DNA of 46,807 nucleotides from an uncultured archaeon (GTDB lineage Archaea; Nanobdellota; Nanobdellia; Pacearchaeales; GW2011-AR1). The stretch spans positions 80,371 to 127,177 of the forward strand of contig CAIPOI010000005.1 in NCBI GenBank assembly GCA_903866625.1. The letters are read 5' to 3'. The position numbers and the translations under genes were made by a program. This document shows, one piece after another, positions 1 to 46,807 of the stretch. Positions within the stretch are counted from its first letter, which is position 1; each line of letters starts with the position of its first letter. Below the pieces are notes generated by a model, which searched no databases, was not told the origin of the DNA, and saw only the letters and a list, made by a program, of their open reading frames with translations.

Positions 1-466
1 TCATTATTTACTTCTATTTTTACATTTTCGGTTTTTATTTCTATTTTTGGAGACTCTTGTTCGTTAACCATATAGTATCTCCAAGTAATTATGCCATTCT
101 TATTAATTGGTACTGCAAAATCTTTTATCCCTCTTAGGGCTACCCTTATTACTGGAGTTTGCTCTGTGTCTACTAAGAAACCTTTTTCTCTTAGAAGCTT
201 TACTGCCTCATTTTCTTTAGGATTAAGATACTGTATAAAATTTTCAAGCATAGCTTTTTTTGATTCTAAATAATACAGCGGAGAACCTCCAACTTTCATA
301 TCACTTATTTTTATTATTCCCTCTGATGAAAGTTCTGATAAAAATGCTGAAGTGAATATAGTATTGAGGCCAACTGCTTTTGCGAGTTGAACTGGAAGTC
401 CTGGACCTTTTTCTTCAAGAGTTTTTAGTATTTTTTCTTTAGTAGCTTTTGCATCTATTCTTTCCA
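1..466 (-). CDS. Partial winged-helix-like protein of unknown function (3' end outside window)
   Basis: Manual minus-strand translation from ATG at 466: MERIDAKATKEKILKTLEEKGPGLPVQLAKAVGLNTIFTSAFLSELSSEGIIKISDMKVGGSPLYYLESKKAML..., open to the window edge; HTH-like N-terminus. Confidence 0.6.
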
Positions 467-468
467 TT

Positions 469-987
469 TTATGCTCTTTTCCAATTAATCTCAAAATAAG
501 TTATATCTTCTTCAGAATCTATTAGGGCAATTAAAAGAATTTTATTTGTTGAATTTGCAACTCTGGCTGATGAGCAGAATTCTTTAGTATTCATTTTATC
601 TTGAGTCGGAATTAAAATTAGGTATTTTGCATGTTCCTTTCCTGGCTTTTGACCCTTTTCATAACATCTAAAATCTGCGCCAAATTTTAATCCCTCTTTT
701 AAGATATATCCTTTTTCTCTTAAATCTCTAAAAACTAAATACTTCTTCATTAAATTCTTATGTTTTTTTAAGTATTTTCTAATTAAATCTTGGACTGTTG
801 ATTTACTTATATTTGAGATAACTTCTGCTTTTTTGGTTTCAATTAGATACAATACCTCATATAACGAATAAACTACTTTTCCATTAGAGAGTTCACCAAA
901 TCCACTTTTTTGATTTAGTGCTATGGCTAAGCTTGAATTTGAATAAAAGCTGTTATTCATTTCATAAATCTTTATTTTTTCTTCCAT
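469..987 (-). CDS. endA: tRNA-splicing endonuclease (short single-unit type)
   Basis: C-terminal motif KYLVFRDLREKGYILKEGLKFGADFRCYEKG...HAKYLILIP typical of archaeal EndA; 172 aa. Confidence 0.93.
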   Translation of the reverse strand: MEEKIKIYEMNNSFYSNSSLAIALNQKSGFGELSNGKVVYSLYEVLYLIETKKAEVISNISKSTVQDLIRKYLKKHKNLMKKYLVFRDLREKGYILKEGLKFGADFRCYEKGQKPGKEHAKYLILIPTQDKMNTKEFCSSARVANSTNKILLIALIDSEEDITYFEINWKRA

Positions 988-1042
988 ATTCTTAAAACAC
1001 GAGTTAGAAAAAATATTTAAACCTATGGTTTCTTAGTTTTCT

Positions 1043-1102
1043 ATGCAAAAGCTAGCACAAACATTAGTTCTGGGATTAGTGTTAGTCATGACTCTCTTAT
1101 AA
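1043..1102 (+). CDS. Putative 19-aa hydrophobic microprotein
   Basis: ATG...TAA encodes MQKLAQTLVLGLVLVMTLL; TTTAAA-like box about 25 nt upstream; stop codon lies inside a hairpin/T-tract. Confidence 0.25.
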   Translation: MQKLAQTLVLGLVLVMTLL

Positions 1103-1122
1103 AAGAGTCATTTATTTTTCTT
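1088..1122 (+). terminator. Intrinsic-terminator-like hairpin
   Basis: ATGACTCT-cttataaa-AGAGTCAT (8 bp perfect) followed by ttatttttctt. Confidence 0.5.
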
Positions 1123-1127
1123 ATAAA

Positions 1128-1451
1128 ATGGATGATTATTATGTTTTCTATGATAGGGTTCCAAAAACCGCACAATTTTTTAGCATTAAGCCCGAGGAGT
1201 CTATAGCTATTCCGCGACATGTTAGATATGACATTATTCGAGATAGATTGACTGGAAACGATATTGGGATTGCAGTTTATAATGGTAGTGCGCCTTCAGG
1301 GTTTAGAAGTCATATAAGTTCCTCTGCTTGGGTATTCTGGAAAGTTGGAAGTCTTGTAAATCCTGTTGTTAGGGCTTTTCCAGAGATTCCTCATGGGGGA
1401 AATATAATTTTAGACTCACGAGGAAATAATTTAAAAACCGGAGTTTCTTAA
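1128..1451 (+). CDS. Hypothetical protein
   Basis: 107-aa ORF; no family recognised. Confidence 0.5.
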   Translation: MDDYYVFYDRVPKTAQFFSIKPEESIAIPRHVRYDIIRDRLTGNDIGIAVYNGSAPSGFRSHISSSAWVFWKVGSLVNPVVRAFPEIPHGGNIILDSRGNNLKTGVS

Positions 1452-1469
1452 CTGAATGAGAATAGCGAT

Positions 1470-4412
1470 ATGGTAACCAAAAAGAAAGTTGAGCAGAAAA
1501 TAGAACAAAAACAAGAATCTAATAAATTAGACTTTTCAGTTATAGAGAAAAAGTGGCAAGAAGCTTGGGAAAAAAGCAGGGTGTTTGAAGTTTCTGAAGA
1601 TCTTAAAAGAAAAAAATTTTATGTGCTTGAAATGTTTCCCTACCCTTCTGGTGCTGGAATTCATATGGGTCACGCTTTTAATTATACTATTGGTGATATT
1701 TTTGCTAGATTCAAGAGGATGAATGGTTTTAATGTTCTTTATCCTATGGGTTATGACTCTTTAGGATTGCCCGCTGAAAACGCTGCTATAAAAAATAAAA
1801 CTCATCCAGAAGATTATACTCACAAGTCTATTGCTAATTTTATAAAACAACAAAAAACTCTTGGACTTAGTTATGATTGGTCTAGGCAAATTAACACTGC
1901 TAACCCTGAATACTACAAATGGGATCAGTGGATTTTCTTAAAGATGTTTGAAAAAGGTTTGGTTTATGAGAAAGAAGCGTCTGTTAATTGGTGTTCTAGT
2001 TGTAAAACTATAATTTCTAATGAACAAGCTCAGGGAGGAAAATGTGAAAGATGCGGTACTAAAATTGAAATAAGGCAAATGAAACAACTTTTTTTGAGAA
2101 TTACAGATTACGCTGATAGGCTTCTTGAGGGTCATAAAAAACTTAATTGGCCTGAAAAAACAATCGCTATGCAGAAAAATTGGATTGGCAAGAGTTATGG
2201 AACTGAGATTAAATTTGGAATAAATGGCGAATATTGGAATGTATTTACAACAAGACCAGATACGCTTTTCGGAGTAACATTTATGGTTGTTTCTGCTCAG
2301 CATCCAAAATTGGATAAGCTTGTAACAAAAGAGCAGAGAAAAGAAGTCGATAAATTCTTGAAAAAGCTTAAGTCTGTTTCTGAAAAAGAATTGGAATCTC
2401 TTGAAAAAGAAGGAGTTTTTACAGGAAGTTATGCTATTAATCCTGTAACAGGAGATAAAGTTCCGGTTTATGCAGGAAATTTTGTTGTAGCAGATTATGC
2501 TGGCGGCATGGTTATGGCTGTTCCAGCACATGATCAAAGGGATTTTGAATTTGCAAAGAAGTATAAGATAAAAATTAAACAGGTGATTGAACCCCTATAC
2601 GAATCTACAGATGGTTTTGATGCATTTCATAAAACTGAACCAAAAATAGATAAAGAAGTAGTAGTTGCTATAATCAAAAATCCAAAGAATCTAAAATACC
2701 TTTGTTTGAAATGGAAGAAAAATTCTTGGAAAACTTTTGTGAGTGGGGGGATAGAGAAGGATGAAGATGTTTTAACTGCAGCAAGAAGAGAAATTGAAGA
2801 GGAAACAGGTTATACTGACTTAAAATTTATTAAGACTCTTCCTGGGAAAGTTCATACAAGAATATATCATAATTTGAAAAAAGAAAATCGTGAAGCTCAT
2901 ATGAGTTCTATTTATTTTGAATTAAATAGCGACAAAAGAAAAGAAATCTCCAAGGAAGAGAATGAACTTCACGAAATATTATGGTTAACTGATAATGATG
3001 TAGAAAAATTAGGCATAGACGAAGATATCAAATTAATATGGGCACAATTTAAACAAGAAACGGCGTATACGGGGGAAGGATATGTAACTAATTCTCCGGG
3101 GTTTAATGGATTAAATAATGAAGAAGCTAAGAAAAAAATAACTGATTGGTTGATTAGCAAGAAACTTGGAAGAAAAGTTGTGAACTATAAACTTAAAGAT
3201 TGGAGTGTTGCAAGACAAAGATATTGGGGAACACCAATACCTCTTGTTCATTGTGATAAATGTGGATTAGTTCCTGTTCCTGAAAAGGATTTACCTGTAA
3301 AACTTCCTGAAAAAGTAAAATTTGGAGAAGGCAATCCCTTGCTTACTAATAAAGAGTGGTTGGATGTCAAATGTCCTAAATGTGGGGGAAAAGCACATAG
3401 AGAAGCAAATACTATGGATACTTTTGTAAACTCTTCCTGGTATTTTTTAAGATATTGTGATTCTCATAATACTAAAGAAATATTTGATAAAAAGAAAGTA
3501 AAATATTGGATGCCCATAGATTTGTATATTGGTGGAGCTGAGCATGCTTGTATGCATTTAATCTATTGTAGATTTTATACTATGTTTTTACATGATTTGG
3601 GTTTAATAGATTTTGATGAACCTGCTCCAAGATTATTTCATCAGGGCATGATTAATGGTTATGACGGGCAGAGAATGTCAAAATCAAAAGGTAATGGGGT
3701 AGAACCTTTAGAAACTATGAAAAAATATGGAGTGGATACGACTCGATTTTATCTTATGTCTGAAGCTTCTCCAGATAAGGGATTTAATTGGAATGATTCC
3801 GGAATTCAAGGTTCTTTAAGAATTATTAATAAAGTTTTGACAATTTTAGATAATCTAAAATTTGGAAGAGATAGCAAAGAATTAGAAGTTAAACTCAATA
3901 ATTCTATAAAAAGTATAACCGAACAAATTGAAAATTTAGATTATAGAAAATCTACAATTGAGCTTAGAGAGTTATTTGATTTAATTGCTCAGCAAAAAGA
4001 AATTTCAAAGGAAAGTTTTGTAAGTGCTATTAAACTTTTAGCTCCATTTTGTCCTCATATTGCTGAAGAGATTTGGCAGAAGATTGGAATGAATAAGTCT
4101 GGGAAAGATTTTATTTCTCTTGCTTCATGGCCAAAATATGATGAGAAGAAATTAAAATTACAAGAAGATAGTTTAAGTATAGAAGAAAAGATGATTGGTT
4201 ATGTTAAATCTATTACAGATAAGTTTCCAGATAAAAAAAATGTTTATCTTTATGTTATGCCGTTTGAACTTGGAAAGATTAAAGCAGAAAGAATAAGTAA
4301 AGCCATAGGTAAAATGGTAGATATCTGGGCAGTTAATAATAAGGCTAAGTTTGATCCAAATAATAGGGCTAGTAAAGCAAGACCGGGTATGCCTGGAGTT
4401 TATTTGGAGTAG
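1470..4412 (+). CDS. leuS: Leucyl-tRNA synthetase, bacterial type, with internal Nudix domain
   Basis: MFPYPSGAGIHMGHAFNYTIGD (HIGH region), GMINGYDGQRMSKSKGN (KMSKS), TAYTGEGYVTNSPGFNGL; internal Nudix box GGIEKDEDVLTAARREIEEETGY. Confidence 0.95.
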   Translation: MVTKKKVEQKIEQKQESNKLDFSVIEKKWQEAWEKSRVFEVSEDLKRKKFYVLEMFPYPSGAGIHMGHAFNYTIGDIFARFKRMNGFNVLYPMGYDSLGLPAENAAIKNKTHPEDYTHKSIANFIKQQKTLGLSYDWSRQINTANPEYYKWDQWIFLKMFEKGLVYEKEASVNWCSSCKTIISNEQAQGGKCERCGTKIEIRQMKQLFLRITDYADRLLEGHKKLNWPEKTIAMQKNWIGKSYGTEIKFGINGEYWNVFTTRPDTLFGVTFMVVSAQHPKLDKLVTKEQRKEVDKFLKKLKSVSEKELESLEKEGVFTGSYAINPVTGDKVPVYAGNFVVADYAGGMVMAVPAHDQRDFEFAKKYKIKIKQVIEPLYESTDGFDAFHKTEPKIDKEVVVAIIKNPKNLKYLCLKWKKNSWKTFVSGGIEKDEDVLTAARREIEEETGYTDLKFIKTLPGKVHTRIYHNLKKENREAHMSSIYFELNSDKRKEISKEENELHEILWLTDNDVEKLGIDEDIKLIWAQFKQETAYTGEGYVTNSPGFNGLNNEEAKKKITDWLISKKLGRKVVNYKLKDWSVARQRYWGTPIPLVHCDKCGLVPVPEKDLPVKLPEKVKFGEGNPLLTNKEWLDVKCPKCGGKAHREANTMDTFVNSSWYFLRYCDSHNTKEIFDKKKVKYWMPIDLYIGGAEHACMHLIYCRFYTMFLHDLGLIDFDEPAPRLFHQGMINGYDGQRMSKSKGNGVEPLETMKKYGVDTTRFYLMSEASPDKGFNWNDSGIQGSLRIINKVLTILDNLKFGRDSKELEVKLNNSIKSITEQIENLDYRKSTIELRELFDLIAQQKEISKESFVSAIKLLAPFCPHIAEEIWQKIGMNKSGKDFISLASWPKYDEKKLKLQEDSLSIEEKMIGYVKSITDKFPDKKNVYLYVMPFELGKIKAERISKAIGKMVDIWAVNNKAKFDPNNRASKARPGMPGVYLE

Positions 4413-4443
4413 GATTTAAAAAGATAAATCTCCTTTACTATAT

Positions 4444-4962
4444 ATGGCGTTTAAACAACTTCATCCTGGTGCAAAGTGGTTATTTAGAATTAGCAGTTTT
4501 TTCGGTTGGCTTTTCTTTATGATATTTTTCTCAATCTGGGCTGGAAGTTTTTTAGCCGGATTCATTGGAGTTTCTTTTGCAGGAGTTATTACTTATCTTA
4601 TTTTAATTATTGTTATTTTGGTGGTATTAGTAGAAGTTTATACTCGATTAGCTTATCATTTTTGGATGTATGAGTTTACAGATAGTCAACTTAAAATAGA
4701 AAGAGGGATTATTTGGAAAAGATATTCTAATATTCCTTATGAAAGAGTTCAAAATGTAGATATAACTCGAGGGATAATTGCAAGATTATGTGGTTTTTCT
4801 ACAGTGAATATACAAACTGCGGGTTATTCTGCAATGTCAAATAACCGTGCTGGTGCTTGGGCAGAGGGATATATTCCTGCTGTTCCGGTTAAAGAAGCTG
4901 AAAAAATCCGAGATTTTTTGATAAAGAAGATTAGTAAGAAAGGAAGAGCACAGGGATTATAA
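4444..4962 (+). CDS. Membrane protein with bacterial PH-like (bPH2/YdbS) domain
   Basis: Two TM segments then YEFTDSQLKIERGIIWKRYSNIPYERVQNVDITRGIIARLCGFSTVNIQTAG. Confidence 0.75.
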   Translation: MAFKQLHPGAKWLFRISSFFGWLFFMIFFSIWAGSFLAGFIGVSFAGVITYLILIIVILVVLVEVYTRLAYHFWMYEFTDSQLKIERGIIWKRYSNIPYERVQNVDITRGIIARLCGFSTVNIQTAGYSAMSNNRAGAWAEGYIPAVPVKEAEKIRDFLIKKISKKGRAQGL

Positions 4963-4993
4963 TAATTTAAATAGTCTAAAATTATGTATTAAT

Positions 4994-5746
4994 ATGGTCG
5001 ATTTTGCAGAACTCAAAAAATTCTTTTTGTTTAATCTTATTGGGAGTTTAATTATTTGTGCTTTAGTCGCAGTCGTTACAGTTTTAATCGGTAGTTTTAA
5101 TGAAGTTACAGGTAGAGTATTATTTACTTTGGCTATGGTAGTTGTTCATTCTTTAGTTAGTTTAGCATTTATTTGGGATAATGAAAAGCAAAATACTTTT
5201 GAAAGATTGGCTTTTTTTATTAATGTTTTATTTATTCTTATAGTTGTTAGTTTTGTTACATCTATATTTGGAATTTGGAAAATAATTCCTGGAGACATTG
5301 TTGGTCAGCTTTATGCAACTTATTTTATAATTGCTTTTGCATCTTTGCACGGAGATATTCTTTCTAAAGCACTTAATAAAGAAGCTTATATAGATGTCAT
5401 AGTCTATATCAATTATTTATTTATGGTTGTGGTGGTTTTAATGCTTCAGCCAATAGTTTATTTGAATGATGCAACAAAAGTTTTAGGCGAGTTCTATTTT
5501 AGGGTTTTAGCCGCAATGGGTATAATTGATGGAACTCTTAGCGTACTTACTATTATATTCTATAAACTGTATATGAATAAACACCCTAAAGTTGAAAGCG
5601 TTTTATTAAATTCTTCTGAAAATTCGGTGGGAAGTCAAGAAGTTAAAAAGAAAGGATTAAGTATTTGGGTTTGGATTTTAATTGTTTACTTAGTTTTTCA
5701 GATTATTGCTCCGCTTTTGTTTTTTGCTTCTAGTTTTTTATATTAG
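4994..5746 (+). CDS. Hypothetical polytopic membrane protein
   Basis: 250-aa ORF with several hydrophobic segments. Confidence 0.6.
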   Translation: MVDFAELKKFFLFNLIGSLIICALVAVVTVLIGSFNEVTGRVLFTLAMVVVHSLVSLAFIWDNEKQNTFERLAFFINVLFILIVVSFVTSIFGIWKIIPGDIVGQLYATYFIIAFASLHGDILSKALNKEAYIDVIVYINYLFMVVVVLMLQPIVYLNDATKVLGEFYFRVLAAMGIIDGTLSVLTIIFYKLYMNKHPKVESVLLNSSENSVGSQEVKKKGLSIWVWILIVYLVFQIIAPLLFFASSFLY

Positions 5747-5771
5747 TATATTATTAGAACTAAAGATATTT

Positions 5772-7568
5772 TTATTCTAAACTAGCTTTTATTCTTCTTA
5801 TTCCAGCCGCACTTGATTCTTCCTTAAGAATTTTAAACTTTCCAAGATTATCTGTTCTTTCAACATGTGGGCCTGTGCAAATTTCTTTGCTAACAATATT
5901 CTTTTTATCGCCTATAGTAAAAACACAAACTTTTTCAGGGTATTTTGTTCCGAATTCTGCTTGAGCACCATATTTTAACGCTTTTTCTAGTTGCATTTCT
6001 TCTTTTATTACCGGAATTTTCTTTTTTATCTTATCATTTACCCATTCTTCTACTTTCTTTATTTCTTCTTCAGTCAATTTTCTAGGGAAGTTAAAATCAA
6101 ATCTTAATCTTTCCGGATTGATATTAGATCCTTTTTGTTTTATTTCTTTATCTTTCAATACCTCTCTTAGTGCTTCATTTAATAAGTGCGTAGCGGTATG
6201 AAGCTTGGTAGTTTTTTCAGAATTATCTGCTAGTCCTGATTTGAAAGTTCCTGCACTTGCTGTTCTGCTTAGTTCTTGATGCTTTGAGTTTTCAGCTTCA
6301 AAACTTTTTATATCTACTTTTATCTTTTTTTCATCTGCTAATTCTTTAGTCATCTCTATTGGAAAACCATAACTTTGATATAACAAGAAAGCTTCTTTAC
6401 CTGATAGTTCTTTTTTATCCTTGACTAGCTTTTCAAATTCTCTTAAGCCTGATTCTAATGTTTTTCTAAACTTTTCTTCTTCTTTTTCTAGCTCTTGAAT
6501 AATATTATTTTGATTATTTATTAGTTCTTCATAAGTTGATTTATAAATTTCTATTATGGGTCTTACTAAATTTTTTGTAAAACTATTTTTTATCTCTAAA
6601 ATGTTTCCATATCTTACTGCTCTACGTATTAGTCTTCTTAGAACATATCCTCTTTCAGTATTAGAAGGAATTACACCATCAGAAATTATGAAAACTGCTG
6701 CCTTTATGTGGTCTGCTATTATTCTCATCTCTTTTCTATTGTTTTCATACTTTTTTCTAGAAAGTTTTTCAATTTCAGTTATTAGGGGTTGCCAAATGGA
6801 GGTTAGGTAATTATCATCAAAACCATTTAATACCGCAAGAGTTCTTTCAACTCCCCCTCCAAAATCAATATTCTTTTGTTTTGCGAGATTAAACTTCTCC
6901 TCTTTATCTTTTACGTATTGCATTAAAACATCATTACCTATCTCTACCCATTTTTTATTTGATGGATCAAATTTTTTTGGAGCTTTTTCCTTTCCTGTCC
7001 AAAAAAATTGTTCTGTGCAAGGACCACAAGGACCAACATTACCTGCTGGACCCCACCAGTTGTTATCTGATTCTAAAACTCCGCCCTCTAAAAATGCAAT
7101 TCTCTCTTTTGATATACCTAAAGAATTCCAAACACTTGCAGCTTCATCATCTTTTGGAATTTGAGGAATTCTTTTATCGCCACCAAAAACAGTTACAGCA
7201 TAATTCTCTAAAGGAATTCCTAAGATTTTTGTATGAAACTCAAAGGTCATTTTTATTGCTTCTTCTTTAAAATAATCTCCAAGACTCCAATTGCCAAGCA
7301 TTTCAAAAAAGGTATGATGTACTTCATCTCCTACTGACTCAATATCCCCAGTTCTTATGCACTTTTGAACATCACATAATCTTTTTCCAAGAGGGTGTGG
7401 TTGTCCTAATAGAAAAGGTACCAGTGGATGCATACCTGCTGTTGTAAACAAAACTGTAGGGTCATTAGCGGGAACCAAACTAGAACTAGGAATCTCTTTA
7501 TGATTTCTGCTCTTAAAAAAATCAATATATGCTTTAATTAACTGTTCTCTTGTTTTAACTGCTTTCAT
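5772..7568 (-). CDS. alaS: Alanyl-tRNA synthetase, short bacterial type
   Basis: SSLVPANDPTVLFTTAGMHPLVPFLLGQPHPLGKRLCDVQKCIRTGDIESVGD...; editing motifs HTATHLL and CTGPHV; 598 aa, no C-Ala region. Confidence 0.95.
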   Translation of the reverse strand: MKAVKTREQLIKAYIDFFKSRNHKEIPSSSLVPANDPTVLFTTAGMHPLVPFLLGQPHPLGKRLCDVQKCIRTGDIESVGDEVHHTFFEMLGNWSLGDYFKEEAIKMTFEFHTKILGIPLENYAVTVFGGDKRIPQIPKDDEAASVWNSLGISKERIAFLEGGVLESDNNWWGPAGNVGPCGPCTEQFFWTGKEKAPKKFDPSNKKWVEIGNDVLMQYVKDKEEKFNLAKQKNIDFGGGVERTLAVLNGFDDNYLTSIWQPLITEIEKLSRKKYENNRKEMRIIADHIKAAVFIISDGVIPSNTERGYVLRRLIRRAVRYGNILEIKNSFTKNLVRPIIEIYKSTYEELINNQNNIIQELEKEEEKFRKTLESGLREFEKLVKDKKELSGKEAFLLYQSYGFPIEMTKELADEKKIKVDIKSFEAENSKHQELSRTASAGTFKSGLADNSEKTTKLHTATHLLNEALREVLKDKEIKQKGSNINPERLRFDFNFPRKLTEEEIKKVEEWVNDKIKKKIPVIKEEMQLEKALKYGAQAEFGTKYPEKVCVFTIGDKKNIVSKEICTGPHVERTDNLGKFKILKEESSAAGIRRIKASLE

Positions 7569-7609
7569 AAAAAATTAAGGTTTAGAACTAATTTAAATCT
7601 TTTGTTTAA

Positions 7610-7972
7610 TTAACCTAATCTGGCTAATTTTTCCTGTATCTCTTGTAATTGTGCTTGAATATCTTTTTTCTTACTTTCTTTTTGAATATTTTGGATTCTG
7701 TTTTGCTGTTTCTTTAGTGGTTTTTCTTCTAATAGATTCATCTCGATTAGTTCTTCTTTTGGAAGATCCTGGTCTATACTCAAAAGCATCTTTTCTGCTT
7801 CTTCTAAGTCTTTTTTTACCTTTAATTTTAGAGTGAACTCTGTCTTTCTTAAAGAACTATGCTGTCTTGCATGCTGAATTGTTTCAAGAAGACTCTTTTC
7901 TAATAGTAAAATTTCTCTTTTAAGGTTTAGTGCTTGATTTCGTTCTAGCTTAACATAGACGCTGCCTGCCAT
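7610..7972 (-). CDS. Hypothetical coiled-coil protein
   Basis: Likely start at internal Met (MAGSVYVKLERNQAL...), just past the upstream ORF stop; charged helical composition. Confidence 0.5.
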   Translation of the reverse strand: MAGSVYVKLERNQALNLKREILLLEKSLLETIQHARQHSSLRKTEFTLKLKVKKDLEEAEKMLLSIDQDLPKEELIEMNLLEEKPLKKQQNRIQNIQKESKKKDIQAQLQEIQEKLARLG

Positions 7973-7973
7973 T

Positions 7974-8471
7974 TTAAATCCTGCTAAATAATGAAGAATC
8001 AATATTTGCGACTTTTTCTTTTATTATTTGTACTTCTTGTTCCCACTCTTTCAATTCTCTGTCCTCTTTTTCTTTTATCTCTTTTATTTGCTTAATTGAG
8101 TCATCTATATCGCTTATTTTTTCTTTTATTTCTGAGAATTTCGCTAATGCTTCTTTAAATTTATCTATTTTTATAAAAATTGGCTCTTTTTCAGAGATTA
8201 TTTGTTTTTGCTCGGGAACTTCTTCTAGCTCATCCATTTCTATGGTTTTCCTTGCATCTTTTTGGTTAAATCCCACATTGCTTTTTATTGCTTGTAATCC
8301 TATAGAGTTACCAGTTATGTTTTCAGGTAGTTTTGGAAGTGGTTGAAAACTTTCGGGTTGTTCATTTCCCTCTGAATTTGGAAGTTCGGGTAATCTTACT
8401 TCCGGAAGATTTGATAACTTTTCTGGCAGCTCTTTTTTCTCTGCTTCTTTATTTCTATTGAAAAAACTCAT
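7974..8471 (-). CDS. Hypothetical coiled-coil protein
   Basis: 165-aa ORF, Lys/Glu-rich C-terminal helices; paired with the adjacent coiled-coil ORF. Confidence 0.5.
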   Translation of the reverse strand: MSFFNRNKEAEKKELPEKLSNLPEVRLPELPNSEGNEQPESFQPLPKLPENITGNSIGLQAIKSNVGFNQKDARKTIEMDELEEVPEQKQIISEKEPIFIKIDKFKEALAKFSEIKEKISDIDDSIKQIKEIKEKEDRELKEWEQEVQIIKEKVANIDSSLFSRI

Positions 8472-8604
8472 TTTAAAAATATCCTTGGTGATCCTCTTTA
8501 TTATTTATTTTAAGATTTTGGTGTTTTTAAATGTTGCTTTGAATTTCCGTATATTTGGGTATTTACGAAGAGTTTTTAAAGTTGATTTTTATTAGATTTT
8601 TATC

Positions 8605-9282
8605 ATGCAGATAAATTTTCTTAAAAAAATAGTACAAAATACGGCGGGTGAGCAAGCAGTTAAACTGGTAGATTTACTTTATAATAAAAAAGATATAAAT
8701 GAGTTTTTAATTGCAAAAAAATTGGGTTTAACTATAAACCAAACCCGAAATCTTCTATACCGGCTTTCTCATTTGGGAATTTTATCTTCTATAAGAAAAA
8801 AAGATAAACGAAAAGGGTGGTATATTTACTTTTGGACATTCAATGTTCTTAAATCTTTAGAAGTTTTAGAAGAAAATATTAACAAAGAAATTAATGATCT
8901 AAAAAATCAACTTTCTAGTAAGCAACAAAAGAGATACTACCGATGTAAGATTTGTGGTCGGGAAGTTAATGAAGAATCTGCTCTATTAAATAGTTTTACT
9001 TGCTCCGAGTGTGGTGAAGTTTATGAGCTTTCCAATAATATTGGGGCGGTAGAAGATATGACTAAACAGATTGCGAAATTGGATAAAGAGTTAAATTATA
9101 TCCGAACAGAAATTTCAATAGAGAGAGATAAACTGGATAAGAAGCTTGGAAGATCTATGAAAAGGGAAGAGAATAAGAAAAAAGAGATGAGAAGAAAGAA
9201 TAGAGAAAAAAATTTAGCGGAAAAGAAGAAAGCATTAAAAAACGCTAATAAAAAGAAAACAAAAAAGAAATCCAATAAGTGA
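8605..9282 (+). CDS. tfe: Transcription initiation factor E, alpha subunit
   Basis: N-terminal winged helix plus zinc ribbon YRCKICGREVNEESALLNSFTCSECGEVYEL. Confidence 0.9.
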   Translation: MQINFLKKIVQNTAGEQAVKLVDLLYNKKDINEFLIAKKLGLTINQTRNLLYRLSHLGILSSIRKKDKRKGWYIYFWTFNVLKSLEVLEENINKEINDLKNQLSSKQQKRYYRCKICGREVNEESALLNSFTCSECGEVYELSNNIGAVEDMTKQIAKLDKELNYIRTEISIERDKLDKKLGRSMKREENKKKEMRRKNREKNLAEKKKALKNANKKKTKKKSNK

Positions 9283-10157
9283 TGTCCCCTATAAAATTAT
9301 TGCCCGTAAGAAAAGGTTTTTTTCAAAGCTTTATTAGTAGCTTTAGTTTAACAGTTAATTTAATTATAATAAATGTTTTATTTTTTATACTCTTTTATTT
9401 GGCAAGTATTCTTTCTAATCTGCTTTTCGGGACAAGTTTGATTAACTATTTGGCGGTTCAGGCAAACAGCTTATTTCTTCAAGGCTATGTTTGGACTTTA
9501 CTGACCAGTATGTTTTTACACGCAGGATTGTTTCACCTGATTGTAAATATGTTTTCACTTTATTTTCTTGGTTCTTTTTTAGAGATGATAATTGGTAAGA
9601 AAAGGTTTTTTTGGTTTTATATCTCTTCTGGAATTTTTGCAGCATTATTCTTTGCAATTTTAGCTTTCCTATTTGGAAATGGATTATTGGGTGCGAGAAT
9701 ATTTGGTAGTCCTGAAACGTTTGCAGTTGGTGCCAGTGGGACTATTTTTGCAATAGCCGGACTTTTAGCTGTACTTACTCCCAAGAATAGAGTATATCTT
9801 TTAATAGGCCCTCTTTTTGCTATAATTTTTGAATCCATCTTGGTTCACTTTTTTGCAAATTCTTCCTGGATTAGTTTTATGGACATTTTGGTGACTATTT
9901 ATATATTTATTTCAATATTTGGACTTCTAACAAATCTCCGAGGAACAAAATTGGCTTTGCCAGTAGAATTACCCTTTTGGTTACTGCCTTTTGTAGCAAT
10001 TATCCCTCTAGTAGTAATTGGTTTATTTATTGATTTGCCAATAGGCAATAGTGCTCATTTAGGTGGATTTATTTTTGGTGTATTTTATGGATTTTACTTG
10101 AGATATAAATATAAATCTAAAACTCAAAGAATAGCAGAGTATTTTTCAAAAAAATGA
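9279..10157 (+). CDS. Rhomboid family intramembrane serine protease
   Basis: LTSMFLHAGLFHLIVNM, catalytic VGASGTIF, and AHLGGFIFG; multiple TMs. Confidence 0.92.
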   Translation: MMSPIKLLPVRKGFFQSFISSFSLTVNLIIINVLFFILFYLASILSNLLFGTSLINYLAVQANSLFLQGYVWTLLTSMFLHAGLFHLIVNMFSLYFLGSFLEMIIGKKRFFWFYISSGIFAALFFAILAFLFGNGLLGARIFGSPETFAVGASGTIFAIAGLLAVLTPKNRVYLLIGPLFAIIFESILVHFFANSSWISFMDILVTIYIFISIFGLLTNLRGTKLALPVELPFWLLPFVAIIPLVVIGLFIDLPIGNSAHLGGFIFGVFYGFYLRYKYKSKTQRIAEYFSKK

Positions 10158-10762
10158 GAAAAAATAACTTAAAGAAAAAAAATAAAGGATACTTTAGGAA
10201 TGGCCTTAAAGATTCTATAGATTTTGTAAAACTCAATTCAAATAATATTAAGACAATTAGTTATATCTTCGCAATATTTCTTATAGTGGCTTTTTTTATA
10301 CCCACTCCTGAATTGCTTTCTAGAATAATCCAAGAGAAACTTAGATTAATTGTCTTAGAAACGCAAAATTTAGATACTCTTCAGTTAGTTCAATATATTT
10401 TTTTGAATAATGCAGGAATAAGTCTTATGGCTTTGATTCTTGGAATTTTATTTGGAATTTTACCTGTTTTATTTGCTATATCTAATGGTTATATTATAGG
10501 TTATGTAGCAAGATTGGCAGTAGATAATAACGGAATCTTGTTTCTTTGGAGAATTTTTCCGCATGGTATCTTTGAATTGCCTGCAGTTATAATTTCTTTA
10601 GCTTTAGGATTTGGAATGGGTAGAAACTTATTTAATAAAAAACCAAAATTTTCTTTATATTCTCAGTTAAAACTTTCATTAAAAACCTTTTTTTACATTG
10701 TTTTGCCTCTTTTGATTCTTGCAGCTTTTATAGAGGGTATACTGATTGTATTTTTTGGATAA
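10154..10762 (+). CDS. SpoIIM family (DUF95) membrane protein
   Basis: FLNNAGISLMALILGILFGILPVLFAISNGYIIGYVARL...FPHGIFELPAVIISLALGF. Confidence 0.88.
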   Translation: MRKNNLKKKNKGYFRNGLKDSIDFVKLNSNNIKTISYIFAIFLIVAFFIPTPELLSRIIQEKLRLIVLETQNLDTLQLVQYIFLNNAGISLMALILGILFGILPVLFAISNGYIIGYVARLAVDNNGILFLWRIFPHGIFELPAVIISLALGFGMGRNLFNKKPKFSLYSQLKLSLKTFFYIVLPLLILAAFIEGILIVFFG

Positions 10763-10771
10763 CTTTCTCTT

Positions 10772-11950
10772 TTAGAACTCAAAAATTTTTCTCTGTTTTC
10801 CGAATGTCCTTAATAACTCTGATTTTTCAGTATAATTAAAAATACTTATTTTTAATCGAGTTTGAATGCTTTTTAAAGCTTCATTTAAATTCGAAAATCT
10901 TTCTGGCTGTTTTTGAAATGCCTCACGACTTAGTTGTCTTAATATCCCTACTCCCAATGGCGCAAAGTACTCTTCAGATACTTGCCTAAAGAAAATACAT
11001 TTAGCTTGTTTTTTTATTTTTTCAAGATATTCTGATAGTGCAAGGCGATTGGCATAATAAGCACCCGTTACGCTGCTCGCATAATCCTTTCTTCCAAAAA
11101 AAGTTTCATAATCATGCCAAATTCCAAGGTTCTTGAGACTTATTTCAATAACCTCAAAACTAAATTCTTCTGGTAAAAGAAGAATTTCATAGTGATTTCC
11201 AAGATATTCTGCATGGAAGACTAGTATTTCATTTATTTGTGGATAATATTTTATTTTTTCAACTCTTTTTTTGGAGAGAGTATCATCTACTGCAGTTATA
11301 CTCCAACGAGTTGGAACTAATTTTCTATTTTTTCTTAATCCAATTAATCCTGCAGAGAGTATCTTTATAACAGTGGAAGTATCTATGCCGGATTTATCTA
11401 ACTCTTCTATTGAACTTGTTGCTTTAGAATCTTCATCAGAAACAAGATACTCGACTTTTGGATTTATGGTGGTATTTTCTTCAAGTCGGACATATTCTAA
11501 TGAACCTGCATTTTTTATTAAAGGTACTGAGGATTCTCTTTCATCATTTCTTAAAATAGATTTTTTTAGTTTAAATTCAGTAGCTATGGGTTTAGAGGTC
11601 ATAGCTATTTCTTTGAAAGCTTCTTCAAAGTTTTTGTTTTTTATATTTTTTATATTGCTTTTTATTCTGCTGTAGATTAATTGTTTTCTTAAACTAAGTA
11701 TTTTTGGAATACCTAATTTAGACTCGTGCCATTTTTCTGGAGAGGAAAATATTTTTGTGTTTCCATATTCTGTAGGGCTTAAAATTCCTGCATAAACATT
11801 GGGATAATCCCATTTTCCAACAAATATTTCTGGTGGGCTTGAACCTGAAAACTCTTTTAAATCTTTGGTTTGTCCTAATAGAAACGCGTGTTTTTTACAA
11901 TTAGAATCTCCACAGATTTTACAGTGCATTTTTACCTCTTTATTATCCAA
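10772..11950 (-). CDS. Nre family DNA repair protein (NreA-like)
   Basis: CKICGDSNCKKH; GSSPPEIFVGKWDYPNVYAGILSPTEYGNTKIFSSPEKWHES; LVPTRWSITAVDDTLSK. Confidence 0.9.
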   Translation of the reverse strand: MDNKEVKMHCKICGDSNCKKHAFLLGQTKDLKEFSGSSPPEIFVGKWDYPNVYAGILSPTEYGNTKIFSSPEKWHESKLGIPKILSLRKQLIYSRIKSNIKNIKNKNFEEAFKEIAMTSKPIATEFKLKKSILRNDERESSVPLIKNAGSLEYVRLEENTTINPKVEYLVSDEDSKATSSIEELDKSGIDTSTVIKILSAGLIGLRKNRKLVPTRWSITAVDDTLSKKRVEKIKYYPQINEILVFHAEYLGNHYEILLLPEEFSFEVIEISLKNLGIWHDYETFFGRKDYASSVTGAYYANRLALSEYLEKIKKQAKCIFFRQVSEEYFAPLGVGILRQLSREAFQKQPERFSNLNEALKSIQTRLKISIFNYTEKSELLRTFGKQRKIFEF

Positions 11951-12134
11951 CTTTTTTTATATCTGATAAGCTGGATAACACTAGGATTAATCCTACTATA
12001 AGAACTAAAACTAATAAAGAAGCCTTAAATAATAATAGAAAGGCATAACCAAAATCAAAAATGTTTAAAATTCCCAGAGCCAGACCAAGAATTATTAACA
12101 ATAATCCCAAAAGTAATTTTATTATGATACTCAT
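11943..12134 (-). CDS. Small two-TM membrane protein
   Basis: 63-aa hydrophobic ORF overlapping the start of the Nre gene. Confidence 0.45.
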   Translation of the reverse strand: MSIIIKLLLGLLLIILGLALGILNIFDFGYAFLLLFKASLLVLVLIVGLILVLSSLSDIKKVG

Positions 12135-12271
12135 ACTTTTTTATGTCCTTTCTATTTAAAAGATTTTGTATACTTTTTTAGATAGTTTGATACTTTTTAA
12201 CAGTTCTAAAACTTTTTAAACTGTTTTTCTTTTTACTAAAAACTTAAATAGAAGAAATATTTATTAAAAAC

Positions 12272-13429
12272 ATGGAAAAGAATGGAAAAAAAGGTGGAGA
12301 AGTTTATTTAGAGCAAGAATCTTACGAAAAGAATGAAATCTCTCCTATAGAATCTGTTACTGAAAAAAATACTGAAATAATTGTTCCGGTTCCAGAAAGT
12401 TTGGAAGAAAAAAAGCTTACTTTGAACGATGTTCTTGCAAAGCTTTCACCAGGTAAGAGTCTTAGGACAGCCTTAGATGATATTCTTGAGGGCAAAACTG
12501 GTGCTTTAATTGTAGTTGATACTCCTGAATTAAGAAATATTATGGATGGAGGGTTTAGGATTAACTGTAGATTTACTGCTCAAAGGTTATGTGAATTGTC
12601 AAAAATGGATGGAGCAATTGTTTTATCCAGTGATTTAAAGAAGATTTTAATGGCTAATGTTTTATTGGTTCCAGATTCAAATATTCCTACAAATGAAACC
12701 GGTACAAGACATAAGGCTGCGGAGAGAACTGCTAGACAAGCGGATACTTTGGCTATAGCGGTTTCTGAGCGAAGAAATAAGATAACTGTTTTTTATGAAG
12801 ATAAAAAAAATATACTTGAAGATTCAGAAAATGTTCTTAGAAGAGCTACAGAAACACTAAATATTTTAGAAAAACAAAGAGAAATATTTGATGAACTACT
12901 TAAGAATCTTAATATTTTAGAAATCACTAAATTGGTCTCTGTTGCAGATGTTTGTTCAGTTATTCAAAGAATAGAAGTTATCATTAAGATGATGGATACA
13001 ATGAAAAGATATCTCACAGAGTTGGGTAATCAGGGAGTTATTTTAAGAATGAGAGTTAGAGAGCTGTTTAAGGGTGTTGAAGCCATAGAAGAATCTTTAC
13101 TTTTAGATTACTCAGATAAACCTCAAAATGTTAAAAAACTTTTAGCAAATCTTAATTTTGAAAATGTAATAGATATGGATTCCTTTTCAAGGTTAATTTT
13201 CGAACTTTCTCCAGATAGTCAAATTAGTGCTAAAGGTTATAGAATATTGGGTAAGTTAAATCTTACTGAAAGAGAAATAAATATTTTAGTTGATCATTTT
13301 GGAAATCTCTCCAATATGCTTGATGCTGAAGATGGCGAACTTTCAAAAATACTGAGAAGTAAATCTCAGAGTTTTAGGAATGAATTGGATGGTTTAAAGG
13401 AGCAGATACTTGTAGGCAAAAAGATATAA
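12272..13429 (+). CDS. disA: DisA-like diadenylate cyclase
   Basis: GKTGALIVVDTPELRNIMDGGFRINCRFTAQRLCELSKMDGAIVLSSDLKKILMANVLLVPDSNIPTNETGTRHKAAERTARQADTLAIAVSER; C-terminal HhH-like region. Confidence 0.92.
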   Translation: MEKNGKKGGEVYLEQESYEKNEISPIESVTEKNTEIIVPVPESLEEKKLTLNDVLAKLSPGKSLRTALDDILEGKTGALIVVDTPELRNIMDGGFRINCRFTAQRLCELSKMDGAIVLSSDLKKILMANVLLVPDSNIPTNETGTRHKAAERTARQADTLAIAVSERRNKITVFYEDKKNILEDSENVLRRATETLNILEKQREIFDELLKNLNILEITKLVSVADVCSVIQRIEVIIKMMDTMKRYLTELGNQGVILRMRVRELFKGVEAIEESLLLDYSDKPQNVKKLLANLNFENVIDMDSFSRLIFELSPDSQISAKGYRILGKLNLTEREINILVDHFGNLSNMLDAEDGELSKILRSKSQSFRNELDGLKEQILVGKKI

Positions 13430-13451
13430 ACCTTCTTAAGAACCTATTGTT

Positions 13452-14501
13452 ATGTTAAACGAAAAGCAACTTAAAGAGATAAGAGGACATTTGGAGAATG
13501 CTAAGAACCCTATTTTCTTTTTTGATAATGATTGTGATGGGCTCTCGAGCTTTCTTATATTACAAAGATTTATTGGGCATGGTAGGGGCGTTTCTTTAAA
13601 GGGACTTCCCAGCTTAAACAAGACCTACTATAAAAAAGCAGAAGATTTTAATTCAGATTATATTTTTGTTCTTGATAGGCCAGGGGTAGATAAAGAAGTT
13701 ATAGAACTTAATAAAAAAGGAAGAAATATCCCTATCGTTTGCATAGATCATCATCCTACTGATGTAATTCCAGATATAGCAGGGTATTATAACACTAAGG
13801 TTGAAAGTGATAAAACTGAATCTACAGCTTATATCTGTTATAATGTTACTAAAAGAAAAGAAGATTTGTGGTTAGCGGTTATTGGTTGTATTGCTGATTG
13901 GTTTATGCCCGATTTTTTTGAAGATTTTAAGAAAAATTATCCCGAACTTGTTAGAGGTTCTTATAAAACTGCTTCAGATATATACTATAAAACAGAATTA
14001 GGTAAGATTATACTAATCCTTAACCTAGCTTTAAAAGATACAACTACAAATGCAGTTTCTTTGTATAAATTTTTAATGAATGCTAGTTCTCCAATGCAAA
14101 TTTTAGAAGAAAATTCTAAAACTAAGATTTTTTTGGATAGGTATGAGTTATTGAACAAAATTGTAAGGAAAAATATAGATAAAGCTGAAGAAAGTTTAGA
14201 TAAAAAAAATAAATTTCTATTTTTTACTTATGGGGGAGATATGAGTTTGAGTCAGGATATTGCTAATGAATTGACTTATAAACATCCTGAAGCAATTATC
14301 GCGGTTGGTTTTATTAAGGGAGGACATGTTAAATTTTCTTTGAGAGGCGTTAATGTTAAGTCTTTGGCTACTTTAGCTATTCAAGGAATAGATGGAGCCT
14401 TGATTGGCGGGCATGAATTTTCTTGTGGGACTCAGATGAGTGCTGAGGATATTGAAAAGTTTAAAGAGAATCTTCTAAATCAGATAAGGAAGAAGGATTA
14501 G
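13452..14501 (+). CDS. DHH family phosphoesterase (RecJ/GdpP-like superfamily)
   Basis: DNDCDGLSS, IDHHPTD, and C-terminal GGHEFSCG (DHHA1-type). Confidence 0.88.
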   Translation: MLNEKQLKEIRGHLENAKNPIFFFDNDCDGLSSFLILQRFIGHGRGVSLKGLPSLNKTYYKKAEDFNSDYIFVLDRPGVDKEVIELNKKGRNIPIVCIDHHPTDVIPDIAGYYNTKVESDKTESTAYICYNVTKRKEDLWLAVIGCIADWFMPDFFEDFKKNYPELVRGSYKTASDIYYKTELGKIILILNLALKDTTTNAVSLYKFLMNASSPMQILEENSKTKIFLDRYELLNKIVRKNIDKAEESLDKKNKFLFFTYGGDMSLSQDIANELTYKHPEAIIAVGFIKGGHVKFSLRGVNVKSLATLAIQGIDGALIGGHEFSCGTQMSAEDIEKFKENLLNQIRKKD

Positions 14502-15979
14502 TAAGACCTTGCAAAATAAAGTTTATACTTAGCTTGTTTATCGCAGTAAATACACTTTCCTAATTTTTTATTTTTAAGCTCCAGAGGGATACACCTTGAA
14601 GAAGCCCCTTGGGTTTTTTCCTTAATGTTGTCTTCGCAAGATTCTTCACCACAGAAGCTTACTAAGACCATTTTTTTATCTTCTATAGATTTTATAAGAT
14701 CTTTCATATTCTCTGCTTCAACTATGCTTGTGTTTAGAAAGTTTTTTGCATGGGAGTACATTTCTTTATGCATGCTCTCTAAGATTTTATTAATGTTGTT
14801 TGAAAGTTCTTTATTTATGGAAAGTGATTCTTTTTTTCCATTATCTCTTCTTACTACAATAAGTTTATTTTCTTTTATATCTCTTGGGCCGATTTCTATT
14901 CTTAGAGGAATACCCTTCATTTCCCATTCGCTAAACTTATAACCTGCACTATAACCCTCTCTGTTGTCTAAGATAGGATTAAACTCTTCAAGAACTTTTT
15001 TTAACTCTTCTGCTTTTTTTAAAGGAGAATTATCTGAGCCTATTAATATTGGAACAATAACTATTTTGTTTTCAGCAACTTTTGGTGGAAGAACTAAACC
15101 TTTATCATCTGAATGAGTCATAATTGTTGCTCCAATTAATCTGGTTGATATGCCCCAAGAATTTTGCCAGGGTAAATGCTCTTTTTCATCTTTACCTATA
15201 TATTTTAAACCGAAAGATTCTGCAAATCCTTGGCCTAAGTTGTGTGAAGTTCCTGATTGCAAGGCTTTTCCATCAGGCATAAACGCTTCTATAGTGTAGC
15301 TTGTCTTTGCTCCAGCAAATTTTTCTTTTTCAGTTTTTGCTCCAGCAATTACTGGAAGAGCAAGTAATTCTTCACAGAGTTTAGCATATAGTTTTATGTA
15401 ATTAACAGCATCATCATTACATTCTTTTTCAGTTTCATATACACAATGGCCTTCTTGCCATAAAAATTCTCTAGAACGCAAAAATAATTTTGTTGCTTGG
15501 GTTTCCCATCTAACAACATTGCACCACTGGTTTATTTTTAATGGTAAATCTTTGTAGCTTCTAATCCATTTTGAATAAGAGTCATACATTATTGTTTCAC
15601 TTGTGGGTCTTATAGCTATTCTTTCACCTTCTCCACTCACTTCTGGGTCAATCCATGCGACTTCTGCTTTAAAGCCCTTGGCGTGTTTTGCTTCTTTTTT
15701 AAAAAATGATTCAGGAATGAATAAAGGAAAGTAAGCATTTCTTACTCCTGTCGGTTTGACAATGTTTTTGTTAAAATAGTCTTGTATGGCTTGCCAGATC
15801 GCATAACCATTAGGGCGTATGACCATTGTACCTTTTACTGGGCCAAAATCTGCTATTTCTGCTTTAAGACATACTTGTTCATACCATGTTGGCAGATCTT
15901 GAGATTTTTTTACAGAAATTCCTAATCCCATATCCTTTTTTTCTTCTTTTTTACTTTCTTTAACAACTGCTTTTTTCAT
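14498..15979 (-). CDS. proS: Prolyl-tRNA synthetase (archaeal/eukaryotic type)
   Basis: WYEQVCLKAEIADFGPVKGTMVIRPNGYAIWQAIQ...AIRPTSETIMYDSYSKWI...FLWQEGHCVY. Confidence 0.95.
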   Translation of the reverse strand: MKKAVVKESKKEEKKDMGLGISVKKSQDLPTWYEQVCLKAEIADFGPVKGTMVIRPNGYAIWQAIQDYFNKNIVKPTGVRNAYFPLFIPESFFKKEAKHAKGFKAEVAWIDPEVSGEGERIAIRPTSETIMYDSYSKWIRSYKDLPLKINQWCNVVRWETQATKLFLRSREFLWQEGHCVYETEKECNDDAVNYIKLYAKLCEELLALPVIAGAKTEKEKFAGAKTSYTIEAFMPDGKALQSGTSHNLGQGFAESFGLKYIGKDEKEHLPWQNSWGISTRLIGATIMTHSDDKGLVLPPKVAENKIVIVPILIGSDNSPLKKAEELKKVLEEFNPILDNREGYSAGYKFSEWEMKGIPLRIEIGPRDIKENKLIVVRRDNGKKESLSINKELSNNINKILESMHKEMYSHAKNFLNTSIVEAENMKDLIKSIEDKKMVLVSFCGEESCEDNIKEKTQGASSRCIPLELKNKKLGKCIYCDKQAKYKLYFARSY

Positions 15980-15993
15980 AGTTATGATTGGTT

Positions 15994-16308
15994 TTAAGAA
16001 TATTTAAATGTTAAGCTTTTCATTATCTGAACCGAGCTTATTAGGTAGATTTCTAAGCCCCCTACAAATTTCTGATGATTTCCTGCTAAACATTCATGAA
16101 AAAGCTTTTTTGCTTGTTCAAGTTCACTATTTTTTCGATTTGTTGAAGCTTCGTAAGCTATACTTTCAAATCTTTTTCTAAAAGAATTTTCTCTTAAAGC
16201 TTCTTGATGATTATCTTTAAGATATTTGCAAACGGCCCAAGAAAATGCACATAAGAAATCTGATTCTGACAATTGTTTTTCTTTATATGCTTGAAGGAAT
16301 AGAACCAC
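15994..16308 (-). CDS. Hypothetical protein
   Basis: 104-aa ORF directly upstream of proS; no family recognised. Confidence 0.45.
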   Translation of the reverse strand: MVLFLQAYKEKQLSESDFLCAFSWAVCKYLKDNHQEALRENSFRKRFESIAYEASTNRKNSELEQAKKLFHECLAGNHQKFVGGLEIYLISSVQIMKSLTFKYS

Positions 16309-16398
16309 GGCTATTCAAGCCAATACTTTCTGTATCTCCTGTTTGTGTGTTTTGTGTGCTTGTCATATTCTGTTTTACTAATTTGAGTTTAAAAATTT

Positions 16399-16485
16399 AT
16401 GGCTCCAAGAGGCTCAGAAAACAGAGTTTTCTGGGACATTCAATTCTAACGAATTGAAGTATTTGAACCTCTTGTTCAAATCCTA
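16399..16485 (-). ncRNA. Candidate structured RNA with several nested hairpins
   Basis: CAGAAAAC-aga-GTTTTCTG, TTCAATTC-taac-GAATTGAA and ATTTGAAC-ctctt-GTTCAAAT in tandem; on the minus strand AAGAGGTTC can pair GAGCCTCTT as an outer helix. Confidence 0.35.
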
Positions 16486-16491
16486 TTTATA

Positions 16492-16605
16492 TGGCCCCAA
16501 GAGGATTTGAACCCCTATCTTCCGGTTACTCCAAGATTTGCCACCTCTTTTATCTTACAAATCTTGCCGAAGCCAGATGCTCTATCCAGGTTGAGCTATA
16601 GGGCC
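16492..16605 (-). tRNA. tRNA-Arg(TCG) with 40-nt BHB intron at 37/38
   Basis: Minus strand: GGCCCTA TA GCTC..GAGC A TCTGG CTTCGG [intron 16566-16527] A CCGGA AGAT AGGGGTTCAAATCCTCT TGGGGCC A. BHB: CTTC/GGAG central helix with 3-nt bulges; intron stem AAGATTT/AAATCTT. Confidence 0.93.
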
Positions 16606-16653
16606 TTGATTTATTATAGAATGTGAGTTTTAAATATCTTATTAAATTTTTAC

Positions 16654-17532
16654 TTATCCTTTAAGATACATAGCCAAAGCCACACATATAACGATTATTA
16701 TTGAAGCTATTAAATTTCTCCATTTGAATTGTTCTTTGAGATATTTCCAAGAAAAAATATAAATAAAAACTGGTGTTAATATGAATAACAGCGTGGTTGT
16801 TATAACTCCCTGAGTAAGATAACTGGAATATAATAAAACTCGATAGGCAATCCATATAAAGGATACTCCTATAATCATAAACCAAGTTGATTTTTGTATT
16901 TTTTCAGGATTTGGTCTGAAGATAAATAAACTAACTAAGAATATTCCAAGACATCTTACAAAATAAAAGACTAAGGGAGGATATAAACTTAAGATTTCTT
17001 TTGAAATCACTAGTTCAAGAGCAAAGAAAAGACTTCCAAAAATTGCTGCCCAAGCATATTTGTTGAATGAAAAGTGATGCCTTCGAGTATGAGAAGCTAT
17101 AAGAGTTAGTGAAGCTATAATCGATAAGATTATTATGGAATTTTGAGTTTGTCTTTCTGTTGTGAATATAAAGAATGCAAGAATAATTGTAAACATAGGC
17201 TGCATTAAACGCATGGGTTCTATTTCAGTTATCTTTTCCCATTTCATGGCGTAAAAAGTTAGTAAGTTAGCGATAATAGAGAAAACTATTACTCCTAACA
17301 TAAATAAAATGTTTTTTAATTGAAATGCTTCACTAGAAATATTTATTGGAAATTTAGTTGGTAAAAAGTAATTCATTATAAAAATTATTGGAATAAGCAA
17401 GAGAACTATTATCATAAATGAGAAAGTGTTATAGGTTCTTGTTCCGAGTTTCCTTTTCATAAGAATTTTCTTTTCAACTATAGTTCCTGCTCCTTCTGAG
17501 AATGCTCCTAGTATGGGTATTGTTAGTGTCAT
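16654..17532 (-). CDS. EamA/DMT superfamily transporter-like protein
   Basis: 292 aa, about 10 TM segments, repeated EamA-like halves (EPMRLMQPMFTIILAFFIF...). Confidence 0.7.
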   Translation of the reverse strand: MTLTIPILGAFSEGAGTIVEKKILMKRKLGTRTYNTFSFMIIVLLLIPIIFIMNYFLPTKFPINISSEAFQLKNILFMLGVIVFSIIANLLTFYAMKWEKITEIEPMRLMQPMFTIILAFFIFTTERQTQNSIIILSIIASLTLIASHTRRHHFSFNKYAWAAIFGSLFFALELVISKEILSLYPPLVFYFVRCLGIFLVSLFIFRPNPEKIQKSTWFMIIGVSFIWIAYRVLLYSSYLTQGVITTTLLFILTPVFIYIFSWKYLKEQFKWRNLIASIIIVICVALAMYLKG

Positions 17533-17660
17533 TTTTCCTCTTTTTTATTTTAAATAAAGTTTAGTGAGGCTTTTATATTCTTCGATTGGGTTTTGTCTTA
17601 TTTTTGTTTAAATTATTCTTTAACAAGGCTTAAAAATACTAAAAACTTCTATTAAGGATT

Positions 17661-18128
17661 ATGAAAAACGAGATGTTCAAGACCAATCCAGCTAAAGCTG
17701 CTAATAAATTAACTATAAACTCTTTTATGATTGGTAGTGTTTTCTTTATATTCACTTTAATTTGGGCTTCAGATCCTGAAGGATTTAGTAAAACAATAAT
17801 TTTTCAGTTAGTTATGTCTATCCCATTATTTTTTGTTTCTAGTTTAGCCTATTCTAAGATTGCTTATTGGAAAGAGACAAGATTATGGGATTTTTTGGGT
17901 TGGTTTACTAATAATCTTGCAAATCTTTTACTCTTGAACGTTGTCGGACTTATGATTGCACAATCTTTTAAGGATATGGCATTATTTTACTTTTATTTAA
18001 TTCTTTTTTTAATGTTATGTTATTCTGTAATAAATGTCATCTATGAAAGAAGAGCTCTTAAAGAAAAGCTATTGAAATATTTATTTTTAGTTGCAGTAAT
18101 ATTTTTTGGCGGAATGAGATTTATTTAA
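17661..18128 (+). CDS. Hypothetical membrane protein
   Basis: 155-aa ORF with about 4 TM segments. Confidence 0.5.
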   Translation: MKNEMFKTNPAKAANKLTINSFMIGSVFFIFTLIWASDPEGFSKTIIFQLVMSIPLFFVSSLAYSKIAYWKETRLWDFLGWFTNNLANLLLLNVVGLMIAQSFKDMALFYFYLILFLMLCYSVINVIYERRALKEKLLKYLFLVAVIFFGGMRFI

Positions 18129-18137
18129 TCTTTTTAT

Positions 18138-19493
18138 CTATCTTTTCTTCTCAATCAACTTCTTAGCAGTCTGATAATCTGCTCTCTTGTTTGAGAGTTT
18201 CATAACTGCTCCTATTAAGAAATTAAGAGCTTGAACATTTCCTGCTTTGTAATCTTGCCAGGCTTTTTCATTTTGTTTTATGGCTTGCTCAACAAAAGCT
18301 TCAATTTCTTTTGTATTCGAAATAGCTTCTTGACTTCTTACATCTAATGCTTTAGAACCTTTATTCCAACTTCTTAAAATATCTTTGGCTTTTAGTTCTG
18401 TAATTTTTTTATCTTCTGTAGATTTTATTAAACTTACAAGATGTTCTGGATTTATCTTAACCTCGTTTAAAGTCTTCTTATTGTAATTTAACATTCCAAG
18501 TAATTCTACAGTAACCCACTGAACTGCCATCTTTGGAGAGACTTTTTCTACTATTTTTTCAAACATCTCAACAATTTCTAAATTTGCTGTTAAAACCTTC
18601 GCATCATAATCACTTATTTTATGCTTCTTTATAATTTTTTCAAGTTTTTCCATGGGAGATTCTGGAAGTGCTTTTTTAATTAGTTCTACTTCTGCCTTTT
18701 TTAGGTTTATAACTGGTAAATCTGGTTCTTTAATGAATCTATAGTCTGCATGAGATTCTTTTTCACGCATCTTTATTGTTTGTCCCTTTGCAGAATTCCA
18801 CTGTCGAGTCTCTTTATTTTTTACTTGCTCTTTTTCTTGCCTCTTTATTTCATAAGCTATAGCTTTTATTATTTCAGATATAGAGTTCATATTTTTTATT
18901 TCAACTCTTTCACCTGTTGTTGAAATATTTACGTCTGCTTTTATTCCTGCATCAGAATCAAGGGCCTTAATATAGGACATTGTTAGTGTCATTTGTTTTA
19001 ACCACTCTGCAACTTGTTCTGCAGATTTAAAATCAGGGTCTGTAACTATTTCTACTAGTGGTGCCCCACTTCTATTATAATCTATTTCTCCTGTTTCAGG
19101 ATCCCAGGCTGCAGGGTCTTCTTCTAAGTGTACTTCTGTTATTCCTATTCCCAAAAAGTTGCCTTTAACTCCTACTGGATTAGCATATGTTCCTGAAATA
19201 GTATTTTGATAGCCTTTTGGTAAATCTGGCCAGTTATAGTGTTTTCTCCACCAAATTAATTTTTCTGGTTCGTGATTAATTTTGCAATTAAGCATTAAGC
19301 CTATTTGAACTAATTTTTTTATTGCTTCTTCATTTGGAAGCATTGGTTTGCTTCCCGGTTGTCCAGTACAGGTTGGGCAGATAAAAGTATTTGGTTTAGC
19401 TTCTTTGTTTTTATGTTCATTTTTACAATTACAGAAGAGTTTTTCTTTTGTTGTTAAATAACCATGTATTTCTAAACCTATTTTGAGTGGCAT
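18138..19493 (-). CDS. gatB: Asp-tRNA(Asn)/Glu-tRNA(Gln) amidotransferase subunit B
   Basis: KIGLEIHGYLTTKEKLFCNC...CPTCTGQPGSKPMLN-type region; VHLEEDPAAWDPETGEIDYNRSGAPLVEIVTDPDF; YqeY-like tail. Confidence 0.95.
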   Translation of the reverse strand: MPLKIGLEIHGYLTTKEKLFCNCKNEHKNKEAKPNTFICPTCTGQPGSKPMLPNEEAIKKLVQIGLMLNCKINHEPEKLIWWRKHYNWPDLPKGYQNTISGTYANPVGVKGNFLGIGITEVHLEEDPAAWDPETGEIDYNRSGAPLVEIVTDPDFKSAEQVAEWLKQMTLTMSYIKALDSDAGIKADVNISTTGERVEIKNMNSISEIIKAIAYEIKRQEKEQVKNKETRQWNSAKGQTIKMREKESHADYRFIKEPDLPVINLKKAEVELIKKALPESPMEKLEKIIKKHKISDYDAKVLTANLEIVEMFEKIVEKVSPKMAVQWVTVELLGMLNYNKKTLNEVKINPEHLVSLIKSTEDKKITELKAKDILRSWNKGSKALDVRSQEAISNTKEIEAFVEQAIKQNEKAWQDYKAGNVQALNFLIGAVMKLSNKRADYQTAKKLIEKKR

Positions 19494-19589
19494 AATTAAA
19501 GAGGGTAAACTGCATTAATAAAGTTTATTGGTTATAGCTTCAAATAAACTAGAAGTTATCGAGTGCTTTAAATATAGGTTCTTCTTATA

Positions 19590-20171
19590 TTGATTATGGC
19601 AGAAAAATATGTTATGTTGGATATGAACGATTCAAGTTATGATGAATTAGCTCAAATACTTAGTAATAAAACTGCAAAGAAAATAGTAAATGCTCTTGCT
19701 GAGAAAGATTTAAGTGAAGCAGATATTGCTAAAGAGTTAAAGTTACCCATAAATACTATTGAGTATAGTTTAAAGAAACTTGTTAAAGTTGGCTTAGTAG
19801 AGTCTACTTCTAACTTTTTCTGGAGTGTTAAGGGTAAGAAGATTAAAATCTATAAATTGGCTAATAAAAAAATTGTTATTTCTACAAGAAAATCTGTTAA
19901 GACTATGTTAATCAGTATGCTTGGAGTAGGAATTATTGGCTCTTTAATAAAAGTAGGAATTAATTTACAAAATTCTGGAGTTGTTGAGAAAAGCTTTGAT
20001 AGTTCTTTATTAATGGAAAAATCTTATGGAGCTATTTCAAATGCTCCAACAGTTATTTCTAGTAATACCTCAATATTTTCTAATGTTCTTTTTTGGTTTG
20101 TTGGTGGTTGTTTGGTGGGCGCAGGAGTTTATTTAATCTATAAATTTTTTGTGAAAGGAGGTAAAAAATAA
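19590..20171 (+). CDS. Winged-helix (ArsR-like) DNA-binding protein with C-terminal TM segments
   Basis: ILSNKTAKKIVNALAEKDLSEADIAKELKLPINTIEYSLKKLVKVGLVES then two hydrophobic segments. Confidence 0.75.
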   Translation: MIMAEKYVMLDMNDSSYDELAQILSNKTAKKIVNALAEKDLSEADIAKELKLPINTIEYSLKKLVKVGLVESTSNFFWSVKGKKIKIYKLANKKIVISTRKSVKTMLISMLGVGIIGSLIKVGINLQNSGVVEKSFDSSLLMEKSYGAISNAPTVISSNTSIFSNVLFWFVGGCLVGAGVYLIYKFFVKGGKK

Positions 20172-20932
20172 TGACAAATACAAATATAAGTAATTCAGTT
20201 AAAATAACACTTATTATTGCTGGAGCAGTAGTTTTGCTGGCGTTAATAGGTTATCTTGCTATAAATGGATTTGTTAATAAAAATACAAATCAAGTTACAG
20301 TTGATGGACAATCTTCTATAAAGGTTACACCAGATTTAGTAACGGTTTATTTTAATGTTGAAACCAATGGTTCAACAGCTGTCGATGCTAAAGATGCTAA
20401 TTCAGCTATAGTAAATAAATTAACCTATGAGTTGATTGCTCTTGGTTTTGATAGAGAAGATATTCAAACAGAAGGCTTTAACATTTATGAAGATATTAGA
20501 TGGGAGAATGATAAGCAGAAGAGCTATGGCTTTAAGGCTACACATCAAATAAAAGTTGAAATGAACACAAGTTCTGCTTCAAAGATAAGTGAAGTTATTG
20601 ATGCAGGAGTTGATGCTGGAGCATTACTTCAATATATTAACTTTGAGTTAACTACTCAAAAACAAAATGAGTATAAGGCTCAAGCATTAAGGGAAGCAAG
20701 CTTAGATGCTAAGACAAAAGCAGAAGCTGTTGCTTCAGGACTTGGAAAAAGAGTTGGAAAAATTATTAGCATTTCAACTTCTAACTATGATTATAGGCCT
20801 TGGCCTATTTATTATTCTGCTAATGGGGGAGTAGCTTCAGATGTTGCAGAAGCAAAAGTTGCTGTGAATAATATACAACCCGGAAGCCAAGAAGTTAGTG
20901 CTTATGTTTCAGCAACATATAGGATAGTTTAA
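20171..20932 (+). CDS. SIMPL (DUF541) domain protein, membrane-anchored
   Basis: N-terminal TM; VTVDGQSSIKVTPDLVTVYFNVETNGSTAVDAKDANSAIVNKLTYELIALGFDREDIQTEGFNIYE. Confidence 0.88.
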   Translation: MTNTNISNSVKITLIIAGAVVLLALIGYLAINGFVNKNTNQVTVDGQSSIKVTPDLVTVYFNVETNGSTAVDAKDANSAIVNKLTYELIALGFDREDIQTEGFNIYEDIRWENDKQKSYGFKATHQIKVEMNTSSASKISEVIDAGVDAGALLQYINFELTTQKQNEYKAQALREASLDAKTKAEAVASGLGKRVGKIISISTSNYDYRPWPIYYSANGGVASDVAEAKVAVNNIQPGSQEVSAYVSATYRIV

Positions 20933-21000
20933 TTTTTTATTTTTCTTTTATTATTTTTTATTTTAGTTAGTTTTTTATACACCTCTTTCTTTGCTTATTT

Positions 21001-22305
21001 ATGATATTTAAGGGTAAGGAATTTGGAGTTGGAAGCAAAGTAAAAGTTAAAACTTTTAGTGATGAAACTACTGGAACACTCATAGAAAGTTATGATCCGG
21101 GGATTGTTCTTGTTAAACTTGAATCTGGTTATAACATTGGAATTGATCGGGATAATATTGTCGAGATAAAAGTTCTTGAAAAACCATTAAAACAACAAAA
21201 AGATGAGAAAGAATTTGAATTGTCTCATAAAAAACCAGTTATAGATATAATTATGACTGGTGGAACTATCTCTTCATCACTTGATGTTAAAACTGGCGGA
21301 GTAAAATGGTTAACTTCTCCTTCTGAACTGTTTAAGTTTTATCCAGAGATATTTGAGTTAGCAGATATAAGGATAATTAATCCATTTATGAAATTCTCAG
21401 AGGATATGATTCCTGAAGATTGGCAGAAGATTGCTAAACATGTTGTTAAAAGTTTAAACGATGAGCAAGTAAAAGGAGTTATAGTTACTCACGGGACTGA
21501 TACTCTTCATTATACTGGTGCCGCTCTCAGTTTTATGATTGAAAATTTGAATAAACCGGTTGTTCTTACTTATTCTCAGCGTTCAAGCGATAGAGGGAGT
21601 TCTGATGCTGAATTAAATCTTTATTGTGCTGCTAAAGCCGCACTTTCGGATATTGCAGAAGTAATGTTGGTGGGGCATGCTAATAGTGATGATGAATACT
21701 GTTTTGCTTTACAAGGCACAAAGGTTAGAAAAATGCATAGTTCTAGAAGAGATACCTTTAGGCCAATTAATACTCAGCCAATTGCTAAAATTTACAGAGA
21801 TAAAATTGAAGTTTTAAAAGAGTATAACAAACGCAAGAGTGGAAAAGAAAAGGCTATTCTTGAAAATTATTTTGAACCTAATATTGCTTTGATTAAGTTT
21901 TATCCCGGACAAGATCCTGAAATACTTGAGTATTATTTTAAACAAGGCTATAAGGGGGTTATTATTGAAATGACTGGGCTTGGACAAGTTCTTAGTGAAG
22001 GAAATAGAAATTGGGTTCCAGTTATAAAAAAACTTGTTGATAAAGGTTTTATTATTTGTGCTGCTAGTCAAACAATTTATGGGACTCTAAATCCCTTGGT
22101 TTATTCTTCTGGACGTGATTTAGTTAAAGCAGGAGTTATTTATTTGAAAGATATGCTTTCTGAAACCGCTTATGTTAAACTTGGTTGGACTATTGGAAAA
22201 CTTGAGGAAGAGAAAATAAAAATTACAAAAGAAGCTGTTGAAAAGCTAATGCTTAAAAATATTTCCAAAGAGTTTAATGATAGGCTTGGAGAAGGTTTTA
22301 TCTAA
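21001..22305 (+). CDS. gatD: Glu-tRNA(Gln) amidotransferase subunit D
   Basis: Asparaginase-like DIIMTGGTISSSLDVKTGGV and GVIVTHGTDTLHYTGAALSFM with N-terminal GatD extension. Confidence 0.95.
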   Translation: MIFKGKEFGVGSKVKVKTFSDETTGTLIESYDPGIVLVKLESGYNIGIDRDNIVEIKVLEKPLKQQKDEKEFELSHKKPVIDIIMTGGTISSSLDVKTGGVKWLTSPSELFKFYPEIFELADIRIINPFMKFSEDMIPEDWQKIAKHVVKSLNDEQVKGVIVTHGTDTLHYTGAALSFMIENLNKPVVLTYSQRSSDRGSSDAELNLYCAAKAALSDIAEVMLVGHANSDDEYCFALQGTKVRKMHSSRRDTFRPINTQPIAKIYRDKIEVLKEYNKRKSGKEKAILENYFEPNIALIKFYPGQDPEILEYYFKQGYKGVIIEMTGLGQVLSEGNRNWVPVIKKLVDKGFIICAASQTIYGTLNPLVYSSGRDLVKAGVIYLKDMLSETAYVKLGWTIGKLEEEKIKITKEAVEKLMLKNISKEFNDRLGEGFI

Positions 22306-22556
22306 CTAAAACCCTCGTTTATTTGTCTTAGTCCTTTCTTCATTGGTTCAAATTTTATATCTTCTAATTTGATATTCTGAAAGCGTGGTATGGGTAAGCA
22401 ATTTGCAGGTTTTCTTGTTATATATCTTCCATCTTCGAACCACTGCAGAGTTTCTGTGGTTTGTGCTTTTTGTAGTTTGGTTAATGAAAGATTTGCATAA
22501 GCAGTTATTCCTAATATTAGGGCGTAAGTCATTATTTGTTTAGAAAGTTCGTTCAT
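22302..22556 (-). CDS. Hypothetical small protein
   Basis: 84-aa ORF with N-terminal hydrophobic segment. Confidence 0.4.
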   Translation of the reverse strand: MNELSKQIMTYALILGITAYANLSLTKLQKAQTTETLQWFEDGRYITRKPANCLPIPRFQNIKLEDIKFEPMKKGLRQINEGFS

Positions 22557-22560
22557 TCTG

Positions 22561-22743
22561 TTATTTCTTTTTTTTGTTTAATTTTAAAATCTGATAGCCT
22601 TTTCCGCTTAGTTCATATCCGATACATGCTCTTGAACCGTCGGGTTGAATTATTTGCCTGTCCTCTCTCACAGTTCCTGCATCTAAATCTCCTTCAGGAA
22701 ATTCTGAGCCTAATAGAAATTCTAACTCTTCTTGTTCATCCAT
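22561..22743 (-). CDS. Hypothetical small protein
   Basis: 60-aa ORF in a minus-strand run of small ORFs. Confidence 0.4.
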   Translation of the reverse strand: MDEQEELEFLLGSEFPEGDLDAGTVREDRQIIQPDGSRACIGYELSGKGYQILKLNKKKK

Positions 22744-22744
22744 T

Positions 22745-23176
22745 TTAAAGAGTTTTTATTTGTTCCTTTATTCTTAAGAATTTATTAGTCAATACAGGTA
22801 GCTCTTGAATTCTTTGAGAAGCATAAGCGATTAATTTACAATCCTCTTTTAATTGACTTGTTTCATAAGAATCTCTGTTGCGGAAAACTGATTCTCTATC
22901 TTGTGCTCTAAGTGTTTTTAGTATATCTTGAGAGCTATTTTTTGCATCAGCATATCTCCCTTGATTGTACATTGCTAGTGCTTCATTACCTTGAGTTCTT
23001 AGTTCTTCTAAAACTCTAGCGTCTTCATTGATAAGATATTTTGCTCCCGCAGTTGCTAAGGTTAGAACTAATCCTCCCATCAATCCAATTTTCTTTAATG
23101 TACTTCTTTCCATAATATTTCTGGGTTTTTGGGGTTTATAAATGTTGCGTTTGATGTATCTAAGTAGTAGTGACAA
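22745..23176 (-). CDS. Hypothetical protein with N-terminal TM
   Basis: 143-aa ORF; likely start at MERSTLKKIGLMGGLVLTLATAGAKYL. Confidence 0.45.
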   Translation of the reverse strand: MSLLLRYIKRNIYKPQKPRNIMERSTLKKIGLMGGLVLTLATAGAKYLINEDARVLEELRTQGNEALAMYNQGRYADAKNSSQDILKTLRAQDRESVFRNRDSYETSQLKEDCKLIAYASQRIQELPVLTNKFLRIKEQIKTL

Positions 23177-23214
23177 ATGGAAAGGTTTATAAGGCTAAAA
23201 CCCCCTTAAAAGGT

Positions 23215-23538
23215 ATGGCAAATCAAGTTAAAAATTGGGCTCAGAGAAAGTTAACTCCTAATGATCTAGAGCTTCAAGGTATTGTTGAAGAATTTTTACG
23301 TTCAGAGCAAGATTTCTATGCTCAAAAACCTAATCGTTCTAGAGGTAAAATATTTGAAAATAAAGACGGAGTTCTGCCTCAAGTAGGCGAATATGAAGAA
23401 TTTGATGTTACTCCAAGAAAAGTTGATTCTAGAAGAATTATAGTTAATATTCATACTTTAGATGCTTATGTTAGCTTAGCTCACTACGATCCTAATAGTT
23501 TTTGGTATCTCGGCAGAGTTGGAGAATTAGAATTTTAA
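23215..23538 (+). CDS. Hypothetical protein
   Basis: Internal Met MANQVKNWAQRKLTPNDLELQGIVEEFL preferred as start. Confidence 0.45.
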   Translation: MANQVKNWAQRKLTPNDLELQGIVEEFLRSEQDFYAQKPNRSRGKIFENKDGVLPQVGEYEEFDVTPRKVDSRRIIVNIHTLDAYVSLAHYDPNSFWYLGRVGELEF

Positions 23539-23585
23539 TTATATCCCACCTCAAGTTTTATTAATCCTATTTCTTAGATATATTT

Positions 23586-25034
23586 ATGAAAGAACCTAAA
23601 GAAGTTAAAAAAGTAGAGATGCGTGCTGGCTTAGAAATTCATCAACAGCTGGATACAGGGAAGCTTTTTTGTAGATGTCCGAGCATACTTAGAAACGATG
23701 AACCTGATTGGATTGTTAAACGAAAACTTCATGCTGTTGCTGGTGAGTCTGGTGAAGTGGATATTGCAGCTAAACATGAGGTTAGTAAAAGTAGAGAGTT
23801 TATTTATCAGGGCTATAAAGATTCTTGTTGTCTTATAGAGTTTGATGAGCAACCGCCTATGGAAATTGATAAAGAAGCTTTGAAGGTTGCTGTTCAGATT
23901 GCTTTGCTACTTAATTGTGAAATAATTCAAAATTCCCAGATAATGCGTAAAACTGTATTAAATGGTTCAAATACTTCTGGTTTTCAGAGAACTGTTTTAT
24001 TTGCAAAAAATGGTTTTATTGAAACTAGTTTTGGTAAGGTTGGAATTGATAATATTTTTCTTGAAGAAGACTCTGCAAGACCTGCTAGTTCTAAGGAAGA
24101 GAGTGATCCTGAATTAGAACATTCAAAAGTTTACAAACTAGATAGATTAGGATTACCTCTTGTAGAAATTGCTACAGGACCTCATATGTTTTTTCCAGAA
24201 CAAGTTAAAGAAGCTGCACTTAAGATTGGCGAGATACTTAGAGCTTGTAAGGTTAGGCGTGGAATTGGAACTATTCGTCAGGATCTTAATGTAAGCACAC
24301 CAAAACATCCGAGAGTTGAAATAAAGGGTTTTCAGGATCCTAAAATGATGATTGAAACTATTGAAAAAGAAATAGATAGGCAGAAAAAAAATAAAAATCC
24401 AGTTTCAGAAGTTAGAAAAGCCAATGTTGATGGAAGCTCGAGTTTCTTAAGACCCATGCCCGGTGAGCATAGAATGTATCCTGAAACAGATTTACCCCTT
24501 TTGCATATATCAAGAGATTTTATTAATGAAGTTAAGGCAGATTTGCCAAAATTAAAATCAGATATTCGCGGAGAATTAAAACAAAAAGGTCTTAGTGAAG
24601 AAATGATTAAGCTTGTTTTAAGTGAAGAGAAGCTTAAAGAGTTTGAAGCTTTGTTAGATTCTTATAATAACCCTAATTTTGTTGCTAAGCTTTTACTTAT
24701 TCTGACTAAAGAGGTTGCAAGTCATGAGAAAGTTAAGCAAGAATTGTTTGGTTTAGATATTCTCGAAAGTATACTTCAAGCTATTAGGGACAAAAAAATA
24801 AACGAAAGTGATGCTAAGCAAGTACTTGAAAATATTGCTAAAGGTAAATCTTTAGGCGAAGCCCTAAAGATAGAAAAAATAGATTCAAGTGATATGGAAG
24901 GAGAGATAGCTAAGATAGTTAAAGAAAAACCTGGACTAAACGCTAATGCTTATATGGGCTTAGTTATGGCTAAATTTAAGGGTAAGGTTTCTGGAAAAGA
25001 GGTTATGGAAATCCTTAAAAAGCTGGTGAGGTAG
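23586..25034 (+). CDS. gatE: Glu-tRNA(Gln) amidotransferase subunit E, short form lacking the GAD insertion
   Basis: RAGLEIHQQLDTGKLFCRCPS; LDRLGLPLVEIATGPHMFFPEQVKEAALKIGEILRACKVRRGIGTIRQDLNVS; RPMPGEHRMYPETDLP; 482 aa. Confidence 0.94.
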   Translation: MKEPKEVKKVEMRAGLEIHQQLDTGKLFCRCPSILRNDEPDWIVKRKLHAVAGESGEVDIAAKHEVSKSREFIYQGYKDSCCLIEFDEQPPMEIDKEALKVAVQIALLLNCEIIQNSQIMRKTVLNGSNTSGFQRTVLFAKNGFIETSFGKVGIDNIFLEEDSARPASSKEESDPELEHSKVYKLDRLGLPLVEIATGPHMFFPEQVKEAALKIGEILRACKVRRGIGTIRQDLNVSTPKHPRVEIKGFQDPKMMIETIEKEIDRQKKNKNPVSEVRKANVDGSSSFLRPMPGEHRMYPETDLPLLHISRDFINEVKADLPKLKSDIRGELKQKGLSEEMIKLVLSEEKLKEFEALLDSYNNPNFVAKLLLILTKEVASHEKVKQELFGLDILESILQAIRDKKINESDAKQVLENIAKGKSLGEALKIEKIDSSDMEGEIAKIVKEKPGLNANAYMGLVMAKFKGKVSGKEVMEILKKLVR

Positions 25035-25076
25035 AATAATCAAATTTATAAAGGATATCTCTTTTAAAATATTATC

Positions 25077-26378
25077 ATGGAAAGAATAAAAATTCAAGAT
25101 TTAAAAGACAAGATTGAAAAAGTTGTAACAGTTCAGGGGTTTATTCATGAAATAAGGGATCAAAGTAAGGTAAAATTTTTGCTTTTAAGAGATAATTCTG
25201 GAATAGTTCAGCTTGTAGCTCTGCCTGAAAACAAAAAAGTTTTTGACACAATAACTAAGATTCCCAGAGAATCGGTTCTAAGTGTTAAGGGCATTGTTAA
25301 AGAACAAAAGCAAGCCAGGCCCTTAGGTTTAGAAATTCATATCAATGAATTTGAAGTTTTATCTGAAGCAGATAAAGATTTGCCAATCCAGGTAGTTGAA
25401 AAAGGAGAAGAGCCTGCGTTGCCTACTAGATTAGATTGGAGATGGATTGATTTGAGGAAACCTAAGAATTTCTTAATATTTAAAATTTGGACTGATATGG
25501 AAGCTGCAATGAGGGAATATTGGTTAGCTAATGGTTTTACTCAGATATATACTCCTAAATTTGTTGCGGGTGCTACTGAATCTGGAGCAGAATTATTTAG
25601 CCTAGATTATTTTGGAAAAAAAGCTTCTTTAGCTCAATCTCCACAATTTTATAAACAAATGGCTATGGCTGCTGGTTTTGAGAGAATTTTTGAAATAGGC
25701 CCGGTTTTTAGAGCGAATAAATCTCACACTATCCGACATGATACTGAATTTACAAGCATAGATATAGAAGTTTCTTATATAAATTCTCACGAAGATATTA
25801 TGAAGATTGAAGAAGAATGGATGGCTCATACTCTTAAGAGAATAAAAGAGAAATATGGAGATAAAATTAAGGAAGTTTTTGGTGTGGAAGTTAATGTGCC
25901 TAAACTACCTTTTCCAAGAATAACTATGGCTGAAGCAATAGCTCTGTTAAAAAAAGAATATAAACACTCCTGTGTGGGCGATTTAGATCCCGAAGGTGAG
26001 AAATTATTATGCGAACATTTCAAAAAGACTCAAGGACATGAATTTGTTTTTGTAAAGGATTGGCCACTAGATGTTAGACCCTTTTATCATATGCGTGAAA
26101 ATGGATATTCAAAAAGCTATGATTTGCTTTGGAAAGGAATGGAGATTACAACTGGAGCTCAGAGAGAACACAGATATGAATTACTTAAAAAACAGGCCCA
26201 AGAAAAAAAAGTGGATATCAAAGCTATAAAAGACTATCTTAATTTTTTCAAATATGGTTGCCCTCCTCATGGAGGTTTTGGTTTAAGCCCTTCAAGAGTT
26301 ATGATGCTTTTATTAGGTATTAAGAATGTAAGAGAAGTAACTTTCTTACCAAGGGATACAGAAAGATTAAACCCTTAA
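25077..26378 (+). CDS. aspS: Aspartyl-tRNA synthetase, archaeal type (copy 1)
   Basis: LDWRWIDLRKP, ESGAELFSLDYFGKKASLAQSPQFYKQMAMAAGFERIFEIGPVFRA, CPPHGGFGLSPSRVMMLLLGIKNVREVTFLPRD. Confidence 0.93.
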   Translation: MERIKIQDLKDKIEKVVTVQGFIHEIRDQSKVKFLLLRDNSGIVQLVALPENKKVFDTITKIPRESVLSVKGIVKEQKQARPLGLEIHINEFEVLSEADKDLPIQVVEKGEEPALPTRLDWRWIDLRKPKNFLIFKIWTDMEAAMREYWLANGFTQIYTPKFVAGATESGAELFSLDYFGKKASLAQSPQFYKQMAMAAGFERIFEIGPVFRANKSHTIRHDTEFTSIDIEVSYINSHEDIMKIEEEWMAHTLKRIKEKYGDKIKEVFGVEVNVPKLPFPRITMAEAIALLKKEYKHSCVGDLDPEGEKLLCEHFKKTQGHEFVFVKDWPLDVRPFYHMRENGYSKSYDLLWKGMEITTGAQREHRYELLKKQAQEKKVDIKAIKDYLNFFKYGCPPHGGFGLSPSRVMMLLLGIKNVREVTFLPRDTERLNP

Positions 26379-27224
26379 CTACATATCTTCTAGAATCGGT
26401 TTGTCTTCTATAAATTCGCAAGGAAGTCCAATTTTTTTAAAGTATTCACACATTTTAATGCAGGCAAATTTTTCGGTAGAATAATGAGTACCTCCTAAGA
26501 TATTAATTTTGTTCTCTTTAGCATAATCATGTTCTTTTTTCGAGTGGTCATTCTTTATTGAAACCCCTGTGATAAAAGTATTAATGCCTCTTTTTTTAAG
26601 TTCTTCTAATGTTTCGATTTGATTTCCTCCGCCAGCCGTAACACCAACCAAAGAATTTTTGATTTCAGTTCCGTAATTATACAGGACTGTTTTATGACCT
26701 GCTATTTTTTCAAATTCGGCTTTTAATGCGGATAGACCTAATTTAGTTTTTCCAATTACACCTGCCAAACCTCCGAAATAAGGTGCAAAAGGTTCAATTT
26801 CTTTTAAACCCAATTTTTTAGCTAAGGTTTTACTGGTGGAGTAATCTGAATAGTTGTCTAAAGGCACATGAAGATTATATATTGAAATTTTATTTTTTTT
26901 AAACTCTTCTAATAGGTTTTTATTCATTTGAAAGAAAATTTTTGGAGCGGCTCGAATATCCCAAATACTTGGATGATGAACAAATAAGAGGATATTTTTC
27001 TTTCCGGTTTTTAATATAAATTTCATTACTTCTTCAGAAGGAAATACTGCGGTGTAAACTGAATTTATCTCTGAAGTATTATCGCAAACAAGACCCATGG
27101 ATCTCTTTTTAAAGTTTTCACATAGAAAATCTCGTATTTCCCCCATATATTGTACCCAATCATCACTTAGTTCTGGTTTAATGAAATCCTTTTCAAGGTG
27201 AGCGTAAACTTTTTTTGAGTCCAT
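26379..27224 (-). CDS. Nif3-like dinuclear metal centre protein
   Basis: FVHHPSIWD, YNLHVPLDN, VGVTAGGGNQIETLEELKKRGINTFITG; start chosen at MDSKKVYAHLEK. Confidence 0.85.
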   Translation of the reverse strand: MDSKKVYAHLEKDFIKPELSDDWVQYMGEIRDFLCENFKKRSMGLVCDNTSEINSVYTAVFPSEEVMKFILKTGKKNILLFVHHPSIWDIRAAPKIFFQMNKNLLEEFKKNKISIYNLHVPLDNYSDYSTSKTLAKKLGLKEIEPFAPYFGGLAGVIGKTKLGLSALKAEFEKIAGHKTVLYNYGTEIKNSLVGVTAGGGNQIETLEELKKRGINTFITGVSIKNDHSKKEHDYAKENKINILGGTHYSTEKFACIKMCEYFKKIGLPCEFIEDKPILEDM

Positions 27225-27282
27225 ATTCCTCCATAGAAACAAAGATTTATAAACCATATTTGGATTTAGTTACTACTCTAAA

Positions 27283-28590
27283 ATGAAAAATAGAACACTA
27301 ATCGGGAATCTTGAAGCACAAATGGGTAATGTTGTGCAAGTAGCGGGCTTTGTTGAAAAACTCAGAAATCAAAAAGCTATGCAGTTTATGGTACTAAGAG
27401 ATCATACTGGTGCGGTACAACTAGTAAATCCTAAGAGTGAGAACTCTTTGACTTCTTTAGTTTCTTCTGCTATTCCTGCTTCCGCAGTTTCGGCTTCAGG
27501 TGTATTAGTGAAAAATCCTCATGTAAAACTTAATGGGTATGAAATCCAATTAGCCACTCTTAATATCCATAATTCTCCTCAAAGTCAACTTCCAATAACT
27601 TCTGAATCGGGTATAGATTCAAGGCTTGATTGGAGATACTTAGATTTAAGAGATCCAAAAAAACAATTAATATTCAAAATCCAGACTACTGCCGAACATG
27701 CAATGAGGGAATATTGGTTAGCTAATGGTTTTACTGAGATCCATTCACCCAAACTTGTTGAAGGTGCTAGCGAATCTGGAGCAGAATTATTTAGCCTAGA
27801 TTATTTTGGAAAAAAAGCTTCTTTAGCTCAATCTCCACAATTTTACAAACAAATGGCTATGGCTGCTGGCTTAGATCGTGTTTTTGAAATAGGCCCGGTT
27901 TTCAGAGCTAACCCTTCATTTACTTCTAGACATGATACTGAATTTACAAGTGTTGATATGGAACTATCTTGGATTGATTCTCATGAAGAAGTAATGGAAT
28001 TTGAAGAAAATTGGATAAATAATTTTATGACTAAGGTAGTTGCTAAACATGGTGATGAAATAAAAAAGAATTTTAATGTAGAACCTGTAATTCCTAAACT
28101 TCCATTCCCGAGAGTTAGTATGGATCAAGCTTATCAGATTTTAGAATCTCAAGGTTATTATGTTCCTCGGGAAGCTAAGGGCGATTTAGATCCTGAAGGT
28201 GAAAGAAGATTGGGCGCATTTATTAAAGAAAGATATGGACATGATTTTGTATTTGTTACAGATTATCCTGCTAAATCTAGAGCATTTTATCATATGAGAT
28301 ATTCTGAAAGACCGGAGGTTACTAAGAGCTTTGATTTGCTTTGGAAAGGATTAGAAGTTACAACTGGAGCTCAAAGAGAACACAGAGTTGATAAACTAAT
28401 AAAGCAGGCTGAAGAAAAAGGTGTTGATACTAAAGGAATCTCTTCTTACATTGATTTTTTTAAATATGGTTGCCCCCCTCATGGAGGCTGTGGTTTTGGA
28501 TTAACAAGAATGTTGATGAATTTAACAGGGTTAGGTAATGTTAGAGAAGTAACTTATGTTTATAGAGGACCAAATAGATTAACTCCTTAA
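27283..28590 (+). CDS. Aspartyl-tRNA synthetase paralog (copy 2)
   Basis: Full class IIb architecture: LDWRYLDLRDP, ESGAELFSLDYFGKKASLAQSPQFYKQMAMAAGLDRVFEIGPVFRA, CPPHGGCGFGLTRMLMNLTGLGNVREVTYVYRG. Confidence 0.9.
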   Translation: MKNRTLIGNLEAQMGNVVQVAGFVEKLRNQKAMQFMVLRDHTGAVQLVNPKSENSLTSLVSSAIPASAVSASGVLVKNPHVKLNGYEIQLATLNIHNSPQSQLPITSESGIDSRLDWRYLDLRDPKKQLIFKIQTTAEHAMREYWLANGFTEIHSPKLVEGASESGAELFSLDYFGKKASLAQSPQFYKQMAMAAGLDRVFEIGPVFRANPSFTSRHDTEFTSVDMELSWIDSHEEVMEFEENWINNFMTKVVAKHGDEIKKNFNVEPVIPKLPFPRVSMDQAYQILESQGYYVPREAKGDLDPEGERRLGAFIKERYGHDFVFVTDYPAKSRAFYHMRYSERPEVTKSFDLLWKGLEVTTGAQREHRVDKLIKQAEEKGVDTKGISSYIDFFKYGCPPHGGCGFGLTRMLMNLTGLGNVREVTYVYRGPNRLTP

Positions 28591-29564
28591 ATATTAAAAG
28601 ATTCTTTTTCGTTTTTTATAACTTTTAAAAACTCTATAGACTGTATTACTGAAAATCTTTCCTTTAGGTTGTCAATTATACTGATTAATTCTGTAGTATC
28701 TTTTGAGTAAACATTGCATATCAGATTCCAAGACCCAAGACTTTCAATTACATAATCTATATTTTTGTGGTTTACTAAATAATTTTGTATTTCTTCTATT
28801 TTATTTTTACTTGAGAGACTGAGTTCAATTAAAAACAGATAGCGATTATAACCTAACTTTTCTGTATCAATAATTGCACGAGTAGTCTTTATTATTTTCT
28901 TCTCCTTAATCTTCCTTATAGTATTCTTGATGGTTTCATAAGATTTATTGTATTTTTTTGCTAGGTTTAGATAAGATATCAATGGTTGACTTTTTAATTC
29001 CCTAAATATTTTAGTTTCTAATTCATTCAGCTCACTTTTTTCTTGAACGCCCGTAGTTTTAGAAATACATTTTTCTAACTTTCCATTTTTATCTAAAATT
29101 TTAAGATTTGTAGAAGTTCCTTTTACTTCTAAATTGATAGATTCTTTTTTTATAGAATTAGTACAAAACTTATGGAAAGATTCTAAGAAATTGTAAAAAT
29201 CTGCAATATTTTCTGCTCTAACCGAAATAAATAAATCCCAAGTGCCCAAAGTTTTTATACAAAATCCTACATTTTTTGAATTTCTAAGATAGGTCATAAT
29301 TTTTTCTTCTTTTATTTTATCTAGACCCCTGAACTGTATAAATAAACTAAAAATAGTATACCCTATCTGTCTAAGATTTATATCTAGATTATACCCCAAT
29401 AATATCTTTTTTTCTTGCAGAGTTTTTATACGATTGCCTACAAATTGTTTAGATCTTCTTATTACTTTTCCTATTTGAGAATAAGATTGTCTAGCATCTA
29501 AATCTAACTGATTTAGTATCTCTAAATCGAAACTATCTACCTTCATTATTTTGACAATATTCAA
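28587..29564 (-). CDS. Lrp/AsnC family regulator with two tandem HTH-RAM modules
   Basis: FDLEILNQLDLDARQSYSQIGKVIRRSKQFVGNRIKTL and a second LETKIFRELKSQPLISYLNLAKKYNKSYETIKNTIRKIKEKKII; two RAM-like halves. Confidence 0.88.
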   Translation of the reverse strand: MNIVKIMKVDSFDLEILNQLDLDARQSYSQIGKVIRRSKQFVGNRIKTLQEKKILLGYNLDINLRQIGYTIFSLFIQFRGLDKIKEEKIMTYLRNSKNVGFCIKTLGTWDLFISVRAENIADFYNFLESFHKFCTNSIKKESINLEVKGTSTNLKILDKNGKLEKCISKTTGVQEKSELNELETKIFRELKSQPLISYLNLAKKYNKSYETIKNTIRKIKEKKIIKTTRAIIDTEKLGYNRYLFLIELSLSSKNKIEEIQNYLVNHKNIDYVIESLGSWNLICNVYSKDTTELISIIDNLKERFSVIQSIEFLKVIKNEKESFNI

Positions 29565-29604
29565 CTATTTATATACTTTTCCTGAGTTTCGTAAAGTAAA
29601 AACA

Positions 29605-29636
29605 GAATTATTATTATATACTTGGAATAATAATTC
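29605..29636. promoter_or_regulatory. 11-bp perfect inverted repeat in the divergent lrp / small-ORF promoter region
   Basis: GAATTATTATT-atatacttgg-AATAATAATTC, 6 nt before ATG at 29642. Confidence 0.4.
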
Positions 29637-29641
29637 TTATA

Positions 29642-29803
29642 ATGGTAAACACAAAGTTATATGGTTTGGTTGAGGGTATAATCGGAACTCATATCGTCAA
29701 TCAAAGTCCAGAAAAATTACTTATGCTTCTTCCGGCAAAGATAAGGAAGAAATGTAAGATTTCTGGAAATTCTATTAGGGCATATAATGCTTGCGATGGG
29801 TAA
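29642..29803 (+). CDS. Putative 53-aa small protein overlapping the thiF-like start
   Basis: ATG-TAA: MVNTKLYGLVEGIIGTHIVNQSPEKLLMLLPAKIRKKCKISGNSIRAYNACDG; overlaps next ORF in another frame. Confidence 0.4.
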   Translation: MVNTKLYGLVEGIIGTHIVNQSPEKLLMLLPAKIRKKCKISGNSIRAYNACDG

Positions 29804-30593
29804 TCTTAAATTTCAATTTAAAAATACTCGTTATAATCGTCAAGAGCAGATGCCCGAATGGGGAATCTTACGTCAAAGGAAACTAGCTTCTGCTAAGGTT
29901 GCATGTATTGGTTCTGGTGGCGTTAAATCAACACTTCTCATGGCTTTAGCTGCCGCGGGCATAGGTTACATAAAGATAATCGAATTTGATAATGTTGAAC
30001 TTTCAAATTTAAATCGTCAAACTCTTTTTAATAACAAACAAATTGGTCTTCCAAAAGGCAAATGTGCGATTAAACTTTTAAAATCTATAAATCCAGATAT
30101 TAAAACAATTTGGTTAAATGAAAAAGTTACTGAGCAAAATATAGATTCTCTTCTTGAAGATTGTGAATTGATTGTGGAGGGCGGGGAAAGTCCAAATAAT
30201 CGTAATTTGGTCAATGAATATTGTTTGAAAACTAATAAACCCATGGTTCATGCTAGTGCTCAATTTAGCTATGGTTATGTATTCTCTATGCTACCCGAAA
30301 AGAAAAGTGCTTGTTTTGCTTGTCTTTTTCCTACTGATTACTCTAGAAAAAAACATACAGGCGCTGTGCCAGTTTGGGTAGTTCCAGTGCAGATTGCTGG
30401 AAGTCTTGGTGCAAATGAAGTTATTAAATACTTTTTGGGTTATAAAGATAAAATGATTGTAAATAAACAATTAGCATTTAGTTCTCTATTATTAAGTCAA
30501 TGTTTTGAATATCTTAAGATTCCAAGAAAAAAAGATTGTCCAGTATGCAGCAAGTACTATGAAAATAAATATGGTAAGAACTTAAAAACTTAA
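29787..30593 (+). CDS. ThiF/MoeB/HesA (E1-like) adenylyltransferase
   Basis: YNRQEQMPEWG, IGSGGVKSTLLMALAAAGIG, DNVELSNLNRQTLF, CFACLFP...CPVCSKYY zinc pairs, VVPVQIAGSLGANEVIKYFLG. Confidence 0.9.
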   Translation: MLAMGNLKFQFKNTRYNRQEQMPEWGILRQRKLASAKVACIGSGGVKSTLLMALAAAGIGYIKIIEFDNVELSNLNRQTLFNNKQIGLPKGKCAIKLLKSINPDIKTIWLNEKVTEQNIDSLLEDCELIVEGGESPNNRNLVNEYCLKTNKPMVHASAQFSYGYVFSMLPEKKSACFACLFPTDYSRKKHTGAVPVWVVPVQIAGSLGANEVIKYFLGYKDKMIVNKQLAFSSLLLSQCFEYLKIPRKKDCPVCSKYYENKYGKNLKT

Positions 30594-30594
30594 A

Positions 30595-32010
30595 ATGATA
30601 ACAATTAACGATATGAAGAAAATAGGACCGGAATTTATAGAGGATTTTATTTCTAGAGCTAAAAATGGAGAAAAATACTCTTTTAAGGGAAGAATTACTT
30701 CGGTTAGAAAACATGCAGAGAGAGTATTTTTCGACTTGTCAGACCATACCGGTACTATCCAGGTTGTTATGGAAAAATGCAACTTTAAAGATTGCAAGAA
30801 AGTTTCTGCTTTGAATCCTGGTTCTTATATTGAAGCTTTGGGAGTATATTCTAATTCTAGGAATCCTCCTGAAATAAAAGCAGAGTCTATTAAGATTATT
30901 TCTGAAGCTGTTTTGCCTTTATCTCCTACTCCTTGGGAAATAGATGGATTAAGTGCGGATAATGTCAATCAGATTTTTAGTTATACTGGTTTTTATTTAG
31001 CAAATCCTCAGAGGGCTGCGGTTCTTAAAATAAAGACTAATTTTGTTAAAGCTTTACATGATTATTTTCACAATAATAAGTTTACTTTAGTAGAGCCGCC
31101 CATTCTTACTGATAAAATTTTATATGAAACTGAAAAAGCTGTTAGGGCAGAAGTACATGGAGAAAAAGTATTCTTGTCTCAATGCGCTACTTTTGAATTA
31201 GAGCCTTTGGCTATGGTTTTTGGAAAAGTTTATACTATTTCCCCTGCTTTTAGAAACGAAAAGGGCGGTTCAAAAAGACATCTTGCAGAATATACTCATG
31301 CCAAAGCTGAAGCATTGTTTGTGGATATTAATGATCTCATGGCTTTAGCTGGGGATTCTATCTATAATGCTATGATAAAAACAGTAGAGATTAGCAAAAG
31401 AGAATTAGATTTTTTGAAAATTAATATCGATTTGGAATCTCTAAACCCAAAAAATTATGTGAGTATGACTTACGATGAAGCAGTAGAGATTCTTCATAAA
31501 AATGGTTCTAATACTGTTTATGGAGAAGGTTTAGCAAGAAGTGACGAAATGATTTTGACTAAGCATGTAGGTAATAAATATCTGTGGGTTAAATTTCTTC
31601 CTTTTGCTTCAGAAGGTTTTCCTTATAAAAAAGTTCCAGGTTCTCCTCATCTATCTATGACTTGCGATTTAATTGCGCCGCATGGGGCTGGAGAAATGGT
31701 AGGTGTTGCAGAGAAAACTACAGATATGGAAGAAATTATAGACAATCTCATTAAAAAAGGTAAGAAAGAAGACATAAAGAAATATTGGAAGTATGTTTTA
31801 CTTAGAAAATATGGCTTGCCTCCTCATGGCGGAATTGGTGCTGCTCCTGAAAGAATCATATATGGCTTGCTTGGTTTGAATCATATAAGACTTACTAAAC
31901 CTTGGCCTAGATATCCTGACAGAAGAATCAATCCTACTAAAGAAGATAAACTGAATCCTTGGAGAAACAAGGAGATAGAGGGTATTATAAAGAAGTTTTC
32001 GCTTAAATAA
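30595..32010 (+). CDS. asnS: Asparaginyl-tRNA synthetase-like (eukaryote-like motif 2)
   Basis: OB-fold N-terminus; SPAFRNEKGGSKRHLAEYTHAKAEALF; LRKYGLPPHGGIGAAPERIIYGLLGLNHIRLTKPWPRYPDRRINP. Confidence 0.8.
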   Translation: MITINDMKKIGPEFIEDFISRAKNGEKYSFKGRITSVRKHAERVFFDLSDHTGTIQVVMEKCNFKDCKKVSALNPGSYIEALGVYSNSRNPPEIKAESIKIISEAVLPLSPTPWEIDGLSADNVNQIFSYTGFYLANPQRAAVLKIKTNFVKALHDYFHNNKFTLVEPPILTDKILYETEKAVRAEVHGEKVFLSQCATFELEPLAMVFGKVYTISPAFRNEKGGSKRHLAEYTHAKAEALFVDINDLMALAGDSIYNAMIKTVEISKRELDFLKINIDLESLNPKNYVSMTYDEAVEILHKNGSNTVYGEGLARSDEMILTKHVGNKYLWVKFLPFASEGFPYKKVPGSPHLSMTCDLIAPHGAGEMVGVAEKTTDMEEIIDNLIKKGKKEDIKKYWKYVLLRKYGLPPHGGIGAAPERIIYGLLGLNHIRLTKPWPRYPDRRINPTKEDKLNPWRNKEIEGIIKKFSLK

Positions 32011-32097
32011 GTCTCCATAGCTCAGTTGGTAGAGCACATGACTGTTAAAAAATATGTAGAAATCATGGGGTCAGAGGTTCGAGTCCTCTTGGAGACG
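32011..32097 (+). tRNA. tRNA-Asn(GTT) with 14-nt BHB intron at 37/38
   Basis: GTCTCCA TA GCTC AGTTGGTA GAGC A CATGA CTGTTA [AAAAATATGTAGAA, 32048-32061] A TCATG GGGT CAGAGGTTCGAGTCCTCT TGGAGAC G; BHB central helix CTGT/GTAG with 3-nt bulges TA|A and AA|A. Confidence 0.93.
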
Positions 32098-32168
32098 TTT
32101 TATAATCTAAATATTTTTCACTAGTGAAAATGTTTTTAAATCAGTAAATCTTTTAGTTTACAAGTGAT

Positions 32169-32642
32169 ATGGCAAAAGAGGAGACTTTAAAAGATTTAAG
32201 AGGAGATTGTCCTTGTTCTGGTTTGCCTTATTGTCCTTATGAGGCTTTGTTTCATAGTCACCCGGATAAACTTTTTAGGCAACATAAGTGTGTTGAAATT
32301 TTAAAATGGAATAGACAACTTCCGAATACTGATGAAGGTTGGGAAAGAGCATATGATATCTGGTTTAAGGAAGGTTATGCTGGTGCTTTTGCTAGAGTAT
32401 ATAATAAAGACACAGAATTAGAGCATAAACAATTGTTTAGGGCTATTGAAGCAGAACTAACAAGAGTAGGTGGTGCATATGAAGATGACGCAGCAAGATT
32501 GGCTAAGCAAGCAGGAGAACTAGCAGATAAGCGTCTTAATAAGGTTCTAGAAACAACTGCCGTAAAAACAGAAACAAATGCTGGAAGAACTGAAGTAGTT
32601 GTTCCGGTTACAAATCAAGGTTTAGAAGTCAAGGTTGGATGA
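32169..32642 (+). CDS. Hypothetical Cys-rich N-terminal protein
   Basis: 157-aa ORF MAKEETLKDLRGDCPCSGLPYCPYEALF... Confidence 0.5.
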   Translation: MAKEETLKDLRGDCPCSGLPYCPYEALFHSHPDKLFRQHKCVEILKWNRQLPNTDEGWERAYDIWFKEGYAGAFARVYNKDTELEHKQLFRAIEAELTRVGGAYEDDAARLAKQAGELADKRLNKVLETTAVKTETNAGRTEVVVPVTNQGLEVKVG

Positions 32643-32689
32643 ATGTAAAAATTACATAAATTTTTAAGGCTATTTTTCTTAAGAATGCT

Positions 32690-33484
32690 ATGAAAGTATT
32701 AGCAATTGGAGACCCTCATGGAAATTTAGAAGGTATTTCAAAAATGCCTTTAAAAGAAGCAGATATTATTCTTTTAACCGGAGATATTGGAAGCGCAAAT
32801 TTAATGAGAAAAATGTCTTTTGATAATGTCGAGCGTTTAGCAAAAGGCTTGCCAAAGATTGAATATTCTCCAACTCAGAAAAAAAGAGCTTTTATGGAAG
32901 CCTATAATTCTTCAATGAAGTTGATTAGACATTTAGCTCGTTTCGCTCCAGTATTCACTATTTTTGGTAATGTAGAAAGTTCTAATAGAGATACAAAAGC
33001 AGAATCTAAAAAAATTGGATTAAAACTTCCACTCTTATACGATTCCTTAATTAGGATTCCCCAAGTTTCAGTTATTAATGGTAAGGGTGTTGATATTTCT
33101 GGATTAAAGGTTGGTGGAATAGGATATTTTGAAGATAGCTGTTGGGTTAGAGAATTTAAACCTTCAAAATATCAAAAAAGGTTGAAGAAGGCTGTAAAAG
33201 ATACTCACAAGGCTAGCAAAATTTTAAACAAGTTTGAAGGTTTAGATATTTTAGTTGCTCATCAACCCCCTTTAGGAATTCTTGATAAAGTTAGTTTTTC
33301 TGGTGCACCAAAATCTTGGTTAGGAAAACATGCAGGTAGTAAGGCTTTATTAGATTATATAAAAAGAAGGCAGCCCCGATATGTTTTTTGTGGGCATATT
33401 CATGAGGCAGCCGGAGAGGCAAGGATTGGTAGAACTCAAGTTTATAATTTAGGTTGTTGTGAATATCGTTTAATAGATATCTAA
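32690..33484 (+). CDS. Calcineurin-like metallophosphoesterase
   Basis: AIGDPHGN, LTGDIGSAN, FGNVES, VAHQPPLG, FCGHIHEAAGEARIGRTQVYNLG. Confidence 0.9.
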   Translation: MKVLAIGDPHGNLEGISKMPLKEADIILLTGDIGSANLMRKMSFDNVERLAKGLPKIEYSPTQKKRAFMEAYNSSMKLIRHLARFAPVFTIFGNVESSNRDTKAESKKIGLKLPLLYDSLIRIPQVSVINGKGVDISGLKVGGIGYFEDSCWVREFKPSKYQKRLKKAVKDTHKASKILNKFEGLDILVAHQPPLGILDKVSFSGAPKSWLGKHAGSKALLDYIKRRQPRYVFCGHIHEAAGEARIGRTQVYNLGCCEYRLIDI

Positions 33485-33521
33485 TAACTAACTTTAAATA
33501 TTCTCTAAACTAGGCATAATT

Positions 33522-33755
33522 ATGAACGAAAAAGAAATCGAAACTCTTAGGAATGAAACAAAAAAGCTTTTGGATAAGTTCTCTAAAGCTTTAGATGCTG
33601 TAAAGAATTCTGAAGAGTGTAATGTTGAACGCGAGGAAGATAGAAGAAAAGAAAAAGAAGGAAAAAAAGTAGACGAAGATTTTAGAAAAATTATGCTTGA
33701 AAACGCTCCAACTAAATCTGAAGATTTTATAATTGCTGAAAAGAAGAGTTGGTGA
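33522..33755 (+). CDS. gatC: Probable amidotransferase subunit C
   Basis: 77 aa; LLDKFSKALDAV ... FRKIMLENAPTKSEDFIIAEKKSW resembles archaeal GatC; located upstream of gatA. Confidence 0.65.
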   Translation: MNEKEIETLRNETKKLLDKFSKALDAVKNSEECNVEREEDRRKEKEGKKVDEDFRKIMLENAPTKSEDFIIAEKKSW

Positions 33756-33762
33756 TTCTAAG

Positions 33763-34035
33763 ATGGTTAATATAAACGATAAAGAGTTACAAGAATTAAG
33801 GAAGAAAATTGATGCTTTAGATAAAGAACTTCTCTTGAATTTAGAAGAGCGTTTTGAACTTGTAAACGATGTTGCTAGATTAAAGAAAAATAAGGGTCTT
33901 CCAATAAGGGATAAAGAAAGAGAGGAAGATGTTATTAAAAGCAAGTATGGATTAACCGAGTTACCTGAAGAGTTTGTTGCTAAGCTTTTTAGATTAATTA
34001 TTGATGAGTCAATTAAACAGGAGGAAGAAAATTAA
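33763..34035 (+). CDS. Chorismate mutase (AroQ type) domain protein
   Basis: ELQELRKKIDALDKELLLNLEERFELVNDVARLKKNKGLPIRDKEREEDVI. Confidence 0.88.
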   Translation: MVNINDKELQELRKKIDALDKELLLNLEERFELVNDVARLKKNKGLPIRDKEREEDVIKSKYGLTELPEEFVAKLFRLIIDESIKQEEEN

Positions 34036-34036
34036 A

Positions 34037-35329
34037 ATGTTAGTTGTTGAAAAAGTAAAAAAATATTTAGAAGCAATTGAAAAAGATAATCAGAAAGGTA
34101 AAAAGATAAATGCTATTCTTCATTTGAATCCAAATATTCTTGAAGAAGCTAAGGTTGTTGATGAAAAGGTTAAGAAAGGTAAAGCCGGGAAACTTGCAGG
34201 AATTGTATTTGTTATTAAATCTAATATTTGTGTTAAAGGATTAGTTGCTAATTGTGCTAGTAAAACTCTTGAGAATTTTAAAGCGCCTTATAACGCCTCA
34301 GTTATTGAAAAAATTAAGGCTGAAGATGGATTAATTATTGGAATGGCTAATATGGATGAGTTTGCTTCTGGAAGTTCGGGGGAAACTTCTGCTTTTGGCA
34401 TAACAAAAAATCCTGCGGCTTTAGAAAGAATACCTGGTGGTTCATCAAGTGGTTCTGCTGCTAGTGTTGCTGCTGGTTTTTGTGACGTTGCTCTTGGTTC
34501 AGATACTGGTGGTAGCATAAGAAATCCTGCTTCTCATTGCGGTATTGTTGGATTTAAACCCAGTTACGGAGCAGTTAGTAGATTTGGATTAATTGATTTG
34601 GGTATGAGTCTTGATACTATTGGAGTACTTGTTAAAAATGTTAAAGATGCTAAACTTGTTTTTCAGGTTATAGCTGGAAAAGATGAAAGAGATCCAACCA
34701 CCAGAAAAATTGAACCAAAGAAGGATATTAAAAAGATAAAGATTGGAATTCCTCAGGTTGGAGCTAGTAAAGAGATTCTTGATTTAATTAACAAGAAAGT
34801 GAAAGAATTTTGTAAGAAAAATGGTTGGCAAGAGACTCAGATTGAAATAAAACATATTGATCTGGGTATACAGACTTACTATCCTATAAACTATGTTGAG
34901 TTTTTTTCAGGAACAAGAAAGTTTGATGGTCGTAGATTTGGTAAAAAGATTGAAGATTCATGCGGAAAAGAAGTTCTTAGAAGAATTTTGGGAGGTTCTA
35001 TGATCGCTGAGGAAGAATTTTCTGGAAGATATTATAAAAAAGCATTAGATGCTAAAAAACTTCTTGAAAAAGAATTTGAAGGTGCATTTGAAAAAGTAGA
35101 CCTTATAGTTACTCCAACTGTTCCCAGACTACCTCATAAATTTGGAGAAAAGATAAGTTTTGAGGATATGTACAACTACGATACTCTTACAGTTCTTGCT
35201 AACATCGCAGAAATATGTGCAGTAAGTGTTCCTGCTGGAAAGATTCAAGGAATTCCTGTTGGAGTACAGATTATGGCTGCAAGAGGTAAAGACTTAATGC
35301 TTCTTGAAGCAGCAGAAAGATTTGAATAA
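34037..35329 (+). CDS. gatA: Asp-tRNA(Asn)/Glu-tRNA(Gln) amidotransferase subunit A
   Basis: Amidase signature GGSSSGSAASVAAGFCDVALGSDTGGSIRNPASHCGIVGFKPSYGAVSRFGL. Confidence 0.95.
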   Translation: MLVVEKVKKYLEAIEKDNQKGKKINAILHLNPNILEEAKVVDEKVKKGKAGKLAGIVFVIKSNICVKGLVANCASKTLENFKAPYNASVIEKIKAEDGLIIGMANMDEFASGSSGETSAFGITKNPAALERIPGGSSSGSAASVAAGFCDVALGSDTGGSIRNPASHCGIVGFKPSYGAVSRFGLIDLGMSLDTIGVLVKNVKDAKLVFQVIAGKDERDPTTRKIEPKKDIKKIKIGIPQVGASKEILDLINKKVKEFCKKNGWQETQIEIKHIDLGIQTYYPINYVEFFSGTRKFDGRRFGKKIEDSCGKEVLRRILGGSMIAEEEFSGRYYKKALDAKKLLEKEFEGAFEKVDLIVTPTVPRLPHKFGEKISFEDMYNYDTLTVLANIAEICAVSVPAGKIQGIPVGVQIMAARGKDLMLLEAAERFE

Positions 35330-35559
35330 AACTATTCTCGCCTCGCTAAAGCTCGGCTTGTTAAAAATTATTGCCTCTCCAAAATCTCAGTGTTCGATTT
35401 TTCCGAGATATTACTAAAACTATTATTAATAACTACGAATAAACGAACTTGTGCAGTTTAGAAGTAGACAATTACGAGTTTTTTTGTAAGTAGTGTTTTT
35501 ATTTTTTAGTAACAAAGCTTTAAATAATTCTAAGATGGCTTAATTTTGAAAAAGAGAAC

Positions 35560-36258
35560 ATGATTTATAATAATATAGACTTAAGATGGTTGGGGCATTC
35601 AGGGTTTCTTGTTAAATCTACCGTGGGAAATATCTATATCGACCCATTTAAACTTCAAGCAGAAGAAGATGTTTATGGAAAATTTGAAAGCAAAGAAAAG
35701 GCAGATGTTATTTTCATAACTCATTCACATTATGATCATTGTTCTATAGAAGATATAAGAAAAATAGTAAAAGATGGAACAATGATTATCTGTCCTGCAG
35801 ATGTTTTTAGTAAATTTTCAAAAATTGATAAGAAATTGGATATAAAAATTGCTAATCCTGGAACAAGGATGGAGTTTTTTAACGGAAAATTAAAATTTTG
35901 GGCTATACCTGCTTATAACATTAATAAAAGCTTTCATTCTAAAGATGAAGAATGGGTTGGTTATGTTATTCAAGTTAATGATACCCTAATTTATCATGCA
36001 GGAGATACAGATTTGATTCCTGAAATGAAAAATCTTTCAAGTATGAAACTTGATTTTGCATTTTTACCCATTGGAGGTACTTTTACAATGAATGCTGGTG
36101 AGGCTGCTAAAGCAGCAGGTATGATAAAACCCAAGTTTGCTGTTCCAATTCATTATGGTAGCATAGATAATACTAAGGGTAAAAGTGAAGCTGATGTTTT
36201 TAAAAAACATTGTTCTGTTGAAGGTGTTGAAGTTAAGCTACTCGAAGTTGATAAATAG
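35560..36258 (+). CDS. Metallo-beta-lactamase fold hydrolase (UPF0173-like)
   Basis: LRWLGHSGFLVKS, ITHSHYDHC, YHAGDTDLIPEM, FAVPIHYGS. Confidence 0.9.
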   Translation: MIYNNIDLRWLGHSGFLVKSTVGNIYIDPFKLQAEEDVYGKFESKEKADVIFITHSHYDHCSIEDIRKIVKDGTMIICPADVFSKFSKIDKKLDIKIANPGTRMEFFNGKLKFWAIPAYNINKSFHSKDEEWVGYVIQVNDTLIYHAGDTDLIPEMKNLSSMKLDFAFLPIGGTFTMNAGEAAKAAGMIKPKFAVPIHYGSIDNTKGKSEADVFKKHCSVEGVEVKLLEVDK

Positions 36259-36753
36259 TTATTTTTCAATTTTTAATTTGTGGTAAGAGACATATTTTAA
36301 ATTTAAACTTCTTTCAAGTTCTTTTGGAAGTTCTTGAGTTATTAATTCTTTTATGATAAAAACCGGTTTTGGTTTTAACCATTTTGTATAACAAATTTCA
36401 GCTAATCCTCCAACACTATATCCTAATTGAACTAATGCTTCTGTTTCTTCATTTAATTTCTCTGGTTGATTTCTCCAAGTTCCACAATTAATTTTTTCGC
36501 CAATTTCAGTATTAATCCATGAAATTCCAAATTCCTCATCATCCAGCGGGATTATTGAAAAAACCTTCTTGCCTTTGTTTTTAATATACTCTTGAGCAAA
36601 TAATTCTGAAACACTACCTTTATCAGGAGTTACCACAATTTCATGTCCTTCTTTAGCTAGTTGTTTTGCTATTTCTATAATAATTTCCTTGGATTTTGGA
36701 TTAATTTCTTCTACGTAACTTATTTTGCTAGGACTTATTATTCCTATTCTCAT
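36259..36753 (-). CDS. Rossmann-like (SLOG/LOG-like) protein
   Basis: MRIGIISPSK...LAKEGHEIVVTPDKGSVSELFAQEYIK...LVQLGYSVGGLAEICYTKWL. Confidence 0.5.
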   Translation of the reverse strand: MRIGIISPSKISYVEEINPKSKEIIIEIAKQLAKEGHEIVVTPDKGSVSELFAQEYIKNKGKKVFSIIPLDDEEFGISWINTEIGEKINCGTWRNQPEKLNEETEALVQLGYSVGGLAEICYTKWLKPKPVFIIKELITQELPKELERSLNLKYVSYHKLKIEK

Positions 36754-36794
36754 AAAAACAAGGGATTTTTAAACTACTTAAGCTTTTCTTGACT

Positions 36795-37355
36795 ATGATA
36801 ACTTTTGAAAGGAGAAAAGAAGATTGCTTGAAGAAAGATGATAAGAGCTCAATTGGTGAAATTGATAGACCAATAAAATCTCTTTGTGAAAAAATTAACA
36901 AGCTCGAGAACTATTATACCCTTAGTTCGTGTTCTGGTAGAGTTGTTCTAATTAAAAATCTTGAAAAGAAGCAGGCAGGTATGTTTGTATTTAGAACCCA
37001 TAATAAAATTAGTTTCAAAGAAATAAAACAAGAGCTTTCTAAGGCTTCAGATAAAAAAGAAAATCTTATCTTTAAGCAAGAATCTTGCATACTTCATGTT
37101 TGTTGTAAAAGTTTGGAGGATGCTGAAAAACTTCTTAATAAAGCCAGAATTTGTGGTTGGAAAAATTCAGGCATTATGACTGCCTCTACTCGGATAGTTT
37201 TAGAGTTAAGAAGTACAGAATATCTTGCCTTACCTATAATGAATTCGGGTAAATTGCTTGTTGATGAAGATTATCTAAAGGTTTTAGTAAAAGAGAGCAA
37301 TAAAAGACTTGAAAAGACCTGGGAAAAGATTAATAAGCTCGAAAAGTTAATCTAA
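36795..37355 (+). CDS. taw3: Tyw3/Taw3 wybutosine biosynthesis methyltransferase
   Basis: F..RK...YYTLSSCSGRVVLI...ESCILHVCCKSLEDAEKLLNKARICGWKNSGIMTASTRIVLELRSTEYLALPI. Confidence 0.88.
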   Translation: MITFERRKEDCLKKDDKSSIGEIDRPIKSLCEKINKLENYYTLSSCSGRVVLIKNLEKKQAGMFVFRTHNKISFKEIKQELSKASDKKENLIFKQESCILHVCCKSLEDAEKLLNKARICGWKNSGIMTASTRIVLELRSTEYLALPIMNSGKLLVDEDYLKVLVKESNKRLEKTWEKINKLEKLI

Positions 37356-37358
37356 GAT

Positions 37359-37568
37359 ATGCCTTCAGAGAAACCTCCTTTTGAGTGCACCTATCAGTGG
37401 ATTTTTGAAAAATTGATTGGGAATAATCCTGAGTTTTGTCCTGATCATAACTATCTTTATTTTGATTATGATATTGGGGTGGCTTTATGGATGAGACCTA
37501 CTAGCAATAACCTGGAAGCTTTGACTACAACCGCCTTTAAGCAAGGAGATTATAAACCTTTATTTTAA
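37359..37568 (+). CDS. Hypothetical small protein
   Basis: 69-aa ORF in a run of small plus-strand ORFs. Confidence 0.4.
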   Translation: MPSEKPPFECTYQWIFEKLIGNNPEFCPDHNYLYFDYDIGVALWMRPTSNNLEALTTTAFKQGDYKPLF

Positions 37569-37571
37569 ACA

Positions 37572-37931
37572 ATGGAGACTCAAGAAAATTTTCAGCCAAA
37601 TAAATACTTAAGAGAGATTTTGAGGCGAGTACAGACTCTTGTTTATGGATATACTGATTTTGCTGCTTTAGGTCCTGGGCATATTTATTTAGTTAGAATT
37701 TCTCAACCCGGAAATCCTTTATTTTATTTGACTCGAGTTAGACCTTTAGAAAACGAAACTCCTTGTAGATATTGCGGTAAACCTGCGGGAATAGAAGATG
37801 CCTTAGAACTACTTTATGGCAGATTTAAAATTATCGGAAAAAGTGGAAAAAAAGTTGAAGTAGATCCAGAACTCAGATTATTTGCACTTCATATAAAACA
37901 CCTTCATGAAAATGTTGCTGAATTAGATTAA
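37572..37931 (+). CDS. Hypothetical CxxC...HxxHxH protein
   Basis: CRYCGKPAGIEDALELL...LFALHIKHLHENV. Confidence 0.55.
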   Translation: METQENFQPNKYLREILRRVQTLVYGYTDFAALGPGHIYLVRISQPGNPLFYLTRVRPLENETPCRYCGKPAGIEDALELLYGRFKIIGKSGKKVEVDPELRLFALHIKHLHENVAELD

Positions 37932-37939
37932 AAATTAAA

Positions 37940-38263
37940 ATGGCAGATGATATTCCCGGGGAGAGAAAAACTATGCCTATAGATATTGAGGCTATAAATG
38001 TACTTTTAGATTATCTTAGTGATGGTGAATTTGAAAGAGGACATTCTTATCATCTTAGAGATAGTAATGAGTATTTAGGATTTTCTTTTGTTCCTGTAAC
38101 TGCAGAAGTTGGATGCTCTCGTTGTGATCAGCAAATTCTTGTTGGGCAAGGAATTAAAATTTCTAGAAAACAATTAGAAGAATTATCTAAAACTTCTAAT
38201 GGAGTTAGTTTTAATGAGCAAACTATGACTTTATTTCTGCATTATAGACATTTAGGAAGATAA
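37940..38263 (+). CDS. Hypothetical CxxC...HxxH protein, likely paralog of preceding ORF
   Basis: CSRCDQQILVGQGIKISRKQLEEL...LFLHYRHLG. Confidence 0.55.
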   Translation: MADDIPGERKTMPIDIEAINVLLDYLSDGEFERGHSYHLRDSNEYLGFSFVPVTAEVGCSRCDQQILVGQGIKISRKQLEELSKTSNGVSFNEQTMTLFLHYRHLGR

Positions 38264-38301
38264 TTTTTTCTATTTTTCTCAATTTTTTAGTAACAAAAAA
38301 T

Positions 38302-38329
38302 TTAGAAATTAAAAAGATTTAATTTCTAA
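38302..38329. promoter_or_regulatory. 12-bp perfect inverted repeat upstream of ftsZ
   Basis: TTAGAAATTAAA-aaga-TTTAATTTCTAA. Confidence 0.4.
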
Positions 38330-38410
38330 CTCTCCAAAACCAAATTAAATATCATTCTTAAGTAATAAATTCAGTAAAAGATGGTTTTGAAGATTTTCAG
38401 AAAGATTTAT

Positions 38411-38482
38411 TAAGAGGCGAGCTCATATTTTTCTAGTTTATTGTGTGTTCTAGTTGGAAATATAAGCTCTTCTCGCCTCTTT
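38411..38482 (+). ncRNA. Candidate structured RNA / ftsZ leader element
   Basis: AAGAGGCGAG...CTCGCCTCTT outer helix plus GCTCATATTT/AAATATAAGC inner helix (one mismatch), 27-nt apical region. Confidence 0.35.
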
Positions 38483-38573
38483 AAATTAAAATAGTATGCT
38501 GGCGGAACTATTTAAACATTTCGTAGGTTCCAAAAGGCAAAAATAATGTAAGGAGGCTAAACAAAAAAGAAAA

Positions 38574-39656
38574 ATGGTACTTGAATTTGCAAAAGAAGCT
38601 ATTGAAAATGCTGATAAAAACAGTATTAACTTCGATGAATTGAAAGCTGGTAAGGCAAATATCAAAGTAGTTGGATGTGGTGGAGCAGGTTGCAATGCAA
38701 TAACTTGGTTGTTTAACAAAGGTATTAGCGGCGCGACTGTGTATGGTTTAAACACTGATGCATTGCACCTAAGCATTACAAAAGCTGATGATAAAATCCT
38801 TATTGGTAAAGAAATGACTCGAGGACTTGGTGCTGGCGGTCATCCTAATGTAGGACGTGAAGCAGCAAAAGAATCTATCTCTGAAATTAAAAAAGCAGTT
38901 GTAGGTTCTGATATGGTTTTCATATTAGCAGGTATGGGTGGAGGTACTGGAACAGGTTCTGCTCCGGTTGTTGCTCAAGCTGCAAGAGAAACAGGTGCAG
39001 TAACTATTGCTGTAGTTACTATGCCATTCGAATGCGAAAAAGCTAGAATTGAAAAAGCTGAATTTGGATTGCAAGAATTAAGAGATGTTGTTGATACAGT
39101 TATTGTAATTGATAATAATCGCTTAGTCGATATTGCAGGACAACTTCCTATTCAACAGGCTTTCGCAGTTGCTAATGAGTTAATCTCTACTATGATTAAG
39201 GGTATTGTTGAAACAATCACTCTTCCATCATTGATTAACCTAGACTATGCTGATGTTTCTTCAGTAATGAAGAAAGGACAGGTTGCTGTTATTGGTATTG
39301 GAGAATCTGACTCAAGCGATAGAGTTAATGAGGCTGTTAGACAGGCATTAACACATCCTTTGCTTGATGTCGATTACAGAGGCGCTAATGGTGCTTTGAT
39401 CCACATTACATGCGGACCAGACATGAAGCTTGAAGAATTCAGCCAAATTGGTAATCTTGTAGCAGAAAACCTTTCACAGGATGCTCAGGTTATTATTGGT
39501 GCTAGAATTAACAAGGACTTTGAAGGCAAGGTTAGAGTTATCACGATTATGACTGGAGTTAAATCTCCTTATGTTCTTGGAAAAGAACGTGAAGAAGAAA
39601 ATTACTCAAAGGTTTCTCGTGAGATGTCTGACTTAGGAATCGAAGTTTACAGATAA
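38574..39656 (+). CDS. ftsZ: Cell division protein FtsZ
   Basis: VVGCGGAGCNAITWLFNKGISGATVYGLNTDALHL; GMGGGTGTGSAPVVAQAARETGAVTIAVVTMPFECE; upstream AAGGAGG. Confidence 0.97.
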   Translation: MVLEFAKEAIENADKNSINFDELKAGKANIKVVGCGGAGCNAITWLFNKGISGATVYGLNTDALHLSITKADDKILIGKEMTRGLGAGGHPNVGREAAKESISEIKKAVVGSDMVFILAGMGGGTGTGSAPVVAQAARETGAVTIAVVTMPFECEKARIEKAEFGLQELRDVVDTVIVIDNNRLVDIAGQLPIQQAFAVANELISTMIKGIVETITLPSLINLDYADVSSVMKKGQVAVIGIGESDSSDRVNEAVRQALTHPLLDVDYRGANGALIHITCGPDMKLEEFSQIGNLVAENLSQDAQVIIGARINKDFEGKVRVITIMTGVKSPYVLGKEREEENYSKVSREMSDLGIEVYR

Positions 39657-39688
39657 TCAGCTTGATTATTTAATTTTATTTTAAACAA

Positions 39689-39727
39689 GCCGGCTCGGTA
39701 AAACGAGCCGGTTTCTTTTTCTATTTT
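39689..39727 (+). terminator. Bacterial-style intrinsic terminator after ftsZ
   Basis: CCGGCTCG-gtaaaa-CGAGCCGG followed by tttctttttctatttttt. Confidence 0.75.
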
Positions 39728-39735
39728 TTGATCTA

Positions 39736-40416
39736 GTGCATACGTGCAAAATGGAAACTAAAATATATTCTCCAAAAAAGAAGGAGCTATTAGCCCTCTT
39801 GACTCTTTGCTCTTGTCAAATATATCATCAATTACATTATTCTATCACTGTTAATAACTCTGAAATTTTAAGAGATTTTTCAAAAAAACCCTTGGTTTTA
39901 TTACCCAAACATCAAGCAATTACAGATTTGTTGTTAGAAGGTTATCTTGTTCTTAGAAATACTGGAAAATGTCCTTATGCACCAATGAAAGACAGTCTTC
40001 CTCAAATTTTAGAATACATCGGAGGAATTCCCATAAAAAGACTAAAAGATATTAAGAGTACAACTAATAGGGAAGAAAGAAAAAAATTAATTCAAGAGGC
40101 TCAAGAACAAAAAGAATTCTTAGAACAGGCTTATACTTTTCATTTATCAAGAAATGAACCTTTAATTGTTCATCCGGAAGGAGAGCGAAACTACCGAAGG
40201 GTTGGTAAGATTAATCCAAGTTCTTTAATTTTATTATTAAATGCACAAGAGAAACTTAGTGAACAAATAAACTTTGTTCCATTGGATATTTTTTATGAAG
40301 ACATAAAAAGATTTCGTTCAAAAATAGTCCTTAAATTTGGAAAACCAATTCAGACAAGTGATTTGAATGTTTTAGTAGAGCATATAATTCAAGAGGTTAG
40401 ATTGTTGGAGAGATAA
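39736..40416 (+). CDS. PlsC-like acyltransferase
   Basis: PKHQAITD (HX4D), IPIKRL, IVHPEGERNY. Confidence 0.78.
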   Translation: MHTCKMETKIYSPKKKELLALLTLCSCQIYHQLHYSITVNNSEILRDFSKKPLVLLPKHQAITDLLLEGYLVLRNTGKCPYAPMKDSLPQILEYIGGIPIKRLKDIKSTTNREERKKLIQEAQEQKEFLEQAYTFHLSRNEPLIVHPEGERNYRRVGKINPSSLILLLNAQEKLSEQINFVPLDIFYEDIKRFRSKIVLKFGKPIQTSDLNVLVEHIIQEVRLLER

Positions 40417-40468
40417 TATCTGCTTAGAAACTATAAATATTTAAAAACTATGAAATAGCTATTGAAGT

Positions 40469-40675
40469 ATGGTATGGGAAAATATTATCAAAATTAATGA
40501 TTCAATTTTTCCAGAATTAACTATGGGTAGTTTATCTGCGGGAGATTATCTAATGATTTATTCTGAGCCAGCTTCACCAGTGGATATTGCTTTAGCTAGA
40601 GGTAGAGAAACCTTTGGCCCGAAAAGAGGAAATAATTCTCATGGGAGATTTCCTTTAGGTTTGGGATTAGATTAA
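40469..40675 (+). CDS. Hypothetical small protein
   Basis: 68-aa ORF directly preceding the phosphatase-like ORF. Confidence 0.45.
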   Translation: MVWENIIKINDSIFPELTMGSLSAGDYLMIYSEPASPVDIALARGRETFGPKRGNNSHGRFPLGLGLD

Positions 40676-40678
40676 TTT

Positions 40679-41155
40679 ATGGATATTTTTGCTTTAAGTA
40701 GAAAAGAATCTGCAGAATTTATTCCAAAAAAGTTGACATATGCAATAAGAATTCGTGATGTTAATGATAACCAAGAGTTACCCCCTTTAATTTGTTCTCC
40801 CTTGTTTAAACATGTTGAAATTTACAGATTTGATGATCATGTTCCAGATTCTTATGGGCGGGGGCCACTTGAAGAAGGGCTTCCAGAAAAAATTATATCT
40901 GATTTTCAAAGATTTTCAAGAGATTGTGAATGTTTGATAACTCATTGTAATGAAGGAGAGTATAGAAGCACAGCAGTTGCTTTAGCATTGAATGATATTT
41001 TTGGTTTGGGATATAATCATTTTGATTTATGTGGTTTATTCCCCAATATTAATATTTATGTATTTAAGCAATTAATATTTAGCGCAGATAGAGCGAAACT
41101 TCTTGATGATAAGCTTAAACGTGGGTGCCTGGAACCTTTGTTTTTGGCTTCATAA
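40679..41155 (+). CDS. Putative cysteine-based (dual-specificity-like) phosphatase
   Basis: CX5R signature in LITHCNEGEYRSTAVALAL. Confidence 0.6.
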   Translation: MDIFALSRKESAEFIPKKLTYAIRIRDVNDNQELPPLICSPLFKHVEIYRFDDHVPDSYGRGPLEEGLPEKIISDFQRFSRDCECLITHCNEGEYRSTAVALALNDIFGLGYNHFDLCGLFPNINIYVFKQLIFSADRAKLLDDKLKRGCLEPLFLAS

Positions 41156-41681
41156 ACTTATTTTTCCATTCGTCAAAATAAAGAACCGTGTCTAAGTTTG
41201 GTTTTGATTTTTGCTTTTCTTTTATTGCTTCATAACCCACGGGGAGTATTGCTTCAACTTCAATACTTTCTGGTATTTTCAAAATAGATTTTACTGTTTC
41301 ATCACTAAAGGCCCCAACCCAACAACTTGATAAACCTAAATCAGTAATTTTTAGTAAAAAGTTTTCAATTGCTGCTCCAGCTTCTTGGCGTTGATACATC
41401 TCTCCCCTTTCATAATAACTTTTTTTTAAGAAACTTTTATCACTACATATAACTACTGCGAAATCTACATTTTCAAAGAAATCTTGAACTGCGGCTTCTG
41501 CAAGCTTTCTTATTTTTTCTTTATCTTGAATTAGAATATATCTTAAACATGGAGCATTTCCTGCAAGTGGTGCGTGATTGGCCGCATCGATAGCTTCTAT
41601 AATTTGCTGATAAACTGGTCTTTTAGAAGTTCTAAAGTTTCTTGCGGTGTGCCTCTCTTTTATGACTTTATCAAATTCCAT
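41115..41681 (-). CDS. Nitroreductase family protein
   Basis: VIKERHTARNFRTSKRPVYQQIIEAIDAANHAPLAGNAPCLRYILI...GAAIENFLLKITDLGLSSCWVGAF. Confidence 0.92.
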   Translation of the reverse strand: MEFDKVIKERHTARNFRTSKRPVYQQIIEAIDAANHAPLAGNAPCLRYILIQDKEKIRKLAEAAVQDFFENVDFAVVICSDKSFLKKSYYERGEMYQRQEAGAAIENFLLKITDLGLSSCWVGAFSDETVKSILKIPESIEVEAILPVGYEAIKEKQKSKPNLDTVLYFDEWKNKFMKPKTKVPGTHV

Positions 41682-41742
41682 GTTTTTATTAGGTTTAAGA
41701 GGTATAAAAAGATTGCTGAATAGTTCTTAAATTAAAACGAAT

Positions 41743-42066
41743 TTACATTAGAGTATATCTAAGTCTTTGTGTTAAAGAAAATCCTGCGGAACTGCAAGAA
41801 CTCCCCACATATCTCCCTTCAAGTCTCTTAATAACCTTTCTAACATATTCTGGCTCAAATAAGCAGGTTCTAGTTACATCTAAAAATGTGGAATCTCCAG
41901 ATTTTCTCAGTTGAAGTTTAATCTTTCCCCCAGGCATTAAAAATTGTTCTCTTTCACCTACTTTTGAATGCATAATTGATTCTGTTCGTAGTACTTCTAC
42001 AATTTGGTCGTATTTTCCTTTTATTCTTCCTTTATCTAGTTCATAGGAGCTTGATCTGATTTTCAT
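41743..42066 (-). CDS. Hypothetical protein
   Basis: 107-aa ORF; weak resemblance to CYTH-like fragments, not assigned. Confidence 0.45.
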   Translation of the reverse strand: MKIRSSSYELDKGRIKGKYDQIVEVLRTESIMHSKVGEREQFLMPGGKIKLQLRKSGDSTFLDVTRTCLFEPEYVRKVIKRLEGRYVGSSCSSAGFSLTQRLRYTLM

Positions 42067-42125
42067 ATTAAGTTATGCTAAAACTTATTTATAAGTATTG
42101 TTGAAATCTAAAATATATAAAAAAA

Positions 42126-42398
42126 CGTCTCCAAGAGGACTCGAACCTCTGACCCCATGATTACAACCTTTTCCAATTGCTTGGAGGGTAGGACTATACC
42201 ATTACCATAACCTTTGTTTTAGGTAGCGAGTCTCTAGTCTCTGCACCTTCCCGTTAGGGCTTGGCTCAGGATTGCCCACGTGGGGTTTCCCTGAATTTAC
42301 TCGCTGTTCATTCTCAAGTTTCCTTGAGAAGCTGCTATTTTGTTCATCTTACTGAACTTGTCAACAGTCATGTGCTCTACCAACTGAGCTATGGAGAC
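42126..42398 (-). tRNA. tRNA-Asn(GTT) interrupted by a 200-nt group I intron at 35/36
   Basis: Exons 42398-42364 and 42163-42126 give the same mature sequence as the tRNA-Asn at 32011-32097. Confidence 0.93.
42164..42363 (-). other. Group I self-splicing intron (IC3-like, no homing endonuclease ORF)
   Basis: P1 exon CUGU / IGS GCAG (u-G wobble); P2 TTCTCAAG-GAAA-CTTGAGAA; P/Q AATTCAGGGAAACC / GCAATCCTGAGCC; R/S GGTGCAGAGACTA / TATAGTCC; P9 TCCAA-GCAA-TTGGA; terminal G. Confidence 0.93.
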
Positions 42399-42420
42399 AT
42401 AATAACTTTAAATATGGGCG

Positions 42421-42430
42421 GTTTTAAAAG
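42421..42430 (-). promoter_or_regulatory. Putative TATA box for the group I-containing tRNA-Asn
   Basis: CTTTTAAAAC centred about 27 nt upstream of the tRNA 5' end. Confidence 0.4.
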
Positions 42431-42457
42431 CTTACGTTTTTTGCTTTTTTAGAATTC

Positions 42458-42940
42458 TTAATATTCTTCAGCTTTTTCTTTTTCTAGATAAGCATAAACA
42501 TTTGCATGTTTGCTGCCTGCAATTAAGTTTTTTAAAGCATATTCTGCTTTGGTTACCTGTTCTTCAATTCCGATAATTCCAACAAAGTTATCATGCAAAG
42601 CAAGACTGCAACCTGTAAGATATTCAAAATTATCCATTACTTTTCTTTCTCTGCCTATAACTCTTGCTCTAACCTGACTTAGATTCTTTCTCTTAGCTAT
42701 GTTCTTTATGTTTATCTTTTTGAATACAAATTCTTCATTTTTTAAATCTAAAGCCACTTGAATTGAAAATCCTAAATCCACTGCTTCTACAAAACTTAGA
42801 GCTATTAATTCTTTTTCAGGTTCTCCATCAATTATTAGAACTTTTGCTTCATTAGATAGTTTAATTTTAAAGGCGTTTTCTATTTCTCTTTTGTTATTCA
42901 GAATCTTTCTTATATTTTCTGTATAGATTTTTTCAGTCAT
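42458..42940 (-). CDS. KH-domain RNA-binding protein (Dim2/Pno1/Krr1-like)
   Basis: ARVIGRERKVMDNFEYLTGCSLALHDNFVGIIGIEEQVTKAEYALKNLIAGSKHANVYAYLE; start at MTEKIYTENIR. Confidence 0.85.
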   Translation of the reverse strand: MTEKIYTENIRKILNNKREIENAFKIKLSNEAKVLIIDGEPEKELIALSFVEAVDLGFSIQVALDLKNEEFVFKKINIKNIAKRKNLSQVRARVIGRERKVMDNFEYLTGCSLALHDNFVGIIGIEEQVTKAEYALKNLIAGSKHANVYAYLEKEKAEEY

Positions 42941-42992
42941 ACAAAGACCTCCAGCAGGTTTCTTGACATCCAGCAACCGTTCTTACCATGAT

Positions 42993-43361
42993 TTAGAACT
43001 CATTAGAGATTCCTTTTATGAATCCTCTTTTTTCTAACCACTGAACTGCAGCGGGAGTATATGAAAAAATTATATCTCCTTTTTTATCTCCTTCAAATTC
43101 CCATGGTTCGATTAAAACAATATTTCCAGGGCGTATCCACAAATCTCTCTTTAATCTTCCAGGAACTCTGCAATTTCTTTGTTTACCATCAAAACAGGAT
43201 ACAACCATTCTATTAGCTCCAACCCTTTGATCTACCTTACCTATAACTTCTCTGCCTCTTGGAGTTCTGACTCTGCCTAACTGTTGATTATTGTTTTCAG
43301 GATTTGTTTGAGCATTTCCATTATCTTGATTACTTTCTTGAAATTCAAAATTATCTGCCAT
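42993..43361 (-). CDS. Translation initiation factor aIF-1A
   Basis: RVRTPRGREVIGKVDQRVGANRMVVSCFDGKQRNCRVPGRLKRDLWIRPGNIVLIEPWEFEGDKKGDIIFSYT. Confidence 0.95.
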   Translation of the reverse strand: MADNFEFQESNQDNGNAQTNPENNNQQLGRVRTPRGREVIGKVDQRVGANRMVVSCFDGKQRNCRVPGRLKRDLWIRPGNIVLIEPWEFEGDKKGDIIFSYTPAAVQWLEKRGFIKGISNEF

Positions 43362-43446
43362 AAATAAATTAAAGAAGAGGTGTTTTTAAAGCTGATGATT
43401 AGTCTATTATCTAAATTCTTTTAAAGTTATAATTTCTTTATTAGAG

Positions 43447-44265
43447 ATGGTTAATGAACTTAGACAGAAGCTTCTTGTTTTTGGATTTTCTGAGCAAGTA
43501 TTAGACTGTTTATTAAATCGAGATTATAATCATCATTTAATCGCTCAGTTATATGGGCTTTTTACTAAAGAGAATTCTGGTTCTGAAGATCCTGGTTTGA
43601 TTGCGGTGGAAAGGATTCGTGAGTTGATTAGAATAAGATATGATGCTAATGACGTAGTCAAATTAATAAATCATGGTTTTGGCTTTTCTGAAATTATTCA
43701 ACTTTCACAAGGTTGTTTAGGTTCTTCACAGGTTTTAAATTTGATAGGTAATCTCAAAAAAGAAAAATCAGAAGTTTTTCTTTTATCTAAAATGGGATTA
43801 AGTATTCCTGAACTTACTGATTTAACTGTTTGGGGTCTGCCAGATTATCAAGTAACCTTTCTTAAGAATCTTGGTTTAAGTTCTGGAGATTTATTTGAAA
43901 TACGTAATAAGGGTTTTAAAGAATCTGAGCTAGAGGAGATTGCTAAATCAAAAGAACCTATTATTTTTTCCTTTTCAGGTAAGCAGAAATTCAAGGGAGT
44001 TTTAGTTAAAGGCGAAAAAGAAGATGAGATAGCCAATAAATATTATGAATTTGTATTTAGAACTAATAAGGGCACTTGGAATTGCCAAAATATTTGTGCT
44101 TTAGAATGGCCTATTAATCTTTCTTCTGGAAGAAAACGAGTTTATTTGTGTCATGGAAACTTTATTGTGGGAAATTATGCTTTGCCTAAAGAAATTTCTT
44201 TTTTAAAAGCAAGTGGAGATAAGGAAAAAGAGTTAGATGCTGTTTTGATTGCTCATAAGCTTTAG
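43447..44265 (+). CDS. Hypothetical protein with short helical repeats
   Basis: 272-aa ORF with repeating (MGLSIPELTDL.../LGLSSGDLFEI...) units. Confidence 0.5.
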   Translation: MVNELRQKLLVFGFSEQVLDCLLNRDYNHHLIAQLYGLFTKENSGSEDPGLIAVERIRELIRIRYDANDVVKLINHGFGFSEIIQLSQGCLGSSQVLNLIGNLKKEKSEVFLLSKMGLSIPELTDLTVWGLPDYQVTFLKNLGLSSGDLFEIRNKGFKESELEEIAKSKEPIIFSFSGKQKFKGVLVKGEKEDEIANKYYEFVFRTNKGTWNCQNICALEWPINLSSGRKRVYLCHGNFIVGNYALPKEISFLKASGDKEKELDAVLIAHKL

Positions 44266-44266
44266 T

Positions 44267-44563
44267 TTATAGTAATGCTAATGCGATGGGTATCCCTTTT
44301 ATTTGAGTTATACCTGATTTTTGAATTATTCCTGCTTTTAGAGCAATTGCTACAGATTTTTCACCAACAATATTAAAAGTAGAATCTTCTGCTGAATATT
44401 CTTCTATTATCTTTAGAACTTCTTCTTCGGTTTTTTCTTCTCCTCCAAAAAAGTTCTTTCCAATTATTATTTGCTTTTTTCCTTCTTCGAAAGTTTTCTC
44501 AAGAAGGTTAGAATCACATATCGCAACAGTTGTGCGATAGGTTTTATGAATTTTTACTAACAT
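44267..44563 (-). CDS. DUF424 family protein
   Basis: MLVKIHKTYRTTVAICDSNLLEKTFEEGKKQIIIGKNFFGGEEKTEEEVLKII. Confidence 0.85.
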   Translation of the reverse strand: MLVKIHKTYRTTVAICDSNLLEKTFEEGKKQIIIGKNFFGGEEKTEEEVLKIIEEYSAEDSTFNIVGEKSVAIALKAGIIQKSGITQIKGIPIALALL

Positions 44564-44620
44564 AATTATTAACTCTTTCTATCACTTAATTTACAAAACT
44601 AATAAAAATAAATTAAAGTA

Positions 44621-44767
44621 TTATTTTTTTCCCATCATGCGACAAACAGTTGTTCCACAAACAGCACATTTTCCTTTTGCCATGTTTGTTCCCTTTGCAG
44701 TCTGAGTCATTTTCTCATCCTTCATAGTAACTGTCTTCTTGCATTTAACACAATAAGCTTCTGTCAT
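44621..44767 (-). CDS. Small zinc-ribbon protein (DUF5679-like)
   Basis: MTEAYCVKCKKTVTMKDEKMTQTAKGTNMAKGKCAVCGTTVCRMMGKK; AGGAGG RBS upstream. Confidence 0.8.
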   Translation of the reverse strand: MTEAYCVKCKKTVTMKDEKMTQTAKGTNMAKGKCAVCGTTVCRMMGKK

Positions 44768-44884
44768 TTTTAACCTCCTTACTAATTTAGATAAATTGAC
44801 TGTTTTATAAACCTTTCTTATCACTATTCCATGGGGAGCAAGCTTTATATAGAACTTTTGTTTTTCTTTTGCAAGGAGGTTGTT

Positions 44885-45181
44885 ATGAAAACTTTAAAGA
44901 AAATTGGTGTTCTTTCTGCAGGATTTGCTTTAGCAATTGCTTATTTTGTTGCTGGTTTGTTATGGGGTCTTATGACTTACCTGCAAATTAAAGGAATGGA
45001 CGCAGCCACTATTGCTTCTGATGCTACACTATCTGCTGTTGCTAATGTTGGAGCTTGGATTATAGTTATTTCACCTATAGTTGGTGTTATAATGGGTCTT
45101 ATTGTAGGACTTATAGTTGCTTTAGTATATAACTACATTATTGTTAAAATAATGGGCGGAATAAAATTAGAATTAGTTTAA
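44885..45181 (+). CDS. Small membrane protein
   Basis: MKTLKKIGVLSAGFALAIAYFVAGLLWGL...; AAGGAGG just upstream of ATG. Confidence 0.65.
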   Translation: MKTLKKIGVLSAGFALAIAYFVAGLLWGLMTYLQIKGMDAATIASDATLSAVANVGAWIIVISPIVGVIMGLIVGLIVALVYNYIIVKIMGGIKLELV

Positions 45182-45190
45182 CTTTTCTTT

Positions 45191-45616
45191 TTATATTTTT
45201 ACTATTGATTTTTTAGCTCCGCAGGCTAAACAATGCAAAAACATTAGTCTATCTTCTCTTAGAATTTCAGTGTCGGGTTTCTTACACTCTTTACAAAGAA
45301 CATAAGTTTGAGCATATTGATTTATTTTTTCGTTAATTAAGCTACTTGAGATTTTTCGTGTTAGTATAAGTCTATCTCCCCTCATTGACCCTGGGGCTGC
45401 AAGTTCTTTTAACAAGAATTTTAAAACATGATCCAAGTCTCTTCTAAGATAGTTACATATTTGTTTAAAGTTAGTAATAATTGTTTTATTTCCTTCTATA
45501 TGTCCTTCTACTTTGGGAATTTCAAATCTATCAATCTTACTTTCTACAGGTTTGATAGTTTCATAAGCTTTATTGAGTAGCTTTTCATAATCTTCTTGGT
45601 TAGTTGTTTCTGTCAT
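45191..45616 (-). CDS. Translation initiation factor aIF-2 beta
   Basis: TIITNFKQICNYLRRDLDHVLKFLLKELAAPGSMRGDRLILTRK...YVLCKECKKPDTEI...HCLACGAKKSI. Confidence 0.94.
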   Translation of the reverse strand: MTETTNQEDYEKLLNKAYETIKPVESKIDRFEIPKVEGHIEGNKTIITNFKQICNYLRRDLDHVLKFLLKELAAPGSMRGDRLILTRKISSSLINEKINQYAQTYVLCKECKKPDTEILREDRLMFLHCLACGAKKSIVKI

Positions 45617-45660
45617 AAATATTAGAAATTAATGGGGTTTTTAAGGTTAGTTGTTCGAGC

Positions 45661-46350
45661 TTATCCTAGATATCTTACTCTGCCAGGTCTTGGCTCATAA
45701 ATCATTCCATCTTCAAGAAGTTTAACTATTTCTGCATTTATTAGTTCTGGACTCGCAGTTTTTATCTTTAGGATAATATCTTCTGTGCTTACTCCTTCAC
45801 TATTACCTGCCTTTATGATTTCTATAATTTCTTCACGAACATCTTTCTTTTGTCCAGGTATCATCTGGGTGGGTTTGGCTTGAATTTGTTTTATTCCTTT
45901 TTCTAATTCTAATTTTCTAACTAAAAGATATCGCGTATCTACTTTTTTCATAATTTCTGGATTTATGTATAGCTCTTGATTATAACTTCTTAAAACACCT
46001 ATTACTAAAATTGTATCTCCTTGAGAAAGTTCTTGATATTTTAATACGTCTTCTCCGAAGAATTTTGCTCTTATTTGGCCCGAAGCATCATCAATTGTTA
46101 GTGTACCGTATTTTTTATCACCCTCCGAACTATATTTATCTACAATGTTTGCTATAATGTTTACTCTAACAATTTTTTTATCTCCTAACTCTAAAAATCT
46201 GAATCTTTCTTTAGGGGCGGTAGTATTAAAGGTTTCACCATTTCCCTCTGGTTTTTCTATTATCGGTACATCTTCGATTATAGGAGTTCCTATAAGTAAA
46301 TCTCCTATTCTTATTTTATAAGCAGTTTCTCTTTTTTTGAAATCTGGCAT
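45661..46350 (-). CDS. OB-fold ssDNA-binding protein (RPA32-like) with C-terminal winged helix
   Basis: VNIIANIVDKYSSEGDKKYGTLTIDDASGQIRAKFFGEDVLKYQELSQGDTILVIGVLR; C-terminal wHTH. Confidence 0.82.
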   Translation of the reverse strand: MPDFKKRETAYKIRIGDLLIGTPIIEDVPIIEKPEGNGETFNTTAPKERFRFLELGDKKIVRVNIIANIVDKYSSEGDKKYGTLTIDDASGQIRAKFFGEDVLKYQELSQGDTILVIGVLRSYNQELYINPEIMKKVDTRYLLVRKLELEKGIKQIQAKPTQMIPGQKKDVREEIIEIIKAGNSEGVSTEDIILKIKTASPELINAEIVKLLEDGMIYEPRPGRVRYLG

Positions 46351-46403
46351 GTTAGTTTCAATAATAATTAGTTTTTAAAGATTGTTGAAGTTAAGAAGCG
46401 ATT

Positions 46404-46807
46404 TTATATTCTTTGAACAAAACCCTTTCTTGGAGTAAAAACATCTCCAGAGGCTATTAATTTTTGAATTGATTCATCAATCTCTTCTTTATTCATCTTG
46501 CCCTCAAGTTCTTTTTCTAACTCTTCCAGAGGTATAAATTTTCCAAGCCTTTCTTCAAGTTTACTTAAAGTTTCTCTAACTATTATAACTTTGCTTCTTT
46601 GACTTGTTGAGACTCCTGTTGCAATTCTATCTATGTCAAAAGATTTAGTTTCAGGATCATAACCTACTTGCATAAGATAGTATTTTATTAAATCTACTGC
46701 GATTTTTGCATCTTCTTTTGTTACTGTTTTTCTTAGGTGCATTTTTGCGTGAGCTTCTGAAAGTCTAACTAGTGCTTCTAGCTGTCTTGCAGATATTGGA
46801 ATCGATT
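46404..46807 (-). CDS. mcm: Replicative helicase MCM, C-terminal part (5' end outside window)
   Basis: Reading frame open to window edge: SIPISARQLEALVRLSEAHAKMHLRKTVTKEDAKIAVDLIKYYLMQVGYDPE. Confidence 0.9.
   Translation of the reverse strand, partial: SIPISARQLEALVRLSEAHAKMHLRKTVTKEDAKIAVDLIKYYLMQVGYDPETKSFDIDRIATGVSTSQRSKVIIVRETLSKLEERLGKFIPLEELEKELEGKMNKEEIDESIQKLIASGDVFTPRKGFVQRI

Follow-up and report, generated by a model that had tools for sequence, protein, structure and literature searches.

A group I intron interrupting one of two tRNA-Asn genes of a DPANN archaeon, with relatives in archaea and Candidatus Omnitrophota

Introns of archaeal tRNA genes are taken to be BHB introns spliced by proteins. 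The window analysed here, a stretch of 46,807 nt from contig CAIPOI010000005.1 of an uncultured DPANN archaeon, holds a tRNA-Asn(GUU) gene in which 200 nt separate U35 from U36, within the anticodon. The locus raises the questions of what kind of intron this is, whether it resides in an archaeon, and from where it came. We found that the insert is a complete group I intron, which meets both the sequence and the structure criteria of that class; guanosine-initiated self-splicing is inferred from these features, with no splicing experiment or RNA data behind it. In the reading that we consider very likely, a self-splicing group I intron, IC3-type by appearance, interrupts one of two tRNA-Asn genes of the host, and is a member, lacking a homing endonuclease, of a mobile family shared with Omnitrophota through cross-domain transfer.

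The intron, its host tRNA and its fold

The intron begins with UGAC and ends with GGUUG, and the 3' exon opens with UAAUC. When spliced, the exons form a full 73-nt tRNA-Asn with a GUU anticodon, which matches a second tRNA-Asn gene of the window at 73/73 positions. The 5' exon terminates in CUGU at 42367-42364, and the U.G at the 5' splice site and the terminal G at 42164 are both present and are likewise kept in the archaeal homologues. The Rfam group I model RF00028 (gathering score 50 bits) matched over its full length (1-253) at 42170-42373, with 77.9 bits and E=1e-19, and this is the single RF00028 match in the 0.73-Mb genome. A model made from seven homologues, R1, scored the intron at 205.8 bits, R1 itself being built partly from the window sequence; a family search together with R1 yielded the close relatives described below. 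ARAGORN at default settings missed the interrupted tRNA-Asn (42126-42398), a case of annotation tools overlooking such genes, and found the homologue L147 when long introns were allowed.

Table 1. Positions of the features discussed, in window coordinates
Feature	Position	Strand	Basis
EndA tRNA-splicing endonuclease (domain match), enzyme expected to cut the BHB intron	496..750	-	PF01974, 93 bits, at G000:C5:80866-81120
asnS, class II D/K/N aminoacyl-tRNA synthetase	30595..32010	+	PF00152, 139.6 bits; PF01336
Second tRNA-Asn(GUU), directly 3' of asnS	32011..32097	+	RF00005, 62.7 bits; alignment; ARAGORN Asn gtt, 14-nt intron
14-nt intron of second copy, canonical 37/38	32048..32061	+	sequence; ARAGORN i(38,14); BHB geometry deduced by hand
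tRNA-Asn 3' exon, U36-G73	42126..42163	-	sequence; same as 3' exon of second copy
Group I intron, 200 nt, between U35 and U36, ending in omega-G (42164)	42164..42363	-	RF00028; model R1; covariation in 7 homologues
P9 hairpin, UCCAA-GCAA-UUGGA	42172..42185	-	compensatory changes in 2/5 pairs
P7 guanosine-binding helix, GACUA 42239-42235 / UAGUC 42196-42192	42192..42239	-	invariant in 7 homologues
P8, UACC 42225-42222 / GGUA 42206-42203	42203..42225	-	compensatory changes in 2/4 pairs
P3, GCGAGU 42304-42299 / ACUCGC 42231-42226, enclosing P4-P6 and the P7 5' strand	42226..42304	-	covariation; Rfam alignment
P4, UCAGG 42294-42290 / CCUGA 42270-42266, with P5	42266..42294	-	P4 invariant; P5 one compensatory pair
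P2 hairpin, UUCUCAAG-GAAA-CUUGAGAA	42311..42330	-	compensatory changes in 7/8 pairs
IGS GCAG, pairing with exon CUGU (P1, terminal U.G wobble)	42332..42335	-	sequence; invariant in 7 aligned archaeal introns
Short L1 loop region; position of the homologues' HNH ORF	42336..42363	-	comparison with L006/L148, L007/L130, L009/L128, L010/L140, L151
tRNA-Asn(GUU) 5' exon, G1-U35, ending CUGU	42364..42398	-	sequence; exon join equals copy 32011-32097; intron-less L061 orthologue
KH-domain (Dim2/KRR1-type) protein, upstream of the group I tRNA-Asn, syntenic marker	42458..42976	-	PF21800, 28.3 bits; adjoins tRNA-Asn in many DPANN loci
aIF1A, archaeal marker	42993..43361	-	PF01176, 66.5 bits

The fold was assessed in an alignment of seven homologues, using a 41-pair structure that includes P7. 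In this alignment 98.2% of cells were paired and 14 pairs had changed on both sides, as compared with 91.3% and 5.6 pairs in shuffles, and 0/500 shuffles scored as high. Shifting the 3' partners by 1-3 columns lowered the pairing to 26-50%. The covariation is carried by P2, P3, P5, P8 and P9; P4 and P7 are invariant and are therefore neutral, giving no evidence of this kind either way. The intron also folds more stably than its shuffles (z-score -2.8). One point against the self-splicing account is that P10 would span only about 2 bp. The small size, the tRNA host and the short P5 without P5abc fit subgroup IC3, a possible assignment that was made by eye only.

The first-pass annotation, which worked from the sequence alone, had proposed a group I intron at U35/U36 of a tRNA-Asn, with these splice sites and no ORF, in an archaeal host. 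All of these claims held, and the elements that it named (P1, P2, P4, P7, P9 and the terminal G) were all present where it had placed them. The covariance check against RF00028 that it suggested gave the significant match above. Its view of the intron as IC3-like, with an affinity to cyanobacterial and plastid tRNA-Leu introns, held in part: the type fits by eye, and the closest kin that we found are introns in tRNA-Asn and tRNA-Tyr of Omnitrophota rather than cyanobacterial or plastid ones.

The fold, the splice-site rules and their conservation are shown, including the pairing of exon CUGU(32-35) with the IGS GCAG in the folded pre-tRNA. The chemistry is inferred. An exogenous guanosine bound in P7 would attack after U35, and the 3'-OH of U35 would then attack after omega-G, which would ligate U35 to U36 and re-form the GUU anticodon.

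The archaeal locus and its twin tRNA-Asn gene

The intron lies in a contig of 205 kb that is archaeal by its genes for aIF1A, the Dim2/KRR1-type KH protein and EndA, from a bin of 89% completeness and 0.2% estimated contamination, and homologous loci bear the public-record labels Candidatus Pacearchaeota or Nanoarchaeota. A genome of the same genus (G082, locus L061) shows the identical order of aIF1A, the Dim2-type gene and tRNA-Asn with the intron absent, that is, an empty syntenic site. A Dim2-like protein is also encoded upstream of the interrupted tRNA-Asn in L004, L006, L007, L009, L010 and L012. Since this upstream neighbourhood is conserved with and without the intron, the tRNA gene appears to be resident while the intron comes and goes; the occupied/empty polymorphism itself is shown. 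A bacterial or misassembled contig, which had been named beforehand as a finding that would refute the annotation, is not supported, because of the length of the contig, the low contamination, the archaeal neighbours and the intron-less version of the locus in the same genus. The archaeal context of this tRNA-borne group I intron is thus secure.

The second tRNA-Asn gene lies 10 kb from the interrupted one and begins at the base next to the asnS stop codon; the flanks of the two copies are unlike beyond a few T residues. The assignment of the synthetase gene to AsnRS is likely, although it rests on this adjacency and on judgement, the Pfam match being to D/K/N synthetases. The 14-nt intron of this copy meets the BHB criterion: CUGU(32-35) and GUAG form a 4-bp helix with two wobble pairs, between the 3-nt bulges UA^A and AA^A, and the cut after the second base of each bulge (UAA, AAA) was judged by hand. 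EndA and RtcB are both encoded in the genome and would be expected to remove this intron, so that the BHB copy would supply the same mature tRNA. With identical exons around a group I and a BHB intron, one mature tRNA apparently arises through two unrelated splicing chemistries. Because the BHB copy could supply tRNA-Asn, the group I copy of the window is not shown to be needed.

In a relative of a different genus (G020, locus L062), an intron-less tRNA-Asn is likewise situated close to asnS, and it is this asnS that shows 84% identity over the part compared. The remaining tRNA-Asn genes callable by ARAGORN in the relatives fetched by tRNA search are all intron-less. Elsewhere in the window, at 16492-16605 (minus strand), the anticodon region of a tRNA is interrupted by about 40 nt, which probably represent a further BHB intron, and for other parts of the genome ARAGORN reported tRNA-Tyr, -Trp and -Ser with short introns.

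The intron family in DPANN archaea and Omnitrophota

The survey of related tRNA-Asn loci that the first-pass annotation had called for showed that at least 10 further DPANN genomes (L122, L123, L128, L130, L138, L140, L147, L148, L150 and L151) have this intron in an identical position, each restoring the loop CUGUUAA by a CUGU^UAA join, and found an empty site in the same genus. The carriers include Woesearchaeota (L138, L151) and a Nanoarchaeia genome in two contigs (G291), where the intron L147 sits in a contig of 509 kb. Five archaeal members (L128, L130, L140, L148 and L151) have a P1 loop taken up by an ORF of about 110 aa that continues into the ribozyme core, as seen in the locus pairs L006/L148, L007/L130, L009/L128 and L010/L140. 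An HNH ORF occupies L1 in nine bacterial or viral-contig members as well. The match of the L140 protein to Pfam HNH is marginal (E=5e-4, 20.7 bits), slightly below the curated cut-off of 21.4. In L123 the HNH ORF is broken, and in the remaining archaeal copies it is absent; introns with the ORF measure 490-515 nt, as against 192-258 nt without it. The window copy encodes neither an HNH nor any other ORF, so that the earlier statement that there is no homing endonuclease held for this copy and is amended for the family, whose homologues carry the HNH ORF in the same loop.

Of the features expected of homing, an endonuclease gene is not met in the window copy, and empty and occupied sites in close relatives are met. 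We accordingly place the window intron, as a proposal, among the endonuclease-less members of a mobile family. The HNH product of its relatives would presumably cut intron-less tRNA-Asn genes, into which the intron would then be copied; this is inferred from the HNH domain, the patchy presence and the empty site.

A BLAST search with the spliced tRNA-Asn (E<=1) found no second tRNA-Asn in the ten other intron-bearing archaeal genomes, and the other matches that ARAGORN could name there were tRNAs for Lys, Thr, Phe, Arg, Leu and further amino acids, but none for Asn. A highly divergent copy could escape this search and some bins are incomplete. The result suggests that these genomes have no tRNA-Asn besides the interrupted one, and that splicing must work in them.

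Several further observations were made in these archaea. In L122 the tRNA 3' end is repeated downstream of the interrupted tRNA-Asn (BLAST matches also at G120:C13:58249-58273 and 58337-58359), and these repeats may be remnants of integration at the tRNA end. DPANN relatives hold more group I introns (L100-L121), some of whose ORFs extend into the core, comparable to those in the survey that Nawrocki, Jones and Eddy published in 2018; they mostly adjoin LSU rRNA-like sequence, and the lower-scoring model matches among them were left uncounted. L014 (573-774, in a tRNA whose anticodon is apparently CUU, for Lys) and L017 (in another tRNA) are more divergent tRNA group I introns from two DPANN bins, both on short contigs for which contamination is not excluded.

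An exact 24-mer from P7/P3 was scanned against 84,980 species genomes and returned 32 loci: 10 in DPANN archaea, 21 in Candidatus Omnitrophota and 1 in an 'uncultured bacterium'. Every locus with readable exons interrupts tRNA-Asn after CUGU (35/36); L135 and L149 contain masked stretches. Some of the loci lie on whole chromosomes (CP070837, CP070684, CP070807). R1 matches were found in 138/285 Omnitrophota genomes, with up to 5 per genome, and the hosts among the inspected loci were tRNA-Asn(GUU) and tRNA-Tyr(GUA), both interrupted after CUGU. L196-L214, for example, are ribozymes of this kind that interrupt tRNA-Tyr(GUA) at 35/36. Since tRNA-Asn and tRNA-Tyr share CUGU (32-35), the guide GCAG may explain the host range.

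When the Omnitrophota tRNA-Tyr introns were used as the outgroup, the tRNA-Asn introns of both domains formed one clade (100/100). Identity between the archaeal cores and the nearest Omnitrophota tRNA-Asn intron is 80-84%, as compared with 64-73% for the tRNA-Tyr introns of Omnitrophota. The HNH proteins, 53-62% identical between archaeal and bacterial ORFs in the same loop, split by domain at full support, with an archaeal clade of their own (100/99). In the tree of the ribozymes, archaeal and bacterial introns are weakly intermixed, and a single archaeal clade is not rejected by the AU test (p-AU 0.25). Cross-domain horizontal transfer would best explain a family at an identical tRNA site in both groups, and a single old transfer, followed by spread within each group, is the likely history. 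Rooting with the tRNA-Tyr introns left its direction unsettled. The prevalence in Omnitrophota and the sister tRNA-Tyr family tilt us toward Omnitrophota as the source, without proving it.

In phage collections, the intron resembled phage group I introns over part of its core only (coverage of 23-49% among the matches listed), and plasmid collections gave no match to the intron; no phage vector is therefore indicated. The single IMG/VR match, L154 (IMGVR_UViG_3300035537_000177, 850-3014), is an Omnitrophota-like interrupted tRNA-Asn with a recombinase-like ORF directly after it. We rejected it as a clear virus, as it has more the look of bacterial DNA or of an element that has integrated; the arrangement suggests that the tRNA is used for integration as well.

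Rival readings and known systems

Among the alternatives, the best survivor, though unlikely, is that the window copy is a splicing-dead relic, a silent tRNA pseudogene tolerated while the asnS-linked copy supplies tRNA-Asn. It is favoured by the second gene with identical exons and by the missing endonuclease gene. Against it, the core helices are all intact, compensatory substitutions are seen in the family, the exons are the same as those of the other copy throughout, and no second tRNA-Asn was found in other members. We infer that the window copy likely still splices.

A bolder reading takes the locus as a snapshot of intron-type replacement, in which the group I intron entered by cross-domain transfer and the duplicate gained a minimal BHB intron two nucleotides away. 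In its favour, the BHB intron takes for its paired strand the very exon tetranucleotide, CUGU, to which the group I guide also pairs, in keeping with the hypothesis of BHB descent from group I introns. The geometry is in part no coincidence, since this part of the anticodon loop is paired anyway in canonical 37/38 BHB introns, and we hold this reading to be very unlikely, though it is not ruled out.

Convergence, meaning that archaea and Omnitrophota separately acquired unrelated IC3 introns at a tRNA site that favours insertion, is also very unlikely. The sharing of CUGU by tRNA-Asn and tRNA-Tyr implies that the guide sequence favours the site, and the HNH proteins separate cleanly by domain. 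However, the cross-domain core identity exceeds that to the Omnitrophota tRNA-Tyr introns, the HNH ORF occupies the same loop with the identity given above, and the joint clade is fully supported.

Misassembly or misbinning of bacterial (e.g., Omnitrophota) DNA into an archaeal genome is all but excluded. The nearest non-DPANN relatives are bacterial, and it was on this ground that Nawrocki et al. left two archaeal IC3 hits out of account. However, the contig is long and its bin barely contaminated, with aIF1A and the Dim2/KRR1-type gene immediately upstream, and the Dim2-type gene recurs upstream in at least six more archaeal intron-bearing loci and in the intron-less copy of the same genus. 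The exons lack an encoded CCA, which most bacterial homologues have, and equal those of the archaeal second copy, and the intron is also present in the long Nanoarchaeia contig. Virtually excluded, too, is an ordinary BHB intron holding a chance group I-like fold and removed by EndA: the host is an archaeon with EndA, RtcB and other tRNAs with short introns, but the insertion is at 35/36 rather than 37/38, no BHB with a 4-bp helix and two 3-nt bulges spans both splice sites because CUGU pairs with GCAG near the 5' end of the intron, some 170 nt ahead of the 3' splice site, omega-G and the U.G accompany the full RF00028 match and covariation, and the bacteria that hold same-site homologues are not known to have archaeal EndA splicing.

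The reference for group I introns in archaea given in the first-pass annotation, Nawrocki, Jones and Eddy (2018), the only survey of such introns that we found, is correct, yet all 39 introns reported there are in rRNA genes, and the two IC3 hits were set aside as possibly non-archaeal (PMC6125680). Similarly, when a survey of tmRNAs in 2025 met an intron-bearing one in an archaeon, it regarded this as possible misbinning (PMC11915505). Our searches of the open-access literature turned up no description of group I introns from Omnitrophota or from archaeal tRNA. The 2018 introns resemble ours as group I ribozymes spread patchily over DPANN and other archaea, some with homing endonucleases. They differ in being IA3/IB4 introns of LSU or SSU rRNA, with LAGLIDADG endonuclease genes where one is found (PMC6125680), whereas the window intron has a tRNA host, is IC3-like and has HNH-bearing relatives. 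Taken together, the secure archaeal setting of this tRNA-borne family, its empty site, its HNH endonucleases and its sisters at the same position in bacteria indicate that introns of this kind reside in archaea and pass between domains.

The bacterial and plastid IC3 tRNA introns, namely those of cyanobacterial tRNA-Leu(UAA) and tRNA-fMet and of Azoarcus tRNA-Ile, are likewise small and compact, lie in the anticodon loop, and have omega-G and a U.G at the 5' site (see also PMC8450103, PMC3984707); the window intron differs in its tRNA and position (35/36 of tRNA-Asn), in the HNH ORF in L1 of its relatives and in its archaeal host. The introns of Omnitrophota tRNA-Asn and tRNA-Tyr share the site after CUGU and the core, and those in tRNA-Asn also share the position of the HNH ORF, but their host is bacterial, their HNH proteins form a separate clade and their cores are partly separate. 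Archaeal BHB tRNA introns also interrupt the anticodon loop of archaeal tRNAs, and one occupies the twin tRNA-Asn, but they are spliced by proteins, have no catalytic core and lie at 37/38. Because a single cell apparently uses two chemistries to make an identical mature RNA from its twin genes, the proposed competition between group I and BHB introns, or descent of one from the other, becomes directly testable.
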